Below, piece after piece: positions 1 to 64,000 of a stretch of DNA of 64,000 nucleotides. Source of the stretch: Hoyosella sp. YIM 151337 (GTDB taxonomy: Bacteria > Actinomycetota > Actinomycetes > Mycobacteriales > Mycobacteriaceae); NCBI RefSeq assembly GCF_026041215.1, contig NZ_JAPEIQ010000039.1, positions 124,001 through 188,000 on the forward strand, given 5' to 3'. A program made the translations under genes and the position numbers. Under the pieces are notes generated by a model that saw only the letters and a list, made by a program, of their open reading frames with translations, made no database searches and had not been told where the DNA came from. The first letter of the stretch is position 1. Each line of letters begins with the position of its first letter.

Positions 1-1102
1 GCGCTGCCTAGACCTTGCATACCCGCCGGAGCTAGCGGAGTCGTGGGATTCTGTGGGACTGGTGTGCGGCGATCCGAACGAACGCGCGGCGAAGGTGTTG
101 TTCGCTGTCGACGCGACCGCGGCCGTCGTGGACGAGGCGCTCGATTGGGGTGCGGATCTGCTCGTCGCCCACCATCCGCTGCTTCTGCGTGGTGTCGACC
201 GAGTTGGTACGGACACCCCGAAGGGAGCGCTGATTCACCGCCTGATCCGGGGCGGGTGCGCGCTGTTCACGGCGCACACGAACGCGGACTCAGCTGACCC
301 AGGCGTGTCTGATGCGCTCGCTGCGGCGCTTGGCCTCCGCATTGAAGGACCCCTCGCCGCCCAGTCGCAGCGCTCGCTGGATAAATGGGTGGTATTCATT
401 CCGGGCGACGACGTGCGCGCTGTTACGAATGCGATGTTCGCGGCAGGAGCGGGGCAGATCGGCGACTACAGCGAATGTGGGTGGTCAGTAACCGGCACGG
501 GGCAGTTCCGTCCCGGGGATGCGGCGAACCCCGCGATCGGATCGGTGGGCGAACTCGAGCGTGTCACTGAAGACCGCTACGAAATGGTGGTGCCGCGGAG
601 TCGCCGCGCCCAGGTGCTCGCCGCGTTGCGGTCTGCGCATCCGTATGAGGAGCCAGCCTTCGATGTGTACGAGCTTGCCGAGATGCCCGCGCCTACAGGG
701 CTGGGAAGAATCGGCCGACTCGCTGAACCCGAGCCGTTGAGTGTGTTCACGCAGCGGGTCGGTATCAGCCTCCCCGCCACTGCTTGGGGTGTGAGGGCTG
801 CTGGGGACCCCGATCGCATGATTGAGCGTGTCGCGGTGTGCGGCGGAGCTGGGGACTCGTTCCTCTCACTCGTCGCAAAACTTGGCGTCGATGCGTACGT
901 CACGGCGGATCTGCGGCACCACCCGGCTGACGAACACTTGCGTTCCGGAGGCCCTGCGCTGATCGATGTCGCGCACTGGGCCAGTGAGTTTCCCTGGTGC
1001 GACCAGGCCAAAGCAGTCGTGGATCGGGAGTTCGCGACCGCAGCCGTCGAAACCCGCGTAAGCGATCGCCGCACCGACCCGTGGACATTGGCGCATGGCT
1101 GA
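1..1102 (+). CDS. Nif3-like dinuclear metal centre protein, 5' truncated by window edge
   Basis: The reading frame is already open at base 2 and runs for about 366 residues to the stop, so the true start lies upstream of the window. The first in-frame GTG at 53 falls inside the conserved N-terminal stretch ([12 protein letters not shown]), so it is not the start. The protein belongs to the NIF3/YbgI family (GTP cyclohydrolase I type 2-like). Seen: the metal-ligand stretch HHPLLLRG near the N-terminus, a long central insert typical of the actinobacterial and Bacillus members, and the C-terminal CGGAGDSFL and [10 protein letters not shown] motifs. It is the orthologue by context of Rv2230c, next to the zinc-ribbon gene as in mycobacteria. 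The family folds around a two-metal site but its cellular substrate is unknown. The family call is firm; the function is open. Confidence 0.93.
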
Positions 1103-1175
1103 CTGTGTGCCCGCCAATGCGGGGTAGGGTTGGTCGTTCAGTGGATAGTCATCAAATGTTAGTGGGGGCAGGAAC

Positions 1176-1904
1176 GTGGATGTCGACGTCAAGGTACAAC
1201 AGCGTCTCCTCGACCTCGCCGATGTTGACGCTGAACTTCTGCGCATCCGGCATCGCCGCTCGACGCTTCCTGAGGACAAGGAAATTGAGCGGCTGAACAA
1301 AGAGCGCCAATCCCGCAAGGATGAAGCGGTGGCGACGGAAATCGCGCTGGACGATCTCGATCGCGATATCAAGCGGCTTGAGCGCGAGATCGATCAAGTG
1401 CGGCAACGCGAGACGCGTGACAGCCAGCTGATGCAGTCGGGTTCGGTTGCGGCCAAACAGCTTTCTGAGTTGCAGCATGAACTGGGCACGCTGACCCGGC
1501 GCAGGTCGCTGCTCGAGGACGAGCTGCTGGAAGTGATGGAGCAGCGCGAAGCCGCCGAGGAGAACCACAAACACGCGGGTGCGCGGCTCTCCCATGCGGA
1601 ACAAGAACTCGAGGCTGCTGGCCTGAAAAGAAATGACGCAACCGCTGACCTCGACGTCGCCGAGAGGCGGTGCAACGAAACTCGCGAGACGCTGGCCGGA
1701 CTGTTCCCGGAGGAGTTTCTCGCGCTCTACGAATCTGAGCGGCGCGCGCACAGCGTCGGCGCAGGCAGACTGCAGGGCAGTCGCTGCGGTGCATGCCGGA
1801 TCGAACTTGACCGCGGAGAAATGGAACGAATCAAAGCGACACCAGCACAGCGCGTTATCCAGTGCCCGGAATGCGGCGCAATACTCGTTCGCACGGCCAA
1901 ATAA
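1176..1904 (+). CDS. C4-type zinc-ribbon coiled-coil protein (Rv2229c-like)
   Basis: This 242-residue protein starts at GTG 1176, a few bases after a purine-rich GGGGGCAGG. Residues of about 10-170 are highly charged heptad-like helix (many E, R, Q, L), predicting a long coiled coil. The C-terminus carries two CxxC pairs, CGAC and CPEC, that form a C4 zinc ribbon (zf-RING_7/DUF164 family). The family is widespread in actinobacteria and usually lies between nif3 and the RNase H gene, as here. A nucleic-acid or ribosome-related role has been suggested for relatives, but nothing in this sequence fixes it. It is probably co-transcribed with the next gene, whose start is only 16 bp downstream. Confidence 0.9.
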   Translation: MDVDVKVQQRLLDLADVDAELLRIRHRRSTLPEDKEIERLNKERQSRKDEAVATEIALDDLDRDIKRLEREIDQVRQRETRDSQLMQSGSVAAKQLSELQHELGTLTRRRSLLEDELLEVMEQREAAEENHKHAGARLSHAEQELEAAGLKRNDATADLDVAERRCNETRETLAGLFPEEFLALYESERRAHSVGAGRLQGSRCGACRIELDRGEMERIKATPAQRVIQCPECGAILVRTAK

Positions 1905-1920
1905 GTGGGGATGCAGGGGA

Positions 1921-3057
1921 GTGAACTCAGTACATCGCGTAGTTGTTGAAGCTGACGGTGGTTCCCGCGGAAATCCAGGGCCGGCGGGATACGGCGCGGT
2001 TGTACTCGACCCGAGTGACCGGGCGGTGCTTGCCGAACGCAAACTCGCTATCGGGGTCGCGACGAACAACGTCGCCGAATACAGCGGGCTGATCGCAGGG
2101 CTGCAGGCTGCGGCCGAACTCGGAGCGACAGAGGTCGAGGTCCGCATGGATTCGAAGCTTGTCGTGGAACAGATGTCGGGCCGCTGGAAGGTCAAACATC
2201 CAGATATGATTCCGCTTGCGCGGAAAGCGGCAGAGCTAGCCCGGAGCTTCAGCCATGTCGAGTACACGTGGGTGCCCCGCGCCCAGAACTCCCACGCCGA
2301 CAGGCTGGCCAATGAAGCCATGGATGCAGCGGCCGCGTTGCCAGCGGCGGAAGACCCTCACGAACCTGCTTCGGCAACGCTGGAAATCCCGGGTGTCGAG
2401 GTTAAAGCATCGGAAGCCCCCGGTTGGACTGGAGCGGTGGGCAAACCTGCGCGGCTGCTATTGCTGCGGCACGGCCAGACTCGGTTGTCAATCGAGCGCA
2501 GATACTCCGGCCGCGGTGATCATGAACTCACTGCTGAAGGGCAACGGCAAGCACGCTGCGCGGCCGAACGGCTGAGTCGGCAGCGAGGCCGCGTTGCTGC
2601 AGTCGTGGCGTCGCCGCTCAGCCGGGCTCGCCAAACCGCAGAAGCTGTCGCATCCGAGCTTGGCCTCGACGTCGTGGTGCACGATGGGTTGATCGAGACA
2701 GATTTCGGGGCGTGGGAGGGCCTCACATTTTCAGAGGCATCCGACCGGGACCCGGAACTTTTTCAGCGCTGGATGGGGGACACATCGGTCGCGCCGCCCG
2801 GTGGCGAGGCTTTCGACGAAGTGCAGCGCCGCATCGAAAAAGCAAAAACGGAACTCGTCGCCGAGTATGGCGGTTCGAACGTGATCCTTGTCACCCATGT
2901 GACGCCGATCAAGATGATCCTCAAAATGGCGCTCGATGTTGGCCCATCCCTGCTTTTCCGGCTGCATCTCGACCTCGCCTCACTGAGTATCGCCGAGTTC
3001 TATGACGATGGCGGTGCCGCAGTGCGGCTGGTCAACGACACCAGTCACATGCACTAG
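1921..3057 (+). CDS. Bifunctional RNase HI / histidine phosphatase (Rv2228c-like)
   Basis: A 378-residue two-domain enzyme. The N-terminal ~140 residues are RNase HI: the catalytic acidic residues are visible in EADGGSRGNPG, the glutamate of NVAEYSGL, the aspartate of MDSKLV and the aspartate of SHADRLANEA. It should cut the RNA strand of RNA-DNA hybrids. The C-terminal ~200 residues are a histidine-phosphatase (phosphoglycerate-mutase-like) domain with LLRHGQTRLS and a later LVTHVTPIK. M. tuberculosis Rv2228c has the same fusion, with acid phosphatase and alpha-ribazole phosphatase (CobC) activity. Start chosen at GTG 1921 because the RNase H strand begins immediately after; the frame stays open upstream to about 1633 but that part overlaps the preceding gene. 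The last ~70 bp are part of a tandem duplication that continues downstream. Confidence 0.93.
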   Translation: MNSVHRVVVEADGGSRGNPGPAGYGAVVLDPSDRAVLAERKLAIGVATNNVAEYSGLIAGLQAAAELGATEVEVRMDSKLVVEQMSGRWKVKHPDMIPLARKAAELARSFSHVEYTWVPRAQNSHADRLANEAMDAAAALPAAEDPHEPASATLEIPGVEVKASEAPGWTGAVGKPARLLLLRHGQTRLSIERRYSGRGDHELTAEGQRQARCAAERLSRQRGRVAAVVASPLSRARQTAEAVASELGLDVVVHDGLIETDFGAWEGLTFSEASDRDPELFQRWMGDTSVAPPGGEAFDEVQRRIEKAKTELVAEYGGSNVILVTHVTPIKMILKMALDVGPSLLFRLHLDLASLSIAEFYDDGGAAVRLVNDTSHMH

Positions 3058-3381
3058 CGGGGATTGTTCGCGCTGTACATTTCCTCGGGATACTGCACAT
3101 TGCCTTGGGATGTTTCTTGGGGAAATGTGCGGTTTCTTGCGGAAATTGGAGGTTTTCGAGGCAATCGGGCGTTGCCTGTGGGAGGGCGGCGGGGTCTCGG
3201 CTGGTATCGCTGAGTTTTCTGGCGATCGGGGTGCCGCAGTGCGGCTGGTCAGCGTAGTCGAGTCACATTGCCTCGTGATACCGCACATTGCCTCAGGATA
3301 TTGATTGGGGAAATGTGCGGTTTCTTGCGGAAATTGGAGGTTCCCGAGGAAATCGCGGCTGCCTGCAGGAGGGTTGCGGCT
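2985..3381 (+). repeat. Imperfect tandem duplication spanning the end of the RNase H gene
   Basis: Two diverged copies of a ~180-210 bp unit lie head to tail, about 2985-3195 and 3203-3381. Copy one includes the last ~70 bp of the RNase H/phosphatase gene. Copy two repeats this as a non-coding relic: GTGCCGCAGTGCGGCTGGTC occurs at 3014 and again at 3231. Both copies then contain GGGGAAATGTGCGGTTTCTT (3119 and 3307) followed by GCGGAAATTGGAGG. Copy two lacks about 28 bp in its middle. A shorter element (CCTCGGGATACTGCACATTGCCT and variants) recurs inside each copy. The stretch between the gene stop at 3057 and rnpB at 3401 is otherwise without a credible gene. Confidence 0.85.
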
Positions 3382-3400
3382 CACAACCCGATACCCTGAT

Positions 3401-3823
<423 letters not shown>

Positions 3824-3824
<1 letters not shown>

Positions 3825-4837
3825 TACTTACCGACTGGGATACGGTCCCGCAACCACCGCACCACCTCCCGTAGGACAGTCCGCGGAGATGCGCCCACCG
3901 GCTCGGGTCCCGGCGCGGGCTCTGGCTCGGGAACTGGTGCAGGTTCAGGGACGGGCTCCGGCTCGGGCAGCGGAACGGGCGCGGGCTCTGGTTCTGCGGG
4001 CGGTACGGTCCCGCGCAGCCCAGCGGCCCACGTTCCTGGCCCGATGAGTCCGTCAGGGTTCCAGCCGTTGGCGGACTGCACCGCCTTCGCTGCAGTGATG
4101 GTTTCTGCATCCCAGACGCCGGTTTCAGGAACTCGCTGAGCTCGCTGCCAGCGTTTGAGTGCCTCTCGCCACTCGGGCCGCTCTGACGGGTGCAGTCCGG
4201 ATATCGACTGTGTCGGCCCTTCAAGGGGGCCGTAGTAGTAGCCCGGCGGCAGGGGAAATGCATCGAGATCACGTGGCGCGCGCATGCGATCGAGCACCTG
4301 CTGGACCTGCGCCCGGAAATCGTCCATATCGATCCCGGCTGGGTCTATTTTCCCCTCGGAACTGTATTCTTTGTGGCCCACAACGTCGCGCACGGAAAAC
4401 CCGGCCCGGTGCGCGATGACTGCGCAGCCGCGGACGTACGCGTCGAGCTGCTCCTGCGTCCAGTCGTAACGCCCCTGCGCATCGGGGACGCCTCGGCTGA
4501 CAGCTTCGATTCCGATGACGTGCCAGTTCGCGTTATCTGTCGGCCAGCCCGGCCACGATCCACGTCCGGCATGCCAGCACACACCTGCGGCGATCACTCG
4601 GTAGGTGCCATCTTTCTCAAGAACAAGATTCGAGAGCGGGCCCGGGAGATCAGGCCGTCCATTGAGCACGACTTGCCAATCATTAGGTCCGCCACCGGCG
4701 GTGTGGTGGCACATGACGCCGCGAATGTCGCGATACTCGCCGTGGCCGCGCTGTTGCCAGCCTGGGTGCTCGATTACACGGAGCCCTTCTGCGCGCAGGG
4801 CTTCCGCTAGCCACAGCACATTACCTGTCCACGCCAC
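3824..4837 (-). CDS. Endolysin-like N-acetylmuramoyl-L-alanine amidase with C-terminal peptidoglycan-binding module
   Basis: A 337-residue protein with an Amidase_2/PGRP catalytic domain over about residues 35-185. The likely zinc ligands are His44 or His45 (in CHHTAGG), His155 (GHKEYSS) and Asp165 (KIDP), with Lys163 where AmpD-type enzymes have a catalytic lysine. A peptidoglycan-binding-like segment follows (W..R.QRVPETGVWDAETITAAK...GLIGPGTW, about 225-275). The tail is a Pro-Glu-Pro repeat (about 280-315) plus a short basic end. There is no signal peptide or transmembrane segment, so it resembles a phage lysin needing a holin rather than a secreted housekeeping amidase. It would cleave the MurNAc-L-Ala bond. 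No other phage gene is adjacent. Its stop overlaps the last base of rnpB on the other strand. Confident on fold, less so on origin. Confidence 0.85.
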
Positions 4838-5034
4838 TCGGTGCCTCCGATCAGTCTCGCCCAGGGGTCACTGCATCATGCCAGTCGAGTCTGACAATTC
4901 AGGCTTCGCGACATCGTCCCCGTCATCACTCACGAGGGGCGTACCCGGGTGGACGAATGGTATGCACGCGCTGCGTGTGCGCACCCTTTATTCAAGGCGA
5001 CGCGCAACAACGATCTTCCTGGCAGACTTGAGCC

Positions 5035-5217
5035 ATGCGCGACGAAGACCAGTGGTATTACTGCGTTAAGGACGGCTCGGTGCGGCAGGGAAAGGAATCC
5101 CGCGGACTCGAGCGAATGGGCCCGTACCCGGATCGTGCCACAGCGGCGCGGGCATTAGAGATCGCCAAAGAGCGTACGCGTGCCGCGGATGAAGCTGACG
5201 AGAAGTGGCGGAACTGA
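5035..5217 (+). CDS. Small conserved hypothetical protein (60 aa)
   Basis: A 60-residue hydrophilic protein beginning at ATG 5035. It opens with an aromatic-rich strand (DQWYYCVKDGSVRQGKE) followed by RMGPYPDRATAARALEIAKERTRAADEADEKW, a helix rich in Ala and charge. The GPYP-(D)-xATAAxAL pattern resembles the SPOR-like small proteins found throughout Mycobacteriales, in which the motif mimics the end of a SPOR fold. Codon use matches the neighbours and the frame is GC-biased at third positions, so I regard it as real. It stands alone between the amidase and the CYTH/CHAD gene, convergent with the latter (23 bp gap). The function is not known. Confidence 0.7.
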   Translation: MRDEDQWYYCVKDGSVRQGKESRGLERMGPYPDRATAARALEIAKERTRAADEADEKWRN

Positions 5218-5240
5218 GCGGAAGGGGGCGCTTGCCGTGG

Positions 5241-6773
5241 CTAGCCGTCTGCTGAGCGCCCCGTCTTCTGCTTGAGAGCCTGCCACTGCGGGCGGTAGCG
5301 CCGCACGGCGGCGTCAGCAAGGTCCTGTTCGTGGCGCGCAAGGGTTTCGTATGCGGCGGTATCTTCTCCAGCGGCTTCCGCGAGCCTGGCAGCCTCGTCC
5401 AGTAGGGCACGCGTGATCACGCCGTCTTGGTGCTCGCCGAGGGTTTCTTGCAGCGTCTCCGCAGCTTTGCGAACCTGCTTGGCGTACTTGTGAACATCGC
5501 GTGAGTTGTGCGCCTTGGACACGAGTTCACCGGCATACCGAAGCCGCTTGCACTGCTTTCTGAGTTTATGCAGCAGTGGATCGTGGTCGGCGGTTCCCTT
5601 TGCGGAGCGCGCCTGCTGCTCCGTTTGCTTCGCTTTACGGTAGAGCTGTCCCAGGGCCCTGGTCACGGCTTCGTCCGCTGGCTTGCGTGCGTTGCGGGCG
5701 AATGCGGTCCGGGTGACGAGCGTGTCCAGCGAACCAATCAGGGCGAAGTAGCGGTCGCTTTCGAAAGCCTTCAGCACGTCATCAAGCGCATCGCGGTACG
5801 CCGAGTGCTGCCCACCCACAAGACGTTGCTGCACGGCACGGGGAACCGAGCCTCTTGGCTGCTCGTCGATGAGTGCTTGCAGTCGCTCCGCCATGACTTC
5901 GGCGTCCCGGGCTGCGCCGAGCACTCGGGCAATCCACTGCAGTTCTGACTCGACGGGATCAGCCACGGCAGTGTCGAAGACGCGGCGATAAGCGCGGATG
6001 ATGCTTCGGATACGACGCGCCGCGACGCGCATCTGATGGACCGAGTCGTCTTCATCGAGGCGGACACGCGGGTCGAATGCCTTAAACGTTTCGATGTGGC
6101 CCAGCAGCGCGTCGAGCACGAGACCCCCGGCCGTGCCCTGGTCGAACGATGCATGCTGCCTTTTCTCTGGCAGAGTCCCGAGCGCACGGGCGAGCTTCGA
6201 AGGGACAGGTGAATCGTGGGCGCCCGCGTCGAGAAGGCAGCGGCGGATCGCCTGAAGCAGATTTTCGTCGCCGCTGCCGAGTTCCGCTTCCCATTCGCGC
6301 CACTTTGATTCCTGATCAGCATCGGCCCGCAGGGAGCGCGCCGTCACTGCGTCATCGGTGACCTCGGCCAGCACTTCGCCATGCTGGTCAGCGAGGCGAC
6401 AGGTGCGGCGATTGTTGATGATCTCCGCGATAGGACGTACCTCTCCGCCGCGGAGACGGCTGCGCACCATTGCCAGCAACTCTGGCGGCGGCCCGTCTTC
6501 TAGTGGTGAGAGAGCCTCGTGCACCTCTGTCCGCGCACCTTTGGCCGGCGGCAGTTTCAGGTGCCATCCCTCGTCGCTGCCGCCGGTTCGGTGGCGAAGC
6601 GTGATTTTCGCCCGAATGAGGTCAAGATCAGCTGTGTCGAAGTATGTGGCGTGCAAGCGAACCTCGTCAGGCCCGAGCACTGTGCTCACCCCGGGAATGC
6701 TGCTCAGGTCCGGCACCGCCGTGTGTGTGCCGGTTTCGAACTTCAGTTCGCGTTCCTGGCTTTGTGTCACCAC
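5241..6773 (-). CDS. CYTH/CHAD domain protein (Rv2226-like)
   Basis: A 510-residue protein. Residues of about 5-200 form a CYTH (triphosphate tunnel metalloenzyme) domain with the signature ExExK as ERELK at the N-terminus and a conserved run of basic and acidic residues. Residues of about 220-500 form a CHAD domain, an alpha-helical module rich in conserved histidines and arginines (VHQMRVAARRIRS, LHKLRKQCKRLRY, KQVRKAAETLQETLGEHQD) that binds polyphosphate. CYTH-CHAD fusions are linked to inorganic triphosphate/polyphosphate chemistry; activity here is inferred from family only. The start is the first of two consecutive GTG codons (6773). It lies 5 bp after the stop of the upstream lipoprotein gene, so the two are probably one transcript. 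Confidence 0.92.
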   Translation of the reverse strand: MVTQSQERELKFETGTHTAVPDLSSIPGVSTVLGPDEVRLHATYFDTADLDLIRAKITLRHRTGGSDEGWHLKLPPAKGARTEVHEALSPLEDGPPPELLAMVRSRLRGGEVRPIAEIINNRRTCRLADQHGEVLAEVTDDAVTARSLRADADQESKWREWEAELGSGDENLLQAIRRCLLDAGAHDSPVPSKLARALGTLPEKRQHASFDQGTAGGLVLDALLGHIETFKAFDPRVRLDEDDSVHQMRVAARRIRSIIRAYRRVFDTAVADPVESELQWIARVLGAARDAEVMAERLQALIDEQPRGSVPRAVQQRLVGGQHSAYRDALDDVLKAFESDRYFALIGSLDTLVTRTAFARNARKPADEAVTRALGQLYRKAKQTEQQARSAKGTADHDPLLHKLRKQCKRLRYAGELVSKAHNSRDVHKYAKQVRKAAETLQETLGEHQDGVITRALLDEAARLAEAAGEDTAAYETLARHEQDLADAAVRRYRPQWQALKQKTGRSADG

Positions 6774-6778
6774 GTTTT

Positions 6779-7183
6779 CTACCCCGGCAATCCGATGAGT
6801 GCGGATTCTAGCGAGTCGACATCAAGGTAGCTCATGACCGCTTCGTGCGTTTCAGGACAGGCGGCCCTGAGTGCATCGTCGACCGCATCCCGGTTGCGGG
6901 CGAGTTGCAGGAGATCGACGCCCTGACTGGTGGCCCAGTTCGCGACGCGATCGTTGAGGGTCACCTTGCCGATCGTCGGGGTGTACGTACGCAGCTCCTG
7001 AGCGCGTGCTTCTAAGTCTCTGCACAGCCCGCTCGCGTCAGGCAGCTGGAACGCTGGCGTCTCCGTCGGCATCGGCGGTGCTGTTTCGGTGCTTGGCACG
7101 TCTGCGCACCCGGCCAGTACTGCGGCGGCAAGACTCATCGCCGCCGCGCCTGTCACCACTTTTGCCCTGAGCTTGTGGGGCAA
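6779..7183 (-). CDS. Small secreted lipoprotein of unknown function
   Basis: A 134-residue protein with a type II signal peptide: basic start (MPHKLRAK), hydrophobic core and lipobox LAGC at about residues 23-26, so mature Cys26 would be acylated. The mature part starts with a Pro/Thr linker and then about 85 residues containing two cysteines (SGLCRDLEA and RAACPETHE), a spacing that suggests a small disulphide-bonded helical domain of the hemophore-like or DUF4439-like type, but I cannot assign it. It is followed after 5 bp by the CYTH/CHAD gene and preceded by panB on the same strand (32 bp gap), so the three genes probably form one operon. Confidence 0.75.
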   Translation of the reverse strand: MPHKLRAKVVTGAAAMSLAAAVLAGCADVPSTETAPPMPTETPAFQLPDASGLCRDLEARAQELRTYTPTIGKVTLNDRVANWATSQGVDLLQLARNRDAVDDALRAACPETHEAVMSYLDVDSLESALIGLPG

Positions 7184-7215
7184 CGTGCCTCCTGAGGTTC
7201 TGCTGAAAAGTGGGA

Positions 7216-8070
7216 TCAGTTGGTGAACGAGTGTTCCGGTCCGGGGAACGAACGATCGCGTACCGCCTGCGCGTACTCCGATGCTCCGCGCAGCAATTCG
7301 TCGCCGACGGAGGCGAATCGTCGCACAAACTTCGCGGTCCTGCCGCGATTGAGCCCAGCCATATCCTGCCAGACGAGCACTTGCGCGTCACACTCGTTCC
7401 CAGCCCCGATACCGATTGTAGGGATGGTCAGCTTACGTGTGACGTTAGCCGCTAGCTCAGCCGGCACCATTTCCATCACGACGGCGAATGCGCCTGCTTC
7501 CTGTACGGCGAGCGCGTCAGCGATGAGCTGATCAGCGCCGCTGCCGCGGCCTTGCACGCGGAATCCGCCGAGGGTGTTCACGCTTTGCGGCGTGAACCCG
7601 ACGTGCGCCATTACGGGAATCCCGGCCGCGGTGAGCGCCGCGATTTTCGGGGCCATACGCTCGCCGCCTTCGAGCTTGACAGCGTGGGTGCCGCCCTCCT
7701 TCATGAAACGGATGGACGTTTCCAGCGCTTGCTCTGCGGAGACTTCGTAAGAACCGAAGGGCAGGTCCGCAACGATGAGGGCGTTGGGCGCGCCGCGCAC
7801 GACCGCACGGACGAGGGGAATCAGTTCATCGATCGTGACGGGCACGGTTGTGTCGTAGCCGTATACGACGTTCGCGGCGGAGTCGCCGACGAGGAGCACT
7901 GGAATCCCGGCGTCATCAAAGATCTGTGCAGTGGGGTAGTCGTACGCCGTGAGCATCGGCCACGGCTCGTTGCGTTCCTTCATGGCCTGCAAATGGTGAA
8001 GGCGGGTCTTCGTGCGTTTCGGTTTTTGGGCGGCATGGTCGGCACTGCCGTACACAGGTGTTTCCGACAT
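7216..8070 (-). CDS. panB: 3-methyl-2-oxobutanoate hydroxymethyltransferase (ketopantoate hydroxymethyltransferase)
   Basis: A 284-residue enzyme of the first committed step of pantothenate (vitamin B5/CoA) synthesis: it transfers a hydroxymethyl group from 5,10-methylene-THF to 2-oxoisovalerate to make ketopantoate. Family blocks seen: [34 protein letters not shown] (metal-binding Asp), [47 protein letters not shown]. Full length, cytoplasmic, normally a decamer. It is the orthologue of Rv2225 and divergent from the caeA-like protease gene, with a shared 195-bp upstream region. Confidence 0.97.
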
Positions 8071-8265
8071 CGTTGTCCCTTCGTGCCTCGAGGCCGGTCT
8101 GCCGGTCCCCGGGATTGGGTGATGACATCCCTCAGTCTGCCACTCCAGCCCGCCCGTGCACGTCCAGCGTGGCGGGGATCACCCTGGCTCCATCGGTGCA
8201 ATGTGGTGATCGAATCGGGCACTCGAATTGCTCCGGCGCGGGAGCGGTAATGGCACGATCGAAGC

Positions 8266-9903
8266 ATGATCACGCACCGTGTGTCTGGCCCGGTTTGTCC
8301 TGCAAACGCACGGAACGTTTTGCGTACGGTGACTGGGCTGCTGTTCGCAGGCGCTGTTGCGCTGGCGGGCTGTTCGGCGCCGGATCCCGCGGCTCCGGAT
8401 GCGGAACCTGAGGACGGGGCAGCGGAGGCCTTACCGGACCCAGGTGGTGACGCACCCGGTGAGCTGGACGCTTTCTATGAGCAGAACGTCGAGTGGGAAC
8501 CCTGTGACGAGTACGGGGATGACCTCGCGACAAGCTTCAGCCTGGTTCTGCTTGAGTTCTCATGCGCACGCGTGGCAGTCCCGCTGAACTATGACGACCC
8601 CGATGGCGAGGCCGTTTATGTTGCGATCGCGCGCCGTGCCGCTGAGGGCGACCGGCTCGGGGCGCTCGTGGTGAATCCGGGCGGTCCTGGGGTGGGAGGT
8701 GTGCAGACGGTAGCCGACCTCGCAGCCGGGATGATCGGGACGGATGTCGCCAGCCGCTTCGACATCGTCGGCCTTGATCCGCGGGGTGTCGGTGCCGCGG
8801 TACCTGCCGTGAATTGCCGATCCGATGCCGAACGGGATGCGGTACGGGCGGAGGTCCGGGTCGACATGAGCCCGGAAGGCGTCGCAGCACAGGAAGCAGA
8901 GAACGAGCGTTACGCCACCGAATGTGCCGAGCGGACCGGTTCCGACTTCCTCGCAACAGTGGGTACCCGAGAGGGGGCGAGGGACCTGGACATCGTCCGT
9001 TCAGCGCTCGGCGACGAGCAGCTGAATTTCTTGGGGTATTCCTATGCCACGTTCCTCGGCGCGAAGTACGCTGAGGCGTTTCCAGGCAGGGTTCGCGCGA
9101 TGATTCTGGATGGCGCGGTCGATCCGGCCGAGGACGAAAGGGAAGCGCTGGTCCGGCAAGCGGAGGGATTTCAGCGCGCGTTCGATGCGTTCGCCGCGGA
9201 TTGTGCGAATCAGCCTGAGTGTCCGATTGGCAATGATCCAAACCAGTCGGTGAAGGAGTTTCGGTCACTCGTCGACCCACTGATCGACGGGGCCGCTGCC
9301 ACGACTGATCCGCGCGGGCTGAGTTATGACGATGCCCTGACAGGTGTTGTGCAGGCGCTATACGTCGAAGAGTACTGGCCGACCCTGCGGACAGGGCTGC
9401 GCGAACTCCGCGATGGCCGGGGTGACACGCTGCTTCTGCTCGCGGACGTATACGAGCGGCGCGGTGATGACGGGACCTACGACAACAGTGATGACGCATT
9501 CACGGCTGTCCGCTGCGTCGACACCCCGGCGCAACGTGACCGCGAACAGGCGGGAGAGACAGACCGGTTGTACCGGGAGGCTGCGCCTTTCCTTGACGAT
9601 GGCCGGGGCACCGGGCTGGCGCCGCTCTCCGAATGCGCCTTTTGGCCAGTACCGCACACGAGCGAGCCGGGCAGGCTCGATGTGCCGGAAGACCTGCCCA
9701 CCATTCTCGTCGTCTCGACCACAGGGGACCCCGCAACGCCGTACGAGGCCGGTGTTGAACTCGCCGACCAACTGGGCGCCGCGCTGCTGACTGTCGAAGG
9801 CTCGACGCACACCGCGGTTTTCCAGGGGATTACATGCGTCGACGATGCTGCGGCGGCCTACCTCGTCGATGGGGTGCTGCCCTCCGACGGTGCGCGCTGC
9901 TAA
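8266..9903 (+). CDS. Secreted alpha/beta-hydrolase serine protease lipoprotein (CaeA/Hip1, SlpD type)
   Basis: A 545-residue protein of the tripeptidyl-aminopeptidase-like family. A lipoprotein signal sequence ends in the lipobox VALAGC (Cys of about residue 36), followed by an acidic, Pro-rich linker. Hydrolase landmarks: oxyanion region VVNPGGPGVGG, nucleophile elbow GYSYATFLG (Ser), and in the C-terminal TAP-like domain the acidic residue (TTGDPATPYE) and catalytic His (GSTHTAVF). M. tuberculosis carries two tandem paralogues here, Rv2223c and Rv2224c (CaeA/Hip1, cleaving GroEL2); this window has one. A cell-envelope peptidase/esterase is therefore expected. Start at ATG 8266, giving a basic N-terminus before the hydrophobic core. 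Confidence 0.88.
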   Translation: MITHRVSGPVCPANARNVLRTVTGLLFAGAVALAGCSAPDPAAPDAEPEDGAAEALPDPGGDAPGELDAFYEQNVEWEPCDEYGDDLATSFSLVLLEFSCARVAVPLNYDDPDGEAVYVAIARRAAEGDRLGALVVNPGGPGVGGVQTVADLAAGMIGTDVASRFDIVGLDPRGVGAAVPAVNCRSDAERDAVRAEVRVDMSPEGVAAQEAENERYATECAERTGSDFLATVGTREGARDLDIVRSALGDEQLNFLGYSYATFLGAKYAEAFPGRVRAMILDGAVDPAEDEREALVRQAEGFQRAFDAFAADCANQPECPIGNDPNQSVKEFRSLVDPLIDGAAATTDPRGLSYDDALTGVVQALYVEEYWPTLRTGLRELRDGRGDTLLLLADVYERRGDDGTYDNSDDAFTAVRCVDTPAQRDREQAGETDRLYREAAPFLDDGRGTGLAPLSECAFWPVPHTSEPGRLDVPEDLPTILVVSTTGDPATPYEAGVELADQLGAALLTVEGSTHTAVFQGITCVDDAAAAYLVDGVLPSDGARC

Positions 9904-10045
9904 TCCAAGCCAGGTGCTGGACGGGATGAATCCCGCGCTCAGCGGCGCTACCCGCGCCGGTTGCACCACCTGATTCGTTGGAGGGCAGCACGATCCCCGT
10001 GCCGATCCCGTTTGGCGGGACCCCATAAGTGATAACCTCGCCCGT

Positions 10046-11386
10046 ATGGATCGCCAGAAGGAATTCGTGCTCCGCACGATCGAGGAGCGCGACATCCGGT
10101 TCGTCCGGCTATGGTTCACTGACGTCCTCGGCTACCTCAAATCGGTAGCGATCGCGCCTGCGGAACTCGAGGGAGCGTTCGCTGAAGGAATCGGTTTCGA
10201 TGGATCGTCCATCGAAGGGTTCTCCCGAGTGTCGGAAGCTGACACTGTGGCATTGCCCGATCCCTCCACCTTCCAGATCCTGCCCTGGGTGCATAAGGAC
10301 GGTAAGCCGCATACCGCGCGGATGTTCTGCGACATTGCGATGCCTGACGGGTCGCCGTCATGGTCCGACTCCCGGCATGTGCTGCGCCGCCAGCTGAGCA
10401 AAGCGGGGGACCTCGGATTCAGCTGCTACGTGCATCCAGAAATCGAGTTCTTCCTTCTGAAGGATTTCCCTGAAGACGGGACGGAGCCAGCGCCAGCGGA
10501 CAAGGGCGGCTACTTCGACCAGGCGGTGCACGATACGGCGCCGAACTTCCGCCGCCACGCGATCGAGGCGCTGGAATCAATGGGCATCTCGGTGGAGTTC
10601 AGCCATCACGAAACAGCCCCGGGGCAGCAGGAGATCGATCTGCGCTATGCGGACGCGCTGTCGATGGCGGACAACGTCATGACGTTCCGTTACGTCGTCA
10701 AGGAAGTTGCGCTGCAGGAAGGCGTGCACGCCTCATTCATGCCGAAGCCTTTCAGCCAGCATGCAGGCTCGGCAATGCACACTCACATCAGTCTTTTCGA
10801 AGGCGAAACGAACGCGTTCTTCAACCCGGACGACCCCATGGAGCTTTCGGATACGGCGAAGCAGTTCATCGCGGGAATCTTGCACCATGCCAACGAGATA
10901 AGCGCGATCACCAACCAGTGGGTGAACTCGTACAAACGCCTCATCCACGGCGGTGAAGCGCCGACGGCGGCCTCGTGGGGACGAGCGAACAGGTCCGCTT
11001 TGGTCCGCGTGCCGATGTATACGCCGAACAAGGCGTCATCGCGCCGGATTGAGGTGCGCAGCCCAGATTCCGCGTGCAACCCGTATTTGACGTTTGCGGT
11101 GCTTCTTGCCGCTGGGCTGCGTGGTATTGAGCATGGATACGAATTGCCAGCAGAAGCGGAAGATGACGTGTGGTCGCTCACCCGGGCCGAGCGGCGCGCG
11201 ATGGGATACCGGGAATTGCCTGGAAATCTCGACCATGCATTGCGTGAAATGGAGAAATCTGAGCTCGTCGCGGAGGCACTCGGCGAGCATGTCTTCGACT
11301 TCTTCCTGCGCAACAAACGCGCTGAGTGGGAGGCCTACCGCAGCCAGGTCACACCGTTCGAACTTAAGACTTACTTGTCGCTGTAA
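10046..11386 (+). CDS. glnA2: Glutamine synthetase type I-alpha (GlnA2)
   Basis: A 446-residue glutamine synthetase (L-Glu + NH3 + ATP to L-Gln). Seen: the beta-grasp N-terminal region with FTDVLGYLKS, GFDGSSIEGF, the metal-binding blocks (HPEIEFF, the HxT region in AGSAMHTHISLFE) and the C-terminal RNRSALVRVP-like block present here as ANRSALVRVPMYTPNK. It lacks the I-beta adenylylation site: where GlnA1 has a Tyr in LYELPPEEA this protein has DVWSLTRAE, with Trp in place of the aromatic Tyr, so GlnE should not modify it there. Orthologue of Rv2222c and directly upstream of glnE (33 bp gap), probably one transcript. Confidence 0.95.
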   Translation: MDRQKEFVLRTIEERDIRFVRLWFTDVLGYLKSVAIAPAELEGAFAEGIGFDGSSIEGFSRVSEADTVALPDPSTFQILPWVHKDGKPHTARMFCDIAMPDGSPSWSDSRHVLRRQLSKAGDLGFSCYVHPEIEFFLLKDFPEDGTEPAPADKGGYFDQAVHDTAPNFRRHAIEALESMGISVEFSHHETAPGQQEIDLRYADALSMADNVMTFRYVVKEVALQEGVHASFMPKPFSQHAGSAMHTHISLFEGETNAFFNPDDPMELSDTAKQFIAGILHHANEISAITNQWVNSYKRLIHGGEAPTAASWGRANRSALVRVPMYTPNKASSRRIEVRSPDSACNPYLTFAVLLAAGLRGIEHGYELPAEAEDDVWSLTRAERRAMGYRELPGNLDHALREMEKSELVAEALGEHVFDFFLRNKRAEWEAYRSQVTPFELKTYLSL

Positions 11387-11419
11387 GACTGACAGAACTC
11401 TTGTAGAGGCGTACGCAGT

Positions 11420-14400
11420 ATGGTGCGACCACCGCTCGGCCGCTCACTCATCCCCGGCCCCGCTAGGCTGGGGATGGTCGATCCCAACGCAGGACAACGA
11501 CTTGCTCAGTTGGGATGGGGCGGCGAGGCTGACACCGATCTGCTTTGGGCGCTGTCGCGGGCTCCCGACCCAGATCTCGCTGCACTCGCACTCAACCGCC
11601 TGCAAGATGCTGTTGGGGCGGACTGGGAGGAACTCGACCTCGAACTTCGGCGTGACACCGCGCTGCGTGGCCGACTGTTCGCCCTTCTCGGTTCGTCGAC
11701 AGCGCTCGGTGACCACCTGCTTTCGCGACCCGAGCTCTGGCAGCGACTGCGGGGCACCCACCTGCATTTGCCAAACGCCGAGGAACTCATTTCCGTGTTT
11801 CTCGACGCGGTGGACGCCGAACCCGAGACTATCGAGCACGCATCCGACGGCGCGGAGTCCACCTCGGTCAAGCACACGCGAACCTATCGGGCACAGCTGA
11901 CTGGACCGAAGGCGATATCGGCGCTGCGCAACACGTACCGTGATCAGCTTTTGCTGTTGGCGGCCGCCGACGTGGCGGCGACCGTCCAGGATGAGCCAGT
12001 GCTTCCGTACACAGCGGTGGTGCGTCACCTGAGCGCACTCGCGGACGCTGCCCTCACTGCTGCCCTCGCGGTTGCAGTCGCGACGGTGTGCAGCTCGCGT
12101 CCGTGTTCGGTTCGGCTCGGTGTGATTGCGATGGGCAAATGCGGTGCGCAAGAGCTCAATTACGTCAGCGACGTCGACGTGATATTTGTCGCGGAGCCGG
12201 CCGACGGAGTCGCGACCCGCCTGGCAAGCGAAATGATGCGCATCGGTTCAGCTTCTTTCTTCGAGGTTGACGCGGCGCTGCGCCCAGAGGGCAAAGCGGG
12301 CGCATTGGTGCGAAGTCTGGACTCGCACATCGCCTACTACAAGCGCTGGGCGCACACGTGGGAGTTCCAGGCGCTACTCAAAGCACGGCCCATGACAGGC
12401 GACATGACGCTGGGGCAACAGTACGTTGACGCGCTCAACCCTATGGTGTGGGTGGCATCCGAGCGCGAAGACTTCGTCGAAGGCGTCCGGAAGATGCGTC
12501 GCCGAGTCGAGTCACTCATCCCAGCCGACATCCGGGACCGTGAACTCAAACTCGGCGCGGGCGGATTACGAGACGTCGAGTTCGCTGTTCAGCTGCTTCA
12601 GATGGTGCACGGCCGGGCTGATGAATCGCTTCATGTGCTCTCTACCGTCGATGCTTTGACGGCGCTGGCTGCTGGCGGATACATAGGGCGCGAGGACGCA
12701 GCAAACCTCACGGCATCATACGAGTTCCTGCGGCTCCTTGAGCACCGGCTGCAGATGCAGCGCATGCAGCGGACTCACACACTGCCGTCAATTGACGACG
12801 AAGAGGCCCTGCGGTGGCTCGCGCGCGCGGCACACGTTCGTCCCGACGGCACCACTGACGCGCTTGGCGTGCTGGTCGCGGAAATCAAACGAAACGTCAA
12901 CCGGGTCCGCAGGATTCACACGAAGCTCTTTTACCAGCCGCTGCTGGAATCGGTGTCGAAACTCGACACGGAAGCGATGCGGCTCACCGAGGATGCCGCG
13001 ATCCGGCAGCTCTCCGCACTGGGCTACGCGACACCGAAGAACGCACTCGGACACCTGCGCGCGCTGTCTGGCGGAGTGACCAGGCGAGACCGAATTCAGG
13101 CGCTGCTCTTACCAACGCTCCTCGACTGGCTAAGCGAGACGCCGAATCCGGATGCCGGGTTACTCGCGTACCGCAGGATGTCGGAGGAACTCACTGACAA
13201 AGAGTGGTTTCTCCGTTCGCTCCGCGACGAAGGGGCCGCTGCTCGCCGCCTGATGAGAATCTTGGGCTCGTCCGCGTATATCCCCGATCTGCTGATCCGC
13301 GCACCCGACGTGCTGCGGTTGTTCGCTGACGGCCCGACTGGCCCTCGTCTCGTAGAACCAAAGACAGATGACGTGGCCAAGGGCTTGCTTGCCTCCGCGG
13401 CCCGTTACGGGAGCCCGGAACGCGCGATCGCGGCGGCCAGGTCGCTGCGGCGTGCTGAACTCGCGCGGATCGCATCGGCCGACGTGCTCGGTATGCTCAC
13501 CGTACCCGAGGTATGTGGCGCGTTGTCTTCGGTGTGGGTAGCGGTACTCGAGGCAGCCATGAAAGCTGCGATCCAGGCCAGTGTGGAGGAGCGCGGTGCT
13601 TCAGCGCCCGCCCGGATAGCCGTCATTGGAATGGGACGGCTCGGCGGTGCCGAACTCGGATATGGGTCCGACGCCGACGTGCTTTTTGTGTGCGACCCGG
13701 AGCCTGGTGCGGACGAGACGGATGCCGTGAAATGGTCGACCTCGATTGCTGAGACGGTTCGCAAACTGCTAGGCGCGCCGAGCGTGGACCCACCGCTCGA
13801 AGTGGACACCAATCTGCGGCCGGAAGGCCGCAGCGGTCCGATGGTACGGACGCTGGCTGCCTACGACGCCTATTACGAACAGTGGGCGCAACCCTGGGAA
13901 GTTCAAGCGCTCTTGCGTGCCCACCAGGTTGCCGGTGACACCGAATTGGGGCTTGCATTCTTGGAAATGGCAGACAAGACGCGCTACCCGCCAGGCGGTG
14001 TATCGGACAAGGCGGTGCAGGAGATTCGCCGTATCAAGGCGCGAGTGGACTCCGAACGACTGCCGCGCGGCGCTGATCCCGCGACACACACCAAACTCGG
14101 ACGCGGTGGGCTTTCAGACGTCGAGTGGACGGTACAGCTTCTCCAGTTGAAGCATGCCCACGCGGTTGTGGGGCTGCGAAACACCTCGACACTGCAGTCG
14201 CTCGATGCGATGGCAGCCGAGGAAATCCTCGGAGAGAACGACACAGACTTGCTCCGTGAAGCCTGGATCACGGCGACCAAAGCACGCAACGCACTGGTTC
14301 TCGCGCGGGGTAAACCTACAGATCAATTGCCTGGCCCGGGACCGGTGCTATCGGCGGTCGCCTACATTGCAGGCTGGGACGGTGAAGCGACGGACTTCCT

Positions 14401-14467
14401 CGAACATTATCGGCGAGTCACCCGGCGCGCGCGTGCCGTTGTTGAGCGCGTATTCGGCACACGATAG
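11420..14467 (+). CDS. glnE: Bifunctional glutamine synthetase adenylyltransferase / adenylyl-removing enzyme
   Basis: A 1015-residue protein (M. tuberculosis GlnE is 994). It contains two homologous nucleotidyltransferase halves: the N-terminal one with [21 protein letters not shown] (removal half) and the C-terminal one with [21 protein letters not shown] (adding half), each followed by an R-PEG(K/R)xG(A/P)xVR block and an alpha-helical GlnD-UR-UTase region ([22 protein letters not shown]). It adds or removes AMP on the tyrosine of GlnA1 according to nitrogen state. Start ATG 11420 gives a leader matching the length of the mycobacterial protein; ATG 11474 ([10 protein letters not shown]) is an alternative. 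Its stop abuts the stop of the convergent downstream gene with no intervening base. Confidence 0.96.
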
Positions 14468-15259
14468 TCAGCGCTTGCGAGATGTGCCTTTGGGCTGTGC
14501 CGTCGCGCGCTTGGACGTGTCGCGCTTCTGCACAGGCTTCCCGGTTGACGGTGGAGCAGGGGCTGAGTCAATGACCTCGTCGCTGCTTCGGCTGACGCGG
14601 GGAATGCGGGGGCGCGGGAACCTTCCGGCGATCGGCTCTGCGGCCTCCGTGATGTACCGGGAGGCTGACTCGATCCGCGAGATCGGTTCTTGCAAGCCAT
14701 CGATCGTTGGGGCGATGGTAACTAAGTTCTCCATCAGGCCGAGCATCCGTTCCGCGAGGCCGTTTTCAGTGAGGACGCGCTCAACAAAACCGCCCGATTG
14801 GAATACCCGGTCGATAAGGCCATTAGGGTCGAACACGTGCTCGAGCATGCCGCCCTTTTCGAGCGCTTGGCCGAGCGGGCGATCGGGCGCGGTGACGGAC
14901 GTGATCGCGCGCAGGAGCGCGACGGGGCCGTAAGGGTTGGCGACGAGGGCGAAAAGCTGGTCCGCAACACCGCGCTTGCCGACCATCACGTCCGCCATGT
15001 CGAGCAAACCGTTGTCACGCCGGATGGGACCGTCCGGCCGTACCCATTGGCTTGCCATGACAGTAACCCGAGCGCCAATGATGCCGACCCGGACCGGCAT
15101 GAGCGCGACGTCGACAATGACCATGCCCCTAGGGTACTGGGTGGGGTCGGGTTCGCTGCTGCGGATCCGGAAGGAAAAGGCGTCGATATTCGGGCGGAAA
15201 CTCTTGGTTTGGGGAGGGGGCTCGAACACGGGGCGGCGTGACGGCAGTCGCGGCAGCAT
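14468..15259 (-). CDS. Unknown protein with four tandem decapeptide repeats, between glnE and glnA1
   Basis: A 263-residue protein of no family I recognise. Start chosen at ATG 15259, which has GGAGGGA eight bases upstream; an in-frame ATG at 15298 has no such site. Residues of about 45-75 are hydrophobic and may be a membrane or strand segment (MVIVDVALMPVRVGIIGARVTVMAS). Residues 134-173 are four back-to-back ten-residue repeats: EKGGMLEHVF, DPNGLIDRVF, QSGGFVERVL and TENGLAERML, with a degenerate fifth (PDRPLGQAL) just before. The last ~45 residues are Pro-rich and then strongly basic (KPVQKRDTSKRATAQPKGTSRKR-like, split), suggesting nucleic-acid, polymer or surface binding. It is convergent with glnE (no gap) and same-strand downstream of glnA1, separated by a terminator. 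Confidence 0.75.
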   Translation of the reverse strand: MLPRLPSRRPVFEPPPQTKSFRPNIDAFSFRIRSSEPDPTQYPRGMVIVDVALMPVRVGIIGARVTVMASQWVRPDGPIRRDNGLLDMADVMVGKRGVADQLFALVANPYGPVALLRAITSVTAPDRPLGQALEKGGMLEHVFDPNGLIDRVFQSGGFVERVLTENGLAERMLGLMENLVTIAPTIDGLQEPISRIESASRYITEAAEPIAGRFPRPRIPRVSRSSDEVIDSAPAPPSTGKPVQKRDTSKRATAQPKGTSRKR

Positions 15260-15320
15260 CCGGTTCTCCCTCCATTTTCTGCGGCGTGTGTACTTCATTC
15301 ATAAGGAGGTGGCGCCCTGT

Positions 15321-15440
15321 ATGTCTAGGTACGTTTCATCACAGTGCGGGCGCGCTGCTACAAGTTCGTTACTTGCGTTACACCGTCCGCACCGTGTATA
15401 CGCGCGGGGCAAAACGGCCGAAGCCCGCCTGGTCACATGA
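15321..15440 (+). CDS. Possible 39-aa ORF with a perfect Shine-Dalgarno sequence
   Basis: ATG 15321 opens a 39-residue frame ending in TGA inside the glnA1 terminator stem. It is preceded by AAGGAGGTGG (15303-15312), a near-complete match to the anti-Shine-Dalgarno sequence, about 10 bases upstream. The peptide (MSRYVSSQCG...EARLVT) is Arg/Ala-rich and has no recognisable motif. It could be a leader peptide or an accidental match; nothing downstream on this strand would be controlled by it. Low confidence. Confidence 0.2.
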   Translation: MSRYVSSQCGRAATSSLLALHRPHRVYARGKTAEARLVT

Positions 15441-15456
15441 ACAGACGGGCTTCGGC
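15417..15456 (-). terminator. Terminator hairpin after glnA1
   Basis: GCCGAAGCCCG (15417-15427) pairs exactly with CGGGCTTCGGC (15446-15456) around an 18-nt loop. Read on the minus strand the stem is followed by CGTTTTG, a short T tract, so it should end the glnA1 transcript, whose stop codon lies 17 bp upstream at 15473. Confidence 0.75.
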
Positions 15457-15472
15457 AACAACCGTGCAGCGA

Positions 15473-16909
15473 TCACACGTCGTAGTACAGGTTGAACTCG
15501 TACGGGTGCGGACGCAGGCGAACCGGCTCGATTTCCTGCTCGCGCTTGAACGCGATCCAGGTTTCGATCAGATCGCTGGTGAACACACCACCCTCGGTGA
15601 GGAAGTCGTGGTCCTTCTCCAGGTTGTCGATGACAGCCTCGAGTGAGGTCGGTGCCTGCGGGATGCCCTTAGCCTCTTCCGGTGGGAGCTCGTACAGGTC
15701 CTTGTCAACAGGAGCGGGCGGCTCGATCTTGTTGCGCACGCCGTCGAGGCCCGCCATCATGCACGCCGCGAACGCGAGGTACGGGTTGCCGGAGCTGTCA
15801 GGGGCACGGAACTCGAGGCGCTTCGCCTTCGGGTTGTTTCCTGTGATCGGAATGCGGACTGCAGCCGAACGGTTGCGCTGCGAGTACACGAGGTTGATCG
15901 GCGCTTCGTAACCCGGCACCAGGCGGTGGTACGAGTTGATCGTCGGGTTCGTAAACGCGAGCAGCGACGGTGCGTGGTGGAGAATACCGCCGATGTAGTG
16001 GCGAGCAATGTCCGAGAGACCCGCGTAGCCGGCCTCGTCGTGGAACAGGGGCTTGCCGTCTTTCCACAGCGACTGGTGGATGTGCATGCCGGAACCGTTG
16101 TCACCGAAGAGCGGCTTAGGCATGAACGTCGCGGACTTACCGGCCTGCCACGCGGTGTTCTTGACGATGTACTTGAAGTTCAGCAGATCGTCGGCTGCGT
16201 GGGTAAGGGTGTTGAACTTGTAGTTGATTTCGGCCTGGCCTGCGGTGCCGACCTCGTGGTGACCACGCTCGATCTCGAAGCCAGCGTTCATCAAATTCGT
16301 CGTGATGTCATCGCGCAGGTCGACGTAGTGGTCGTACGGTGCTACGGGGAAATAGCCGCCCTTGAAGCGGACCTTGTATCCACGGTTCGGCGAGCCGTCT
16401 TCTTCGCGGTCGACGCCGGTGTTCCACCAGCCCGACTCGGAATCGATCTCGTAGAACGTGCCGTTGGCCTGCGAATCGAAGCGGATCGAGTCGAACAGGT
16501 AGAACTCTGCCTCGGGGCCGAAGTACGCGGTGTCCGCGATGCCTGTGCTCGCGAGGTAGGCCTCGGCTTTGCGGGCAACGTTGCGCGGGTCGCGGCTGTA
16601 CGCCTCGCGGGTGAAAGGATCGTGAACGGAGAAGACTACGTTCAGCGTCTTTGCAGCCCGGAATGGGTCAATGCCGGCGGTGGTGACATCCGGAAGGAGC
16701 AGCATGTCGGATTCGTGGATCGACTGAAAGCCACGCACCGATGACCCGTCGAACGCGAGGCCGTCGTCGATAACGTCCTGGTTAAACGCGGACGCCGGGA
16801 TCGAGAAGTGCTGCTGCACACCCGGAAGGTCGCAGAAACGGACGTCGACGTACTCGACGTTCTCATCGGCTATGAACTTGAAGACATCTTCGGCATTGGA
16901 AAACGCCAC
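15473..16909 (-). CDS. glnA: Glutamine synthetase type I-beta (GlnA1)
   Basis: A 478-residue dodecameric glutamine synthetase, the main ammonium-assimilating enzyme, the same length as M. tuberculosis GlnA1. Seen: [22 protein letters not shown], the metal-binding/ATP blocks ([17 protein letters not shown]), the active-site loop [13 protein letters not shown] and the adenylylation site [12 protein letters not shown], whose Tyr is residue 406 by count, matching the Tyr406 modified by GlnE in M. tuberculosis. A candidate GlnR operator lies about 100 bp upstream (17009-17025). In mycolata some of this enzyme is exported without a signal peptide; no signal sequence is visible here either. Confidence 0.98.
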
Positions 16910-17008
16910 TCGTCTGCTCCTTCAGTTGGTCCCCGCATTCGTCAGGTTTTTTGCGGGATTCTCGGTGGAAACCGTATGGAGTTGGTGTTGCCCTGTGGTC
17001 ACCCTAGT

Positions 17009-17025
17009 GTTTCACGCGTGTTACC
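17009..17025 (-). promoter_or_regulatory. Candidate GlnR operator upstream of glnA1
   Basis: On the minus strand the sequence reads GGTAACACGCGTGAAAC. It fits the actinobacterial GlnR box (a TnAC half, six bases, then GAAAC) with exact AC-N6-GAAAC spacing, and it lies 100-116 bp before the glnA1 start. GlnR is the OmpR-type global nitrogen regulator in Streptomyces and mycobacteria. The assignment is a consensus match by eye; no promoter -10 was confirmed beside it. Confidence 0.5.
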
Positions 17026-17133
17026 AATTCAGGCGAGGGTTGCGAATCGGGACACATGTTTCGGCGGGCGTGCTGCGCTAGCCGGGACGACTCGGACTGG
17101 GGGACCGGGAACACCAGCACTATCCTAGAAGCC

Positions 17134-17598
17134 ATGTCCAGGATTACAGGCTCATGGCTCTATGGCCCGTCGGCCGCGCTCCCAAAGGGTGAGACGGGAG
17201 CTGAACAGAAGTACAAAGGTGAATCACTCGGACTTCCTGAGCATGGGCCGGGCTCGCTGCCGACCTGGCTGCGGCGAAGTGGTGCATTCTTCGCGGACAT
17301 TTTCATGGCTGCTGGTGTCGCTGCGGTGTTCACCTTCCCAGAGCCACCGCGCAATTGGAGTCTGTTGGTCTGGTTCACCGTTGCTATTTTCGCTGTGCTG
17401 TTCTTCTCATTCACGCCCGGGCAACTGATTTTCGGCATGAGAGTGCAGCGTGTTGACAAACAGGCGCCAATTGGTTTGTGGCGCTCTGTAGTTCGCGCGT
17501 TCCTCGTTGCTCTGATTATCCCGGCCGCAATCTGGGATCGGGATGCACGCGGCCTGCACGACAGGCTGACGGGTACGGCACTCATCCGCACCCGGTGA
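17134..17598 (+). CDS. RDD family integral membrane protein (Rv2219A-like)
   Basis: A 154-residue membrane protein starting at ATG 17134 (MSRITGSWLYGP). The RDD domain occupies about residues 45-150: RRSGAFFADIFM with the first helix, a second helix (WSLLVWFTVAIFAVLFFSFTPGQ), the G-MRVQRVD stretch, a third helix (AFLVALIIPAAIW) and the conserved end DARGLHDRLTGTALI. RDD proteins are small membrane proteins of largely unknown transport or ion-related function. Position between glnA1 and the DUF4191 gene is that of Rv2219A. It is convergent with the DUF4191 gene (12 bp gap). Confidence 0.88.
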   Translation: MSRITGSWLYGPSAALPKGETGAEQKYKGESLGLPEHGPGSLPTWLRRSGAFFADIFMAAGVAAVFTFPEPPRNWSLLVWFTVAIFAVLFFSFTPGQLIFGMRVQRVDKQAPIGLWRSVVRAFLVALIIPAAIWDRDARGLHDRLTGTALIRTR

Positions 17599-17610
17599 CC
17601 CCAGCGCTCG

Positions 17611-18357
17611 TCACCGTCGCTTGATGGTGCGCTGGACACTCTTCATCTTGCCGCCGCCTGGCACGGGACCGTGCGGCATGGCGGGGCCACTGGTGCGTGA
17701 GGCGATCGCAGCCAGGCGCTGCTCAAGGGAATCCATTTGCTTTCGCGTGATGTTCTTCGGCAGCCTGTTCATCGCCTTCTGCAGTTTGGCCAGCGGTATT
17801 TGATCCGCTTCATTTCCGACGATGATCTCGTAGATTGGTGTATCACCGACAAGGCGCGAAACTCGTTTCTTTTCCTGCGCGATAAGCCCCTTGACACGAT
17901 GTGGCGCACCCTCGCCGACGAGTATGACGCCGGGACGGCCGAGCACTCGGTGCACCGCGTCGAGATGTGTCGTGCCCGCAACCGCGTTGGTGACACGCCA
18001 CGGACCGCGCAGCGAGTCCAGCGCCCACGCAGCCGCGCCGGTCTGTCCTTCCGCCTTCTTGTAGACAGTGCGAGTCACGCGGCGGCCAAACACGATGACG
18101 GCGAGTAAGACACCGAGGATCAGGCCCATCGGGAGGAACAACCACTGTGCACTCATCAGCCAGCCCAGGCCGAACATAACAAGCGTGGTAAGGATGACCG
18201 TTCCCGCCATAATCGGAACGAGCCACTTGTCTTCCTTGCGCTGCATCTTGAAGGCTTGCCACAACTGTGAGCGGCGCTCCCGTGAGCGCTTCTTGCGTGC
18301 AGCCTTCAATTCCTTGCGCTGTTCTTTGTCGAGCTTGCCCGTGCTGCCCTTAGCCAT
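17611..18357 (-). CDS. DUF4191 membrane protein (Rv2219-like)
   Basis: About 248 residues when started at ATG 18357 (MAKGSTGKLDKEQ); an in-frame ATG seven codons upstream (18378) is possible but gives an extension not matching the ~250-residue family. A very basic N-terminus (about residues 5-45, KLDKEQRKELKAARKKRSRERR-like in two parts) is followed by two transmembrane helices (about 48-70 and 75-95) and a cytoplasmic C-terminal region with a conserved LGRPGVILVGEG block and an IYEIIVGNEADQIPL block. No enzymatic motif was seen. Conserved next to lipA in Mycobacteriales; the role is unknown. Confidence 0.88.
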   Translation of the reverse strand: MAKGSTGKLDKEQRKELKAARKKRSRERRSQLWQAFKMQRKEDKWLVPIMAGTVILTTLVMFGLGWLMSAQWLFLPMGLILGVLLAVIVFGRRVTRTVYKKAEGQTGAAAWALDSLRGPWRVTNAVAGTTHLDAVHRVLGRPGVILVGEGAPHRVKGLIAQEKKRVSRLVGDTPIYEIIVGNEADQIPLAKLQKAMNRLPKNITRKQMDSLEQRLAAIASRTSGPAMPHGPVPGGGKMKSVQRTIKRR

Positions 18358-18411
18358 ACCTCTCAGGATACTTCCCATCGCGCGTCCGGCGTCAGCCGCC
18401 AGACCCCCGCA

Positions 18412-19422
18412 TCAGCTCCCGAAACGGGCGAGCACTGAACTCGCTTCCTGCGCTGCACTGCCAGAGGTTGTCAGATGCGCCAGGTTTGCAGGGAGTTCCT
18501 CACCTCGGTGCGCTACAGCTTGAGCGTAGAGCCGCCCAGCACGGTAGGAGGAGCGTACCAGCGGCCCGGCCATGACACCGGCGAAACCGAGTTCCTGAGC
18601 GGTTTCCGAGTGGGCGACGAACTCTTCCGGCTTGACCCACCGTTCGACCGGATGGTGCCGCGGAGAGGGACGCAGATACTGCGTGATCGTGATGATGTCG
18701 CAACCGGCGTCGTGCAGATCCCGCAGCGCCTCGGTGACTTCACCGGGTGTCTCACCCATTCCGAGGATCAGGTTCGACTTCGTGACGAGACCCGCCTTGC
18801 GTGCGGCGGTGATGACGTCAAGTGAGCGTTGGTAGCGGAATGCCGGGCGAATGCGGCGGAACACGCGAGGCACGGTCTCAACATTATGTGCGAGCACTTC
18901 AGGGCGGGAGCTGAATACTTCGTCAAGCTGTTCAGGGATTGCGTTGAAGTCGGGGATCAATAGCTCAACACCGGTGCCTGAGTTAAGCGCATGGATCTGC
19001 CGGACCGTCTCCGCGTACAGCCAGGCGCCGCCATCCGGGAGATCGTCCCGGGCAACGCCAGTCACCGTCGAATAGCGGAGGCCCATCGCCTGGACACTGT
19101 CAGCGACACGGCGCGGTTCATCGCGATCGAGTTCGGCGGGTTTCCCTGTGTCGATCTGGCAGAAGTCGCAGCGCCGGGTGCATTGATCACCGCCGATGAG
19201 GAATGTTGCTTCGCGATCTTCCCAACACTCGAAGATGTTGGGGCAGCCCGCTTCCTCACACACGGTGTGTAAGCCCTCGCGTCGCACGAGGCTTTTGAGC
19301 TCGGTGTACTCGGGACCCATTTTTGCCCGGGTACGAATCCAATTGGGTTTCCGCTCGATGGGGGTCTCAGCGTTACGCGCTTCGATGCGGAGCAGCTTCC
19401 GTCCTTCTGGGGCGATAGTCAC
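18412..19422 (-). CDS. lipA: Lipoyl synthase
   Basis: A 336-residue radical SAM enzyme that inserts two sulfurs into octanoyl groups on lipoyl domains. Two Fe-S motifs are present: the auxiliary cluster cysteines in [12 protein letters not shown] (C-x4-C-x5-C) and the radical-SAM CxxxCxxC in CTRRCDFC. The conserved C-terminal R-S-S-Y (VRSSYRAG) is also present. It lies 52 bp downstream of lipB on the same strand, so octanoyl transfer and sulfur insertion are coupled. The obvious substrate, the E2 subunit with two lipoyl domains, is encoded 2 kb upstream. Confidence 0.98.
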
Positions 19423-19474
19423 GTCCTAGATGCTACGCCGTGAGCGGTGGCGACGGGTGGTCGGCAGCGGGCGG

Positions 19475-20287
19475 TCAGCCGAACGTGAAGGTCGTCACTT
19501 TCGGCATGCCCTGCACGGACGGCTCACTGGACTGGAAAATGCTGGCCTGAAAATCACTCAGCGACAATCGTTCGATGTCGTGTTCGGCGACTTCCAGATC
19601 GCCATCGAGCGCGCGCGTGACCGCGTCGGTCACATGATCGAAAACATCGCGAACGGTGATCTCTCGTCCCGCTTCAACGGACAGCGATGTAACTCCGGCG
19701 TCGGTGATGCCGCACGGGATAATTGAATCGAACGCATCGAGACTGTTGTTGCAGTTCAGGGCGAAGCCGTGCAGCGCGACGCCACGCTGCACACGCACAC
19801 CGATCGCGGCGATCTTGCGCTCGGGACGGAATACGCCTGCACCGTCGTCTCCTGCTGCCATCTCGGCTGGCAGCCACACTCCTGAGCGACCCTCCACGCG
19901 GCCGCAGTGGATGCCGAAGCTGCTGACCACCTCGATGAGCGCCTCTTCGAGTCGGCGAACATAGCCGACGACGTCGACTGGCTCGGCGAGCCGAACGATT
20001 GGATACCCGACGAGTTGGCCCGGCCCGTGCCAGGTGATCTTGCCGCCGCGGTCAACGTCGACAACGGGTGTGCCGTCCCGCGGGCGCTCTTCCGGCAGGG
20101 TGCGCTTGCCAGCGGTATAAACGGGCAGGTGTTCGAGGAGCAGTAGCTTGTCTCGGCCGTGACCGGCTGCACGCTTCGCAGCATGTTCCCGCTGCATCTC
20201 CCACGCGGCAAGGTACTCGGTCCGTCCCGCATCCACGATGTCGAGCGGGTCCGCTGACAGCCTGATCGATGCTCGTCGTACGCCCAT
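19475..20287 (-). CDS. lipB: Octanoyl-[acyl-carrier protein]:protein N-octanoyltransferase
   Basis: A 270-residue enzyme moving octanoate from acyl carrier protein to lipoyl-domain lysines. The Cys/Lys dyad is visible: Lys158 in [10 protein letters not shown] and Cys192 in IIPCGI, corresponding to Lys142 and Cys176 of M. tuberculosis LipB. Other family blocks are [29 protein letters not shown] and GVWL. The ATG at 20287 is taken as start. The C-terminal tail after residue ~235 is longer than in short homologues and not conserved in my judgement. Operon with lipA. Confidence 0.97.
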
Positions 20288-20327
20288 GTTCTCAACCTAC
20301 TCCACCCCGCGGGGCAACTCGCCGCCG

Positions 20328-21221
20328 TTACTGTCGATGCCGCAACTCGGCTTCGAGCGCTTCCCTGAGAGTGTTGTGTTCGAAGTTGAACCCGGCTCGT
20401 TCCAGCTTCGCAGGGATGGCGCGTTGGCCGCTGAGGATGGCTTCGTCAGCGAACTCGCCAACTAGCGCTTTGAGCATGAAACCCGGGACGATCCAGGGCG
20501 CCGGTCTCCCCACAACACGCGCCATCACTGCGTTGAATTCACGGTTCGTCACCGGCGCTGGCCCGGTGAGGTTGACTGGACCGGACAGGTCGTCGTTGTC
20601 CAGTAGGAATCGCACTGCCCGGATGTGGTCAGTGAGCGAAATCCAGGGAAAATACTGGCAGCCATCACCGAGCCGCCCGCCTAGCACGAACTTGTACAAC
20701 GGCAGCAGGCGGCTCAGGATGCCACCGTTGGAGGCAAGAACAAGTGCGGTGCGGATATTCACCACTCGTACGCCGCCATCCGCCGCCGTAGCGGCGGCAG
20801 CTTCCCAGTCGCGGCACAAATCCGCCAGGAAACCATCTCCTGCCGGGGTATTCTCATCAACCTTCGCGTCACCGGTGTCGCCGTAGTAGCCGACAGCACT
20901 GCCGCTGATCATCACGGGCACGCCAGCGCGGGCAGCCGCCTCGGCAAGGACCTCGGTGGGCTCTACTCGGCTGTTGCGCAATTCCTGTTTGTACGCGCCA
21001 GACCACCGGCGATCGCCCAGGCTCGCGCCGCACAGGTTCACCACCGCGTCAGATCCATCGAGGACCGAAGGGTCGAGCGCGCGGTCCGGACTCCACTGAA
21101 CTTCGTCCGCGTGCTCAGCCGGGCGACGTACGAGCCTCACCGCTGTATGACCATCCGCGCGGAGCGCCTGGACAAGTGCAGTTCCGATAAGGCCGGATGA
21201 TCCAGCGATCGTTACTCGCAT
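20328..21221 (-). CDS. NAD-dependent epimerase-like protein, TIGR01777/DUF1731 family
   Basis: A 297-residue short-chain dehydrogenase-type protein (Rv2216-like). The N-terminal Rossmann motif is VTIAGSSGLIGTAL; the central region contains AVVNLCGASLGDRRW and the YYG-like SAVGYYGDTGD; the C-terminus is the DUF1731 tail (EHNTLREALEAEL). Family members are often called sugar nucleotide epimerases or cell-division inhibitor SulA homologues, but no substrate is established. Same strand as lipB with 40 bp between, likely the same transcript as sucB-lipB-lipA. Confidence 0.92.
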   Translation of the reverse strand: MRVTIAGSSGLIGTALVQALRADGHTAVRLVRRPAEHADEVQWSPDRALDPSVLDGSDAVVNLCGASLGDRRWSGAYKQELRNSRVEPTEVLAEAAARAGVPVMISGSAVGYYGDTGDAKVDENTPAGDGFLADLCRDWEAAAATAADGGVRVVNIRTALVLASNGGILSRLLPLYKFVLGGRLGDGCQYFPWISLTDHIRAVRFLLDNDDLSGPVNLTGPAPVTNREFNAVMARVVGRPAPWIVPGFMLKALVGEFADEAILSGQRAIPAKLERAGFNFEHNTLREALEAELRHRQ

Positions 21222-21323
21222 TTCTGCCTCGCCTCCACATCGCGTTGCTTCGGGAGCCGGTGGGTGGTGTCACCGGTCAGGTCTGTTGAGTTATTCGACG
21301 GAGCTGTGACCGTGTAATGCCGA

Positions 21324-21352
21324 ACTGGCCCCGGGGATTACCCGGGGCCAGT
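21324..21352 (-). terminator. GC-rich hairpin downstream of the E2 gene
   Basis: ACTGGCCCCGGG (21324-21335) pairs perfectly with CCCGGGGCCAGT (21341-21352) around GATTA. It lies just after the E2 stop (21361) on the minus strand. There is no T tract, so it may be an I-shaped/GC-stem terminator or an mRNA-stabilising hairpin before the epimerase gene. Confidence 0.65.
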
Positions 21353-21360
21353 GTCGCGTC

Positions 21361-23073
21361 TCAGAGTTGCAGATCGGCTTCGAATTCACCCTCTTGGAGC
21401 CGCTGCTTGATCGTTGTCAGGAAGCGGCCGGCATCCGCGCCGTCGACAAGCCTGTGATCGTAGGTCAGCGGGAGGAAGACCATCGACCGGATCGCGATCA
21501 CGTCGTTGCCATCAGCATCACGCGTTACCACTGGGCGTTTGACAATCGCACCTGTACCGAGCATCGCAGCTTGTGGCGGCACCAAGATCGGTGTGTCAAA
21601 GAGTGCACCGTTGCTGCCGATATTCGTGACGGTAAAGGTGCCGCCAGAGAGTTCGTCAGGCTTGAGCCCGCCCGAACGTGCGCGGTCTGCGATGTCGTTG
21701 ATCGCTTTCGCCAGTTCTGGCAGCGACATTTCTCCCGCGTTGTGGATGACTGGGGAGAGCAGCCCGTTCGGCGTGTCAACCGCGATGCCGAGGTGTTCGC
21801 TGCCGTGGTAGGTGATTTTCTTGGCGTCCTCGTCGTAGCTGGCGTTGATGTTCGGGTGCAGCTTGAGGGCCTCGACCGCGGCCTTCGCGAAGAACGGCAA
21901 GAACGTCAGATTGACGCCGTGGCGCTCCTTGAACGCGTTCTTGTTGGCCGTGCGTAGCGCGGCCACGCGCGACATATCCACCTCATGGGTCTGCGTAAGC
22001 TGCGCTGTCGTTTGCAGCGACTCACGCGTCTTGATCGCAGTGATCTGGCGGATGCGGTTAGCTTTCTGCGAGGTGCCACGCAGTTCGGCGAGTTCGGGAC
22101 GGACACCCGCAGGCACCCGATCCTTCTTCTCCACCGCAGGCTCTTCGCGCTTCGGCGCCTTCGCAGCCGCTAAGACATCTTCTTTGCGAATGCGGCCGCC
22201 AACGCCGGAACCCTGGACTGTCGACAAGTCGACGTCATGCTCGGCCGCGAGTTTGCGCACGAGGGGAGTGACGTAAGGAGTCGCGCCCTCCGCGGGCTTG
22301 GACTCGACCTTCGGCTCGGGCTTCTTCTCCGGCTCGGGCTTCTTCTCGGGTTCGGGCTTCTTCTCAGCCTCGGGCTTCTTCTCGGGTTCCGGCTCGGCCT
22401 TGGGCTCAGGCTTGGGCTTGGGCTCGGGCTCGGGTTCCGCCTTCGGCTCCGGCTTGCCGCTGCCGATTACCGCGAGCTGTCCGCCGACCTCGACGACGTC
22501 ATCTTCCTCGGCGCTGATTTCGAGCAGTGTGCCGGCTACCGGAGATGGGATCTCTGTGTCGACCTTATCGGTCGACACTTCGAGGAGGGGTTCGTCGACC
22601 TCGACTTCATCGCCGACTGCCTTCAGCCAGCGCGTAACGGTGCCTTCGGTGACTGATTCACCGAGCGCGGGCATGGTTACTGACGTGCCGTCGCCGCCGG
22701 ATTCGCCGCTGCTCGGCTTCTTCTGCTCTTCAGGCTCTTCGTCTGCCTCTGCGGGGGGCTCCTCGGCCTCGGCGGGCGGCTCCTCGGTGGCACTTTCTTC
22801 CTCGCCACCGCTTGACGCGTCATCGCTAGATTCACCGTCCTCACCGATGACGGCAAGCTCTCCGCCGATTTCGACGACGTCGTCTTCATTCGCAACGATT
22901 TTGGTGAGAACGCCTGCAGCAGGCGAAGGAATTTCTGTATCGACTTTGTCGGTTGAGACCTCAAGTAATGGCTCGTCGACTTCGACGGTATCGCCTTCTT
23001 GCTTGAGCCAGCGCGTAACTGTTCCCTCAGTCACGCTTTCACCTAGGGCGGGCATTTGAACGGAGAAGGCCAT
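21361..23073 (-). CDS. sucB: Dihydrolipoamide acyltransferase E2 component of 2-oxoacid dehydrogenase complexes, two lipoyl domains
   Basis: A 570-residue E2 subunit (DlaT/SucB type; Rv2215 orthologue). Two nearly identical lipoyl domains occupy about residues 1-80 and 130-210, each with the lipoylated lysine in [13 protein letters not shown] Pro/Glu/Lys linker with EKKPE tandem repeats runs from about 218 to 265. The peripheral-subunit-binding domain follows ([33 protein letters not shown] split, about 270-305). The catalytic domain begins at about 335 and ends with the His active-site motif [17 protein letters not shown]. In M. tuberculosis this E2 serves pyruvate dehydrogenase and the antioxidant PNR/P complex. 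Position upstream of lipB/lipA links substrate and lipoylation. Confidence 0.95.
22290..22460. repeat. Codon-level tandem repeat encoding the Pro-Glu-Lys linker of the E2 protein
   Basis: The plus strand shows repeated GGCTTCTTCTC(C/G)GGCTC units of 18 bases, about four adjacent near-copies at 22317-22390, then a looser GGCTC/GGGCTT array to about 22455. They encode EKKPEP-type and PKPEPE-type linker repeats. Such arrays are prone to copy-number change between strains. Confidence 0.8.
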
Positions 23074-23440
23074 TATCCTTCGACTCCTCGGCGCTCGTTG
23101 GGTTGTTGGCGCGTCGTCTCACTGGGTGAGTGCGACGACGTATTCGGTTCTAGCCGGTTCTATTGTGCTTGTGGCGCTGACTTTGGGGGGCCAGTTGCAC
23201 GAGATAGAACGTGCGCAGTCAACCTTCCGCGGATGGCGCGGAAACTTTGTACTGCTGCATGCCATCCTTGCATCACTGCACGGTCACCGCGCGCGCAGGG
23301 GCCATTTCCCCTGGGTTAACTAAGATGCACCGTCCACTAGGTGAGATCGAGAAGAGTCTGATCCGTGCCAGTAGTGGCGGCGACTGGATTCTAAAACCTC
23401 TCAAGTGGGACTTCTCAGCAATTCCTGGCAGCATCGAACT
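23074..23440. other. Gene-poor stretch upstream of the E2 gene
   Basis: A 367-bp gap between the divergent E2 and small hypothetical genes. It should hold both promoters. A GTG-initiated frame at 23126-23323 encodes a 65-residue peptide with one hydrophobic segment (TYSVLAGSIVLVALTLGG), but it has no clear ribosome-binding site and its remaining sequence looks random, so I do not call it a gene. No repeat or RNA motif was recognised. Confidence 0.5.
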
Positions 23441-23809
23441 ATGGGAATCTTCGATCGAGTGCGACGCTCGTTCAGCGGTGCTAGCGCGGGCACGGGCGGA
23501 CTGCGCGGGATGTCCGATGAAGACATTGCATATCTGGAGGGCTGGGTTTCCGAGCGGGCCGGAGTCGAGGGCTATGTCGAACCCGAGACTTTCGTGAATC
23601 AGCTCACGGTCGTACTCGTTGCGAAGGACGGCGAATGGACGCGTCGCCGCGTCGGAACGGCGAAAACGGCGCGCAAACTTGGACAGCGGCTGAGCGTGCC
23701 CATGTATGACGTACAGAAGACGGGCTACCCGCAGCGCATGCGGGACCACAACGAGCGCCAGCGGATTCTCGAGCGCCGTGAGCGAGCGCGTCGCGACCAA
23801 CAGTCACGC
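23441..23809 (+). CDS. Conserved hypothetical protein with basic C-terminal tail
   Basis: About 122 residues when started at ATG 23441 (MGIFDRVRRSFSG); the frame is also open from GTG 23405. The stop is TAA ending near 23812. The middle part reads EDIAYLEGWVSERAGVEGYVEPETFVNQLTVVLVAKDGEWTRRRVG, a mixed alpha/beta pattern, and the end is a basic helix (RMRDHNERQRILERRERARRDQQSR in two parts). It is conserved near pepA/pepB in mycolata, where it is sometimes labelled an oxidoreductase without evidence. I see no cofactor motif. It is convergent with the leucyl aminopeptidase gene. Confidence 0.75.
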
Positions 23810-23898
23810 TAACCCGCAGGCAAGGAGCGAGGCGCGTGACAAGCGGTGAGCCCAGGAGAGTGCTCACCGCGTGCCAGTGGGCGACGAAAACCTCCCCA

Positions 23899-25446
23899 TC
23901 ACCCGTTCTCAGCGATGTCCTCAAGAACCGCGAACAGCGTCCGCACCGGCACGCCGGTGCCGCCCTTACCGGTGTAACCCCAGGGCCCACTAGTGTTGTA
24001 CGCCGGGCCCGCGACATCGATGTGCGCCCACGCGGTTCCGTCGGGGACGAATTCTTTGAGGAACAGACCGGCTGAGAGCATGCCGCCCCAGCGGTGATTC
24101 GTCACGTTCGCGAGGTCCGCAATTTTCGAGTCGAGGTCCTTGCGCAGTTCAGCGGGCAGCGGCATTGCCCAGGCGTTTTCGCCCACCTGCTGGGAGAGGC
24201 TCGCGACGCGGTCACGGAACTCGTCGGTGCCCATCACTCCGGGAGTGCGATTGCCAAGCGCAACCATTTGAGCCCCCGTCAGCGTCGCCGTGTCGATGAT
24301 GTAGTCGGGGGCGTCTTCGCTTGCGCGAACCAATGCGTCAGCAAGTATCAGGCGTCCTTCGGCGTCGGTGTTGAGAACTTCCACAGTTGTCCCGCCGTAA
24401 TGCGTAATGACATCGCCGGGGCGCTGGGCGGTCGCCGACGGCATATTCTCCGCCATTGGCACTGTGGCGATCACTGTCAGCGGAAGATCCAGCTGGGCGG
24501 CGAGGGCCACGGTCGCGATGACAGCGGCGGCACCGGCCATGTCGGACGTCATGTTCTCCATGTTCGCGGCGGGTTTGATCGAGATTCCGCCGGTGTCGAA
24601 CGTGATGCCTTTGCCCACCAGGGCAACCGTCTTGTTTGCGCCGCCCTTCTTTCCGCCTGGGCCGCGGTGGGTGAGCCGAACGAGGCATGGCGGCCGAGAG
24701 GAGCCCTGGCCGACACCGACGATGCCGCCGTAACCGCCGGCGGCGAGCGCGGCATCGTCGAGGATCTCGACGCTTAGGCCCGCGTCCGCGCCCAGCTGGC
24801 GGGCGCGTTCAGCAAACTCCGCCGGATACAGGTGGCTCGGAGGTGTGTTCACGAAATCACGCGCGGTGGCGACGGCACGTGCGATGGCTAGGGAACGGTC
24901 AAGGGTGCGCTGTGCCTTCGCGGACTTCGGTTTGCCGACCACCATGTCTAGTGCCGCGAGGGGAGCGGCGTCCGGCCCCGGGCGTGACTTTTCCGACTTG
25001 AACTCAGTGAACGCGTACGCGCCGAGGAAGAAACCTTCGGCCGCGGCGCCGAGGTCCAGCGCACCCAGTGTCGTGGCCGCACTGCTGACCCCTATGAGTG
25101 AGCGTGCCGCGACACCAGCGGCCCGGCGCAGCTGCTCCGCAGTGGGGGAATCGTCCTTGCCCGACGGGGCGGCACCGAGACCGACTGCGAGCACACTCGT
25201 CGCGCGGACCGATGACGGCGCGGGGATTCGGGTCAACTCCTCGGCTTTCCCGGTCGCGCCTGCCGTGTGCAGTTGTCCTGCGAGCAGTTCACGTGTGGCT
25301 TCGTCGAATGTGCCCGCGCTGTCCGCGACGATCGGGCCGTTGTCACCCTTCCAGACACCGACGACGGCCACCTCGTGGCGTTTGCCGATCTTCCCGGCGA
25401 GCTTGATTTCCGGTCCAGGCTGCCGTGACTTGTGATCCGCGCTCAA
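23899..25446 (-). CDS. pepA: Cytosol leucyl aminopeptidase (M17 family)
   Basis: A 515-residue M17 metallo-aminopeptidase (Rv2213, PepB in M. tuberculosis), releasing N-terminal residues from peptides with two metal ions. The metal-binding and catalytic blocks are [15 protein letters not shown] (Lys and Asp), the [11 protein letters not shown] region and the signature [12 protein letters not shown]. The N-terminal ~170 residues are the usual less conserved macro-like domain. The start is TTG 25446, supported by GAGGAAG just upstream; no ATG/GTG precedes it in frame within a sensible distance. Divergent from gcvT. Confidence 0.95.
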
Positions 25447-25548
25447 GGCTTCCTCACTTCCGCTCCGCGACCACCGCGCGATGGTTCTGATGGCTCACAC
25501 TCTTGTCGTTCGAGGCTACAGCGAGCGAGGCCGGCTAGCGTTAGTCCG

Positions 25549-26694
25549 GTGACACCGGAATCCGTTCCGCAGGCGCCTGCCGCGACCTCTGAGCTGACCG
25601 CACTTCGCAGCCCCGCCCATGCCGTACATGTGCGCGCCGGAGCAACTTTCGCGCCTTTTGCCGGTTGGGAGATGCCAATTTCCTATACGGGCGTCGTGGG
25701 AGAGCACACGGCGGTGCGGGAACGGGTCGGGGTGTTCGACGTCAGCCATCTCGGCAAGGTTCTTGTCACAGGTAGTGGTGCCGCGGAGTTCGTCAATTCG
25801 TCCCTGTCGAATGACCTGCGCCGAATTGGCCCCGGTCAAGCGCAATACACCTTGTGTTGCGCAGAGGATGGCGGCGTCGTCGACGACCTCATTGCGTATC
25901 TCGCCAGCGAAGACGAAGTGTTCTTGATTCCGAACGCCGCGAACTCGGCCGACGTCGCGCGCCGCTTGCGCGATGCGGCGCCACCGGGCGTGAACGTGCA
26001 GGACCAGCACCAAGAGCATGCCGTTTTCGCGGTCCAGGGGCCGCTATCGGGTGCTGTGCTCGCGGCGGAGGAGTTGCCAGCTGAGATGGCATACATGGCA
26101 TTCGCCGACGTGCCCTGGCCAGCCCTGTCGGACGCCAAAATACGCGTATGCCGCACGGGGTACACGGGCGAGCGCGGTTACGAACTCGTGGTCCCGTGGG
26201 AGCACGCCGCAGCCGCCCTGACTCGGCTGGTGGACACGATCAGCGAGCATGGGGGACAGCCTGCTGGCCTCGGTGCCCGCGACACGTTGCGCACCGAGAT
26301 GGGTTACCCGCTCCATGGTCACGAGCTCTCGCCTGGCATTACTCCTCTGGAGGCGCGCTGTGGCTGGGCTATCGGCTGGAAAAAGGCGCAGTTCTGGGGC
26401 CGCGACGCATTGCTGCGCAGCAAGGACGAAGGACTCTCGCGGCAATTGTGGGGTCTCCGGGCCAAGGGCAGGGGTGTGCTACGCGCGGATTTGCCTGTGC
26501 GGCACGAAAACAAGGTGATCGGTACGTGCACTTCCGGTACGTTTTCACCAACTCTCAAAGCGGGAATCGCGCTCGCGCTCCTGGACACCACGGCAGGAGT
26601 AGACGCGGGCACGGAGGTAACTGTGGACGTTCGCGGGCGCGACATGCCCTGTGAGGTTGTCCGGCCGCCGTTCGTCACGCCAAAAACCCAATAG
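25549..26694 (+). CDS. gcvT: Aminomethyltransferase (glycine cleavage system T protein)
   Basis: A 381-residue T protein: with THF it takes the aminomethyl group from H-protein, releasing ammonia and 5,10-methylene-THF. Start set at GTG 25549 ([10 protein letters not shown]) because the family begins with the [27 protein letters not shown] block soon after; the frame is open further back into the pepA promoter but that part is not GcvT-like. Other signatures: [56 protein letters not shown] and the C-terminal [13 protein letters not shown]. The P and H protein genes are not in this window. Orthologue of Rv2211c; ilvE follows after 23 bp. Confidence 0.95.
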
Positions 26695-26717
26695 CTTTCG
26701 CGATAGGATTTTTCCCC

Positions 26718-27821
26718 ATGACAGCACTGCCCGAGTTCAGCCGTGTTCCGCATCCCTCTCCGCTGCCGGCCGAGGAGCGCGCAAACATACTTGCGGCGCC
26801 AGGCTTCGGTCAGCACTTCACTGACCACATGGTGAGCATCGACTACACGGAGGGCAAAGGCTGGCACGATCCGCAGATTTTGCCGTATGGGCCGCTTTCG
26901 GTCGACCCCGCTGCAATGGTCCTCCATTACGGCCAGGCGATCTTCGAAGGATTGAAGGCCTACCGGCAGCCAGGCGGGTCTATTGCGTCTTTCCGGCCGG
27001 ACGCGAACGCGGCACGTTTCCGCATGTCGGCGCGCCGGATAGCAATGGCGGAACTGCCCGATGAGCTGTTTCTGCAGTCCCTGCGCGAACTCGTCGAAGC
27101 CGACCGCGAGTGGGTGCCTGCCGCGGGCGGTGAGGAATCGCTGTACCTGCGCCCCTACATGTTCTCGACTGAAGCGGGCCTGGGCGTGCGGCCCGCGAAG
27201 GAGTACAAGTACTTGTTGATCGCATCCCCGGCAGGAGCGTATTTCAAGGGCGGTATCAAGCCAGTCAGCGTGTGGCTGTCCACTGACTATGTTCGTGCTG
27301 TTCGCGGCGGAACTGGGGCCGCGAAGTTCGCGGGCAATTACGCGGCGTCGCTGCTTGCACAGGCTGAATCGCTTGAGCACGGGTGTGACCAGGTTGTGTG
27401 GCTGGATGCTATCGAGCGCCGATACATCGAAGAAATGGGCGGGATGAACCTGTTCTTTGTCTTCGGTGCCGGCGCGGACGCGCGTCTTGTCACACCGGAA
27501 CTATCTGGCTCGCTGCTTCCCGGTATCACGCGTGACTCGCTGATCCACCTGGCATCTGACGCTGGAATTCCCGTCGAGGAGCGCAAGATCTCTGTCGAAG
27601 AACTCGAGGAGAAGGCGAAGAACGGCGAGATCACCGAAGTTTTCGCGTGCGGCACTGCCGCTGTGATCACTCCTGTGGGGTCGGTGAAACACCCTGGAGG
27701 TGAGTACACCATCGCAGAGGGTGAACCGGGCGAGATCACCGTCGCGCTGCGCGACACACTCACCGGAATCCAGCGCGGGACGTTCGCCGACACGCACGGC
27801 TGGATGCAGAAGCTCGGATAA
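26718..27821 (+). CDS. ilvE: Branched-chain amino acid aminotransferase
   Basis: A 367-residue PLP fold-type IV aminotransferase performing the last step of Leu, Ile and Val synthesis (and the reverse). Seen: [27 protein letters not shown] near the N-terminus, RPYMFSTE, the PLP lysine in [16 protein letters not shown], the substrate/phosphate-binding [12 protein letters not shown], and [15 protein letters not shown]. Full length compared with Rv2210c. ATG 26718 is the start. It probably shares a transcript with gcvT. Convergent with cobS. Confidence 0.97.
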
Positions 27822-27865
27822 ACGAAACGGAGGGACCGCCGGCAGCCTCTGAGTAGGCGGGTTTG

Positions 27866-28666
27866 TCAGCCCCCTGCCAGCATCCCCACCGCGACCAGCA
27901 CGACGGTCAGTTCAAGGACAGCCCCGAGGACGTCCCCGTTCAGTCCGCCGAATCGCCGCGCGCAATGGGTGGTGAACAGGAATGTCGCGAGCAACGCCAG
28001 CGCAATCACAATAGTGCCCTGATATGGCCGTTCGGGAACTGCGACGATCGAAACAAAGATGGCGGCGATGAGCCAGGTGCCGATTACCGCCCACGACTGA
28101 GTGCCGACGACCAGTGCACCGAAACCCTCTGGCCGCGCCGGCCGGATCCCTGGCCTGCAGGCCAGGACGACTGCGATGCGTGCTGTGGCGATTGCTACCA
28201 CGACGGCGACGAGTTTCCCCTGCTCGGCGAGCGCACCGAATGCGAATGCCTGTCCCATGAGACACAGCACCAGAGTGGCGACGCCGAATGGTCCCGAACC
28301 GCCGCTGTGCATCACCTCGAGTGCTTTCTGGGGTGGCGTGTACGTGCCGAGACCGTCGGCTGTGTCAGCGAGGCCATCGAGGTGCATGCCCCGAGTGAGG
28401 AGGGCCAGAAGCGCCACCGTGATGAGCCCAGCCAGCGGCGCCGGCAAGTCAAGGGCGATGAGGCCCCAGAGCGAAAGCGCCGCCAAGACGCCCAAGCCCA
28501 GCCCGATCAGCGGCGATGCTGCTATGGCCCAGCTGCCTGCGTGGCGGTCCGCGATCCGCGGGCCCCGCACAGGCAGGATTGTCAGCCACGAAAACGCCGC
28601 TCGGACGCCGTCGACAGCAGCATTTTCCGCTGTCTGTGCAGTTCGTCTGCTCCGTCGGTCTGTCAC
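27866..28666 (-). CDS. cobS: Adenosylcobinamide-GDP ribazoletransferase (cobalamin synthase)
   Basis: A 266-residue polytopic membrane enzyme joining alpha-ribazole(-5'-phosphate) to adenosylcobinamide-GDP. It shows about six hydrophobic helices and family landmarks: [12 protein letters not shown] near the N-terminus, [15 protein letters not shown] (metal-binding acidic residues), [13 protein letters not shown] and the [13 protein letters not shown] stretch. Its start overlaps the cobT stop by four bases (28663-28666, ATGA), so translation is coupled. Third gene of the cobU-cobT-cobS operon. Confidence 0.96.
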
Positions 28667-29727
28667 CGGTCAGTCACCCCCGCCTCGTCGAAGGTTGCCA
28701 TTTCTGAAAGGGTTGCGACCGCCGCACGCACGATCGGAAGGGCGACTGCGGCACCGGACCCCTCTCCGAGCCGCATCGAGAAGTCGACGATCGGGTCCAG
28801 TTGTAAATGTCGCAGCGCCAGCGCATGCGCCGGTTCCGTCGACCGGTGGCCCGCAAGCCACCAGTCGCGGGCGCCCGCCGCCAGGTCATCCGCGACCATG
28901 GCTGCGGCGGTCACCACCACCCCGTCGAGGATCACCGGGGTGCGCCGCATGGCGCTCTGCGCGAGGAATCCGGCCATCGCGGCGATATCAGCCCCGGCCA
29001 CCGTCTGGAGGAGTCTTACCGGATCGCGGAGGACAGGCCGTGCCCGGCGCATCGCGTCGCGGATCGCTGCCGCTTTCCGCATCCAGGTGGCGTCATTGAT
29101 ACCGGTACCGCGTCCGATCGCCGCGACGGGTTCGGTTTTCGTCAGCGCCGCGATGAGCACCGTCGCCGGGGTGGTGTTGCCGATTCCCATGTCGCCCGCG
29201 ATGAGCAGGTCGGTGCCACTGTCTATCTCTTCGTCTGCGATCGTGCGGCCCGCGGCGATCGCAGACAGAGTTTCCTGCGCCGTGAGTGCGTCCTCACGGT
29301 CGATGGACCCTGACGAGCGGCGGACCTTGAAGGCGGACACAGACGCTGGCGTCGCGCCATCGACCGCGAGATCCTCGACCCGCACGGTCGCTCCCGCCGC
29401 GCGTGCCAACGCATTGATCGCGGCCCCGCCGTTCAGAAAGTTGAGCACCATTTGCTGGGTGACTTCAGCCGGGTAGGCGGACACACCGGTTCGGGCAATG
29501 CCGTGATCACCGGCGAAAACGACGATTCGCGGCCGCTCAAACAGCTTCGGCGGGCTTTGGCCCTGACAGGCTGCGATCCACTCACCCAGTTCTTCTAGTC
29601 GGCCCAGCGAACCTGGTGGCTTCGTCAGCGACAGCTGCCGGTCTTGCGCTGCGCGCCGGGATTGCCGGTCGGGTTGCGGAACCGAGTCGAAAACCACGCG
29701 CGGGTCGGGCCCGTCGGGTGCTGTCAC
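28663..29727 (-). CDS. cobT: Nicotinate-nucleotide--dimethylbenzimidazole phosphoribosyltransferase
   Basis: A 354-residue enzyme that makes alpha-ribazole-5'-phosphate from NaMN and DMB for the lower ligand of cobalamin. Family motifs: [17 protein letters not shown] near the N-terminus, [55 protein letters not shown] and the end-terminal [12 protein letters not shown] with the catalytic Glu. Overlaps cobU by four bases upstream and cobS by four bases downstream. Confidence 0.97.
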
Positions 29728-30296
29728 CGGTCGTCGTCCTCCTCGCGAACCAGCGCTGACTCATCTCTCAGCGGCAGGGGGATTCCCGCTATGACGAGAA
29801 CTACTTTCTCGCACTTTTCCGCGAGGCGGCCGTTCAACACCCCGATGAGGTCGCGAAACATCCGGCCGGAGGGGGTTGCGGGCACGATTCCCATTCCCAC
29901 CTCCGGGGTGATCAGTACTAATGGACCGGCGTATGAGACCACCGCTTCGACCAGTTCGTCGACGACTGAGGTAAGCGATTCCGGACCGCTGTCCCAGGCG
30001 CCGCGCGTGTCGATCTGCGCCGCGAGCCAGGTGCCCAGGTCATCTACCAGCGTTGGAGCCGACGAATCGAGCCGCAACTGGTCTGTTAACTCAATGGACT
30101 CGACGGTCTGCCAATGCTCCGGCCGCCGTTCCTGGTGCGCGGCGATCCGCTTGTCCCACTCAGGGTCGTCCGGGCGCCGCTGCGAGGTAGCGATGTATCG
30201 AACCTCGTCAGGTGATGTCGCCCACTCTGCGATCAGGTGTTCGCCATAGCCGGATTTACCTGAGCGAGCGCCACCAAGGACAAGAGCGCGCGGCAT
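29724..30296 (-). CDS. cobU: Bifunctional adenosylcobinamide kinase / adenosylcobinamide-phosphate guanylyltransferase
   Basis: A 190-residue nucleotide-loop enzyme: N-terminal P-loop [13 protein letters not shown], then [27 protein letters not shown] with the conserved His that is guanylylated, [12 protein letters not shown] and the C-terminal [26 protein letters not shown]. It activates adenosylcobinamide with GTP. In M. tuberculosis cobU lies elsewhere (Rv0254c), so finding it joined to cobT-cobS here is a difference in arrangement that makes the lower-ligand assembly a compact operon. Confidence 0.96.
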
Positions 30297-30307
30297 CTCG
30301 GATGCGA

Positions 30308-31024
30308 TCAGATCGGGTCACCGGGACGCACTTGCGGCCGCGGCACGCGCAGTTTGCGGATCTGCGTCGCGCGGACAAAGGCGTACCATCCGATGCTGAA
30401 GCCAGTGTCGTCGCTGTCCGGCCACCGTTCCCGGATGCGGTTGCTGATCATGCGGCCCAGCATGATGCCCTCGATGATCATGAAGATCAGGAACACAAGC
30501 ATGCCGAGAGTGATGACACCCTGAAGTTCGGGCGGCATGAAAAGCGTCAAGAGCACGAGCAGCGCGAGCGGCATGAACATGCCAGCGAGGTTGCGCCGCG
30601 CGTCGACATAGTTTCGTGCAAAGCGGCGTACCGGTCCGCGATCACGCGGGAGCAGGTAATCCTCCTCGCCCGACATCATGCGGGCCCGGCGTTCAGCGGC
30701 GCGGGCCCGGCTGTCCGCGGCCGCGCGCTTTTTCTCCGCTTTGCTCAACTTCGGCTGGTTCTTTTGCGCGTCCTTCTTCGCCGCCTTCAGGGCCTTTTTA
30801 CGTGCCCGCGCCTCTGCGCGCGTCATCGGGGGAGGTGTGATCGGCCCCCGGACGCTGCGTTGCGACTCGCTTCGCTTGGGTGTAGGGCGACCCTTGCTGG
30901 GCGTGTATCCCCGGCGCTGAGCGTCGGAGGTGTCAGTCTCGCTTGGCGTGCTGGGCGTGTCGTGGACGTCCGCGTCGCCGTCACCGCTGGGGGTGTTCTC
31001 GTTGCCTCGTCGGGGGAACTTCAC
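30308..31024 (-). CDS. DUF3043 membrane protein (Rv2206-like)
   Basis: A 238-residue protein starting at GTG 31024. The first ~135 residues are polar and basic with Lys/Arg-rich segments (RSVRGPITPPPMTRAEARARKKALKAAKKDAQK in parts), then two hydrophobic helices (NLAGMFMPLALLVLLTLFMP and GVITLGMLVFLIFMIIEGIMLG) and a C-terminal basic tail (IRKLRVPRPQVRPGDPI). This is the DUF3043 pattern conserved in actinobacteria, next to cobT/cobS as in mycobacteria. It lies 11 bp upstream of cobU and may be co-transcribed. No function is known; the basic cytoplasmic tail would suit contact with nucleic acid or acidic lipids. Confidence 0.88.
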   Translation of the reverse strand: MKFPRRGNENTPSGDGDADVHDTPSTPSETDTSDAQRRGYTPSKGRPTPKRSESQRSVRGPITPPPMTRAEARARKKALKAAKKDAQKNQPKLSKAEKKRAAADSRARAAERRARMMSGEEDYLLPRDRGPVRRFARNYVDARRNLAGMFMPLALLVLLTLFMPPELQGVITLGMLVFLIFMIIEGIMLGRMISNRIRERWPDSDDTGFSIGWYAFVRATQIRKLRVPRPQVRPGDPI

Positions 31025-31138
31025 GCGCTACAGGGTATTGGATGAATCGGGCCGGACAAACATGCCGGATGCGCCTATGCCGCTCAGGTCGGTGTTGCAC
31101 GCCGGGCGAACCTGCTTCACAGGTGGCAGACTCAGACG

Positions 31139-32191
31139 ATGCGAGTCCTCATCGCGCCTGACGAATTCGGAGGCACCCTCTCGGCGAAGGCTGCTGCAGA
31201 GGCGATAGCGCAGGGCTGGGCGAGGTCCCGGCCGGGTGACGACATTGGTTACGCGCTGCAGTCCGATGGTGGCCCCGGATTCATTGAGATACTCGCCACG
31301 AGCGGCGGGGAACTTCAGACCGCGGACGTGGCAGGCCCGCTTGGGCAGCGCCTTGAAGCTCGCTGGCTGCTGCGGGACGGGGTCGCCTACATCGAGTCGG
31401 CGCAAGCATGCGGTCTCGCCGTGCTGGGCCGCCCGCCCGCCCCGCGGACAGCGCTCGGCGCGTCTAGCGCGGGCGTCGGTGACCTGATCGCGGCTGCCCT
31501 GGAGCACCGGCCCCGGCGGATTGTCGTTGGCCTGGGTGGTTCAGCATGCACCGATGGGGGCGCTGGACTAATCAGCGTGCTCGGCGGGTTCCCCGCGGCT
31601 GTGCAGCGGCTTGCAGGTGTCGCGCTCGTCGCCGCTACAGACGTGGAAAACCCGCTGCTGGGGGCGGACGGCGCGGCGGCCGTTTACGGGCCGCAAAAGG
31701 GAGCGGATCCGCGGACAGTCGCGGAATTGGAAACACGGTTGACGCGGTGGGCCGGGGAACTCAGTTCCTGGGCGCGGCGTCCCATCGCAGGCCTGCCCGG
31801 CAGTGGGGCAGCGGGGGGCATCGGTGCCGCACTCCTCGCGCTCGGTGCGGAACGTGTATCCGGGGGCGATATTGTGGCATCTATCACACAGCAGCGCGCA
31901 TTGATTCGCCACGCTGACCTAGTGATCTCTGGCGAGGGGAAGTTTGATGCGCAGTCGCTGCGCGGGAAGGTCGTGGTGACAGTGGCGGCCGAGGCTATGA
32001 ACGCTGGCGTCGACGTCGTTGTGCTTGCAGGTCAAGTCCGTATTCGGGACGATGAGTATCGTCCCCGCGGTGTTGTTGCGGCGTACTCGGTGGCTGACTA
32101 CTGCGGCTCTGTCGAGGCAGCGATAGCGCAGCCGGAGAAGCATCTAGCCGATCTCGCCGCGGCCGTGGCCTCCTCATGGGCAAACGGGTAG
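31139..32191 (+). CDS. Glycerate kinase (GarK/GlxK type)
   Basis: A 350-residue kinase of the glycerate kinase type-1 family, phosphorylating D-glycerate with ATP (2-phosphoglycerate in this family). Characteristic blocks: VLIAPDEFGGTLSAKAAAEAIAQGW (start), GARWLLRDGVAYIESAQACGL-like region, VGLGGSACTDGGAG, LPGSGAAGGIGAALLALGAE and SGEGKFDAQSLRGKVV. Orthologue by position of Rv2205c. Divergent from the DUF3043 gene. Start at ATG 31139. Confidence 0.93.
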   Translation: MRVLIAPDEFGGTLSAKAAAEAIAQGWARSRPGDDIGYALQSDGGPGFIEILATSGGELQTADVAGPLGQRLEARWLLRDGVAYIESAQACGLAVLGRPPAPRTALGASSAGVGDLIAAALEHRPRRIVVGLGGSACTDGGAGLISVLGGFPAAVQRLAGVALVAATDVENPLLGADGAAAVYGPQKGADPRTVAELETRLTRWAGELSSWARRPIAGLPGSGAAGGIGAALLALGAERVSGGDIVASITQQRALIRHADLVISGEGKFDAQSLRGKVVVTVAAEAMNAGVDVVVLAGQVRIRDDEYRPRGVVAAYSVADYCGSVEAAIAQPEKHLADLAAAVASSWANG

Positions 32192-32288
32192 CGTGGGCTG
32201 GCTGCTGCGGGAATGTTCCAAGAGGATGTACCGTTTAAACAGGCACCAGTACGTGCACGGCGATGAAGGCTAGGCTGAGGGAGAACGC

Positions 32289-32639
32289 ATGACTGTGCAG
32301 AACGAGACCGCCACCCAGGGTGTAACGCTGACTGCTGCTGCGGCCGCGAAGGCGAAGGCGCTGCTTGAGCAGGAGGGGCGCGACGATCTCTCGCTTCGGA
32401 TTGCTGTGCAGCCCGGTGGATGCGCAGGCCTGCGCTACCAGTTGTTCTTTGATGACAGGACGCTCGACGGGGACCACACCCTCGAGTTTGACGGTGTGAC
32501 GCTCGCTGTCGACCGGATGAGCGAACCCTACTTGCACGGGGCCGTGATCGACTTCGTGGATTCGATCGAGAAGCAGGGCTTCACGATCGACAATCCAAAT
32601 GCAACGGGATCGTGCGCATGCGGGGATTCCTTCAACTGA
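32289..32639 (+). CDS. erpA: A-type iron-sulfur cluster carrier (HesB/IscA/ErpA family)
   Basis: A 116-residue protein with the A-type fold; the three cluster-binding cysteines are at PGGCAGLRY and in the terminal GSCACGDSF pair. It would deliver Fe-S clusters to apo-enzymes, for example LipA and the Rieske protein encoded nearby. Full length; orthologue of Rv2204c. A GC-rich hairpin at 32692-32726 follows. Confidence 0.94.
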   Translation: MTVQNETATQGVTLTAAAAAKAKALLEQEGRDDLSLRIAVQPGGCAGLRYQLFFDDRTLDGDHTLEFDGVTLAVDRMSEPYLHGAVIDFVDSIEKQGFTIDNPNATGSCACGDSFN

Positions 32640-32691
32640 GAAGCTGAGTACTTGCGTTTCGCAGGGCCTTGATCCGGCCCCATGGACGCAC

Positions 32692-32726
32692 CCGGGGTGG
32701 TCTGGCGAGGAGCCGGACCACCCCGG
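32692..32726 (+). terminator. Terminator hairpin after erpA
   Basis: CCGGGGTGGTC (32692-32702) pairs perfectly with GACCACCCCGG (32716-32726) around a 13-nt loop, followed by AGTGCTTTCT. It separates erpA from the kinase gene that starts 141 bp later. Confidence 0.75.
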
Positions 32727-32863
32727 AGTGCTTTCTGGGCAGTTCGCGCACAGAAAGCACAGCCCCCGCGCGGTACGGTAGGGCGTCGCGACACGATCGG
32801 CCGGTCGGCCGGAGATGGAGACTCCGTCGCGGCCATACCTGCCGTGGGCACGAAAGGGACTAA

Positions 32864-35784
<2,921 letters not shown>

Positions 35785-35994
35785 AGGCGCAGCACCTCAA
35801 TTCGCGTCCCAGGGGTCGACAGTCATCCCCGTGCCGGGTCAAACACTTACCGAAAGGGAGTATGCCGTAAAGATCTGCCTTAGATGAGCCGACCCGAGCG
35901 CGCCGGTGCTTGGGGCGTGGTCTACGCTGCGTAGTATTCGGACTCAGAATGCGGATGAGTCCGCAGTAGGTGTGGCAACCAGGAAGGCGTGAAC

Positions 35995-37068
35995 GTGGCA
36001 CACGGTAGTCAGCGTCGGATTGCGCGGCGGACTGGGCTAGCGGCGACTCTCGGTTTCGCTGCCGTGCTCCTTTCGGGCTGCTCCATTGACAATGCGGTTC
36101 TGCGATTCGGCTGGCCGTCTGGGGTAACGCCCCAGGCAGAAAGCATGCGCGTGTTGTGGACCTGGTCGGTGGTCGCTGCTCTCGCGATGGGCGTTTTGGT
36201 GTGGGGCCTGACATTCTGGACGGTCACGTTCCACCGGAAGAAGAAGGACTCCCCAGATTTCCCGCGGCAGACTGCCTACAACGTGCCGCTGGAGCTCATG
36301 TACACAGCGGTGCCGTTCGTGATCATCGCGGTGCTCTTCTACTTCACCGTTGTGGTGCAGAACTTCGTCAACGATAAAGAGCATGGCCAAGCCGATGTTG
36401 TGGTCGATGTCACGGCATACCAGTGGAACTGGAAGTTCGGTTACCGCACCATCGACATGCAGGACGGCACGCCGTTCTACGATGGCGCTGACCCGGACAC
36501 TCCGCAGGTTACCGCGGCCGGGCAAGAGGCCGAGGGCGATGACGAGCATGGTGAGGCATACGGCCCGATTCACGGTAAGGAGCGCGGCGACCTCTCGTAC
36601 CTGCAGTACAACAAGATCGAGACCGTAGGAACGAGCGAGGAGATCCCCGTCCTCGTGCTTCCCACAAATCGGCGCATCGAGTTCGTACTGGCATCGTCCG
36701 ACGTCGTGCACTCCTTCTGGGTGCCGGAGTTCCTGTTCAAGCGGGACGTCCTGCCGAACCCTGAAGAGAACCACTCCGACAACTCGTTCCAGATCAGCGA
36801 GATCGAGCGGGAAGGCGCATTCGTCGGCCGCTGTGCTGAAATGTGCGGCACATACCACGCGATGATGAACTTCGAGGTCCGCGCGGTCAGCCCGGAGGCA
36901 TTCGCTGAGTACATCGACCTGAGGAAGCCGGTTGAAGATGGTGGCCAGGGCCTTTCGAATGCGGAGGCGCTCGCTGCGATCGGTGAGGAGCCACTGTCTG
37001 TCACGACCGTGCCGTTCGAGACCAGGCGTGACGTCCAGACCGCAATCCCGTTCCGGGCTGACAACTGA
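35995..37068 (+). CDS. ctaC: Cytochrome c oxidase (aa3) subunit II
   Basis: A 357-residue lipoprotein-type subunit II (Rv2200c). Start set at GTG 35995, which has AGGAAGG six bases upstream; an in-frame GTG at 35989 would sit on top of that site. The signal peptide ends in LLSGC with lipidated Cys29. Two transmembrane helices follow, then the periplasmic cupredoxin domain. The CuA centre is visible: [10 protein letters not shown] (His), [14 protein letters not shown] (Cys280, Cys284, His288). An extended loop with acidic residues ([16 protein letters not shown]) precedes the CuA fold, typical of actinobacterial CtaC that docks the diheme QcrC. It accepts electrons in the bcc-aa3 supercomplex. 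ctaF follows after 33 bp. Confidence 0.96.
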
Positions 37069-37101
37069 CGCTGACCACCTCGAGCAAGGACAAGTACTGA
37101 C

Positions 37102-37518
37102 ATGAAGATCGAAGCTAAGCTCTTCGAGCTGTTGACGGTGTTCTTTATCGTCGTGGGCATCATCTACATCGTGTTCACGAACATCTCGCGTGCGGGTCTC
37201 GAGTGGGTGGGTATCACCGCGATCGCCCTCTCAGCGGGTCTGACATTGATTGTCGGAACGTACTTCCGCTTTGTTGCCCGGCGCATAGATACCCGGCCGG
37301 AGGACTACGACGAAGCAGAAATTGCGGACGGCTCCGGTGACCTCGGCTTCTTCCCGCCGCACAGCTTCTGGCCGTTACTGCTGGGTCTGGCCGCGATGAT
37401 CACGGGTATCGGCTTCGCGTTCGTGCAATGGTGGATGGTCACTGCTGGCGTGGTGTTTATCCTGGTCGCTGCCGCTGGCCTGGTCTTCGAATACCACTTG
37501 GGTCCTGAAAAACACTGA
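37102..37518 (+). CDS. ctaF: Cytochrome c oxidase subunit IV (CtaF)
   Basis: A 138-residue protein with four hydrophobic segments in two pairs: two at about 5-55 (LFELLTVFFIVVGIIYIVF, ITAIALSAGLTLIVGTYF) and two at about 90-133. Between the pairs is the conserved actinobacterial RRIDTRPEDYDEAEIADGSGDLGFFPPHSFWPLL segment (in parts). It is the small subunit IV of the actinobacterial aa3 oxidase (Rv2199c). Co-transcribed with ctaC; terminated by the hairpin at 37532-37560. Confidence 0.95.
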   Translation: MKIEAKLFELLTVFFIVVGIIYIVFTNISRAGLEWVGITAIALSAGLTLIVGTYFRFVARRIDTRPEDYDEAEIADGSGDLGFFPPHSFWPLLLGLAAMITGIGFAFVQWWMVTAGVVFILVAAAGLVFEYHLGPEKH

Positions 37519-37531
37519 TCAATCACGCAAT

Positions 37532-37560
37532 CCGCCCTGGGAGCCGAGCCTCCAGGGCGG
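37532..37560 (+). terminator. Terminator after ctaF
   Basis: CCGCCCTGG (37532-37540) pairs with CCAGGGCGG (37552-37560) around an 11-nt loop, followed by ATTTGCTG. Located 14 bp after the ctaF stop, it should end most ctaC-ctaF transcripts before the permease genes. Confidence 0.8.
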
Positions 37561-37599
37561 ATTTGCTGTAGCTGCGGGGCAGGAGCGCTCCAGCGTCGT

Positions 37600-37628
37600 A
37601 GAGCGAGCGGAATCCTTCCGCTCGCTCT
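37600..37628 (+). promoter_or_regulatory. 13-bp perfect inverted repeat just before the permease start
   Basis: AGAGCGAGCGGAA (37600-37612) is the exact reverse complement of TTCCGCTCGCTCT (37616-37628), with a 3-nt loop. It ends 14 bases before the GTG start of the permease gene. It could be an operator, an RNA hairpin that hides the ribosome-binding region, or a second terminator. No T tract follows. Confidence 0.6.
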
Positions 37629-37642
37629 ATCTTGTCGCCGGC

Positions 37643-38593
37643 GTGTTGCTCCTGTTGCTGTTCACGCACGAATACATCGCCGGGCTCATCGAGGGAAGTC
37701 CCCGGTTGCTGGCTGCGCTGACTATATTCATCGCCGTCTTCATCCAGGCCATTCCCTTTCTGATCGTCGGTGTCGTGCTGAGCGCAAGCATCGCGACGTT
37801 TGTATCGCCGGCCCTGCTGCAGCGCGTGTTGCCGCGTCAGCGTCACGCGGCAGTCGGCGCCGCCGGTGTCGCCGGTCTCGCGCTCCCTGGCTGCGAATGC
37901 GGATCTGTTCCGGTAGCGAGGCGACTGATCGACCAGGGCGCGCCGAGCGCGGTTGCCCTGACCTTCATGCTGTCCGCCCCGGCGATCAACCCCGTCGTGC
38001 TGGTTTCTACCGCGGTTGCGTTCAGTGGGCACCCGGAGATGGTGGCTGCACGTTTCGCTGGATCGTTGGGTACCGCGCTGGTGGTGGGCTGGATTTGGCT
38101 GGCGATCAGCAAGAAGAAATGGATTGGGCGAGGAAACGGCTCACCAGTGTGCAGCTCCCACGGTGGTGACGGCAGCAACTCGCGCCTGCACGGGTTCGCT
38201 GCAGCTGCACGGCACGACCTCGTGCAGGCGGGCTCATTCCTTGCCCTCGGAGCCGCGGTGGCTGCTGCACTCCGCGTCTTCGTTCCCGCTGCGGTGTATG
38301 AGCACATCGCTGGAAATCTGCTGGTGGGTGTGCTCGTGATGGCGGTCCTCGCGGTGCTGCTCGCGCTTTGCTCTGAAGCCGACGCTTTCGTTGCCGCGAG
38401 CCTCACGATGTTGCCGCTGCTGCCGCGCCTTGTGTTCCTGGTCGTGGGTCCGGCAGTTGACGTGAAACTGGTAGCGATGCAGGCGGGTGCATTCGGCCAT
38501 TCCTTCGCAGTGCGATTCGCGCCGCTCACTTTCTTGGTCGCGATTGCGTGCGGCAGTGCTGCGGGGCTCGTGTTCCTGGGAGCGACTGCATGA
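37643..38593 (+). CDS. Permease of the DUF318/UPF0718 (YraQ/ArsP-like) family
   Basis: A 316-residue polytopic membrane protein with about eight hydrophobic helices in two halves. The family signature PGCECGSVPVARRLIDQGAPSAVALTFMLSAPAINP (in parts; GCxCG-x-PxxR-x8-AP) lies at about residues 83-118 and a second conserved block LCSEADAFVAAS at about 245. A His/Gly/Ser linker joins the halves (about 165-185). The family is associated with export of metals or organoarsenicals and with thiol-type ligands, but the substrate is unknown. Start is GTG 37643, the only standard initiation codon in frame after the preceding stop. Overlaps the TIGR03943 gene by four bases (ATGA). No counterpart between ctaF and qcrB in M. 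tuberculosis, where mmpS3 sits instead. Confidence 0.88.
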   Translation: MLLLLLFTHEYIAGLIEGSPRLLAALTIFIAVFIQAIPFLIVGVVLSASIATFVSPALLQRVLPRQRHAAVGAAGVAGLALPGCECGSVPVARRLIDQGAPSAVALTFMLSAPAINPVVLVSTAVAFSGHPEMVAARFAGSLGTALVVGWIWLAISKKKWIGRGNGSPVCSSHGGDGSNSRLHGFAAAARHDLVQAGSFLALGAAVAAALRVFVPAAVYEHIAGNLLVGVLVMAVLAVLLALCSEADAFVAASLTMLPLLPRLVFLVVGPAVDVKLVAMQAGAFGHSFAVRFAPLTFLVAIACGSAAGLVFLGATA

Positions 38594-39345
38594 TCAGGGC
38601 AACGCAGAACGCGGTGCTGTTGTTGCTCGGCTGTGTTCTGGTGAAAATCGTGGTCGACGGAGCACATATGCGCTACGTGCGTGCGGATTTCGGCCCGTTC
38701 TTGCTCGCCAGTGGCCTTCTCATCACGGTTCTCGCACTACTCGGCATGCTCCGTGATTTCAGTTCGCTACGGGTTGGCGGCACCGGTGCGAGTGGGGAGC
38801 GCTCCGGAAGGTCCGCATGGTTGCTATGCGCTCCGCTCGTGATCCTGCTGTTCGTGCATCCGCCTCCGCTTGGCCCCGAAACTCTGGAGCTGCGCCCCGC
38901 TAGCCCTGCTCCCGGGGGATTCGCACAGGCCGTGTCGCCGCGGGATGGGCCAAAGATGAGGTTCGATCCCTTGCCTGATGATCCCTATCCGGAGGTGGGC
39001 ATCCTGGAAGTGATACGCCGCTCGGCATTCGATTCAACCGGCAGCCTTGAGGACCGCGAGATTAGTATCGTCGGATTTGTCATGTCGCTGCCCGAAACGC
39101 CTTCTGAGCGAGTTTTAGCGCGTGTCAGCATCGTGTGCTGCGCGGCGGATGCGCGGCTCGTCTCGCTCCGTTTGAGCGGCATTTCTGGCACTCCACTCGC
39201 GGATGCAGCCGATCGCACGTGGTTTGAACTGCGCGGCACCGCGGTCCCGGGCAGCGCGCGGCCAGATAATGGGTATACACCGCTATTCCGTGTCACCTCG
39301 GCACGCGCAATCGCAGCGCCACCGAACACCTACGAACACCCATGA
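38590..39345 (+). CDS. TIGR03943/DUF1980 family membrane protein, permease partner
   Basis: A 251-residue protein beginning at ATG 38590, overlapping the permease stop. Two N-terminal helices (about 5-25 and 37-57) and a third at about 78-95 are followed by an extracytoplasmic domain with the family pattern GSLEDREISIVGFVMS, ARVSIVCCAADARLVSLRL (a Cys pair) and DRTWFELRG. TIGR03943 proteins are nearly always encoded beside UPF0718 permeases (as B. subtilis ycgQ beside ycgR); the pair is thought to act together, with the Cys-Cys as a candidate metal site. Ends before a 17-bp hairpin. Confidence 0.88.
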   Translation: MIRATQNAVLLLLGCVLVKIVVDGAHMRYVRADFGPFLLASGLLITVLALLGMLRDFSSLRVGGTGASGERSGRSAWLLCAPLVILLFVHPPPLGPETLELRPASPAPGGFAQAVSPRDGPKMRFDPLPDDPYPEVGILEVIRRSAFDSTGSLEDREISIVGFVMSLPETPSERVLARVSIVCCAADARLVSLRLSGISGTPLADAADRTWFELRGTAVPGSARPDNGYTPLFRVTSARAIAAPPNTYEHP

Positions 39346-39357
39346 TGCCGGCAGCCT

Positions 39358-39414
39358 CACAGGAAACGGACCAGGCGCACGACTTCTGGGCGTGATTCTG
39401 GTCCGTTTCCTGTG
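39358..39414 (+). terminator. Long perfect inverted repeat after the permease pair
   Basis: CACAGGAAACGGACCAG (39358-39374) pairs without mismatch to CTGGTCCGTTTCCTGTG (39398-39414), 17 bp with a 23-nt loop. It is too GC-moderate and has no T tract on the plus strand, so it may be a terminator stem, an RNase-protected 3' end or a protein-binding site between convergent operons. Confidence 0.6.
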
Positions 39415-39436
39415 AACCTGCGCCGTGCACCGCCGC

Positions 39437-39479
39437 AAAAAGGGAGGGGCCAGCCGTGTAAGGCTGGACCCTCCCTTTT
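39437..39479 (-). terminator. Intrinsic terminator of the ctaE-qcrCAB operon
   Basis: AAAAGGGAGGG-G-CCAGCC on the plus strand pairs with GGCTGG-A-CCCTCCCTTTT with one mismatch and a GTGTAA loop. Read on the minus strand it is a stem followed by TTTTT, about 20 bp after the qcrB stop. The A/T run on both sides suggests it works in both directions. Confidence 0.88.
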
Positions 39480-39497
39480 AGGGGACGCCGGGCTGAG

Positions 39498-41147
39498 TCA
39501 GTGGTGTCCGTCACCACCGTTACGGTTGCGTTCCTGCAGTTCGCGCAGCGCGCGTGCATGCGCGACATGCGCTTCGTGCTCAGCGTGTTCCAGCGCCTCG
39601 TGCTCGTCCGTCGGATCTGCCGTGAGCAAACTGCCGGCGCCAGGTTTGCCTGCCGAGCCGAGCTGGTTCATCCGCTTTGGTACCGCCGCACCCTGGTAGG
39701 GGAGCGGAATCGGGTGACCGTGCTCGTCGACTGGGCCGAGCGGCTGGTGCAACTCGATGTACTCGCCGTGCGGCAAGCGCGTGATGATGCCCGTTTCGAT
39801 GCCGTGTTCGAGAACCTTGCGGTCCGAACGCTGCAGACCGATGCACCAGCGGTAGGCAATGATGTACGCGATTGGCGGAATCACCACCATGCCGATGCGG
39901 CCGAGCCACGTCGTCATGTTGAGCGAGATGTGGAACTTGTAGGCGATGATGTCGTTCATTGCCATGAAGAAGAGGACGAGGTAGAAACCGATCGCCATGG
40001 CACCGAGAGCGGTCCGCACTGGGACGTCGCGCGGGCGCTGTAGCAGATTGTGGTGGACGTCGTCCTTCGTGAGCTTCTTCTCGATGAATGGGTAGGTGAA
40101 CAGCAGGATGAAGACCACGCCGAGGATCACCGCGACCCACACCACCGATGGGATCATGTAGTTGCCGAGGTAGATATCCCACGCGGGGAAGATACGAGCC
40201 ATACCTTCGGTGAAGAACATGTACCAGTCAGGCTGGGAACCCGCCGAAATCTGCGAGGGGTTATACGGACCGAGGTTCCAGATTGGGTTGATCTGCAGCA
40301 GGCCGCCCATTAGCGCGAGGATGCCGAAGATCACCGCGAAGAAGCCGCCTGCCTTAACACCGAACACCGGCAGCACGCGGACGCCGACCACGTTGTTCTC
40401 TGTGCGGCCTGGACCGGGGAACTGCGTGTGCTTCTGGTACCAGACCAATGCGAGGTGGGCAGCGATCAGTGCCAGCAGAATGCCTGGGATAAGCAGAATG
40501 TGCAGTACGTAGGCCCGCGGGATGATCAATTCGCCGGGGAACTCCCCGCCGAATGCCAGCCAGTGGATCCAGGTGCCGACCACAGGGAGCGACAACATGA
40601 TCGCCGAGGTGATGCGGAGACCGGTGCCGGAGAGGAGGTCGTCCGGCAGGGTGTAGCCGAGGAAGCCCTCTGCGATGGTGAGCACGAAGATGAGCGAGCC
40701 GATTACCCAGTTCGCTTCACGTGGCTTTCTGAATCCGCCGGTGAAGAAGATGCGGAACAGGTGCAGCACGATCGACGCGGCAAACAGCAGCGCCGCCCAG
40801 TGATGCAACTGACGAACGAACAAGCCGCCCCGGACTTCGAACGAGATATTCAGAGTTGTTTCGTAGGCCCGCGACATTTCGACGCCACGCATCGGCTGAT
40901 ACACGCCCTCGTAGGCGATGTGCGCCATTGATGGGTCAAAGAACAGCGTCAGGTAGACACCCGAAATAAGCAGAATGATGAAGCTGTATAGAGCAACCTC
41001 GCCAAGCAGGAATGACCAGTGGGTGGGGAACACCTTGTTCATCTGCTTCCGCATGCCAGCTGCCATACGGTAGCGGTCATCCATGTCGGTGGCCGCACGG
41101 GTCGCTTCGGCTGTACTGCGCGCCTTGAGCGCTTGACTCATGCTCAT
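39498..41147 (-). CDS. qcrB: Cytochrome bc1 (bcc) complex cytochrome b subunit
   Basis: A 549-residue membrane subunit (Rv2196) with eight or more helices. The heme-ligating histidines lie in the second and fourth helices ([23 protein letters not shown] and [23 protein letters not shown]). The Qo-site PPEW-like position and the ef loop region are present ([26 protein letters not shown]). The C-terminal ~130 residues are a cytoplasmic His/Glu-rich tail, longer than in proteobacterial cytochrome b. It oxidises menaquinol in the bcc-aa3 supercomplex. The start overlaps the qcrA stop by four bases. Confidence 0.97.
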
Positions 41148-42292
41148 GATTCCAGATTCCTGTAGCCTGGCCGTTCCCAGAATGCTGGGCCGAGCGGTTC
41201 GATGAAGTCGCCGTTGGCGACCAGGTATCCCTCTTCATTCACTGTGATGGGCAGCTGCGGAAGAGCACGGGTTGCCGGGCCGAAGACCGGCTTGGCGTAC
41301 TGCATCACGTCGAACTGTGACTGATGGCAGGGGCACAGGATCCGGTGCGTCTGCTGCTCATAGAGCGACGTGGGGCACGCAAGGTGTGTACAGATCTTCG
41401 AGAAGGCGAAGAAGTTGCCGTAGTTGAACGTTTCCTGCCCTTCGCGCCGAACTGCCCGGGCAGCATCCTCGGCGCGCAGGTGGAAGAGCATGACTGCAGA
41501 ATACTCGTGGCGCAGCGACTTCAGCATCATCGAATGGTCGCCCTCCCATGACGCCTTCCACGGGAAGACCGACTCCATGCCGCCAGCGTCGATATCTTCT
41601 GGGCGAACCAGTGCGACGTCAGTGATGCGTCCCGTGTCCCGGCGAAGGTAGATCGTCTCGCCAGGGTAGTCCGGCGTCCAGAGGGAACGCCATAGGGGCG
41701 AGTCGTCCCGCTGTGCCCATGGGTTCTTGACCATGCCACCGAGGAGTCCGACCGGTGCGGCCACCGCGAAAGCACCGATGCCGAACGCGGCGCTCCATTT
41801 GATCATGCTTCGGCGGCCGAGCGTGGACGTGTCGTACGCGTCGCGCAGCAGGGCGACGGACGTCATCTGGTCGAGCTTGTCGGACGGTCCGTCGTGACGC
41901 TGCTGGACGGAGATCTCCTCGGGGATCATCTTCTTGGCGATCAGCACTACACCAATGCCGATGCTGAGGATCGATAGACCGAAGGTTAGGCCATAGAGCG
42001 GAGTGGTCAGGTTATAGAGGGCGTAACCTTCTTCGCCGATCGTCCGGTATTCCCACGGCCAGAACAAGAAGATCGCGAGAAACGCGAGACCGGAGAGCCC
42101 GGCGAGAGTGAACCAGAATGTGATCTGGCGAGCCGCACGTTGCTCGGCCTTAGTCCCCTCGATCGGCCAGCGGTTCCGGCGATAGATCACCTCGACGTCG
42201 TCAAGGCTGGTGCCAAGCTTCGCGAGTTCTTCCTGGCTCATTCCGGCCAGTTCTTCTGGGGTGGGGTTCTTTTTCTGATCCCCGCTGCTCAT
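41144..42292 (-). CDS. qcrA: Rieske iron-sulfur subunit of the bcc complex
   Basis: A 382-residue Rieske protein (Rv2195) when started at ATG 42292, which overlaps the qcrC stop as ATGA; the frame stays open further upstream within qcrC. Three transmembrane helices at about 60-80, 95-115 and 160-185 are typical of actinobacteria (one in proteobacteria). The 2Fe-2S ligands are CTHLACP (Cys, His) and CPCHQSQF (Cys, His). The third helix is preceded by a twin-arginine-like stretch, [15 protein letters not shown], consistent with Tat-dependent insertion. Confidence 0.96.
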
Positions 42293-43176
42293 GACCTTGC
42301 TCCGATCCACATTGAGGCGCCGATGACGACGGCCACTCCCAGCACCCACATGGTGACGCCTTCAGAGACTGGGCCGAACCCACCGAGGCCGTAGCCACCG
42401 GGGTTGCGAGGCTCGTTTACAGCCTTGATGTAAGCGATGATGTCGCGCTTGTCTTCGGGTGACAGCTGGCGGTCTGAGAAGACCGGCATGTTCTGCGGTC
42501 CCGTCAGCATCGCCGTGTAGAGGTCCGGCTCGGGTACGCCGACTAGTGCGGGTGCCCATTTGCCGGAGGAGAGCGCACCGCCCATGCCCGTGAAGTTGTG
42601 GCAGGACGCACAGTTCTGGCGGAAGAGTTCGCCACCGCGCGCCGGGTCGTTTCCGCGCAATGAAACGGTCGCGACTTCGCCGTCCGCGTCTCGCGGAACG
42701 ATTGGACCGCCACCATTCGCCTGGATGTAGGCGCCGAGCGCGTCGATCTGGCGGGGCTCAAACTTCGTTGGTTTGCGCATGGCCTGCGCCTCGTTCCGCA
42801 TCGCTGGCATGCGCCCAGAAGCGACCTGGAAGTAGACGGACGCCTCGCCGACACCGATCAGGCTGGGTCCGCGATCCGGCACACCCTGCAGGTTGATGCC
42901 GTGGCAGGTGACACACGACGTGTCATACAGCTGCTTGCCTTCGCGGATTAGCGCGGCACTGTCTTCACTGGCCGTAGCGATCTGTGCTTCGGGCGTGATC
43001 GCGGCGGCGATGACTCCCGCGCCGATAAGTCCCATCAAGAGCATCACTGCTCCGGCGGCCCGCCGGCGCAACTTACGCGCGCGGCGCTGCTGGCGTGGCG
43101 AGGTGCCGGACGCCTTCACGGGGGCGCCCGGTTCGTCGCCGAAGTCGTCGGCTGAAGGTGGTGGAGATGAGCTCAT
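42289..43176 (-). CDS. qcrC: Diheme cytochrome c subunit of the bcc complex
   Basis: A 295-residue membrane-anchored cytochrome c (Rv2194) with two c-type heme sites, CVTCHG and CASCHN, about 110 residues apart, each with a distal methionine candidate in its domain. An N-terminal basic/hydrophobic segment (about 35-60) is the first anchor and a C-terminal helix ([20 protein letters not shown]) the second. In actinobacteria QcrC replaces soluble cytochrome c and passes electrons to CtaC. It lies 59 bp downstream of ctaE on the same strand. Confidence 0.96.
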
Positions 43177-43235
43177 CTAGATCCCTTTGGTATCGGGGGA
43201 CGGGCTGGACGGGGCTGTAGTCGCTGGCATCTGCG

Positions 43236-43844
43236 CTACCGGATGAAGTAGATCGTTGCGAACAGCGCGATCCACACGATGTCGACGAAGTGCCAGTAGT
43301 ACGAGACGACGATTGCAGCTGTGGCTTGGGCTGGGGTGAACTTGCTCATCTTTGTTCGCGCGATGATGTACAAGAACGCGATCAGTCCACCGATGACGTG
43401 CAAACCGTGGAAGCCCGTCGCCATAAAGAACACGGACCCGTAGACGCTGCTGGACAGGGTCGTTCCCTCGTGGACCAGTTCGTAGTACTCGTAGCCTTGT
43501 CCGACAACGAAGAACAAGCCCATGAAGAAGCTGAGCAGGTACCAGCGCCGCAGGCCATAAACGTCGCCCCGCTCGGCCGCGAACACGCCGTACTGGCAGG
43601 TGAACGACGATGCCACCAGCACGACCGTGATCGTCAGCGCGAAGGGGACGTTGAGGTGCGTGGGTGGCGGTGGCCACTCGGTAGCTTGCGCGCGCGACAC
43701 GAAGTACATCGCGAACAAGCCCGCGAAGAACATGAGCTCGCTGGACAACCAGACGATAGTGCCCACGCTGACCATGTTGGGGCGGTTCAGCGAGTGCACA
43801 CGCTGTGTGATTGCCGTTCCTGAGGTCCCTACTGCGCTCGTCAC
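43236..43844 (-). CDS. ctaE: Cytochrome c oxidase subunit III
   Basis: A 202-residue subunit III (Rv2193, 203 residues) with five hydrophobic helices; the conserved motif [25 protein letters not shown](Y)[10 protein letters not shown] and [15 protein letters not shown] are present. Start chosen at GTG 43844 ([15 protein letters not shown]) to give family length; the frame remains open upstream but that stretch is non-conserved and basic. First gene of ctaE-qcrC-qcrA-qcrB. Divergent from the unknown gene at 44042. Confidence 0.95.
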
Positions 43845-44041
43845 AATTGGAAGTATGACGCCCCGTCGTAAGAAACGTGCACCCGGGTCCGGTATTACGT
43901 GTCCCCCGATTATGTTTCGCCTGGTCACGGCTGTCCGGGGAGATCGTTGATAGAGTTTTCGGAGTGTCGCGGCATGCGTGGGTGCATCCTGGTGGCCTCG
44001 CGCGACAGCTTATTCGCGTGCGAGATGCAAGGGAGTGGTCG

Positions 44042-44482
44042 ATGTTGCGCCGGCTGCTAGGCCTGTTCGCCCGGGGCGGTCCGGCTGCTCTGGACCCGGG
44101 GCGATCCGATCTGGTTATCGTCGCGCAGGCCGGTGATCCACTGGAAGCGGCGGGGACGGTGCTGAGCCGGGCGGCGATCGCGGAGCCGCGCTGGCGGGAA
44201 CCGGAATTGGCAGTCTTGCGGCACCACATGGTGTTCCCCGCGCACGATGACAGATCAGGTGAAGCTGCTTCAATCGCCGCGTTAGACGGGTATACGCTTG
44301 CTCGCACCGGCGTGCCGTCAATCGAGGTGGCAGATGGCGAAAAGCACGTCGTTCTGCAGCGGGTTCAGGTGCTGTCGGTGCTGGGGTGCGCGCAGGAAGC
44401 GTCGAGGATGGCGAGTCTCGCATCGCGGCTCGGTGGTGACTGTCGCGGCTGGGACGCGCTGCAGCCCCGGGAGCCTGCCTGA
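44042..44482 (+). CDS. Unknown soluble protein (146 aa) beside trpD
   Basis: A 146-residue protein started at ATG 44042, which has GGGAG about six bases upstream; the frame is open further back but overlaps the ctaE promoter region. It begins with an amphipathic MLRRLLGLFARGG, then alternates strands and helices (DLVIVAQAGDPLEAAGTVLSRAAIA; ASIAALDGYTLARTG; KHVVLQRVQVLSVLGCAQEASRMASLASRLGGDCRGWDAL). The two-fold strand-helix arrangement and length suggest a small alpha/beta regulator or ACT/ferredoxin-like fold, but I cannot assign a family. Good codon bias argues for a real gene. 104 bp upstream of trpD. Confidence 0.7.
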   Translation: MLRRLLGLFARGGPAALDPGRSDLVIVAQAGDPLEAAGTVLSRAAIAEPRWREPELAVLRHHMVFPAHDDRSGEAASIAALDGYTLARTGVPSIEVADGEKHVVLQRVQVLSVLGCAQEASRMASLASRLGGDCRGWDALQPREPA

Positions 44483-44586
44483 GTGCGCTCCGCTGCGTGG
44501 TGCCCGGGTGATTGGCCCGGTTAATTGGCTGCTCGTGGTTATAGGATCGGCACGACCGCGAAAGTGATCGGCAGAGAGGCTTCGTT

Positions 44587-45633
44587 GTGACGTCGGGTGA
44601 TTCTCAGTTCAGCTGGCCGCTAGTGCTTGGTGCATTGACCGAAGGTCGTGATCTTTCCGCCGAGGCTACCGGCTGGGCAATGAACGAGATCATGTCGGAC
44701 GAGGCAACCCCGGCTCAGATCGCGGCATTTGGTGTAGCGCTCAAGATGAAGGGTCCGACCGCCGACGAGCTTGGTGGCCTCGCGGGGGCGATGATGGCCC
44801 ACTGCCGTCCGGTGTCAGTTAGCAAAGAGGCTGTGGACATCGTTGGTACCGGTGGTGATCGCTCCCACACTGTCAACATTTCGACAATGTCTTCTCTCGT
44901 TGTTGCTGCGGCAGGTATTCCCGTCGTTAAGCACGGCAACCGCGCGGCGTCCTCGCGCAGCGGCGGGGCGGATGTTCTGGAGGCGCTCGGCGTCCGCATC
45001 GATCTCGGCCCTGAGGGTGTGGCTCGCTGCGTATCGGAGGTAGGGATCGGTTTCTGCTTTGCTCCTGTTTTTCATCCCGCGCTGCGGTATGCGGCTGCGC
45101 CGCGCAAGGAGATCGGGATTCCAACCGCTTTCAACGTTCTGGGTCCGCTGACCAACCCTGCACAGCCGCGGGCCGGCCTCGTTGGGTGCGCATTTGATGC
45201 GCTCGCCCCCGTAGTCGCTGAAGTTTTCGGCCAGCGCGGGAATACGGCACTGGTCGTCCGTGGCGATGATGGTCTCGACGAAATAACGACGACAACGACC
45301 ACGACAATGTATGCGGTCGAGTCGGGTGCAGTGACCAAGACCACGTTCGACCCGCGGTCCGTTGGTATCCCATACTCCGCTCCGGGTGACCTGCGCGGCG
45401 GCGACGCGGATGAGAACGCTCAGATCGCGCGCGCTGTTTTCGGTGGCGAGCGCGGCGCGGTCCGCGATGCTGTGGTCCTGAACTCCGGCGCGGCGATCGC
45501 CGCGCACAGCGGGCTGGGGAGCAACGTAACGGATGCAATCGGTGAGGGCGTGGACCGCGCGATCAAGGCGATCGATGCCGGCGCTGCAGCGGATTTACTA
45601 GCGCGGTGGGCGGAGCTCACTCAACGCATCTAG
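44587..45633 (+). CDS. trpD: Anthranilate phosphoribosyltransferase
   Basis: A 348-residue enzyme of tryptophan synthesis transferring PRPP ribose-5-phosphate to anthranilate. Start at GTG 44587 with GGCAGAGAGG upstream. Signatures: [58 protein letters not shown] and [10 protein letters not shown]. An unusual run of seven consecutive threonines (codons around 45286-45306) occupies the loop where most TrpD have a DEI-S-T region. Orthologue of Rv2192c; the other trp genes are elsewhere. Confidence 0.97.
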
Positions 45634-45646
45634 GTGCGAGCGCGCG

Positions 45647-45922
45647 CTATTCGCCGATCGAGAATCCGGCTTCGACGTCGGCTCGAGCGTATGACTTGAA
45701 CGCGATGTGCGTACGCGTTGATCGAACACCGCTGACTTTCGCGATGCGCTCGGTGACCACGTGGGCGATGTCCTCGTGACTGCGGACGCGCAGAATCGCG
45801 ATGAGATCGATGTCACCAGCGCAGGAGTAAACCTCTGCTACTCCAGGGAGGTCGGCGACTTCCTGCGCAGTTTCGGGGATGCTGTGCGCGTCGGTTTGGA
45901 TGTGAACGATGACAGTGATCAT
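45647..45922 (-). CDS. Lrp/AsnC-type ligand-binding (RAM) domain protein, no HTH
   Basis: A 91-residue stand-alone RAM/AsnC C-terminal domain: MITVIVHIQTD strand, helix, GVAEVYSCAGDIDLIAILRV (the GxxD-L conserved core) and RSTRTHIAFKSY. Stand-alone RAM proteins form octamers binding amino acids and may modulate full-length Lrp proteins or transport. It lies 13 bp from the trpD stop, convergent, so position alone does not fix a link to tryptophan. Start at ATG 45922. Confidence 0.9.
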   Translation of the reverse strand: MITVIVHIQTDAHSIPETAQEVADLPGVAEVYSCAGDIDLIAILRVRSHEDIAHVVTERIAKVSGVRSTRTHIAFKSYARADVEAGFSIGE

Positions 45923-45967
45923 GCGCTGAGCGTATCGCTCGGGCCAGCCAGCAGGCGGGATTGCCGT

Positions 45968-47728
45968 TTATAAGCAGGCCTGGCTTTGCCGAGCGCCTTC
46001 CTGTGCCTGCTTGCACCAGGCTAGATGTCGGCCTGCCCCGGACGCGGGCTCGCTGTACGCGTGGGTGGTACGCACGATTCTGGCCCCCTCACCCAGCCAC
46101 CGAACGAGGAGACTCACTTCTTCAGGGTGCGTCCCGGCGAGTGGTGTTCCATCGGCGATCACGGTCTCCGCAGAGCGGGTGAGTACGTCGACGACATGCA
46201 ACGGAGACGTGCCCCGCGGTGCTTTCCCTGCGGCGGCAAGGCGGCCATACCGGATGATCGCCATGTCCCAACCACCGAGCCCATCACGGCGGCCAGCCAC
46301 GATCTCCTCAATGCCAGTCAGGGCGACCAGCCTATGACAGCGGTGCAGGGCGATGCCGAGCTGAGCGGCGCGGTCACGCAGGCGCGCCGCGGTCTCGAAC
46401 TTCTCGCTTGCGGCGAGTTCGTCGATTCGCCGCTTGAGCGCCGCAATCGGCGCATCGCTGGTGCCTGCGAGCACGCGTGAGGCTGCTGCCACAACTGAGT
46501 TGTAGTCGGCCGAACGTAGTGGGCCCTGCCGTGCTGCGGGGCAGCCGCCTACCGGTGCTGGCAAGCAATATTCGCTGTGGTCGTCATTGGAGGTGAGCCG
46601 GTGTGTACAGGTACGCAGGCCGCAGCTTTCCGCGATGGTCTCGGCAGCGGTGCGGGCGGCGGCGCGGCTGGGAAACGGCCCGAGCGCTGCTGGAGAAGGT
46701 ACGCGACTGACAGATAGTCGCGGAAACGGCTCGTCGGTGAGCCGGACCCACCATGACCGTTGCGGCCATTTCGATTTGCGGTTGTACGGCGGTGCGTGCG
46801 CAGCGAGCAGCCGGAGTTCTCGCACGCCTGCTTCGAGTGATGTTGCACAGGGGACATGATCAACCTGCTCCGCAAGCGCTACCATCTCGCGCATGCGGGA
46901 CCGCAGCTCAGAACCGGTGAAGTAGGAGCGGACGCGGCTATACAGATTTGTCGCGGTGCCGACGTACAGCACTTCATGTGAGGGTCCCCGGAACAGGTAG
47001 ACGCCTGGTCCACTAGGCAGATGGCTCGCGAGATTGCGTTTACGTCGGACGGCGTCGGGGACTGCCGGGTAGTACTGCTTGAGTTCCGCGAGGCTCTGAA
47101 TGCCCTGGTTTCCTACTCGCTCAAGCAACGCGTGGAGCACATCCACGGTTGCGCGCGCATCATCGAGCGCACGGTGCGTGGGCCGGTGCGGTATGCGGAA
47201 GTGTTCTGCGAGTGCTGAGAGCTTCACCGAAGGGGCTTCATCACGGGGCAGCACGCGGCGCGCCAGCTTCACAGTGCATAGCGGCTGACTGTGGGTCCAT
47301 GGCAGTTCACAGCGCGCCGCAGCGCTTTTCAGAAAACCCGTGTCGAATCCTGCATTGTGCGCGACCAGGGTCGCACCGCGTGCGAATTCGAGAAAGCTTG
47401 GGAGAACCTGCTCGATGGAGGGCGCGCGATAGACCATCGCGGTCGTGATCCCAGTGAGCTGAACGATGTGCGGGGGAATAGCGCGCCCTGGATTGACCAG
47501 GGTTGCGAACTCGCCCAAGATCTCACCGCCGCGTACCTTCACCGCGCCGATTTCAGTGATCTGGTCCTTCTCCGCGCTTCCACCGGTGGTTTCGAGGTCG
47601 ACGATGACGAACGTCGTGTCATGCAGTGAAGGCCCGAGTTCACCGAATGACAGTTGTTGCGCGCCGTGGCGGTGATCTGGCGCGGTCGCGGCGCTGTGAA
47701 CTGCGGAAACAATCGAGGTCGGGCTCAC
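45968..47728 (-). CDS. DEDDh exonuclease (DnaQ epsilon-like) fused to UvrC-type GIY-YIG endonuclease (Rv2191-like)
   Basis: About 586 residues if started at GTG 47728, which has AGGGTGAG five bases upstream; GTG 47737 and TTG 47758 are in-frame alternatives. The exonuclease domain (about residues 40-210) has FVIVDLETTG (D, E), the second Asp in HNAGFDTGFL and the HxxxxD motif HRALDDARAT. Next is GIY-YIG (about 240-325) with GPGVYLFRGPSHEVLYVGTATNLYSRVRSYF. The C-terminal part resembles UvrC's UvrB-binding and later region (AALKRRIDELAASEKFETAARLRDRAAQL, a UVR-like helix) but the UvrC RNase H endonuclease domain is absent. Likely acts in nucleotide excision repair or replication-associated trimming like E. 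coli Cho. Frequent in actinobacteria. Confidence 0.92.
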   Translation of the reverse strand: MSPTSIVSAVHSAATAPDHRHGAQQLSFGELGPSLHDTTFVIVDLETTGGSAEKDQITEIGAVKVRGGEILGEFATLVNPGRAIPPHIVQLTGITTAMVYRAPSIEQVLPSFLEFARGATLVAHNAGFDTGFLKSAAARCELPWTHSQPLCTVKLARRVLPRDEAPSVKLSALAEHFRIPHRPTHRALDDARATVDVLHALLERVGNQGIQSLAELKQYYPAVPDAVRRKRNLASHLPSGPGVYLFRGPSHEVLYVGTATNLYSRVRSYFTGSELRSRMREMVALAEQVDHVPCATSLEAGVRELRLLAAHAPPYNRKSKWPQRSWWVRLTDEPFPRLSVSRVPSPAALGPFPSRAAARTAAETIAESCGLRTCTHRLTSNDDHSEYCLPAPVGGCPAARQGPLRSADYNSVVAAASRVLAGTSDAPIAALKRRIDELAASEKFETAARLRDRAAQLGIALHRCHRLVALTGIEEIVAGRRDGLGGWDMAIIRYGRLAAAGKAPRGTSPLHVVDVLTRSAETVIADGTPLAGTHPEEVSLLVRWLGEGARIVRTTHAYSEPASGAGRHLAWCKQAQEGARQSQACL

Positions 47729-47758
47729 GCGGCTCACCCTAGCGGCGAGCTCTGACAA

Positions 47759-48180
47759 TCTTGTGCGACGCGCCAGTGCGCCTGGGCTTCTTGCCGGAAG
47801 GGGGACGGTGCGAGCGCTTGCGCGAACCTAGGGAGGCGCTCAGGTTGCTCTAAGCAAGCGTTTAGCTAGCACGTTGTGAGTAAGTGAGAGAAGCATCACA
47901 ATAAGTTTTTTTCGTGATGTGGAAGGTACTTCGACCCGTGTTCAGCTAGTCGTTACGTGGCGTTGGTGACAGCATCTAACTTTTCTCCTAGCAGGCTGTT
48001 TGGATGAAACAGCAGTGCGCAGGCGAGGGGGCGGAGTCCGGCTAACCGGAAAAAGCGCGCAGAACGGCATTCGACACGCGCGGCCTGCGCCGAGTGCGGA
48101 ATTGTCGCCTGCCTGAATGACGGCTGAGCTGCATGAATGTGATCGTCTGCGACGGACGGGTCCGTTACGATAGCAGGGTG
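47759..48180. other. Gene-free region between the nuclease fusion and the riboswitch
   Basis: About 420 bp with no credible gene. It contains CATCAC (47889) and GTGATG (about 47909) flanking an A/T-rich spacer with TTTTTTT, a palindrome-like element; a GCTGTTT-GGAT-GAAACAGC hairpin at about 47994-48012; and a TTACGAT -10-like hexamer at about 48165. It presumably holds the promoters for the flanking divergent genes. Nothing else was recognised. Confidence 0.45.
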
Positions 48181-48239
48181 TGACTTCTACCACAAGAATC
48201 GCCGGTTAGGCCATTGCGTGGACGGTTCTGATTCTCTTT

Positions 48240-48262
48240 CGTAATCTTTTCGAGACCTTTGG
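48240..48262 (+). promoter_or_regulatory. Shared upstream element, copy 1
   Basis: CGTAATCT-TT-TCGAGAC followed by CTTTGG lies about 35 bp before the riboswitch of the first NlpC/P60 gene. A near-copy, CGTAATCT-AA-TCGAGAC followed by TTTGGG, lies before the second NlpC/P60 gene (49214-49236). The match is 15 of 15 outside a 2-base spacer. It may be a common operator (MtrA-type regulators control such genes in mycobacteria) or a common promoter/leader part; the protein that binds is not identifiable by eye. Confidence 0.5.
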
Positions 48263-48297
48263 AGTCTTGCCGACCCGACCGGGATGGCGCCAGAGGT

Positions 48298-48440
48298 CAG
48301 CCGCCTAATCAGCGCCCACACATTCGTGCGCTGAGCCGGGGACCCACCTTGTTGGGGTGAATCTCGCACCGGAACGCACACGGGGCGAGTAGGGCCGTCT
48401 TCCAGGCCCGAACCCGTCAGCTAACTCGGTCGGCGGTCGA
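48298..48440 (+). ncRNA. ydaO-yuaA riboswitch (cyclic di-AMP)
   Basis: The conserved core of the ydaO class is clearly present in order: CGCCTAATC, GCCGGGGACCCA at about 48334, GGGGTGAATC at about 48354, GAGTAGGG at about 48387, CCCGAACCCGTCAGCTAA at about 48407 and the closing GGCGG that pairs with the first CCGCC (P1). It lies in the 5' leader of the secreted NlpC/P60 endopeptidase gene. In actinobacteria this class precedes cell-wall hydrolase and resuscitation-promoting-factor genes and senses c-di-AMP. No terminator with a T tract separates it from the start codon, so the mode of control cannot be told from sequence. Confidence 0.92.
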
Positions 48441-48467
48441 TGGAAGAAACAGGAGACGTTTTTAACC

Positions 48468-49064
48468 ATGGCCACGAAGTCGCTTAAGCGGACTGTTCGC
48501 ACTGCTGTCGCTGCTGGGATCGCAGCAGGTGCGCTCGCTCTTCCAGCTGCGCCCGCAATGGCAGCTCCGGTGACCATTCCGGGAATCGGTACCTTCGACG
48601 TTCCGGATAACTTCGCGATTCCGACCGAATTCGAGGTTCCTCAGCTTCCTCAGGTTTCTGGCATCGAGGTTCCCGAACTCAACACCGGCAGCATCGGTGA
48701 TGTTGCCGCACCCTTCTCGAACGGTGACCGCGTCGCGGACGCGGCCCTGAGCAAGGTCGGCTCCCCATACGTGTGGGGTGCTGCGGGTCCTAACGCGTTC
48801 GACTGCTCCGGTCTCGTGTACTGGGCACACCAGCAGATGGGCGTTAACGTGCCGCGCACCAGCCAGGCTCAGGCCGGTGGCGGGGCCCCCGTGGGGTACA
48901 ACGACCTCCGCCGCGGCGACGTCGTTCTTTTCTACGGCGGTGCCTCGCACGCTGCGATCTACATCGGCAATGGCCAGGTTGTGCACGCGCTGAACTCGTC
49001 GCAGCCGGTAAAGGTCGACTCCCTCGGGTCGCTGCCCTTCCACAGCGCACGCCGCTACGCGTGA
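48468..49064 (+). CDS. Secreted NlpC/P60 peptidoglycan endopeptidase, short form
   Basis: A 198-residue protein with a Sec signal peptide (MATKSLKRTV then a hydrophobic core, cleavage likely after ALPAAPAMAA at about residue 32). A repetitive linker (TIPGIGTFDVPDNFAIPTEFEVPQLPQ in parts) leads to a ~115-residue NlpC/P60 domain. Catalytic residues: Cys in NAFDCSGLVYWAHQ, His in SHAAIYIGNGQ and a third polar residue, His, in VVHALN. It should cut D-Glu-mDAP stems. AGGAGA lies 11 bases before ATG 48468. Expression is under the c-di-AMP riboswitch. Resembles RipD-type short enzymes; not a fusion with the larger enzyme encoded next. Confidence 0.92.
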   Translation: MATKSLKRTVRTAVAAGIAAGALALPAAPAMAAPVTIPGIGTFDVPDNFAIPTEFEVPQLPQVSGIEVPELNTGSIGDVAAPFSNGDRVADAALSKVGSPYVWGAAGPNAFDCSGLVYWAHQQMGVNVPRTSQAQAGGGAPVGYNDLRRGDVVLFYGGASHAAIYIGNGQVVHALNSSQPVKVDSLGSLPFHSARRYA

Positions 49065-49129
49065 TTCGAAGCCGCTGAAGAGCGCGGTTGATCGCCGTGT
49101 TTGTGCGGCGGAGCCAAATTGATTTCGTG

Positions 49130-49166
49130 ATGTGGGGCGAGGCCGGTAATCGGCCCGCCCCACATC
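49130..49166 (+). terminator. Terminator after the first NlpC/P60 gene
   Basis: GATGTGGGGCG (about 49130) pairs exactly with CGCCCCACATC (about 49156-49166), with an inner GGCCG/CGGCC stem around TAAT. It lies about 65 bp after the stop, followed by GCATTGG, no T tract. Strong hairpin, likely terminator. Confidence 0.75.
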
Positions 49167-49213
49167 GCATTGGCAGGGACTGAACGCTTAAGTGGACAGA
49201 CGCTAGGGTGTTC

Positions 49214-49236
49214 CGTAATCTAATCGAGACTTTGGG
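49214..49236 (+). promoter_or_regulatory. Shared upstream element, copy 2
   Basis: The second copy of the CGTAATCT-N2-TCGAGAC element, here with spacer AA, lies about 96-118 bp before the start of the larger NlpC/P60 gene. No ydaO-type leader follows it, so this gene shares the element but not the riboswitch. Confidence 0.5.
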
Positions 49237-49331
49237 CCTGCCTCGCCGCTGTTTCGGTGCGTGCTGGGTCGTGCTTCCGCGTGCGGCGGGTGATCTGGCC
49301 GCCTGCGGGTTCCGCTTCGTGTGATTTTGGG

Positions 49332-50387
49332 GTGACAGTGGGGGCTTCGGGAAATCGCTCGCTAGCGCGGGTGGCATATGCGGCATTAGCTGCCGTCTTC
49401 GTTGTTCTGTTAACCATCACGCACGCTCCGCGAGTGACAGCGGACCCTGTTATCACTGACGCGACTGAGGCCCTGGAACGACTGTCTGAACTCAGCAGGG
49501 AAGCAACGCGGGCGAACGATCAGGTACTCACCGCGCAGATCCGCTTGGAGGAGTTGCAGAGTCAGCTGGCGGACGCGGAGCGCCGCGAGCAGGACAGCGC
49601 GCGACTGATGACTGAGGCGCGCGGCCAGATCGAAGCGCTTCAGGAAGTAGTCGACAAGTTCGCATTCGCGAATTACCAGGGCATCCGGTTCGACTCGCTC
49701 TTCGCGCTGCTCACGAGCGACTCGCCGCAAGACCTGATCACGCAGATGTCCGCGTTCGAGATCATCTCAAGGGACACCTTTCAGCGCATCAAAGACTTCG
49801 AGTCGGCCCGGGAAACATATGCCGATGCGGAACAAGTCGCGCGGGAGGCGGCTGCGCAGTTCCGTGCGCTCACGGAGGATGCGCGCACCCAGCACAATCT
49901 CCTCGCGCGTGAGCAAGCCGCGCTTCAGGAGCAGATTGAGCGAATCAAGGCGCTGTACGAATCCTTGAGTGCGGAAGAACGTCAGGCGTGGGCAGGTGTC
50001 ACCGTGCCGCCCGGTTTTGATCCCAATTCGCTGCGAGGTTCGGGTGTGGGGGTCGAGATTGCCCGCGCCGCCTTGAGCCGGCTCGGTGCGCCCTACGTGT
50101 GGGGCGCGACAGGGCCCGATCAATTCGACTGTTCCGGTCTCGTAATGTGGGCGCACAATCAGGCGGGACGACCAATCCCGAGAACAAGCCAAATGCAGGC
50201 CAACGGTGGAATGCCAGTTTCGCCAAGCGACATTCAGCCGGGGGATGTGGTGATCTACTACAGGGACGCCACACACGTGGGGCTGTACATCGGTAATGGT
50301 CAAATCGTTCACGCGTCGACGTTCGGTGTCCCGGTTAAAGTGGACGCGGTGAACTCCGCACCGATTCATTCGATCAGGCGCTACTAA
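49332..50387 (+). CDS. Secreted NlpC/P60 endopeptidase with N-terminal coiled coil (Rv2190c-like)
   Basis: About 351 residues started at GTG 49332 (VTVGASGNRS); GTG 49338 is equally possible, with GGGG five bases upstream, and the frame is open back to 49257. A signal peptide (LARVAYAALAAVFVVLLTIT) ends near TADP. Residues of about 40-215 are a charged heptad-rich helical region (coiled coil), as in RipA/RipC-type enzymes where it holds the enzyme inactive or binds FtsEX. The C-terminal NlpC/P60 domain has Cys in DQFDCSGLVMWAHN, His in THVGLYIGNG and His in IVHAST. Orthologue of Rv2190c. The lipoprotein gene starts 10 bp after its stop. Confidence 0.92.
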   Translation: MTVGASGNRSLARVAYAALAAVFVVLLTITHAPRVTADPVITDATEALERLSELSREATRANDQVLTAQIRLEELQSQLADAERREQDSARLMTEARGQIEALQEVVDKFAFANYQGIRFDSLFALLTSDSPQDLITQMSAFEIISRDTFQRIKDFESARETYADAEQVAREAAAQFRALTEDARTQHNLLAREQAALQEQIERIKALYESLSAEERQAWAGVTVPPGFDPNSLRGSGVGVEIARAALSRLGAPYVWGATGPDQFDCSGLVMWAHNQAGRPIPRTSQMQANGGMPVSPSDIQPGDVVIYYRDATHVGLYIGNGQIVHASTFGVPVKVDAVNSAPIHSIRRY

Positions 50388-50397
50388 TCTATGCCGT

Positions 50398-51771
50398 ATG
50401 GCCCTGAATCGTGGATGGGGTGCAGGGAGTGCGCTTCTTCTTGCGGGCTGCCTTGCGCTGACTAGCTGCACGGGCGGTGGCGCATCGGGAGCGGGCACAA
50501 CGTCAGAAGCCCCCCAGCCCGCGAGTACGGACAACCGGGTGCTTTCCACGTTCGAAAGTGAGCGTCTCGCTGGCCTTCAGAAGATGTTAGACGCCTGGGC
50601 GCAGGCCCAGCGTGACGGGGACCTCGAGGCGCTGAACCGGGTTTTCCATCACCGCGCGAACAGTGCCTTCATCGCCGATGAGCAGCGCCGCACGGAGCAC
50701 ATCGCTGCGGTACCGGTGGCCGAGTGGCGATATGAAGTGACGTCCGCGCCCGAAATCTTCGTACCGGGGGACGTCGCCGATCAGGTTGGTGCAGCGAACA
50801 TCTGGGCACCACGAGTGCGGCTTGTCTACCGTTTGGAGGGAGAGCGCACACCGGTGCGCCGCGAGTTTCGGCTGCTTGCTGCGGCGCCAGCCGCCGCCGG
50901 CGGTGCGTGGTCGCTGGTCGATAATGGCACACTCGTGGCCGAGGTGCCCGAGTGGCGCCTGCCATGGGATTTCGGTCCGGTCCGCACTGATACGGTGCCG
51001 TGGCGCGGGGCGAACTCTCTTGTGCTTGGACATCCCGGTGACAGCGACATTATCGCTGCAACGGTCGGCCACCTTCCGGGGGCGCTCGACGCTGCGGATG
51101 ACTTCTGGAAGCAGCAGTGGGATTCCACCGTAGTTGTCTACATCGCAGGGTCCCACGAAGAGTTCTCCGCGCTTACCGGCGGTTTCTACGACCATTCGCC
51201 TGCGGCAGCGATCGCGATTGCCGATGTTCGCCGCAATGAACCCGCTGACTCAATCAGCGGCGCCGCGGGCCACACGGTAAGCGGACAGCGAATCGTCGTG
51301 TCGGCACCAGCTTTCCGTCAGCTCGATGCGAAAGCACAGCTCTCTGTCCTCCGCCACGAGTTGACCCATGTCATAACCAGGGCGGTGACCGATCCGGCTA
51401 CTCCACTCTGGCTCGTCGAAGGTACAGCTGAGTACGTGGGACGCAAGCCGATGGAAACCCAGCTGGAAGACGGCGCACCGCTGACACGTGCCCTCGTTCA
51501 GTCGCAGGGCCCGCCGGATCGGCTTCCTCGTGATGACCACTTTCGGGCGGGCGGACAAACCACCTCCCTCGCATATGAACTGGCCTGGACTTTTGCGGTC
51601 TTTCTGGCGGAAAAATTCGGTAAAGCCGCGATTCCGGAAATCTTCGCGGAACTTGCCGCGCCCGGAAGCGGACAAGGTGTCGTTGACGAGCGGATGCGCC
51701 AGGCGACGGGCGAGACATTGGCCGAACTTGTCGGAGAGTGGGGGCAATGGTTAGTGGAGAGAATGCCGTGA
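50398..51771 (+). CDS. Secreted gluzincin-like metalloprotease lipoprotein
   Basis: A 457-residue protein with signal peptide and lipobox LTSC (Cys at about residue 24). After a Thr/Pro/Ser linker comes a ~130-residue domain with NTF2/SnoaL-like pattern (LAGLQKMLDAWAQAQRDGDLEALNRVFHHRA), then a peptidase domain. It has HELTH with a downstream Glu in LVEGTAEYV, 25 residues later: the HExxH + E arrangement of gluzincin metalloproteases. No known substrate. It sits 10 bp after the larger NlpC/P60 gene and 63 bp before pimB', so a cell-envelope role is likely. Start at ATG 50398 has no clear ribosome-binding site, consistent with coupled translation. Confidence 0.82.
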   Translation: MALNRGWGAGSALLLAGCLALTSCTGGGASGAGTTSEAPQPASTDNRVLSTFESERLAGLQKMLDAWAQAQRDGDLEALNRVFHHRANSAFIADEQRRTEHIAAVPVAEWRYEVTSAPEIFVPGDVADQVGAANIWAPRVRLVYRLEGERTPVRREFRLLAAAPAAAGGAWSLVDNGTLVAEVPEWRLPWDFGPVRTDTVPWRGANSLVLGHPGDSDIIAATVGHLPGALDAADDFWKQQWDSTVVVYIAGSHEEFSALTGGFYDHSPAAAIAIADVRRNEPADSISGAAGHTVSGQRIVVSAPAFRQLDAKAQLSVLRHELTHVITRAVTDPATPLWLVEGTAEYVGRKPMETQLEDGAPLTRALVQSQGPPDRLPRDDHFRAGGQTTSLAYELAWTFAVFLAEKFGKAAIPEIFAELAAPGSGQGVVDERMRQATGETLAELVGEWGQWLVERMP

Positions 51772-51834
51772 CGCTGATAACGATATGAGGCTTCCGCCAA
51801 CTCACCTTGGAGGTGGAACCAATACGGTGTAGGC

Positions 51835-52965
51835 ATGCGGCGCACACTGCTGGTGACCAACGACTTTCCGCCCCGTCCCGGCGGAATTCAGTCCTACGTC
51901 CACACTCTTGCGGCGATGCTGCCGCCCGACCAACTTGTGGTCTACGCCCCTCGCTGGCGAGGTGATAGTCACACGAAGTTCGACGCTCAGCAGGACTTCG
52001 AGGTGGTCCGGCATCCGACAACCTTGATGGTCCCGTCGCCAGGTGTGATTAGACGCGCGCGTGAACTAACGCGGACGCGGGACTGCGCCGCCGTGTGGTT
52101 CGGGGCGGCGGCGCCGCTCGCGCTGATGACGCCGCTGCTGCGCGCCGTGGGAGTGCAGCGTGTTGTCGCAAGCACGCACGGTCATGAGGTGGGCTGGTCG
52201 ATGGTTCCGCCAGCGCGCCAGGCGCTGCGAGTGATCGGGGATCACACCGATGTGGTGACCTACGTCAGCAAGTACACGCGCGGCCGTTTCGCGTCCGCTT
52301 TCGGCCCTAACGCCGCGCTGGAACACCTTCCGCCGGGCGTCGATACAAGCATCTTCCGTCCGGACGCGGACGCGCGTGCGGAGTTGCGCGCCCGCTACCG
52401 GCTTGGTGACCGCCCAGTGGTCGTGTGCGTTTCTCGGCTAGTGCCGCGTAAAGGGCAGGACATGCTGATCCGTGCGCTGCCCGAGATCCGCAACCGGGTT
52501 GCCGGAACTGCGCTGCTGATTGTCGGTGGGGGACCGTACGCAGACCAGTTACGCACGCTTGCCCGTGAGTGTGGCGTCGAAGACGATGTGGTCTTTACCG
52601 GTTCGGTGCCGGCGGACGAACTCGCCGCCCACCATGCCGTAGGGGACGTTTTTGCGATGCCGTGCCGAACTCGCGGTGCGGGACTCGACGTCGAGGGCCT
52701 TGGCATTGTTTTTCTGGAAGCGTCCGCCACCGGGGTGCCGGTCGTCGCGGGACGGTCAGGTGGTGCACCAGAGACCGTGCGGGAAGGGGAAACCGGCTTT
52801 GTTGTGAACGGGCGGTCTCTCGCGGAGATTACTGACAGGATCGTGGCGCTGCTGCACGACCCCGATCGTGCGGCGGCGATGGGCAAGGCGGGGCGCGCAT
52901 GGGTGACAGGCAACTGGCAATGGGACAGGATGGCCGGCCGCTTGCGACAGTTTCTGTCTGCGTAG
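51835..52965 (+). CDS. pimB: GDP-mannose-dependent alpha-(1-6)-phosphatidylinositol monomannoside mannosyltransferase (PimB')
   Basis: A 376-residue GT4 (GT-B fold) glycosyltransferase, orthologue of Rv2188c, which adds the second mannose to phosphatidylinositol monomannoside for PIM/LAM synthesis. Motifs: NDFPPRPGGIQSYVHTL at the start (glycine-rich loop for the acceptor), HGHEVGW, VSRLVPRKGQDMLI, and the donor-binding E-x7-E in EGLGIVFLEASATGVPVVAGRSGGAPE. Cytoplasmic/membrane-associated. ATG 51835 start. Convergent with fadD15 with a hairpin between. Confidence 0.94.
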   Translation: MRRTLLVTNDFPPRPGGIQSYVHTLAAMLPPDQLVVYAPRWRGDSHTKFDAQQDFEVVRHPTTLMVPSPGVIRRARELTRTRDCAAVWFGAAAPLALMTPLLRAVGVQRVVASTHGHEVGWSMVPPARQALRVIGDHTDVVTYVSKYTRGRFASAFGPNAALEHLPPGVDTSIFRPDADARAELRARYRLGDRPVVVCVSRLVPRKGQDMLIRALPEIRNRVAGTALLIVGGGPYADQLRTLARECGVEDDVVFTGSVPADELAAHHAVGDVFAMPCRTRGAGLDVEGLGIVFLEASATGVPVVAGRSGGAPETVREGETGFVVNGRSLAEITDRIVALLHDPDRAAAMGKAGRAWVTGNWQWDRMAGRLRQFLSA

Positions 52966-52993
52966 CCGGTTGCCTCACCGACGGTTGACACGC

Positions 52994-53035
52994 ATAGGCC
53001 CGCCTCGGCGTTAGTAGACACCGTGGCGGGCCTAT
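52994..53035 (+). terminator. Bidirectional terminator between pimB and fadD15
   Basis: ATAGGCCCGCC (52994-53004) pairs with GGCGGGCCTAT (53025-53035) around a 20-nt loop, followed by TCTCGTGG. It lies about 30 bp after the pimB stop and 35 bp before the fadD15 stop, so it can serve both convergent genes. Confidence 0.75.
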
Positions 53036-53070
53036 TCTCGTGGCTTAGCCCAGGATGCGGTCGGGGCAGG

Positions 53071-54879
53071 TCACTTTTGGTAGAGGGCCTCGATCTCGCT
53101 TGCGAACTTCTCCGCCACAACGTTGCGCTTGAGCTTCATCGAGGGTGTGAGTTCACCCGAGGCCTCGGTGAAGTCGATCGACAAGATGCGGTACTTCTTG
53201 ATTGCCTCAGCGGATGAGACTGTCTTGTTGGCCTGCGCGATCATGTCGTCGATTTCAGCGATCAAGTCCGGATCGTTCTTCAGATCGTCGACGGTGGCGT
53301 CAGCTGGCTTGTTGTTGGACTCTTTCCAGCCGGGCAGCGCTTCCGTGTCAATTGTGATCAGCGCGCCGATGAATGGCCGCTGATCGCCGACTACCATCGC
53401 CTGGCTGACGATTGCGCTCGACCGCAGCACATCTTCGAGCCCGGACGGCGAGACATTCTTGCCTCCGGCAGTGACGATGATCTCCTTCTTGCGGCCGGTG
53501 ATGGACAGGAAGCCGTCGTCGTCGAGTGAACCGATGTCGCCAGTGTGGAACCAGTTATCGATGATGGAATCTTTCGTGGCTGCTTCGTTGCGCCAGTAGC
53601 CGCCGAAGACAACAGGACCGGATAGCAGGACTTCACCATCTTCGGCGATGCGTACCTTGTTTCCAGGAAGCGGCCGGCCGACGCTCCCGATACGCACATG
53701 GTCGGGTGTGTTCACCGTGATCGCCGCGCTGGTCTCGGTAAGCCCGTAGCCTTCGTACACCTTCAGGCCAGCCCCGCGGAAGAAGTGGCCGAGGCGCGCG
53801 CCGAGTGGCGCACCGCCGGATACAGCTGCGACACATTCGCCGCCGAGCGCTGCGAGGAGCTTGGAGTACACGAGCTTGCTGAAGACGGCGTGCTTCGCCT
53901 TGAGTCCGAGGCCTGCGCGCCCGGTATCGAGGGCCTTGCTCCACTCGATTGCGACGTCGGCTGCCTTGTCGAAGATCTTGCCCTTGCCGCCCGCGTGCGC
54001 CTTGAGGCGGGCACCGTTGAATACTTTCTCGAAGATGCGTGGCACCGCGAGGATTACGGTCGGTTTGAAGTTCCCGAGGTGCTCCACGATATTCGGAATG
54101 TCAGCGGTGTGTCCGACAGTCATGCGGGCTTCGACGCACGCCACGCTGATCGCTCGGGCAAAGACGTGGGCAAGCGGGAGGAACAGCAGGGTACGGCTGT
54201 CCTTGTTCAGGTACTCCGACAGGCTCGACGCCAGGATGCTTTTGACCTCAGCGAGGAGGTTGTAATGCGTGAGCTGAACACCCTTCGGGCGGCCAGTGGT
54301 TCCTGACGTGTAGATGAGGGTGGCTGGGTCAGACGACTTCAGCGCTGTAACCCGGTTCGAGACTTCTTCGTCGGTGATGTCCGCACCGGCAGCGACCAGT
54401 TCATCGATCGCGCCTTCGTCGATGACGAGTACCTTCTTCAGGTTCTCGGCAGCGTCGGTCACCTCTTTGTGTGCTGTTGCGTTCGCGTTTGTTTCCACGA
54501 CGATGCCGACGGCGGCGGAGTCCTCCAGGATCCAGCTGACCTGATCGGGGGACGACGTAGCGTAAATCGGGACGGTCACACCGCCTGCGGTCCAAATCGC
54601 GTAATCGAGCAGCACCCATTCGTAGCGGGTGTTCGAAAGCAGTGCGACTCGGTCACCCTGGCTGACGCCGAGCGCGATGAGCCCTTTCGCAACTTTTGTC
54701 ACCTGTTCAGCGAATTCTTTGGACGTGACGTCCGTCCAGTTACCGCCGACCAGGCGGCGAAACAGCGGGTAGGCAGGATCCTCAGCAGCGTTCCGCGCGA
54801 CAGCATCGGCGCAGGACGCGTCCTCGGGCACGGTATAGGTTGCTGGCACGCTGAACTCGCGCACTGGTACCTCCATCAT
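53071..54879 (-). CDS. fadD15: Long-chain fatty-acid-CoA ligase (FadD15-like)
   Basis: A 602-residue AMP-forming acyl-CoA synthetase, near-identical in length to M. tuberculosis FadD15 (600). Start at ATG 54879 (first of two Met) with GAGGAA upstream; an extension to 54909 is open but lacks a site. Motifs: P-loop LIYTSGTTGRPKGVQLTHYN, the A5 region GYGLTETSAAI, WFHTGDIGSLDDDGFLSITGRKKE (A7-A8) and a late catalytic Lys region (SPSGLEDVLR...PSMKLKRN). Activates fatty acids for lipid synthesis or degradation. Confidence 0.95.
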   Translation of the reverse strand: MMEVPVREFSVPATYTVPEDASCADAVARNAAEDPAYPLFRRLVGGNWTDVTSKEFAEQVTKVAKGLIALGVSQGDRVALLSNTRYEWVLLDYAIWTAGGVTVPIYATSSPDQVSWILEDSAAVGIVVETNANATAHKEVTDAAENLKKVLVIDEGAIDELVAAGADITDEEVSNRVTALKSSDPATLIYTSGTTGRPKGVQLTHYNLLAEVKSILASSLSEYLNKDSRTLLFLPLAHVFARAISVACVEARMTVGHTADIPNIVEHLGNFKPTVILAVPRIFEKVFNGARLKAHAGGKGKIFDKAADVAIEWSKALDTGRAGLGLKAKHAVFSKLVYSKLLAALGGECVAAVSGGAPLGARLGHFFRGAGLKVYEGYGLTETSAAITVNTPDHVRIGSVGRPLPGNKVRIAEDGEVLLSGPVVFGGYWRNEAATKDSIIDNWFHTGDIGSLDDDGFLSITGRKKEIIVTAGGKNVSPSGLEDVLRSSAIVSQAMVVGDQRPFIGALITIDTEALPGWKESNNKPADATVDDLKNDPDLIAEIDDMIAQANKTVSSAEAIKKYRILSIDFTEASGELTPSMKLKRNVVAEKFASEIEALYQK

Positions 54880-55030
54880 TGGGGGATTCCTCAAGCTTTT
54901 TCGACTCACACTCTAACGTCAATCAAAGTCAAATGGGACATCGCCGCTGTCGGGATTGCCGCGTGCCGCGCGCAGTCGCTGCGCTGGCGTGCAGGCGGTG
55001 GTGTCTGGCCCGGGCAGCCCCCTTTATGTG

Positions 55031-55441
55031 ATGCTTCCTATCGTGAGCAGCATTCATATCGCCGACGACACATTCGTCGCAGCGAGCCCCGGCCTCGTCG
55101 CAGCCGAGCTGAGTTTCGAGAGCGACTGGCGGCGGTGGTGGCCTGACCTCGCCGTGTCAGTGCGGGAAGACCGCGCGGAAAAAGGTATCCGGTGGCGTGT
55201 CGGGGACGCGCTGGAGGGCACGATGGAGGTGTGGCTTGAGCCGGTCCTAGACGGCACGATGCTGCACTACTTCTTACACGCCGAACCTGCGGGCGGGCTG
55301 ATCCCACAGGCTGGTGAACTAGCGGACCTGAATCACAAGCGCCGCGTAGCAGGGCGCTCTATGGCGCTTGAAGTGAAATTCCGCGCTGAGCGCGGGCGCC
55401 GCCCGGGCGAGCCGTCGGTATCGTCAGCAACATCAGGGTAG
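55031..55441 (+). CDS. SRPBCC/polyketide-cyclase-like protein (Rv2186c-like)
   Basis: About 136 residues from ATG 55031; GTG 55043 (VSSIHIADDTF) is a possible alternative, and neither has a clear ribosome-binding site. Sequence pattern: SIHIADDTFVAASPGLVAAELS strand-helix, WRRWWPDLAVSVREDRAEKGIRWRVGDALEGTMEVWLEPVLDGTMLHYFLHAEP strands and a long C-terminal helix (LNHKRRVAGRSMALEVKFRAE). This is the START-like lipid-binding fold, as in the neighbouring gene. Ligand unknown. The next gene starts 10 bp later. Confidence 0.82.
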   Translation: MLPIVSSIHIADDTFVAASPGLVAAELSFESDWRRWWPDLAVSVREDRAEKGIRWRVGDALEGTMEVWLEPVLDGTMLHYFLHAEPAGGLIPQAGELADLNHKRRVAGRSMALEVKFRAERGRRPGEPSVSSATSG

Positions 55442-55451
55442 CGTTTGCGTC

Positions 55452-55892
55452 ATGGCTGAGAGGACCACGCAGTCGATCGTGATCGATGCTCCGGCGGAAA
55501 GCGTCATGGCAGTGATTGCCGATTTCCCGGATTATCCCTCATGGGTGTCGGCGGCGAAGCAAGTTGACGTGCTAGAGGAGGGCCCGGGTGGCCGGGCATC
55601 GCGGGTTCGATTCGTATTGGACGCAGGGGTAATCAAGGACACCTACGAGTTGGCCTACACCTGGTCCCCGAATGGATTGCGCGTCAGCTGGGAACTCGTC
55701 TCGGGCGGAATACAGAAGGCGCAGAGTGGTTCGTACACACTGGAACCCCAGGCCGGTGGCGAGTCCACCAAGGTTACGTACGAACTCATGGTGGATTTGG
55801 CGATCCCCGTGATCGGGCTGCTTAAGCGCCGTGCGGAGAAAGTGATCACCGATACGGCGCTGAAGGAGCTCAAGAAGCGGGTTGAACGCTGA
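55452..55892 (+). CDS. SRPBCC family protein (Rv2185c-like)
   Basis: A 146-residue START/Bet v 1-fold protein: TTQSIVIDAPAESVMAVIADFPDYPSWVSAAKQVDVLE, then strands VRFVLDAGVIKDTYELAYTW, VSWELVSGGIQKAQSGSYTLEPQ, TKVTYELMVDLAIPVIGLLKRRAEKVI and the C-terminal helix TALKELKKRVER. Closely matches M. tuberculosis Rv2185c in length and layout. Members bind hydrophobic ligands; no catalytic residue is evident. Part of a run of same-strand genes with the ArsA-like ATPase. Confidence 0.92.
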   Translation: MAERTTQSIVIDAPAESVMAVIADFPDYPSWVSAAKQVDVLEEGPGGRASRVRFVLDAGVIKDTYELAYTWSPNGLRVSWELVSGGIQKAQSGSYTLEPQAGGESTKVTYELMVDLAIPVIGLLKRRAEKVITDTALKELKKRVER

Positions 55893-55921
55893 ACGCAGAG
55901 GACCGCGCGGGTGATGCGCGC

Positions 55922-57181
55922 TTGCTGCTTTTCGTCGGCAAGGGGGGTGTAGGGAAGACAACGCTTGCCGCGGCGACTGCTGTTGCGCTGTCGGATGAGG
56001 GCAAGCGCGTCCTCGTCGTGTCCACAGATCAGGCGCACTCGCTTGGCGACGCGCTCAACATCAAGGTACGTGCTCGTGAGGCTGAAGCAGAGCCGGTGAT
56101 GCCAGTGACGCCGCGGCTGGATGCGCTCCATATTGACAGTCTGGAGCTGCTCGAGGACGGATGGCGAAGATTTGTCACGATCGTCGATGACGCTTCCGGT
56201 GACACTCCGGAGCACCGGCATGGGGTGGAATGGTTTGGGCTGGAGCCTGAAGAGTTCACTGGCCTTCCCGGCGTCGAGGAGTTGCTGGCTTTGGGGGAGG
56301 TCGCACGCTACGCACGCCAGGGGAAGTGGGACGTCGTCGTCGTGGACTGCGCCCCGACGGCTGAGACGCTGCGACTCATTGCGCTTCCCGAGACGGTGAT
56401 GGCGTACGTGGACCGCTTGTGGCCGCGGCATCGAAGGCTACAGGCGCTGGTGGAGGGCGGTGTTGCAGGTTTCGCGGCTGGGATTCTCGACAAGCTCACC
56501 GATCACACGCGTGAACTTCGAGATCTCCTCACAGATGCAAACCGTACGCTTGTCCGGCTAGTAGTCACCCCCGAGCGTGTCGTCCTCGAAGAGACGCGCC
56601 GGACAGTCACTGCGATGTCGCTGCTCGGCATGACTCTCGATAGAGTGATCGCGAATCGGGTGCTGGTTGCTTATGATCAGTCCCCGGACGGTGTGACTGG
56701 TAATACAGATCGTGACGATCCCGTCTACCGCTGGTATCGGGACCGCGTGGCTGAGCAGCACGCTGTCATCGATGAACTCACGAACTCGCTGGGGGGCGTA
56801 CCTTTGCTGACAGCAGGCTATGCCGCGACGGAGCCCGTTGGTGTGAGCGCGCTCGGTGCGCTAGCCCACAACGTCTACGAGGCGGCTGATCCCGGGCTGG
56901 TGGGTGCGGCCACGACGGCGGGGGATTGCGCAGTGGAGCGTGAATCGGGGTCGGGTCTCGACGCTGTCTACCTCATGCGCATGCCTCTTCCGCTGGTGGA
57001 CCCGCTCAGCATCCGGCTCGGGCGCATCGACGACGATCTCGTTGTGGGTGCGGCGGGAATCAAGCGGCGTGTGCAGCTGGCGCCGGTGCTGCGGCGCTGT
57101 GTCGTGGCCGGCGCTGAGGTCACGGGCAGCGAGCTCCGTGTTCGTTTCCGGCCTGATCCCGAGGTGTGGCCGCAATGGTGA
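55922..57181 (+). CDS. ArsA/GET3-like anion-transporting ATPase (Rv2184c-like)
   Basis: A 419-residue P-loop ATPase of the ArsA/GET3 SIMIBI class. Walker A with the deviant signature lysine is GKGGVGKTTLAAATAVALS; switch/adenine-sensing blocks are STDQAHSLGDAL, VVDCAPTAETLRLIALPE and the C-terminal LPLVDPLSIRLGRIDDDLVVGAAG. Single ATPase half, so a dimer is likely. In actinobacteria such proteins are encoded with SRPBCC proteins and their client is not known; not an arsenite pump on available evidence. Initiation is odd: TTG 55922 or a CTG (55889) that overlaps the upstream stop are the only candidates between the P-loop and the preceding in-frame stop (55883). The downstream gene overlaps by four bases. 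Confidence 0.9.
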   Translation: MLLFVGKGGVGKTTLAAATAVALSDEGKRVLVVSTDQAHSLGDALNIKVRAREAEAEPVMPVTPRLDALHIDSLELLEDGWRRFVTIVDDASGDTPEHRHGVEWFGLEPEEFTGLPGVEELLALGEVARYARQGKWDVVVVDCAPTAETLRLIALPETVMAYVDRLWPRHRRLQALVEGGVAGFAAGILDKLTDHTRELRDLLTDANRTLVRLVVTPERVVLEETRRTVTAMSLLGMTLDRVIANRVLVAYDQSPDGVTGNTDRDDPVYRWYRDRVAEQHAVIDELTNSLGGVPLLTAGYAATEPVGVSALGALAHNVYEAADPGLVGAATTAGDCAVERESGSGLDAVYLMRMPLPLVDPLSIRLGRIDDDLVVGAAGIKRRVQLAPVLRRCVVAGAEVTGSELRVRFRPDPEVWPQW

Positions 57182-57768
57182 CCATGAACAACGCCGGAGA
57201 TAGTGCTGGGAGCCAGCGTCCGAACCATGAGTCCGGCGAGCATGCCGGTTCCTGTGGGCCCGAGCATGGTGATCATGCAGACCTTGGAGACGCAGAGACA
57301 GTCCGGCGCGCCGCTCGCGAACTGAGAATGCTCGCGCGTTCCATCGTGGATCGGCTCGAGCCGCTCGTGGCGCAGGTGGCCGACACTCAGCAGAGCGGCC
57401 CCTATCCTCGGACTGGCTGCGCGTGGTGTCCGGTATGCGCAATGATCGCGCTTTCCCGGGGAGAGAATCATGAACTGCTCGGATACATCGCAAGTCACGG
57501 TGCAAGCCTGCTCAGATTCGTCCGGGCACTGCTCGAAACGAGTGACGATAACGAGCCGGGTGACCTGCTGATGAGCGCTTTCGCCGATATGACGGAGTAC
57601 GCTCGTGCGTTTGCAGGGTCGATGGCGCAACCGGATGCAGCGACTGAGCCGGAAGCTGGGCAGAAAGACCGCGCAAGGTCAGATAATGGCGGGGCGGGGC
57701 ATGGTGACGGGGCTGCTGCGCCGCGCCGGGGCAGGTACGAGCGTATTCCTGTCCTGATCGGGTCGTGA
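57178..57768 (+). CDS. Conserved hypothetical protein with C-terminal basic tail (Rv2183c-like)
   Basis: About 196 residues started at GTG 57178, which overlaps the ATPase stop as GTGA (57178-57181); ATG 57175 is an alternative. The N-terminal ~40 residues are polar and low complexity. A conserved centre follows: a helix (LRMLARSIVDRLEPLVAQVADTQ), then CAWCPVCAMIALSRGE with a CxxCxxC-type cysteine cluster, which could bind a metal, and another long helix. The tail is Asp/Gly/Arg-rich. It is part of the SRPBCC/ArsA gene set and its co-occurrence suggests a joint role. Function unknown. Confidence 0.8.
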   Translation: MTMNNAGDSAGSQRPNHESGEHAGSCGPEHGDHADLGDAETVRRAARELRMLARSIVDRLEPLVAQVADTQQSGPYPRTGCAWCPVCAMIALSRGENHELLGYIASHGASLLRFVRALLETSDDNEPGDLLMSAFADMTEYARAFAGSMAQPDAATEPEAGQKDRARSDNGGAGHGDGAAAPRRGRYERIPVLIGS

Positions 57769-57808
57769 CCCGGGCTATCAGCGGCGGTACGACAGTGAAG
57801 GGCCGGGC

Positions 57809-58789
57809 ATGTCTGATCTCGACCAGCGCACACTCGCCGTCGGCGTCGATATCGGCGGGACGAATATACGCGCTGGCGTGATCAGTAATGTCGGTGAAAT
57901 CTTGGACACCGTGCATGCCCCAACACCGCGGTCGGCCAAGTCTCTGGAAAGTGCCTTAGAAGGCACGATCAAAGAACTGATGAGCCGGCATGAGATCGGT
58001 GCGGTCGGCCTTGCCATTGCGGGTTTTCTCACTCGCGACCGTTCGACGGTACGGTTCGCGCCGCATTTGCCGTGGCGGCAGGCCGCGGTCGGGGTTGAAC
58101 TTACGCGGCGGCTAGGGGTTCCCGTGGTGCTCGAACACGACGCGAACGCCGCGGCCTGGGCGGAGTATCGCTTTGGCGCGGCCAAAGGCGGAGAGAACGT
58201 TGTGATCATCGCGATCGGCACGGGTATCGGCGCGGCGCTACTCATCGACGGGGAGATATTCCGCGGCAGTTACGGTATCGCCCCAGAACTGGGGCACTTG
58301 CAGGTCGTGCCTGATGGAAGGACGTGTCCGTGCGGTAAGCGCGGGTGCTGGGAGCGTTACTGCAGCGGGACGAGCCTCATTGACACAGCGATCGAGTTGC
58401 TTGCGGCGACGCCGTCGATGTCCACGCCGCTTGCGCGCGAAGTGCGTTCGGATCCGGGGTCCATATCGGGTCGACGAATCACCGCTGCCGCGCAGGATGG
58501 TGATCCGCTGGGGGAGGCGACCGTTGCAGAGTTCGCGCGGTGGCTCGGTGTGGGGCTGGCTATGGTGAGCGACATTTACGATCCGGACCTGATCGTTATC
58601 GGCGGAGGCGTCGGCAGTTCTGCGCCGATGTACCTGGATGAGGCGCGGGAGCATTACGCCGCAATGGTCACTGGCGCTGGTCATAGGCCCCTTGCCCGGA
58701 TCAGGCGCGCGCAAATGGGTGAGGAGGCTGCGATGATCGGTGCGGCGGACGTGGCACGCGCCGCGCAGAACGACCGGCACTCTGGGTAG
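57809..58789 (+). CDS. glk: ROK-family glucokinase
   Basis: A 326-residue ROK kinase. The phosphate-binding motif VDIGGTNIRAGV and the ATP loop EHDANAAAWAEYRFG are present; the second ATP site is IAIGTGIGAALLI. The zinc motif is CPCGKRGCWERYCSG, with three cysteines plus the upstream His of ELGHLQV that are the ROK consensus. It phosphorylates glucose (ATP or polyphosphate; specificity not readable here). No HTH, so it is an enzyme and not a repressor. A 41-bp gap follows the preceding gene and the next gene, an acyltransferase, starts 53 bp after, so they may be co-transcribed. Confidence 0.9.
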   Translation: MSDLDQRTLAVGVDIGGTNIRAGVISNVGEILDTVHAPTPRSAKSLESALEGTIKELMSRHEIGAVGLAIAGFLTRDRSTVRFAPHLPWRQAAVGVELTRRLGVPVVLEHDANAAAWAEYRFGAAKGGENVVIIAIGTGIGAALLIDGEIFRGSYGIAPELGHLQVVPDGRTCPCGKRGCWERYCSGTSLIDTAIELLAATPSMSTPLAREVRSDPGSISGRRITAAAQDGDPLGEATVAEFARWLGVGLAMVSDIYDPDLIVIGGGVGSSAPMYLDEAREHYAAMVTGAGHRPLARIRRAQMGEEAAMIGAADVARAAQNDRHSG

Positions 58790-58841
58790 AGTTCTGTGCA
58801 GTCGCCCGGCGTTGTTGGGGCCGGGCGCACGAGGAGGACCG

Positions 58842-59588
58842 ATGTGGTACTGGTTATTCAAATACATCCTGATCGGCCCGCTGCTGTATGCAATCGGGCG
58901 GCCGTCGATCGAGGGTGCAGAGCATATCCCAGAGGAGGGTGAGGCGATCCTGGCCAGCAATCATCTTGCGGTCGCGGATTCGCTGTATCTCCCCCTGATG
59001 GTGCGCCGTCGCATCACATTCCTCGCAAAAAGCGAGTACTTCACCACTCCTGGGGTTAAAGGCAAACTTCTGAAATTCTTCTACGCGGGGTCCGGTCAGG
59101 TCCCGATCGACCGCAGCAGTGGTGCTGCGGCGGAAGCCGCGATGATTACGGGTCGGCGAATTCTGGCTGAAGGGAAATTGCTCGGGCTGTATCCGGAGGG
59201 GACGCGATCACCCGACGGGCGGCTCTTCAAGGGCAAGACCGGTATTGCGCGCTTGGCGCTAGAAACCGGTGCACCCGTGATCCCTGTGGCGATGATTGGC
59301 ACAGAGAGGGTCAATCCGCCGGGGTCGAAAATGTGGAAACCCGCGAAGGTGCGGATCCGTGTGGGGAAGCCGCTCGACTTCTCACGTTTCGAGGGCATGC
59401 GGGGGACCCGATTCGTGGAACGGGCGATCACCGATGAGGTGCTGTACGAACTAATGAAGCTATCTGGCCAGGAATACGTCGATATCTACGCGGCGACGTA
59501 CAAGGCGGGGCAGGCACAGAATGGGCATAAGACATCGCCGTCGGAGCAAGGTCCAGTGCAGCCAGACACTCCCGCGGCCGCAAGCTAG
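58842..59588 (+). CDS. 1-acylglycerol-3-phosphate O-acyltransferase-type enzyme (Rv2182c-like)
   Basis: A 248-residue membrane-associated acyltransferase (PlsC fold). Start at ATG 58842, supported by GAGGAGG nine bases upstream; the frame is open further back into glk. Motif I, H-x4-D, is NHLAVADS (about residue 45), motif II region FLAKSEYF, motif III YPEGTRSPDGRLF and motif IV region VIPVAMIG. It would transfer an acyl chain to lysophospholipid. The N-terminal hydrophobic helix (WLFKYILIGPLLYAIG) is a membrane anchor. The tail is Pro/Gln-rich. Confidence 0.93.
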   Translation: MWYWLFKYILIGPLLYAIGRPSIEGAEHIPEEGEAILASNHLAVADSLYLPLMVRRRITFLAKSEYFTTPGVKGKLLKFFYAGSGQVPIDRSSGAAAEAAMITGRRILAEGKLLGLYPEGTRSPDGRLFKGKTGIARLALETGAPVIPVAMIGTERVNPPGSKMWKPAKVRIRVGKPLDFSRFEGMRGTRFVERAITDEVLYELMKLSGQEYVDIYAATYKAGQAQNGHKTSPSEQGPVQPDTPAAAS

Positions 59589-59629
59589 TCCTAATTCTCT
59601 ACACCTAGACAGGCGGGCACGCAGAGACC

Positions 59630-61568
<1,939 letters not shown>

Positions 61569-61594
61569 CCTCAACTGCTCCAGGTTCACCACTT

Positions 61595-61634
61595 ACGGGA
61601 CAGACGCACGAGTTGTTTCTCGCGTCTGTCCCGT
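61595..61634 (+). terminator. Terminator after aroG
   Basis: ACGGGACAGACGC (61595-61607) pairs without mismatch with GCGTCTGTCCCGT (61622-61634) around a 14-nt loop, followed by TTCTCG. It lies about 27 bp after the aroG stop and between the convergent aroG and pknL genes. Confidence 0.85.
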
Positions 61635-61665
61635 TTCTCGTGCAGCTGTGATGGCGCCGGCGAAG

Positions 61666-63747
61666 TCAGGGGAGCGCGGTGAGGGTAACAGTTCCACCGG
61701 GGCGCTGGCGCGACCCCGCGCTCGGGCTCTGGCCGACAACAATCGACGACCCTGAGTTCACGAGCTGGCGCACTTCCACTCCGAAGCCCAAACCGGAAAG
61801 CTCGTCGCGGGCCGAGCTGACACTGCGGCCGAGAACTGAGGGCACTCGCACCGCGTTAGACACAACGAGGCTGACGCTGCCGTTCGCGGCGACTTCGGCT
61901 CCGATCGCGGGTTCGGTCTGTGCTACGCGGCCGGCATCAATACCGCCGTCGAAGTCTTCCTGAACCGCAGCGACGGAGAGGCCAGCGTCAGCGAGGACGT
62001 CACGCGCTTCCTCAGCGCTGAGACCACGGACATCAGGAACGATAACCGGCTCACCGAGACTCGGGGTGACTGTGACGCGTGAACCCACCGCCAGCACTGT
62101 CCCTGGACTCGGTGCGAGCGATACGACAGTTCCCTCGGGCCGGTCGCGGTCGAATACGCCCTCGTCGACGACCACCTCGAAGGTACGTTCCGCAAGCACG
62201 TCAGCCATCTCATCGACGGTGACGTCGCCGGTGATTTCTGGCACGACCGGCTGCCCCAGGGAAACGTCGAGGGTGACCTCGCTGCCGCGAGGCACTCGGC
62301 TACCTGGCGCAGGGTCCATGCCAAGGACTGTGTCGATGGGCTCGGTATCGCGGTAGAGCCCGTTGCGTACGGGGGTCAGTCCGGCATCCTCGATCGCGGA
62401 TTCAGCCGCAACGAGGCCCAATCCGGCGGTGGCGGGAACGTCAACGTAGCGCCCAGAAGCCAGCCACCAGGCAGCGGTGCCTACCAGCGCGGCGATGAGC
62501 AGCACTGCGATCAACACGACGAGCGGCGAACGACGACCGCGCGGCGCGTCGAGTGGATCGTCGTCTGTGGCCCGGGATTCCGGTGACGCGGGCGGGGACG
62601 GCGGGTATTGCTGCGTCAGCGCCCGGGTCGTGTGTGGTGCTGGGGTGTTGTCCTGGTATTCCCCTGGACCGGCGTGCAGCCCAACTACCGGCGGCGCAGG
62701 GGCTTGAGCCGGAAGGACGGTCGTTCGCGGTTCATCCCCCACAGACTGGTCATCGGGAGGTGTCTCGAGTTGTCGGGTGCCATCTTCCGCGTTTTCTGGC
62801 CGCGCAGCAGCTGCAGCGGCTCGAGCGGCCGCTAGCCCGTGAAGGGTCTCCCGCGTGCGATGCTGTGCCGAACTCTGCGGCACGGGCACGCGGTAGGGCG
62901 GCAAGCCAAGGCGCTCACACACCCCCATGAGTGTGTTCGCCATGGCGCCGGCGTCAGCGAAACGTTGTGCTGGGTTACGGGCGGTCGCCGTTCCGACGAG
63001 CTCGTCGAACTCGCGGGGGACACCAGCGATGAGTGAACTCGGGGCGGGCACATCAGCGCTGGTGCGCTGGTACGCGATCGCGATCGAGTTGTCGCCAGTG
63101 AAGGGCGTCTGTCCAGTGAGCATTTCGAACAGCAAAATGCCCATGCTGTACACATCGCTCCGCGCGTCGGCCGCTCCGGTGCTGACTTGTTCTGGTGACA
63201 GATAAGCCGCAGTCCCCAAGATCATGCTGCCCGAGGTAGTTCCGGACGCGGCGACAGCGCGCACCAGTCCAAAATCGGCGATCTTGACGGCCCCGGCATC
63301 TGAGATCAGGACGTTTTCGGGCTTGATGTCCCGGTGCACCAGCCCAGCTCGATGGGCTACGGAGAGCGCTCGCAGCACGGGACGCGCAACAGCCGCAGCC
63401 GCGTACGGCGGCATTGGGCCGCGTTCGCGCAACAACTCGCGTAACGTGCCGCCCGGCACAAGCTCCATGACCAGGAAAACATGGTGCTGATCCGTGCCCT
63501 GGTCGAACACCGCAACGAGCGACGGGTGCGACAGCTTGGCGACAGACCGAGCCTCCAGTTCGAACCGGTCGAGGAATTGCACATCGTCGGAGAAGCGAGG
63601 GTCCATGACCTTGATGGCGACGGGCCGTTCCAAACGGAGATCCATGCCCTGATAGACCATCGACATACCGCCCCGAGCGATCGGCGCATCGATTCGGTAA
63701 CGCCCGTCGAGGAGGTGCCCGACGAGCTTGAGTGAATCACTGCTCAG
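61666..63747 (-). CDS. pknL: Serine/threonine protein kinase PknL with four PASTA domains
   Basis: About 693 residues if started at CTG 63747, with GGAGGTGG seven bases upstream. The first ATG (63666) falls inside the glycine-rich loop and would remove the first ~27 residues (SSDSLKLVGHLLDGRYRIDAPIARGG), which are normal for this kinase family, so the ATG is unlikely to be the start. Seen: AIKVMD Lys46, HRDIKPEN Asp140, DFG Asp158, GTAAYLSPEQ, a Pro-rich linker, a transmembrane helix (about 408-431) and four PASTA repeats (about 435-693). Corynebacterium PknL carries PASTA repeats whereas M. tuberculosis PknL does not. Likely senses cell-wall fragments. Divergent from the Rv2175c orthologue. 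Confidence 0.92.
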   Translation of the reverse strand: MSSDSLKLVGHLLDGRYRIDAPIARGGMSMVYQGMDLRLERPVAIKVMDPRFSDDVQFLDRFELEARSVAKLSHPSLVAVFDQGTDQHHVFLVMELVPGGTLRELLRERGPMPPYAAAAVARPVLRALSVAHRAGLVHRDIKPENVLISDAGAVKIADFGLVRAVAASGTTSGSMILGTAAYLSPEQVSTGAADARSDVYSMGILLFEMLTGQTPFTGDNSIAIAYQRTSADVPAPSSLIAGVPREFDELVGTATARNPAQRFADAGAMANTLMGVCERLGLPPYRVPVPQSSAQHRTRETLHGLAAARAAAAAARPENAEDGTRQLETPPDDQSVGDEPRTTVLPAQAPAPPVVGLHAGPGEYQDNTPAPHTTRALTQQYPPSPPASPESRATDDDPLDAPRGRRSPLVVLIAVLLIAALVGTAAWWLASGRYVDVPATAGLGLVAAESAIEDAGLTPVRNGLYRDTEPIDTVLGMDPAPGSRVPRGSEVTLDVSLGQPVVPEITGDVTVDEMADVLAERTFEVVVDEGVFDRDRPEGTVVSLAPSPGTVLAVGSRVTVTPSLGEPVIVPDVRGLSAEEARDVLADAGLSVAAVQEDFDGGIDAGRVAQTEPAIGAEVAANGSVSLVVSNAVRVPSVLGRSVSSARDELSGLGFGVEVRQLVNSGSSIVVGQSPSAGSRQRPGGTVTLTALP

Positions 63748-63872
63748 GGTCCACCTCCAAGTAGGTCAGCTGCGGTATCGAGGCGGCGCCTGCTGAGCGG
63801 CGCCGGCGCCTCACCGATGGTAGCGGCATGGCGCGGTAAGTGCCGCATCAGTACAAACGTGTGCTGGGGCGC

Positions 63873-63886
63873 TACGGTTATCCATG
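63873..63886 (+). promoter_or_regulatory. -10-like hexamer for leaderless Rv2175c-type gene
   Basis: TACGGT at 63873-63878 precedes GTG 63886 by seven bases, the same layout as the aroG start. A short leader with no ribosome-binding site suggests leaderless transcription. Pattern only. Confidence 0.35.
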
Positions 63887-64000
63887 TGAGTACGTTTCCG
63901 GTCTGCGACGATGTCCTGCCAGAGTCCGATGAAGTCATGCCGCTGCCAGATGTCGCAGAGATCCTGCAGATATCAGTTACCCGAGTACATCAGATGCTTC
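63886..64000 (+). CDS. DNA-binding protein of Rv2175c type, 3' truncated by window edge
   Basis: The first 38 residues are visible, from GTG 63886 (VSTFPVCDDVLPES...), ending in the start of a helix-turn-helix (LPDVAEILQISVTRVHQML). This matches the N-terminus of M. tuberculosis Rv2175c, a winged-helix DNA-binding protein that is phosphorylated by PknL on an N-terminal Thr. Here the N-terminus contains a Thr (residue 3), a candidate for PknL control, though the exact phosphosite cannot be assigned. Divergent from pknL, with shared upstream DNA of about 140 bp. Confidence 0.88.
   Translation, partial: MSTFPVCDDVLPESDEVMPLPDVAEILQISVTRVHQML

Follow-up and report, generated by a model that had tools for sequence, protein, structure and literature searches.

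How does a c-di-AMP riboswitch act on a gene when there is no terminator between them, and what is to be made of its standing ahead of only one of two neighbouring endopeptidase genes? Both questions are raised by a leader of Hoyosella sp. YIM 151337 that lies within the stretch of 64,000 nucleotides analysed here (the window). It is considered likely that this leader is a ydaO-class (RF00379) c-di-AMP OFF switch on the translation of the first gene, nlpC1, in which a pseudoknot would hinder loading of the 30S subunit. A published case from C. glutamicum is thereby extended to Hoyosella, and the useful part is the anatomy, as the placing of a pseudoknot against or upon the Shine-Dalgarno sequence gives a testable model of the expression platform.

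The c-di-AMP aptamer and the gene behind it

Two Rfam matches exceed their gathering scores in a cmscan search of the whole window, RNase P RNA (bacterial class A, 3407-3822, 269.7 bits) and RF00379. The latter occupies 48292-48450 of the forward strand and scores 84.8 bits (E 2.6e-18), where the gathering score is 38 bits; the match covers model positions 1-134 of 134, so that both score and length place it in the family. The first-pass annotation had recognised a ydaO core within 48298-48467, an interval that begins just inside the aptamer and stops one base short of the nlpC1 start codon (ATG at 48468), and the Infernal search confirms this core.

The predicted P1 stem of the aptamer joins 48302-48305 to 48432-48435. 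Folding and pairing point to a hairpin, GGGCC-GUCUUCCA-GGCCC (48392-48409), whose loop holds the 5' strand of a pseudoknot, UCUUCCA (48398-48404), and this hairpin loop can form 7 bp with the 3' tail of the aptamer at UGGAAGA (48441-48447). The paper on the crystallised ydaO aptamer likewise speaks of its pseudoknot, and the sequence given there has a matching complementarity, CUCCUUCG:CGAAGGAG (PMC5393176). The Shine-Dalgarno sequence AGGAG (48451-48455) follows 3 nt past the pseudoknot and 12 nt ahead of the ATG. When folded without the pseudoknot, the whole leader is as stable as its shuffles (z -0.19).

A terminator scan found no intrinsic terminator of the B. subtilis type between the aptamer and the ATG, where a distance of only 17 nt leaves no space for one. 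A T5 run at 48459-48463 is missing from L097 and L098, the other two leaders read from this genus, and so is not a conserved terminator tail; an intrinsic terminator in the leader was rejected on both grounds. The minimum-energy fold contains a start-codon hairpin, which was treated as chance since its GUUUUU arm is missing from the same two leaders. The earlier claims that no terminator intervenes and that the mechanism is not standard attenuation are thus in keeping with these results: attenuation by a terminator is unlikely, and the C. glutamicum relative is reported to act on translation (PMC9960051).

The controlled gene, nlpC1 (48468-49064, forward strand), encodes an NlpC/P60 endopeptidase of 198 aa (PF00877, 2.9e-23), the N-terminus of which looks signal-like and suggests, by eye, a secreted protein. 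Its closest relatives are found in Hoyosella altamirensis (90% identity), H. rhizosphaerae (74%) and Lolliginicoccus (71%). The next gene on the same strand, nlpC2 (49338-50387), encodes a second NlpC/P60 endopeptidase (PF00877, 5.8e-23) with a long N-terminal region. Its frame is open from 49257 and the start at 49338 is provisional; by its position the protein is presumably RipC-like. With a start of nlpC2 near 49338, about 0.27 kb separates the coding regions and about 0.87 kb the start codons, so that the distance of 0.9 kb given in the first-pass annotation fits only when taken from start to start.

A search of 47700-50500 with the Rfam models at E up to 1 found no aptamer ahead of nlpC2, and its sole other match was a microRNA at 20.7 bits against a cut-off of 100. 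A weak second aptamer was therefore rejected, and the leader belongs solely to the short endopeptidase, as had been claimed. This is the layout of RSnlpC in C. glutamicum, with the aptamer directly 5' of an NlpC/P60 gene and another NlpC/P60 gene next to it. The same genome encodes a diadenylate cyclase domain (PF02457, 9.4e-26) and carries one other RF00379 aptamer (L002), which precedes an Rpf-like transglycosylase gene.

Pseudoknot and ribosome-binding site in related leaders

A family-level sample yielded 104 aptamers in 52 of 61 genomes, 99 of them over the cut-off and five just under it. The start codon lies 27-42 nt past the CAGCUAAC core in 103 of the 104, too close for a terminator to fit in these leaders either; the remaining one (L140), with no start codon within 26-45 nt, was dropped and 103 were analysed. 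The leaders were classed by phmmer, using two proteins encoded by the genome under study as queries, giving 53 of NlpC type, among them one weak call (L116, E 0.0007), and 47 of Rpf type, with L115, L133 and L182 unclassified. The last three, as well as L140, run into NlpC-like frames, as read from their DCSG motif. For L096 the nearer of two possible starts was used, and Shine-Dalgarno sites were set by a word list and a spacing of 4-15 nt.

Among these 103 relatives, with fixed windows, the hairpin loop matches its own tail with a mean score of 15.42, as against 11.68 for permuted tails (maximum 12.97 in 2000), although related genomes are not independent and the permutation numbers are not probabilities. 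A helix score of at least 10 is reached in 103 of 103 family-level and 30 of 30 class-level leaders, counts that weigh little because the average is 11.68 even for permuted tails and 12.8 for shuffled ones; the weight lies in the difference from the permuted tails and not in the short helix as such. For the rpf class no permutation out of 2000 reaches the observed mean. For 56 nlpC-type sequences 95 out of 2000 do so, and there the permuted tails are nearly as good because the sequence is almost invariant within the class. Loop and tail covary in L165 (CACUCG:CGAGUG), L115 (UGUUUC:GAAACA) and L133 (UUUGUGUCC:GGAUACAAG). The deviant loops of L125, L138 and L090 show no preference for their own tail and match many from other leaders equally well.

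The two classes differ in where the predicted pseudoknot falls. In 44 of 47 rpf leaders its 3' strand shares 3-5 nt with the Shine-Dalgarno sequence, whereas in 52 of 53 nlpC leaders it stops 0-7 nt ahead of it (exactly 3 nt in 33 of the 53), with an overlap in just one. The gap of 3 nt in the window's leader is thus the commonest of its class.

At class level 141 of 197 genomes were positive, and the best-scoring 30 loci, one a genome and not a random draw, were read. The start codon follows 27-39 nt past the core in 26 of these 30. At the other four (L187, L192, L197 and L201) no start codon falls in the range of 27-42 nt; they may serve a different target or use another kind of expression platform.

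Promoter-like sites, MtrA-type boxes and the paired genes

Upstream of the aptamer a -35-like TGGACG (48219-48224, forward strand) stands 17 nt before a -10-like TAATCT (48242-48247). A stricter simple promoter scan found no promoter upstream of the aptamer, so that this reading is one of resemblance. In a profile of 56 aligned nlpC-type upstream regions, ttGaca appears within one base of the same place with a spacer of 18 nt. The -10-like hexamer is overlapped by a direct repeat, CGTAATC-TTTT-CGAGACC (48240-48257). The nlpC2 gene is preceded by a similar arrangement at 49193-49231, a promoter-like TGGACA-N17-TAATCT with the box CGTAATC-TAAT-CGAGACT (49214-49231), both on the forward strand.

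Both boxes agree with the motif published for MtrA, in which cG(T/A)nA(C/T)c is directly repeated after a spacer of 4 nt (PMC6265350), and are regarded as putative MtrA sites. The search pattern, which was derived from the window and a few relatives, matches twice in the window and in none of 100 shuffles. With up to one mismatch it occurs genome-wide only at 48240 and 49214, exactly in both cases, with one match for the reversed control; a looser pattern adds a single one-mismatch site on another contig, and its control has two matches. The reversed control of the looser pattern also finds sites in a fair share of the 61 genomes, with 0-3 a strand, and a single one-mismatch box therefore means little. 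A box with up to three mismatches lies upstream of 52 of 53 NlpC-type aptamers, of all four other NlpC-like ones and of one of 47 Rpf-type aptamers, the last class being the sole control for this count. In C. glutamicum, MtrAB has been reported as a repressor of nlpC (PMC9960051).

Between the two genes a predicted stem-loop without a U-tract (49127-49168, forward strand) has a folding energy of -38.8 kcal/mol and a z of -5.78. An inverted repeat with arms of 12-18 nt lies within about 30-45 nt behind the nlpC stop codon in all five Hoyosella and Lolliginicoccus loci viewed, with a core that is alike in Hoyosella and different in Lolliginicoccus. The stem-loop is probably a transcript end. Given a box and a promoter-like site at each gene and a strong hairpin between them, nlpC1 and nlpC2 look like two transcription units that are probably under one regulator, the first alone being subject to a c-di-AMP veto. 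A single leader governing both genes is less likely in view of the hairpin and the second promoter-like site.

The presence of the aptamer on only one of two NlpC genes is no fixed rule among relatives. In one locus (L230, G021:C27:84000-88200) a short and a long NlpC gene each carry an aptamer. The two aptamers are about 0.9 kb from each other and the second, with a deviant core, scores 36.5 bits, just under the cut-off; each of these tandem genes also has an MtrA-type box. In three genomes (G011, G017 and G043) an aptamer precedes a longer NlpC frame.

No RF00379 match was found in nine of the 61 family-level genomes, and five of these nine nevertheless keep a pair of neighbouring NlpC genes in which the second is RipC-like. 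In two of the five (G004 and G035) the first gene has a longer frame. RF00379 was absent around all five pairs (G022, G048, G028, G004 and G035) even at E 0.5. G022 and G048 have an exact MtrA-type box at each gene of the pair and G028 has one at the first gene; the box in G004 carries one mismatch. Relatives that keep an adjacent NlpC pair with no recognisable aptamer are represented by the loci L216, L217, L227, L219 and L220, some of which have MtrA-type boxes.

These observations bear on the proposal in the first-pass annotation that c-di-AMP would balance one hydrolase against the other. The sequence does not show a balance of this kind. What is seen is an MtrA-type box and a promoter-like -10 element at each gene, and a single private c-di-AMP input at one of them. 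The one-of-two arrangement is not obligatory, given the locus with two aptamers and the five aptamer-less genomes that keep the pair. The layout suggests that MtrA acts on both endopeptidases alike and c-di-AMP withdraws one only.

A proposed pseudoknot platform, its rivals and known systems

It is proposed that transcription would begin just past the TAATCT within the MtrA-type box, giving an mRNA with about 40 nt ahead of the aptamer. Binding of c-di-AMP would close P1 and the pseudoknot, and the closed pseudoknot would present a rigid helix 3 nt 5' of AGGAG that hinders loading of the 30S subunit, so that high c-di-AMP would mean less of the nlpC1 endopeptidase. Because nlpC2 has its own promoter-like site and MtrA-type box behind the stem-loop, it would escape this control. 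Ribosome loading would be obstructed directly in the rpf leaders and from the side in the nlpC leaders, and since the Shine-Dalgarno sequence of the nlpC class lies beside the pseudoknot and not in it, the block there would be steric and perhaps partial.

More tentatively, with slightly less than even confidence, it may be surmised that the c-di-AMP riboswitches of actinomycetes largely lack a separate expression platform. The ligand-closed pseudoknot would itself be the platform, overlapping the Shine-Dalgarno sequence in rpf or standing a fixed few nucleotides before it in nlpC, and a single RNA family would thus veto the translation of two kinds of cell-wall hydrolase, to a different degree in each. 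Counting against this reading are the four of 30 class-level loci that lack a start codon at 27-42 nt, as well as the description of Streptomyces rpfA as transcriptionally controlled in a review.

According to that review, a disA mutant of Streptomyces shows a five-fold increase in rpfA transcripts, and ligand binding is said to cause premature termination. Control of this kind, through pausing or early termination with no intrinsic terminator, is quite improbable for nlpC1, where only 17 nt remain to the start codon and no terminator lies there. It is very improbable that the aptamer is a relic, uncoupled in this organism. The retention of the adjacent NlpC pair in five of the nine genomes without RF00379 indicates that the c-di-AMP input can be absent; however, the match in the window is full length and high-scoring, its core and pseudoknot are conserved, and related species have closely similar leaders.

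The remaining rival, considered unlikely, shares the same loop with the pseudoknot. On ligand binding, 48396-48402 (CGUCUUC) would pair directly with the Shine-Dalgarno region at 48452-48458 (GGAGACG), in seven pairs of which one is G-U. This is akin to the suggestion of Reich et al., whose study of C. glutamicum nlpC left the mechanism open, that CTCC pairs with GGAG of the ribosome-binding site (PMC9960051). The computed energy of -9.4 kcal/mol in the window's leader exceeds the -9.1 of the pseudoknot, and such pairing is the stronger of the two in five of 56 nlpC-type leaders, the window included. It keeps six pairs, by eye, and -7.8 in L097 and L098 of the genus, but only -4.6 in L084 and L085, leaders whose tails match Lolliginicoccus. 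Over the 56 leaders the loop pairs with its own Shine-Dalgarno region at an average of -5.1, no better than when permuted (237 of 300 as good or better). With the pseudoknot strand it averages -8.0, a strand that was chosen with its own loop, so that the corresponding 0 of 300 is biased in its favour and the fixed-window comparison (15.42 against 11.68) is the fair test. In L133 the change in the loop is accompanied by a change in the pseudoknot strand while the Shine-Dalgarno sequence is unchanged. Direct pairing would also require the pseudoknot of the crystal structure to open on binding. Comparison across relatives thus favours the pseudoknot over pairing with the Shine-Dalgarno sequence.

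The locus is of a kind already known, as it reproduces the arrangement of C. glutamicum and is the counterpart of the cg2402/nlpC switch. There, RF00379 leaders precede rpf1 and cg2402/nlpC, and the nlpC leader has been tested as a c-di-AMP OFF switch and reported to act on translation. In that study c-di-AMP lowers the reporter in E. coli and in a pdeA deletion, the reporter transcript is unchanged, the second gene of an artificial operon is unaffected and aptamer mutations abolish the response (PMC9960051). The lowering of protein and not mRNA is reported for C. glutamicum only, and a ligand response, the OFF direction and the translational level would apply to nlpC1 by analogy with this homologue. 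Shared features are the aptamer directly 5' of an NlpC/P60 gene, the lack of a canonical terminator, a second nlpC-type gene next to the first, and MtrA, which is among the reported regulators there and is represented here by putative boxes. The start of transcription would also agree, since by RNA-seq the cg2402 messenger begins 42 nt upstream of the Rfam match and its 5' UTR extends 12 nt beyond that match (PMC3890552), and in the window the last base of TAATCT lies 45 nt upstream of the Rfam match. Unlike in C. glutamicum, where the genes are described as one operon, the two genes here are separated by a strong hairpin, with an MtrA-type box at each.

The leader shares its aptamer family with B. 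subtilis ydaO/kimA, the prototype of RF00379, but the latter acts by premature transcription termination (PMC9960051) and no terminator was found here. A mechanism without a terminator is not new, having been reported for C. glutamicum nlpC and, in a review that describes c-di-AMP riboswitch regulation without a canonical terminator, for S. coelicolor. The rpf leaders (L002, C. glutamicum rpf1, and the rpfA genes of Streptomyces and mycobacteria) have the same aptamer and a cell-wall hydrolase as target, and those of the family-level sample also have a start codon close behind the aptamer. They differ from the nlpC leaders by the pseudoknot that lies over the Shine-Dalgarno sequence and by the near absence of an MtrA-type box of the nlpC form. 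A literature search for the layout of pseudoknot and Shine-Dalgarno sequence gave no title besides PMC9960051, and the layout is not claimed as unpublished. What is added here to the known systems is the position of the pseudoknot relative to the ribosome-binding site by class, the paired MtrA-type boxes, and the observation that an aptamer on one of two NlpC genes is not a rule.
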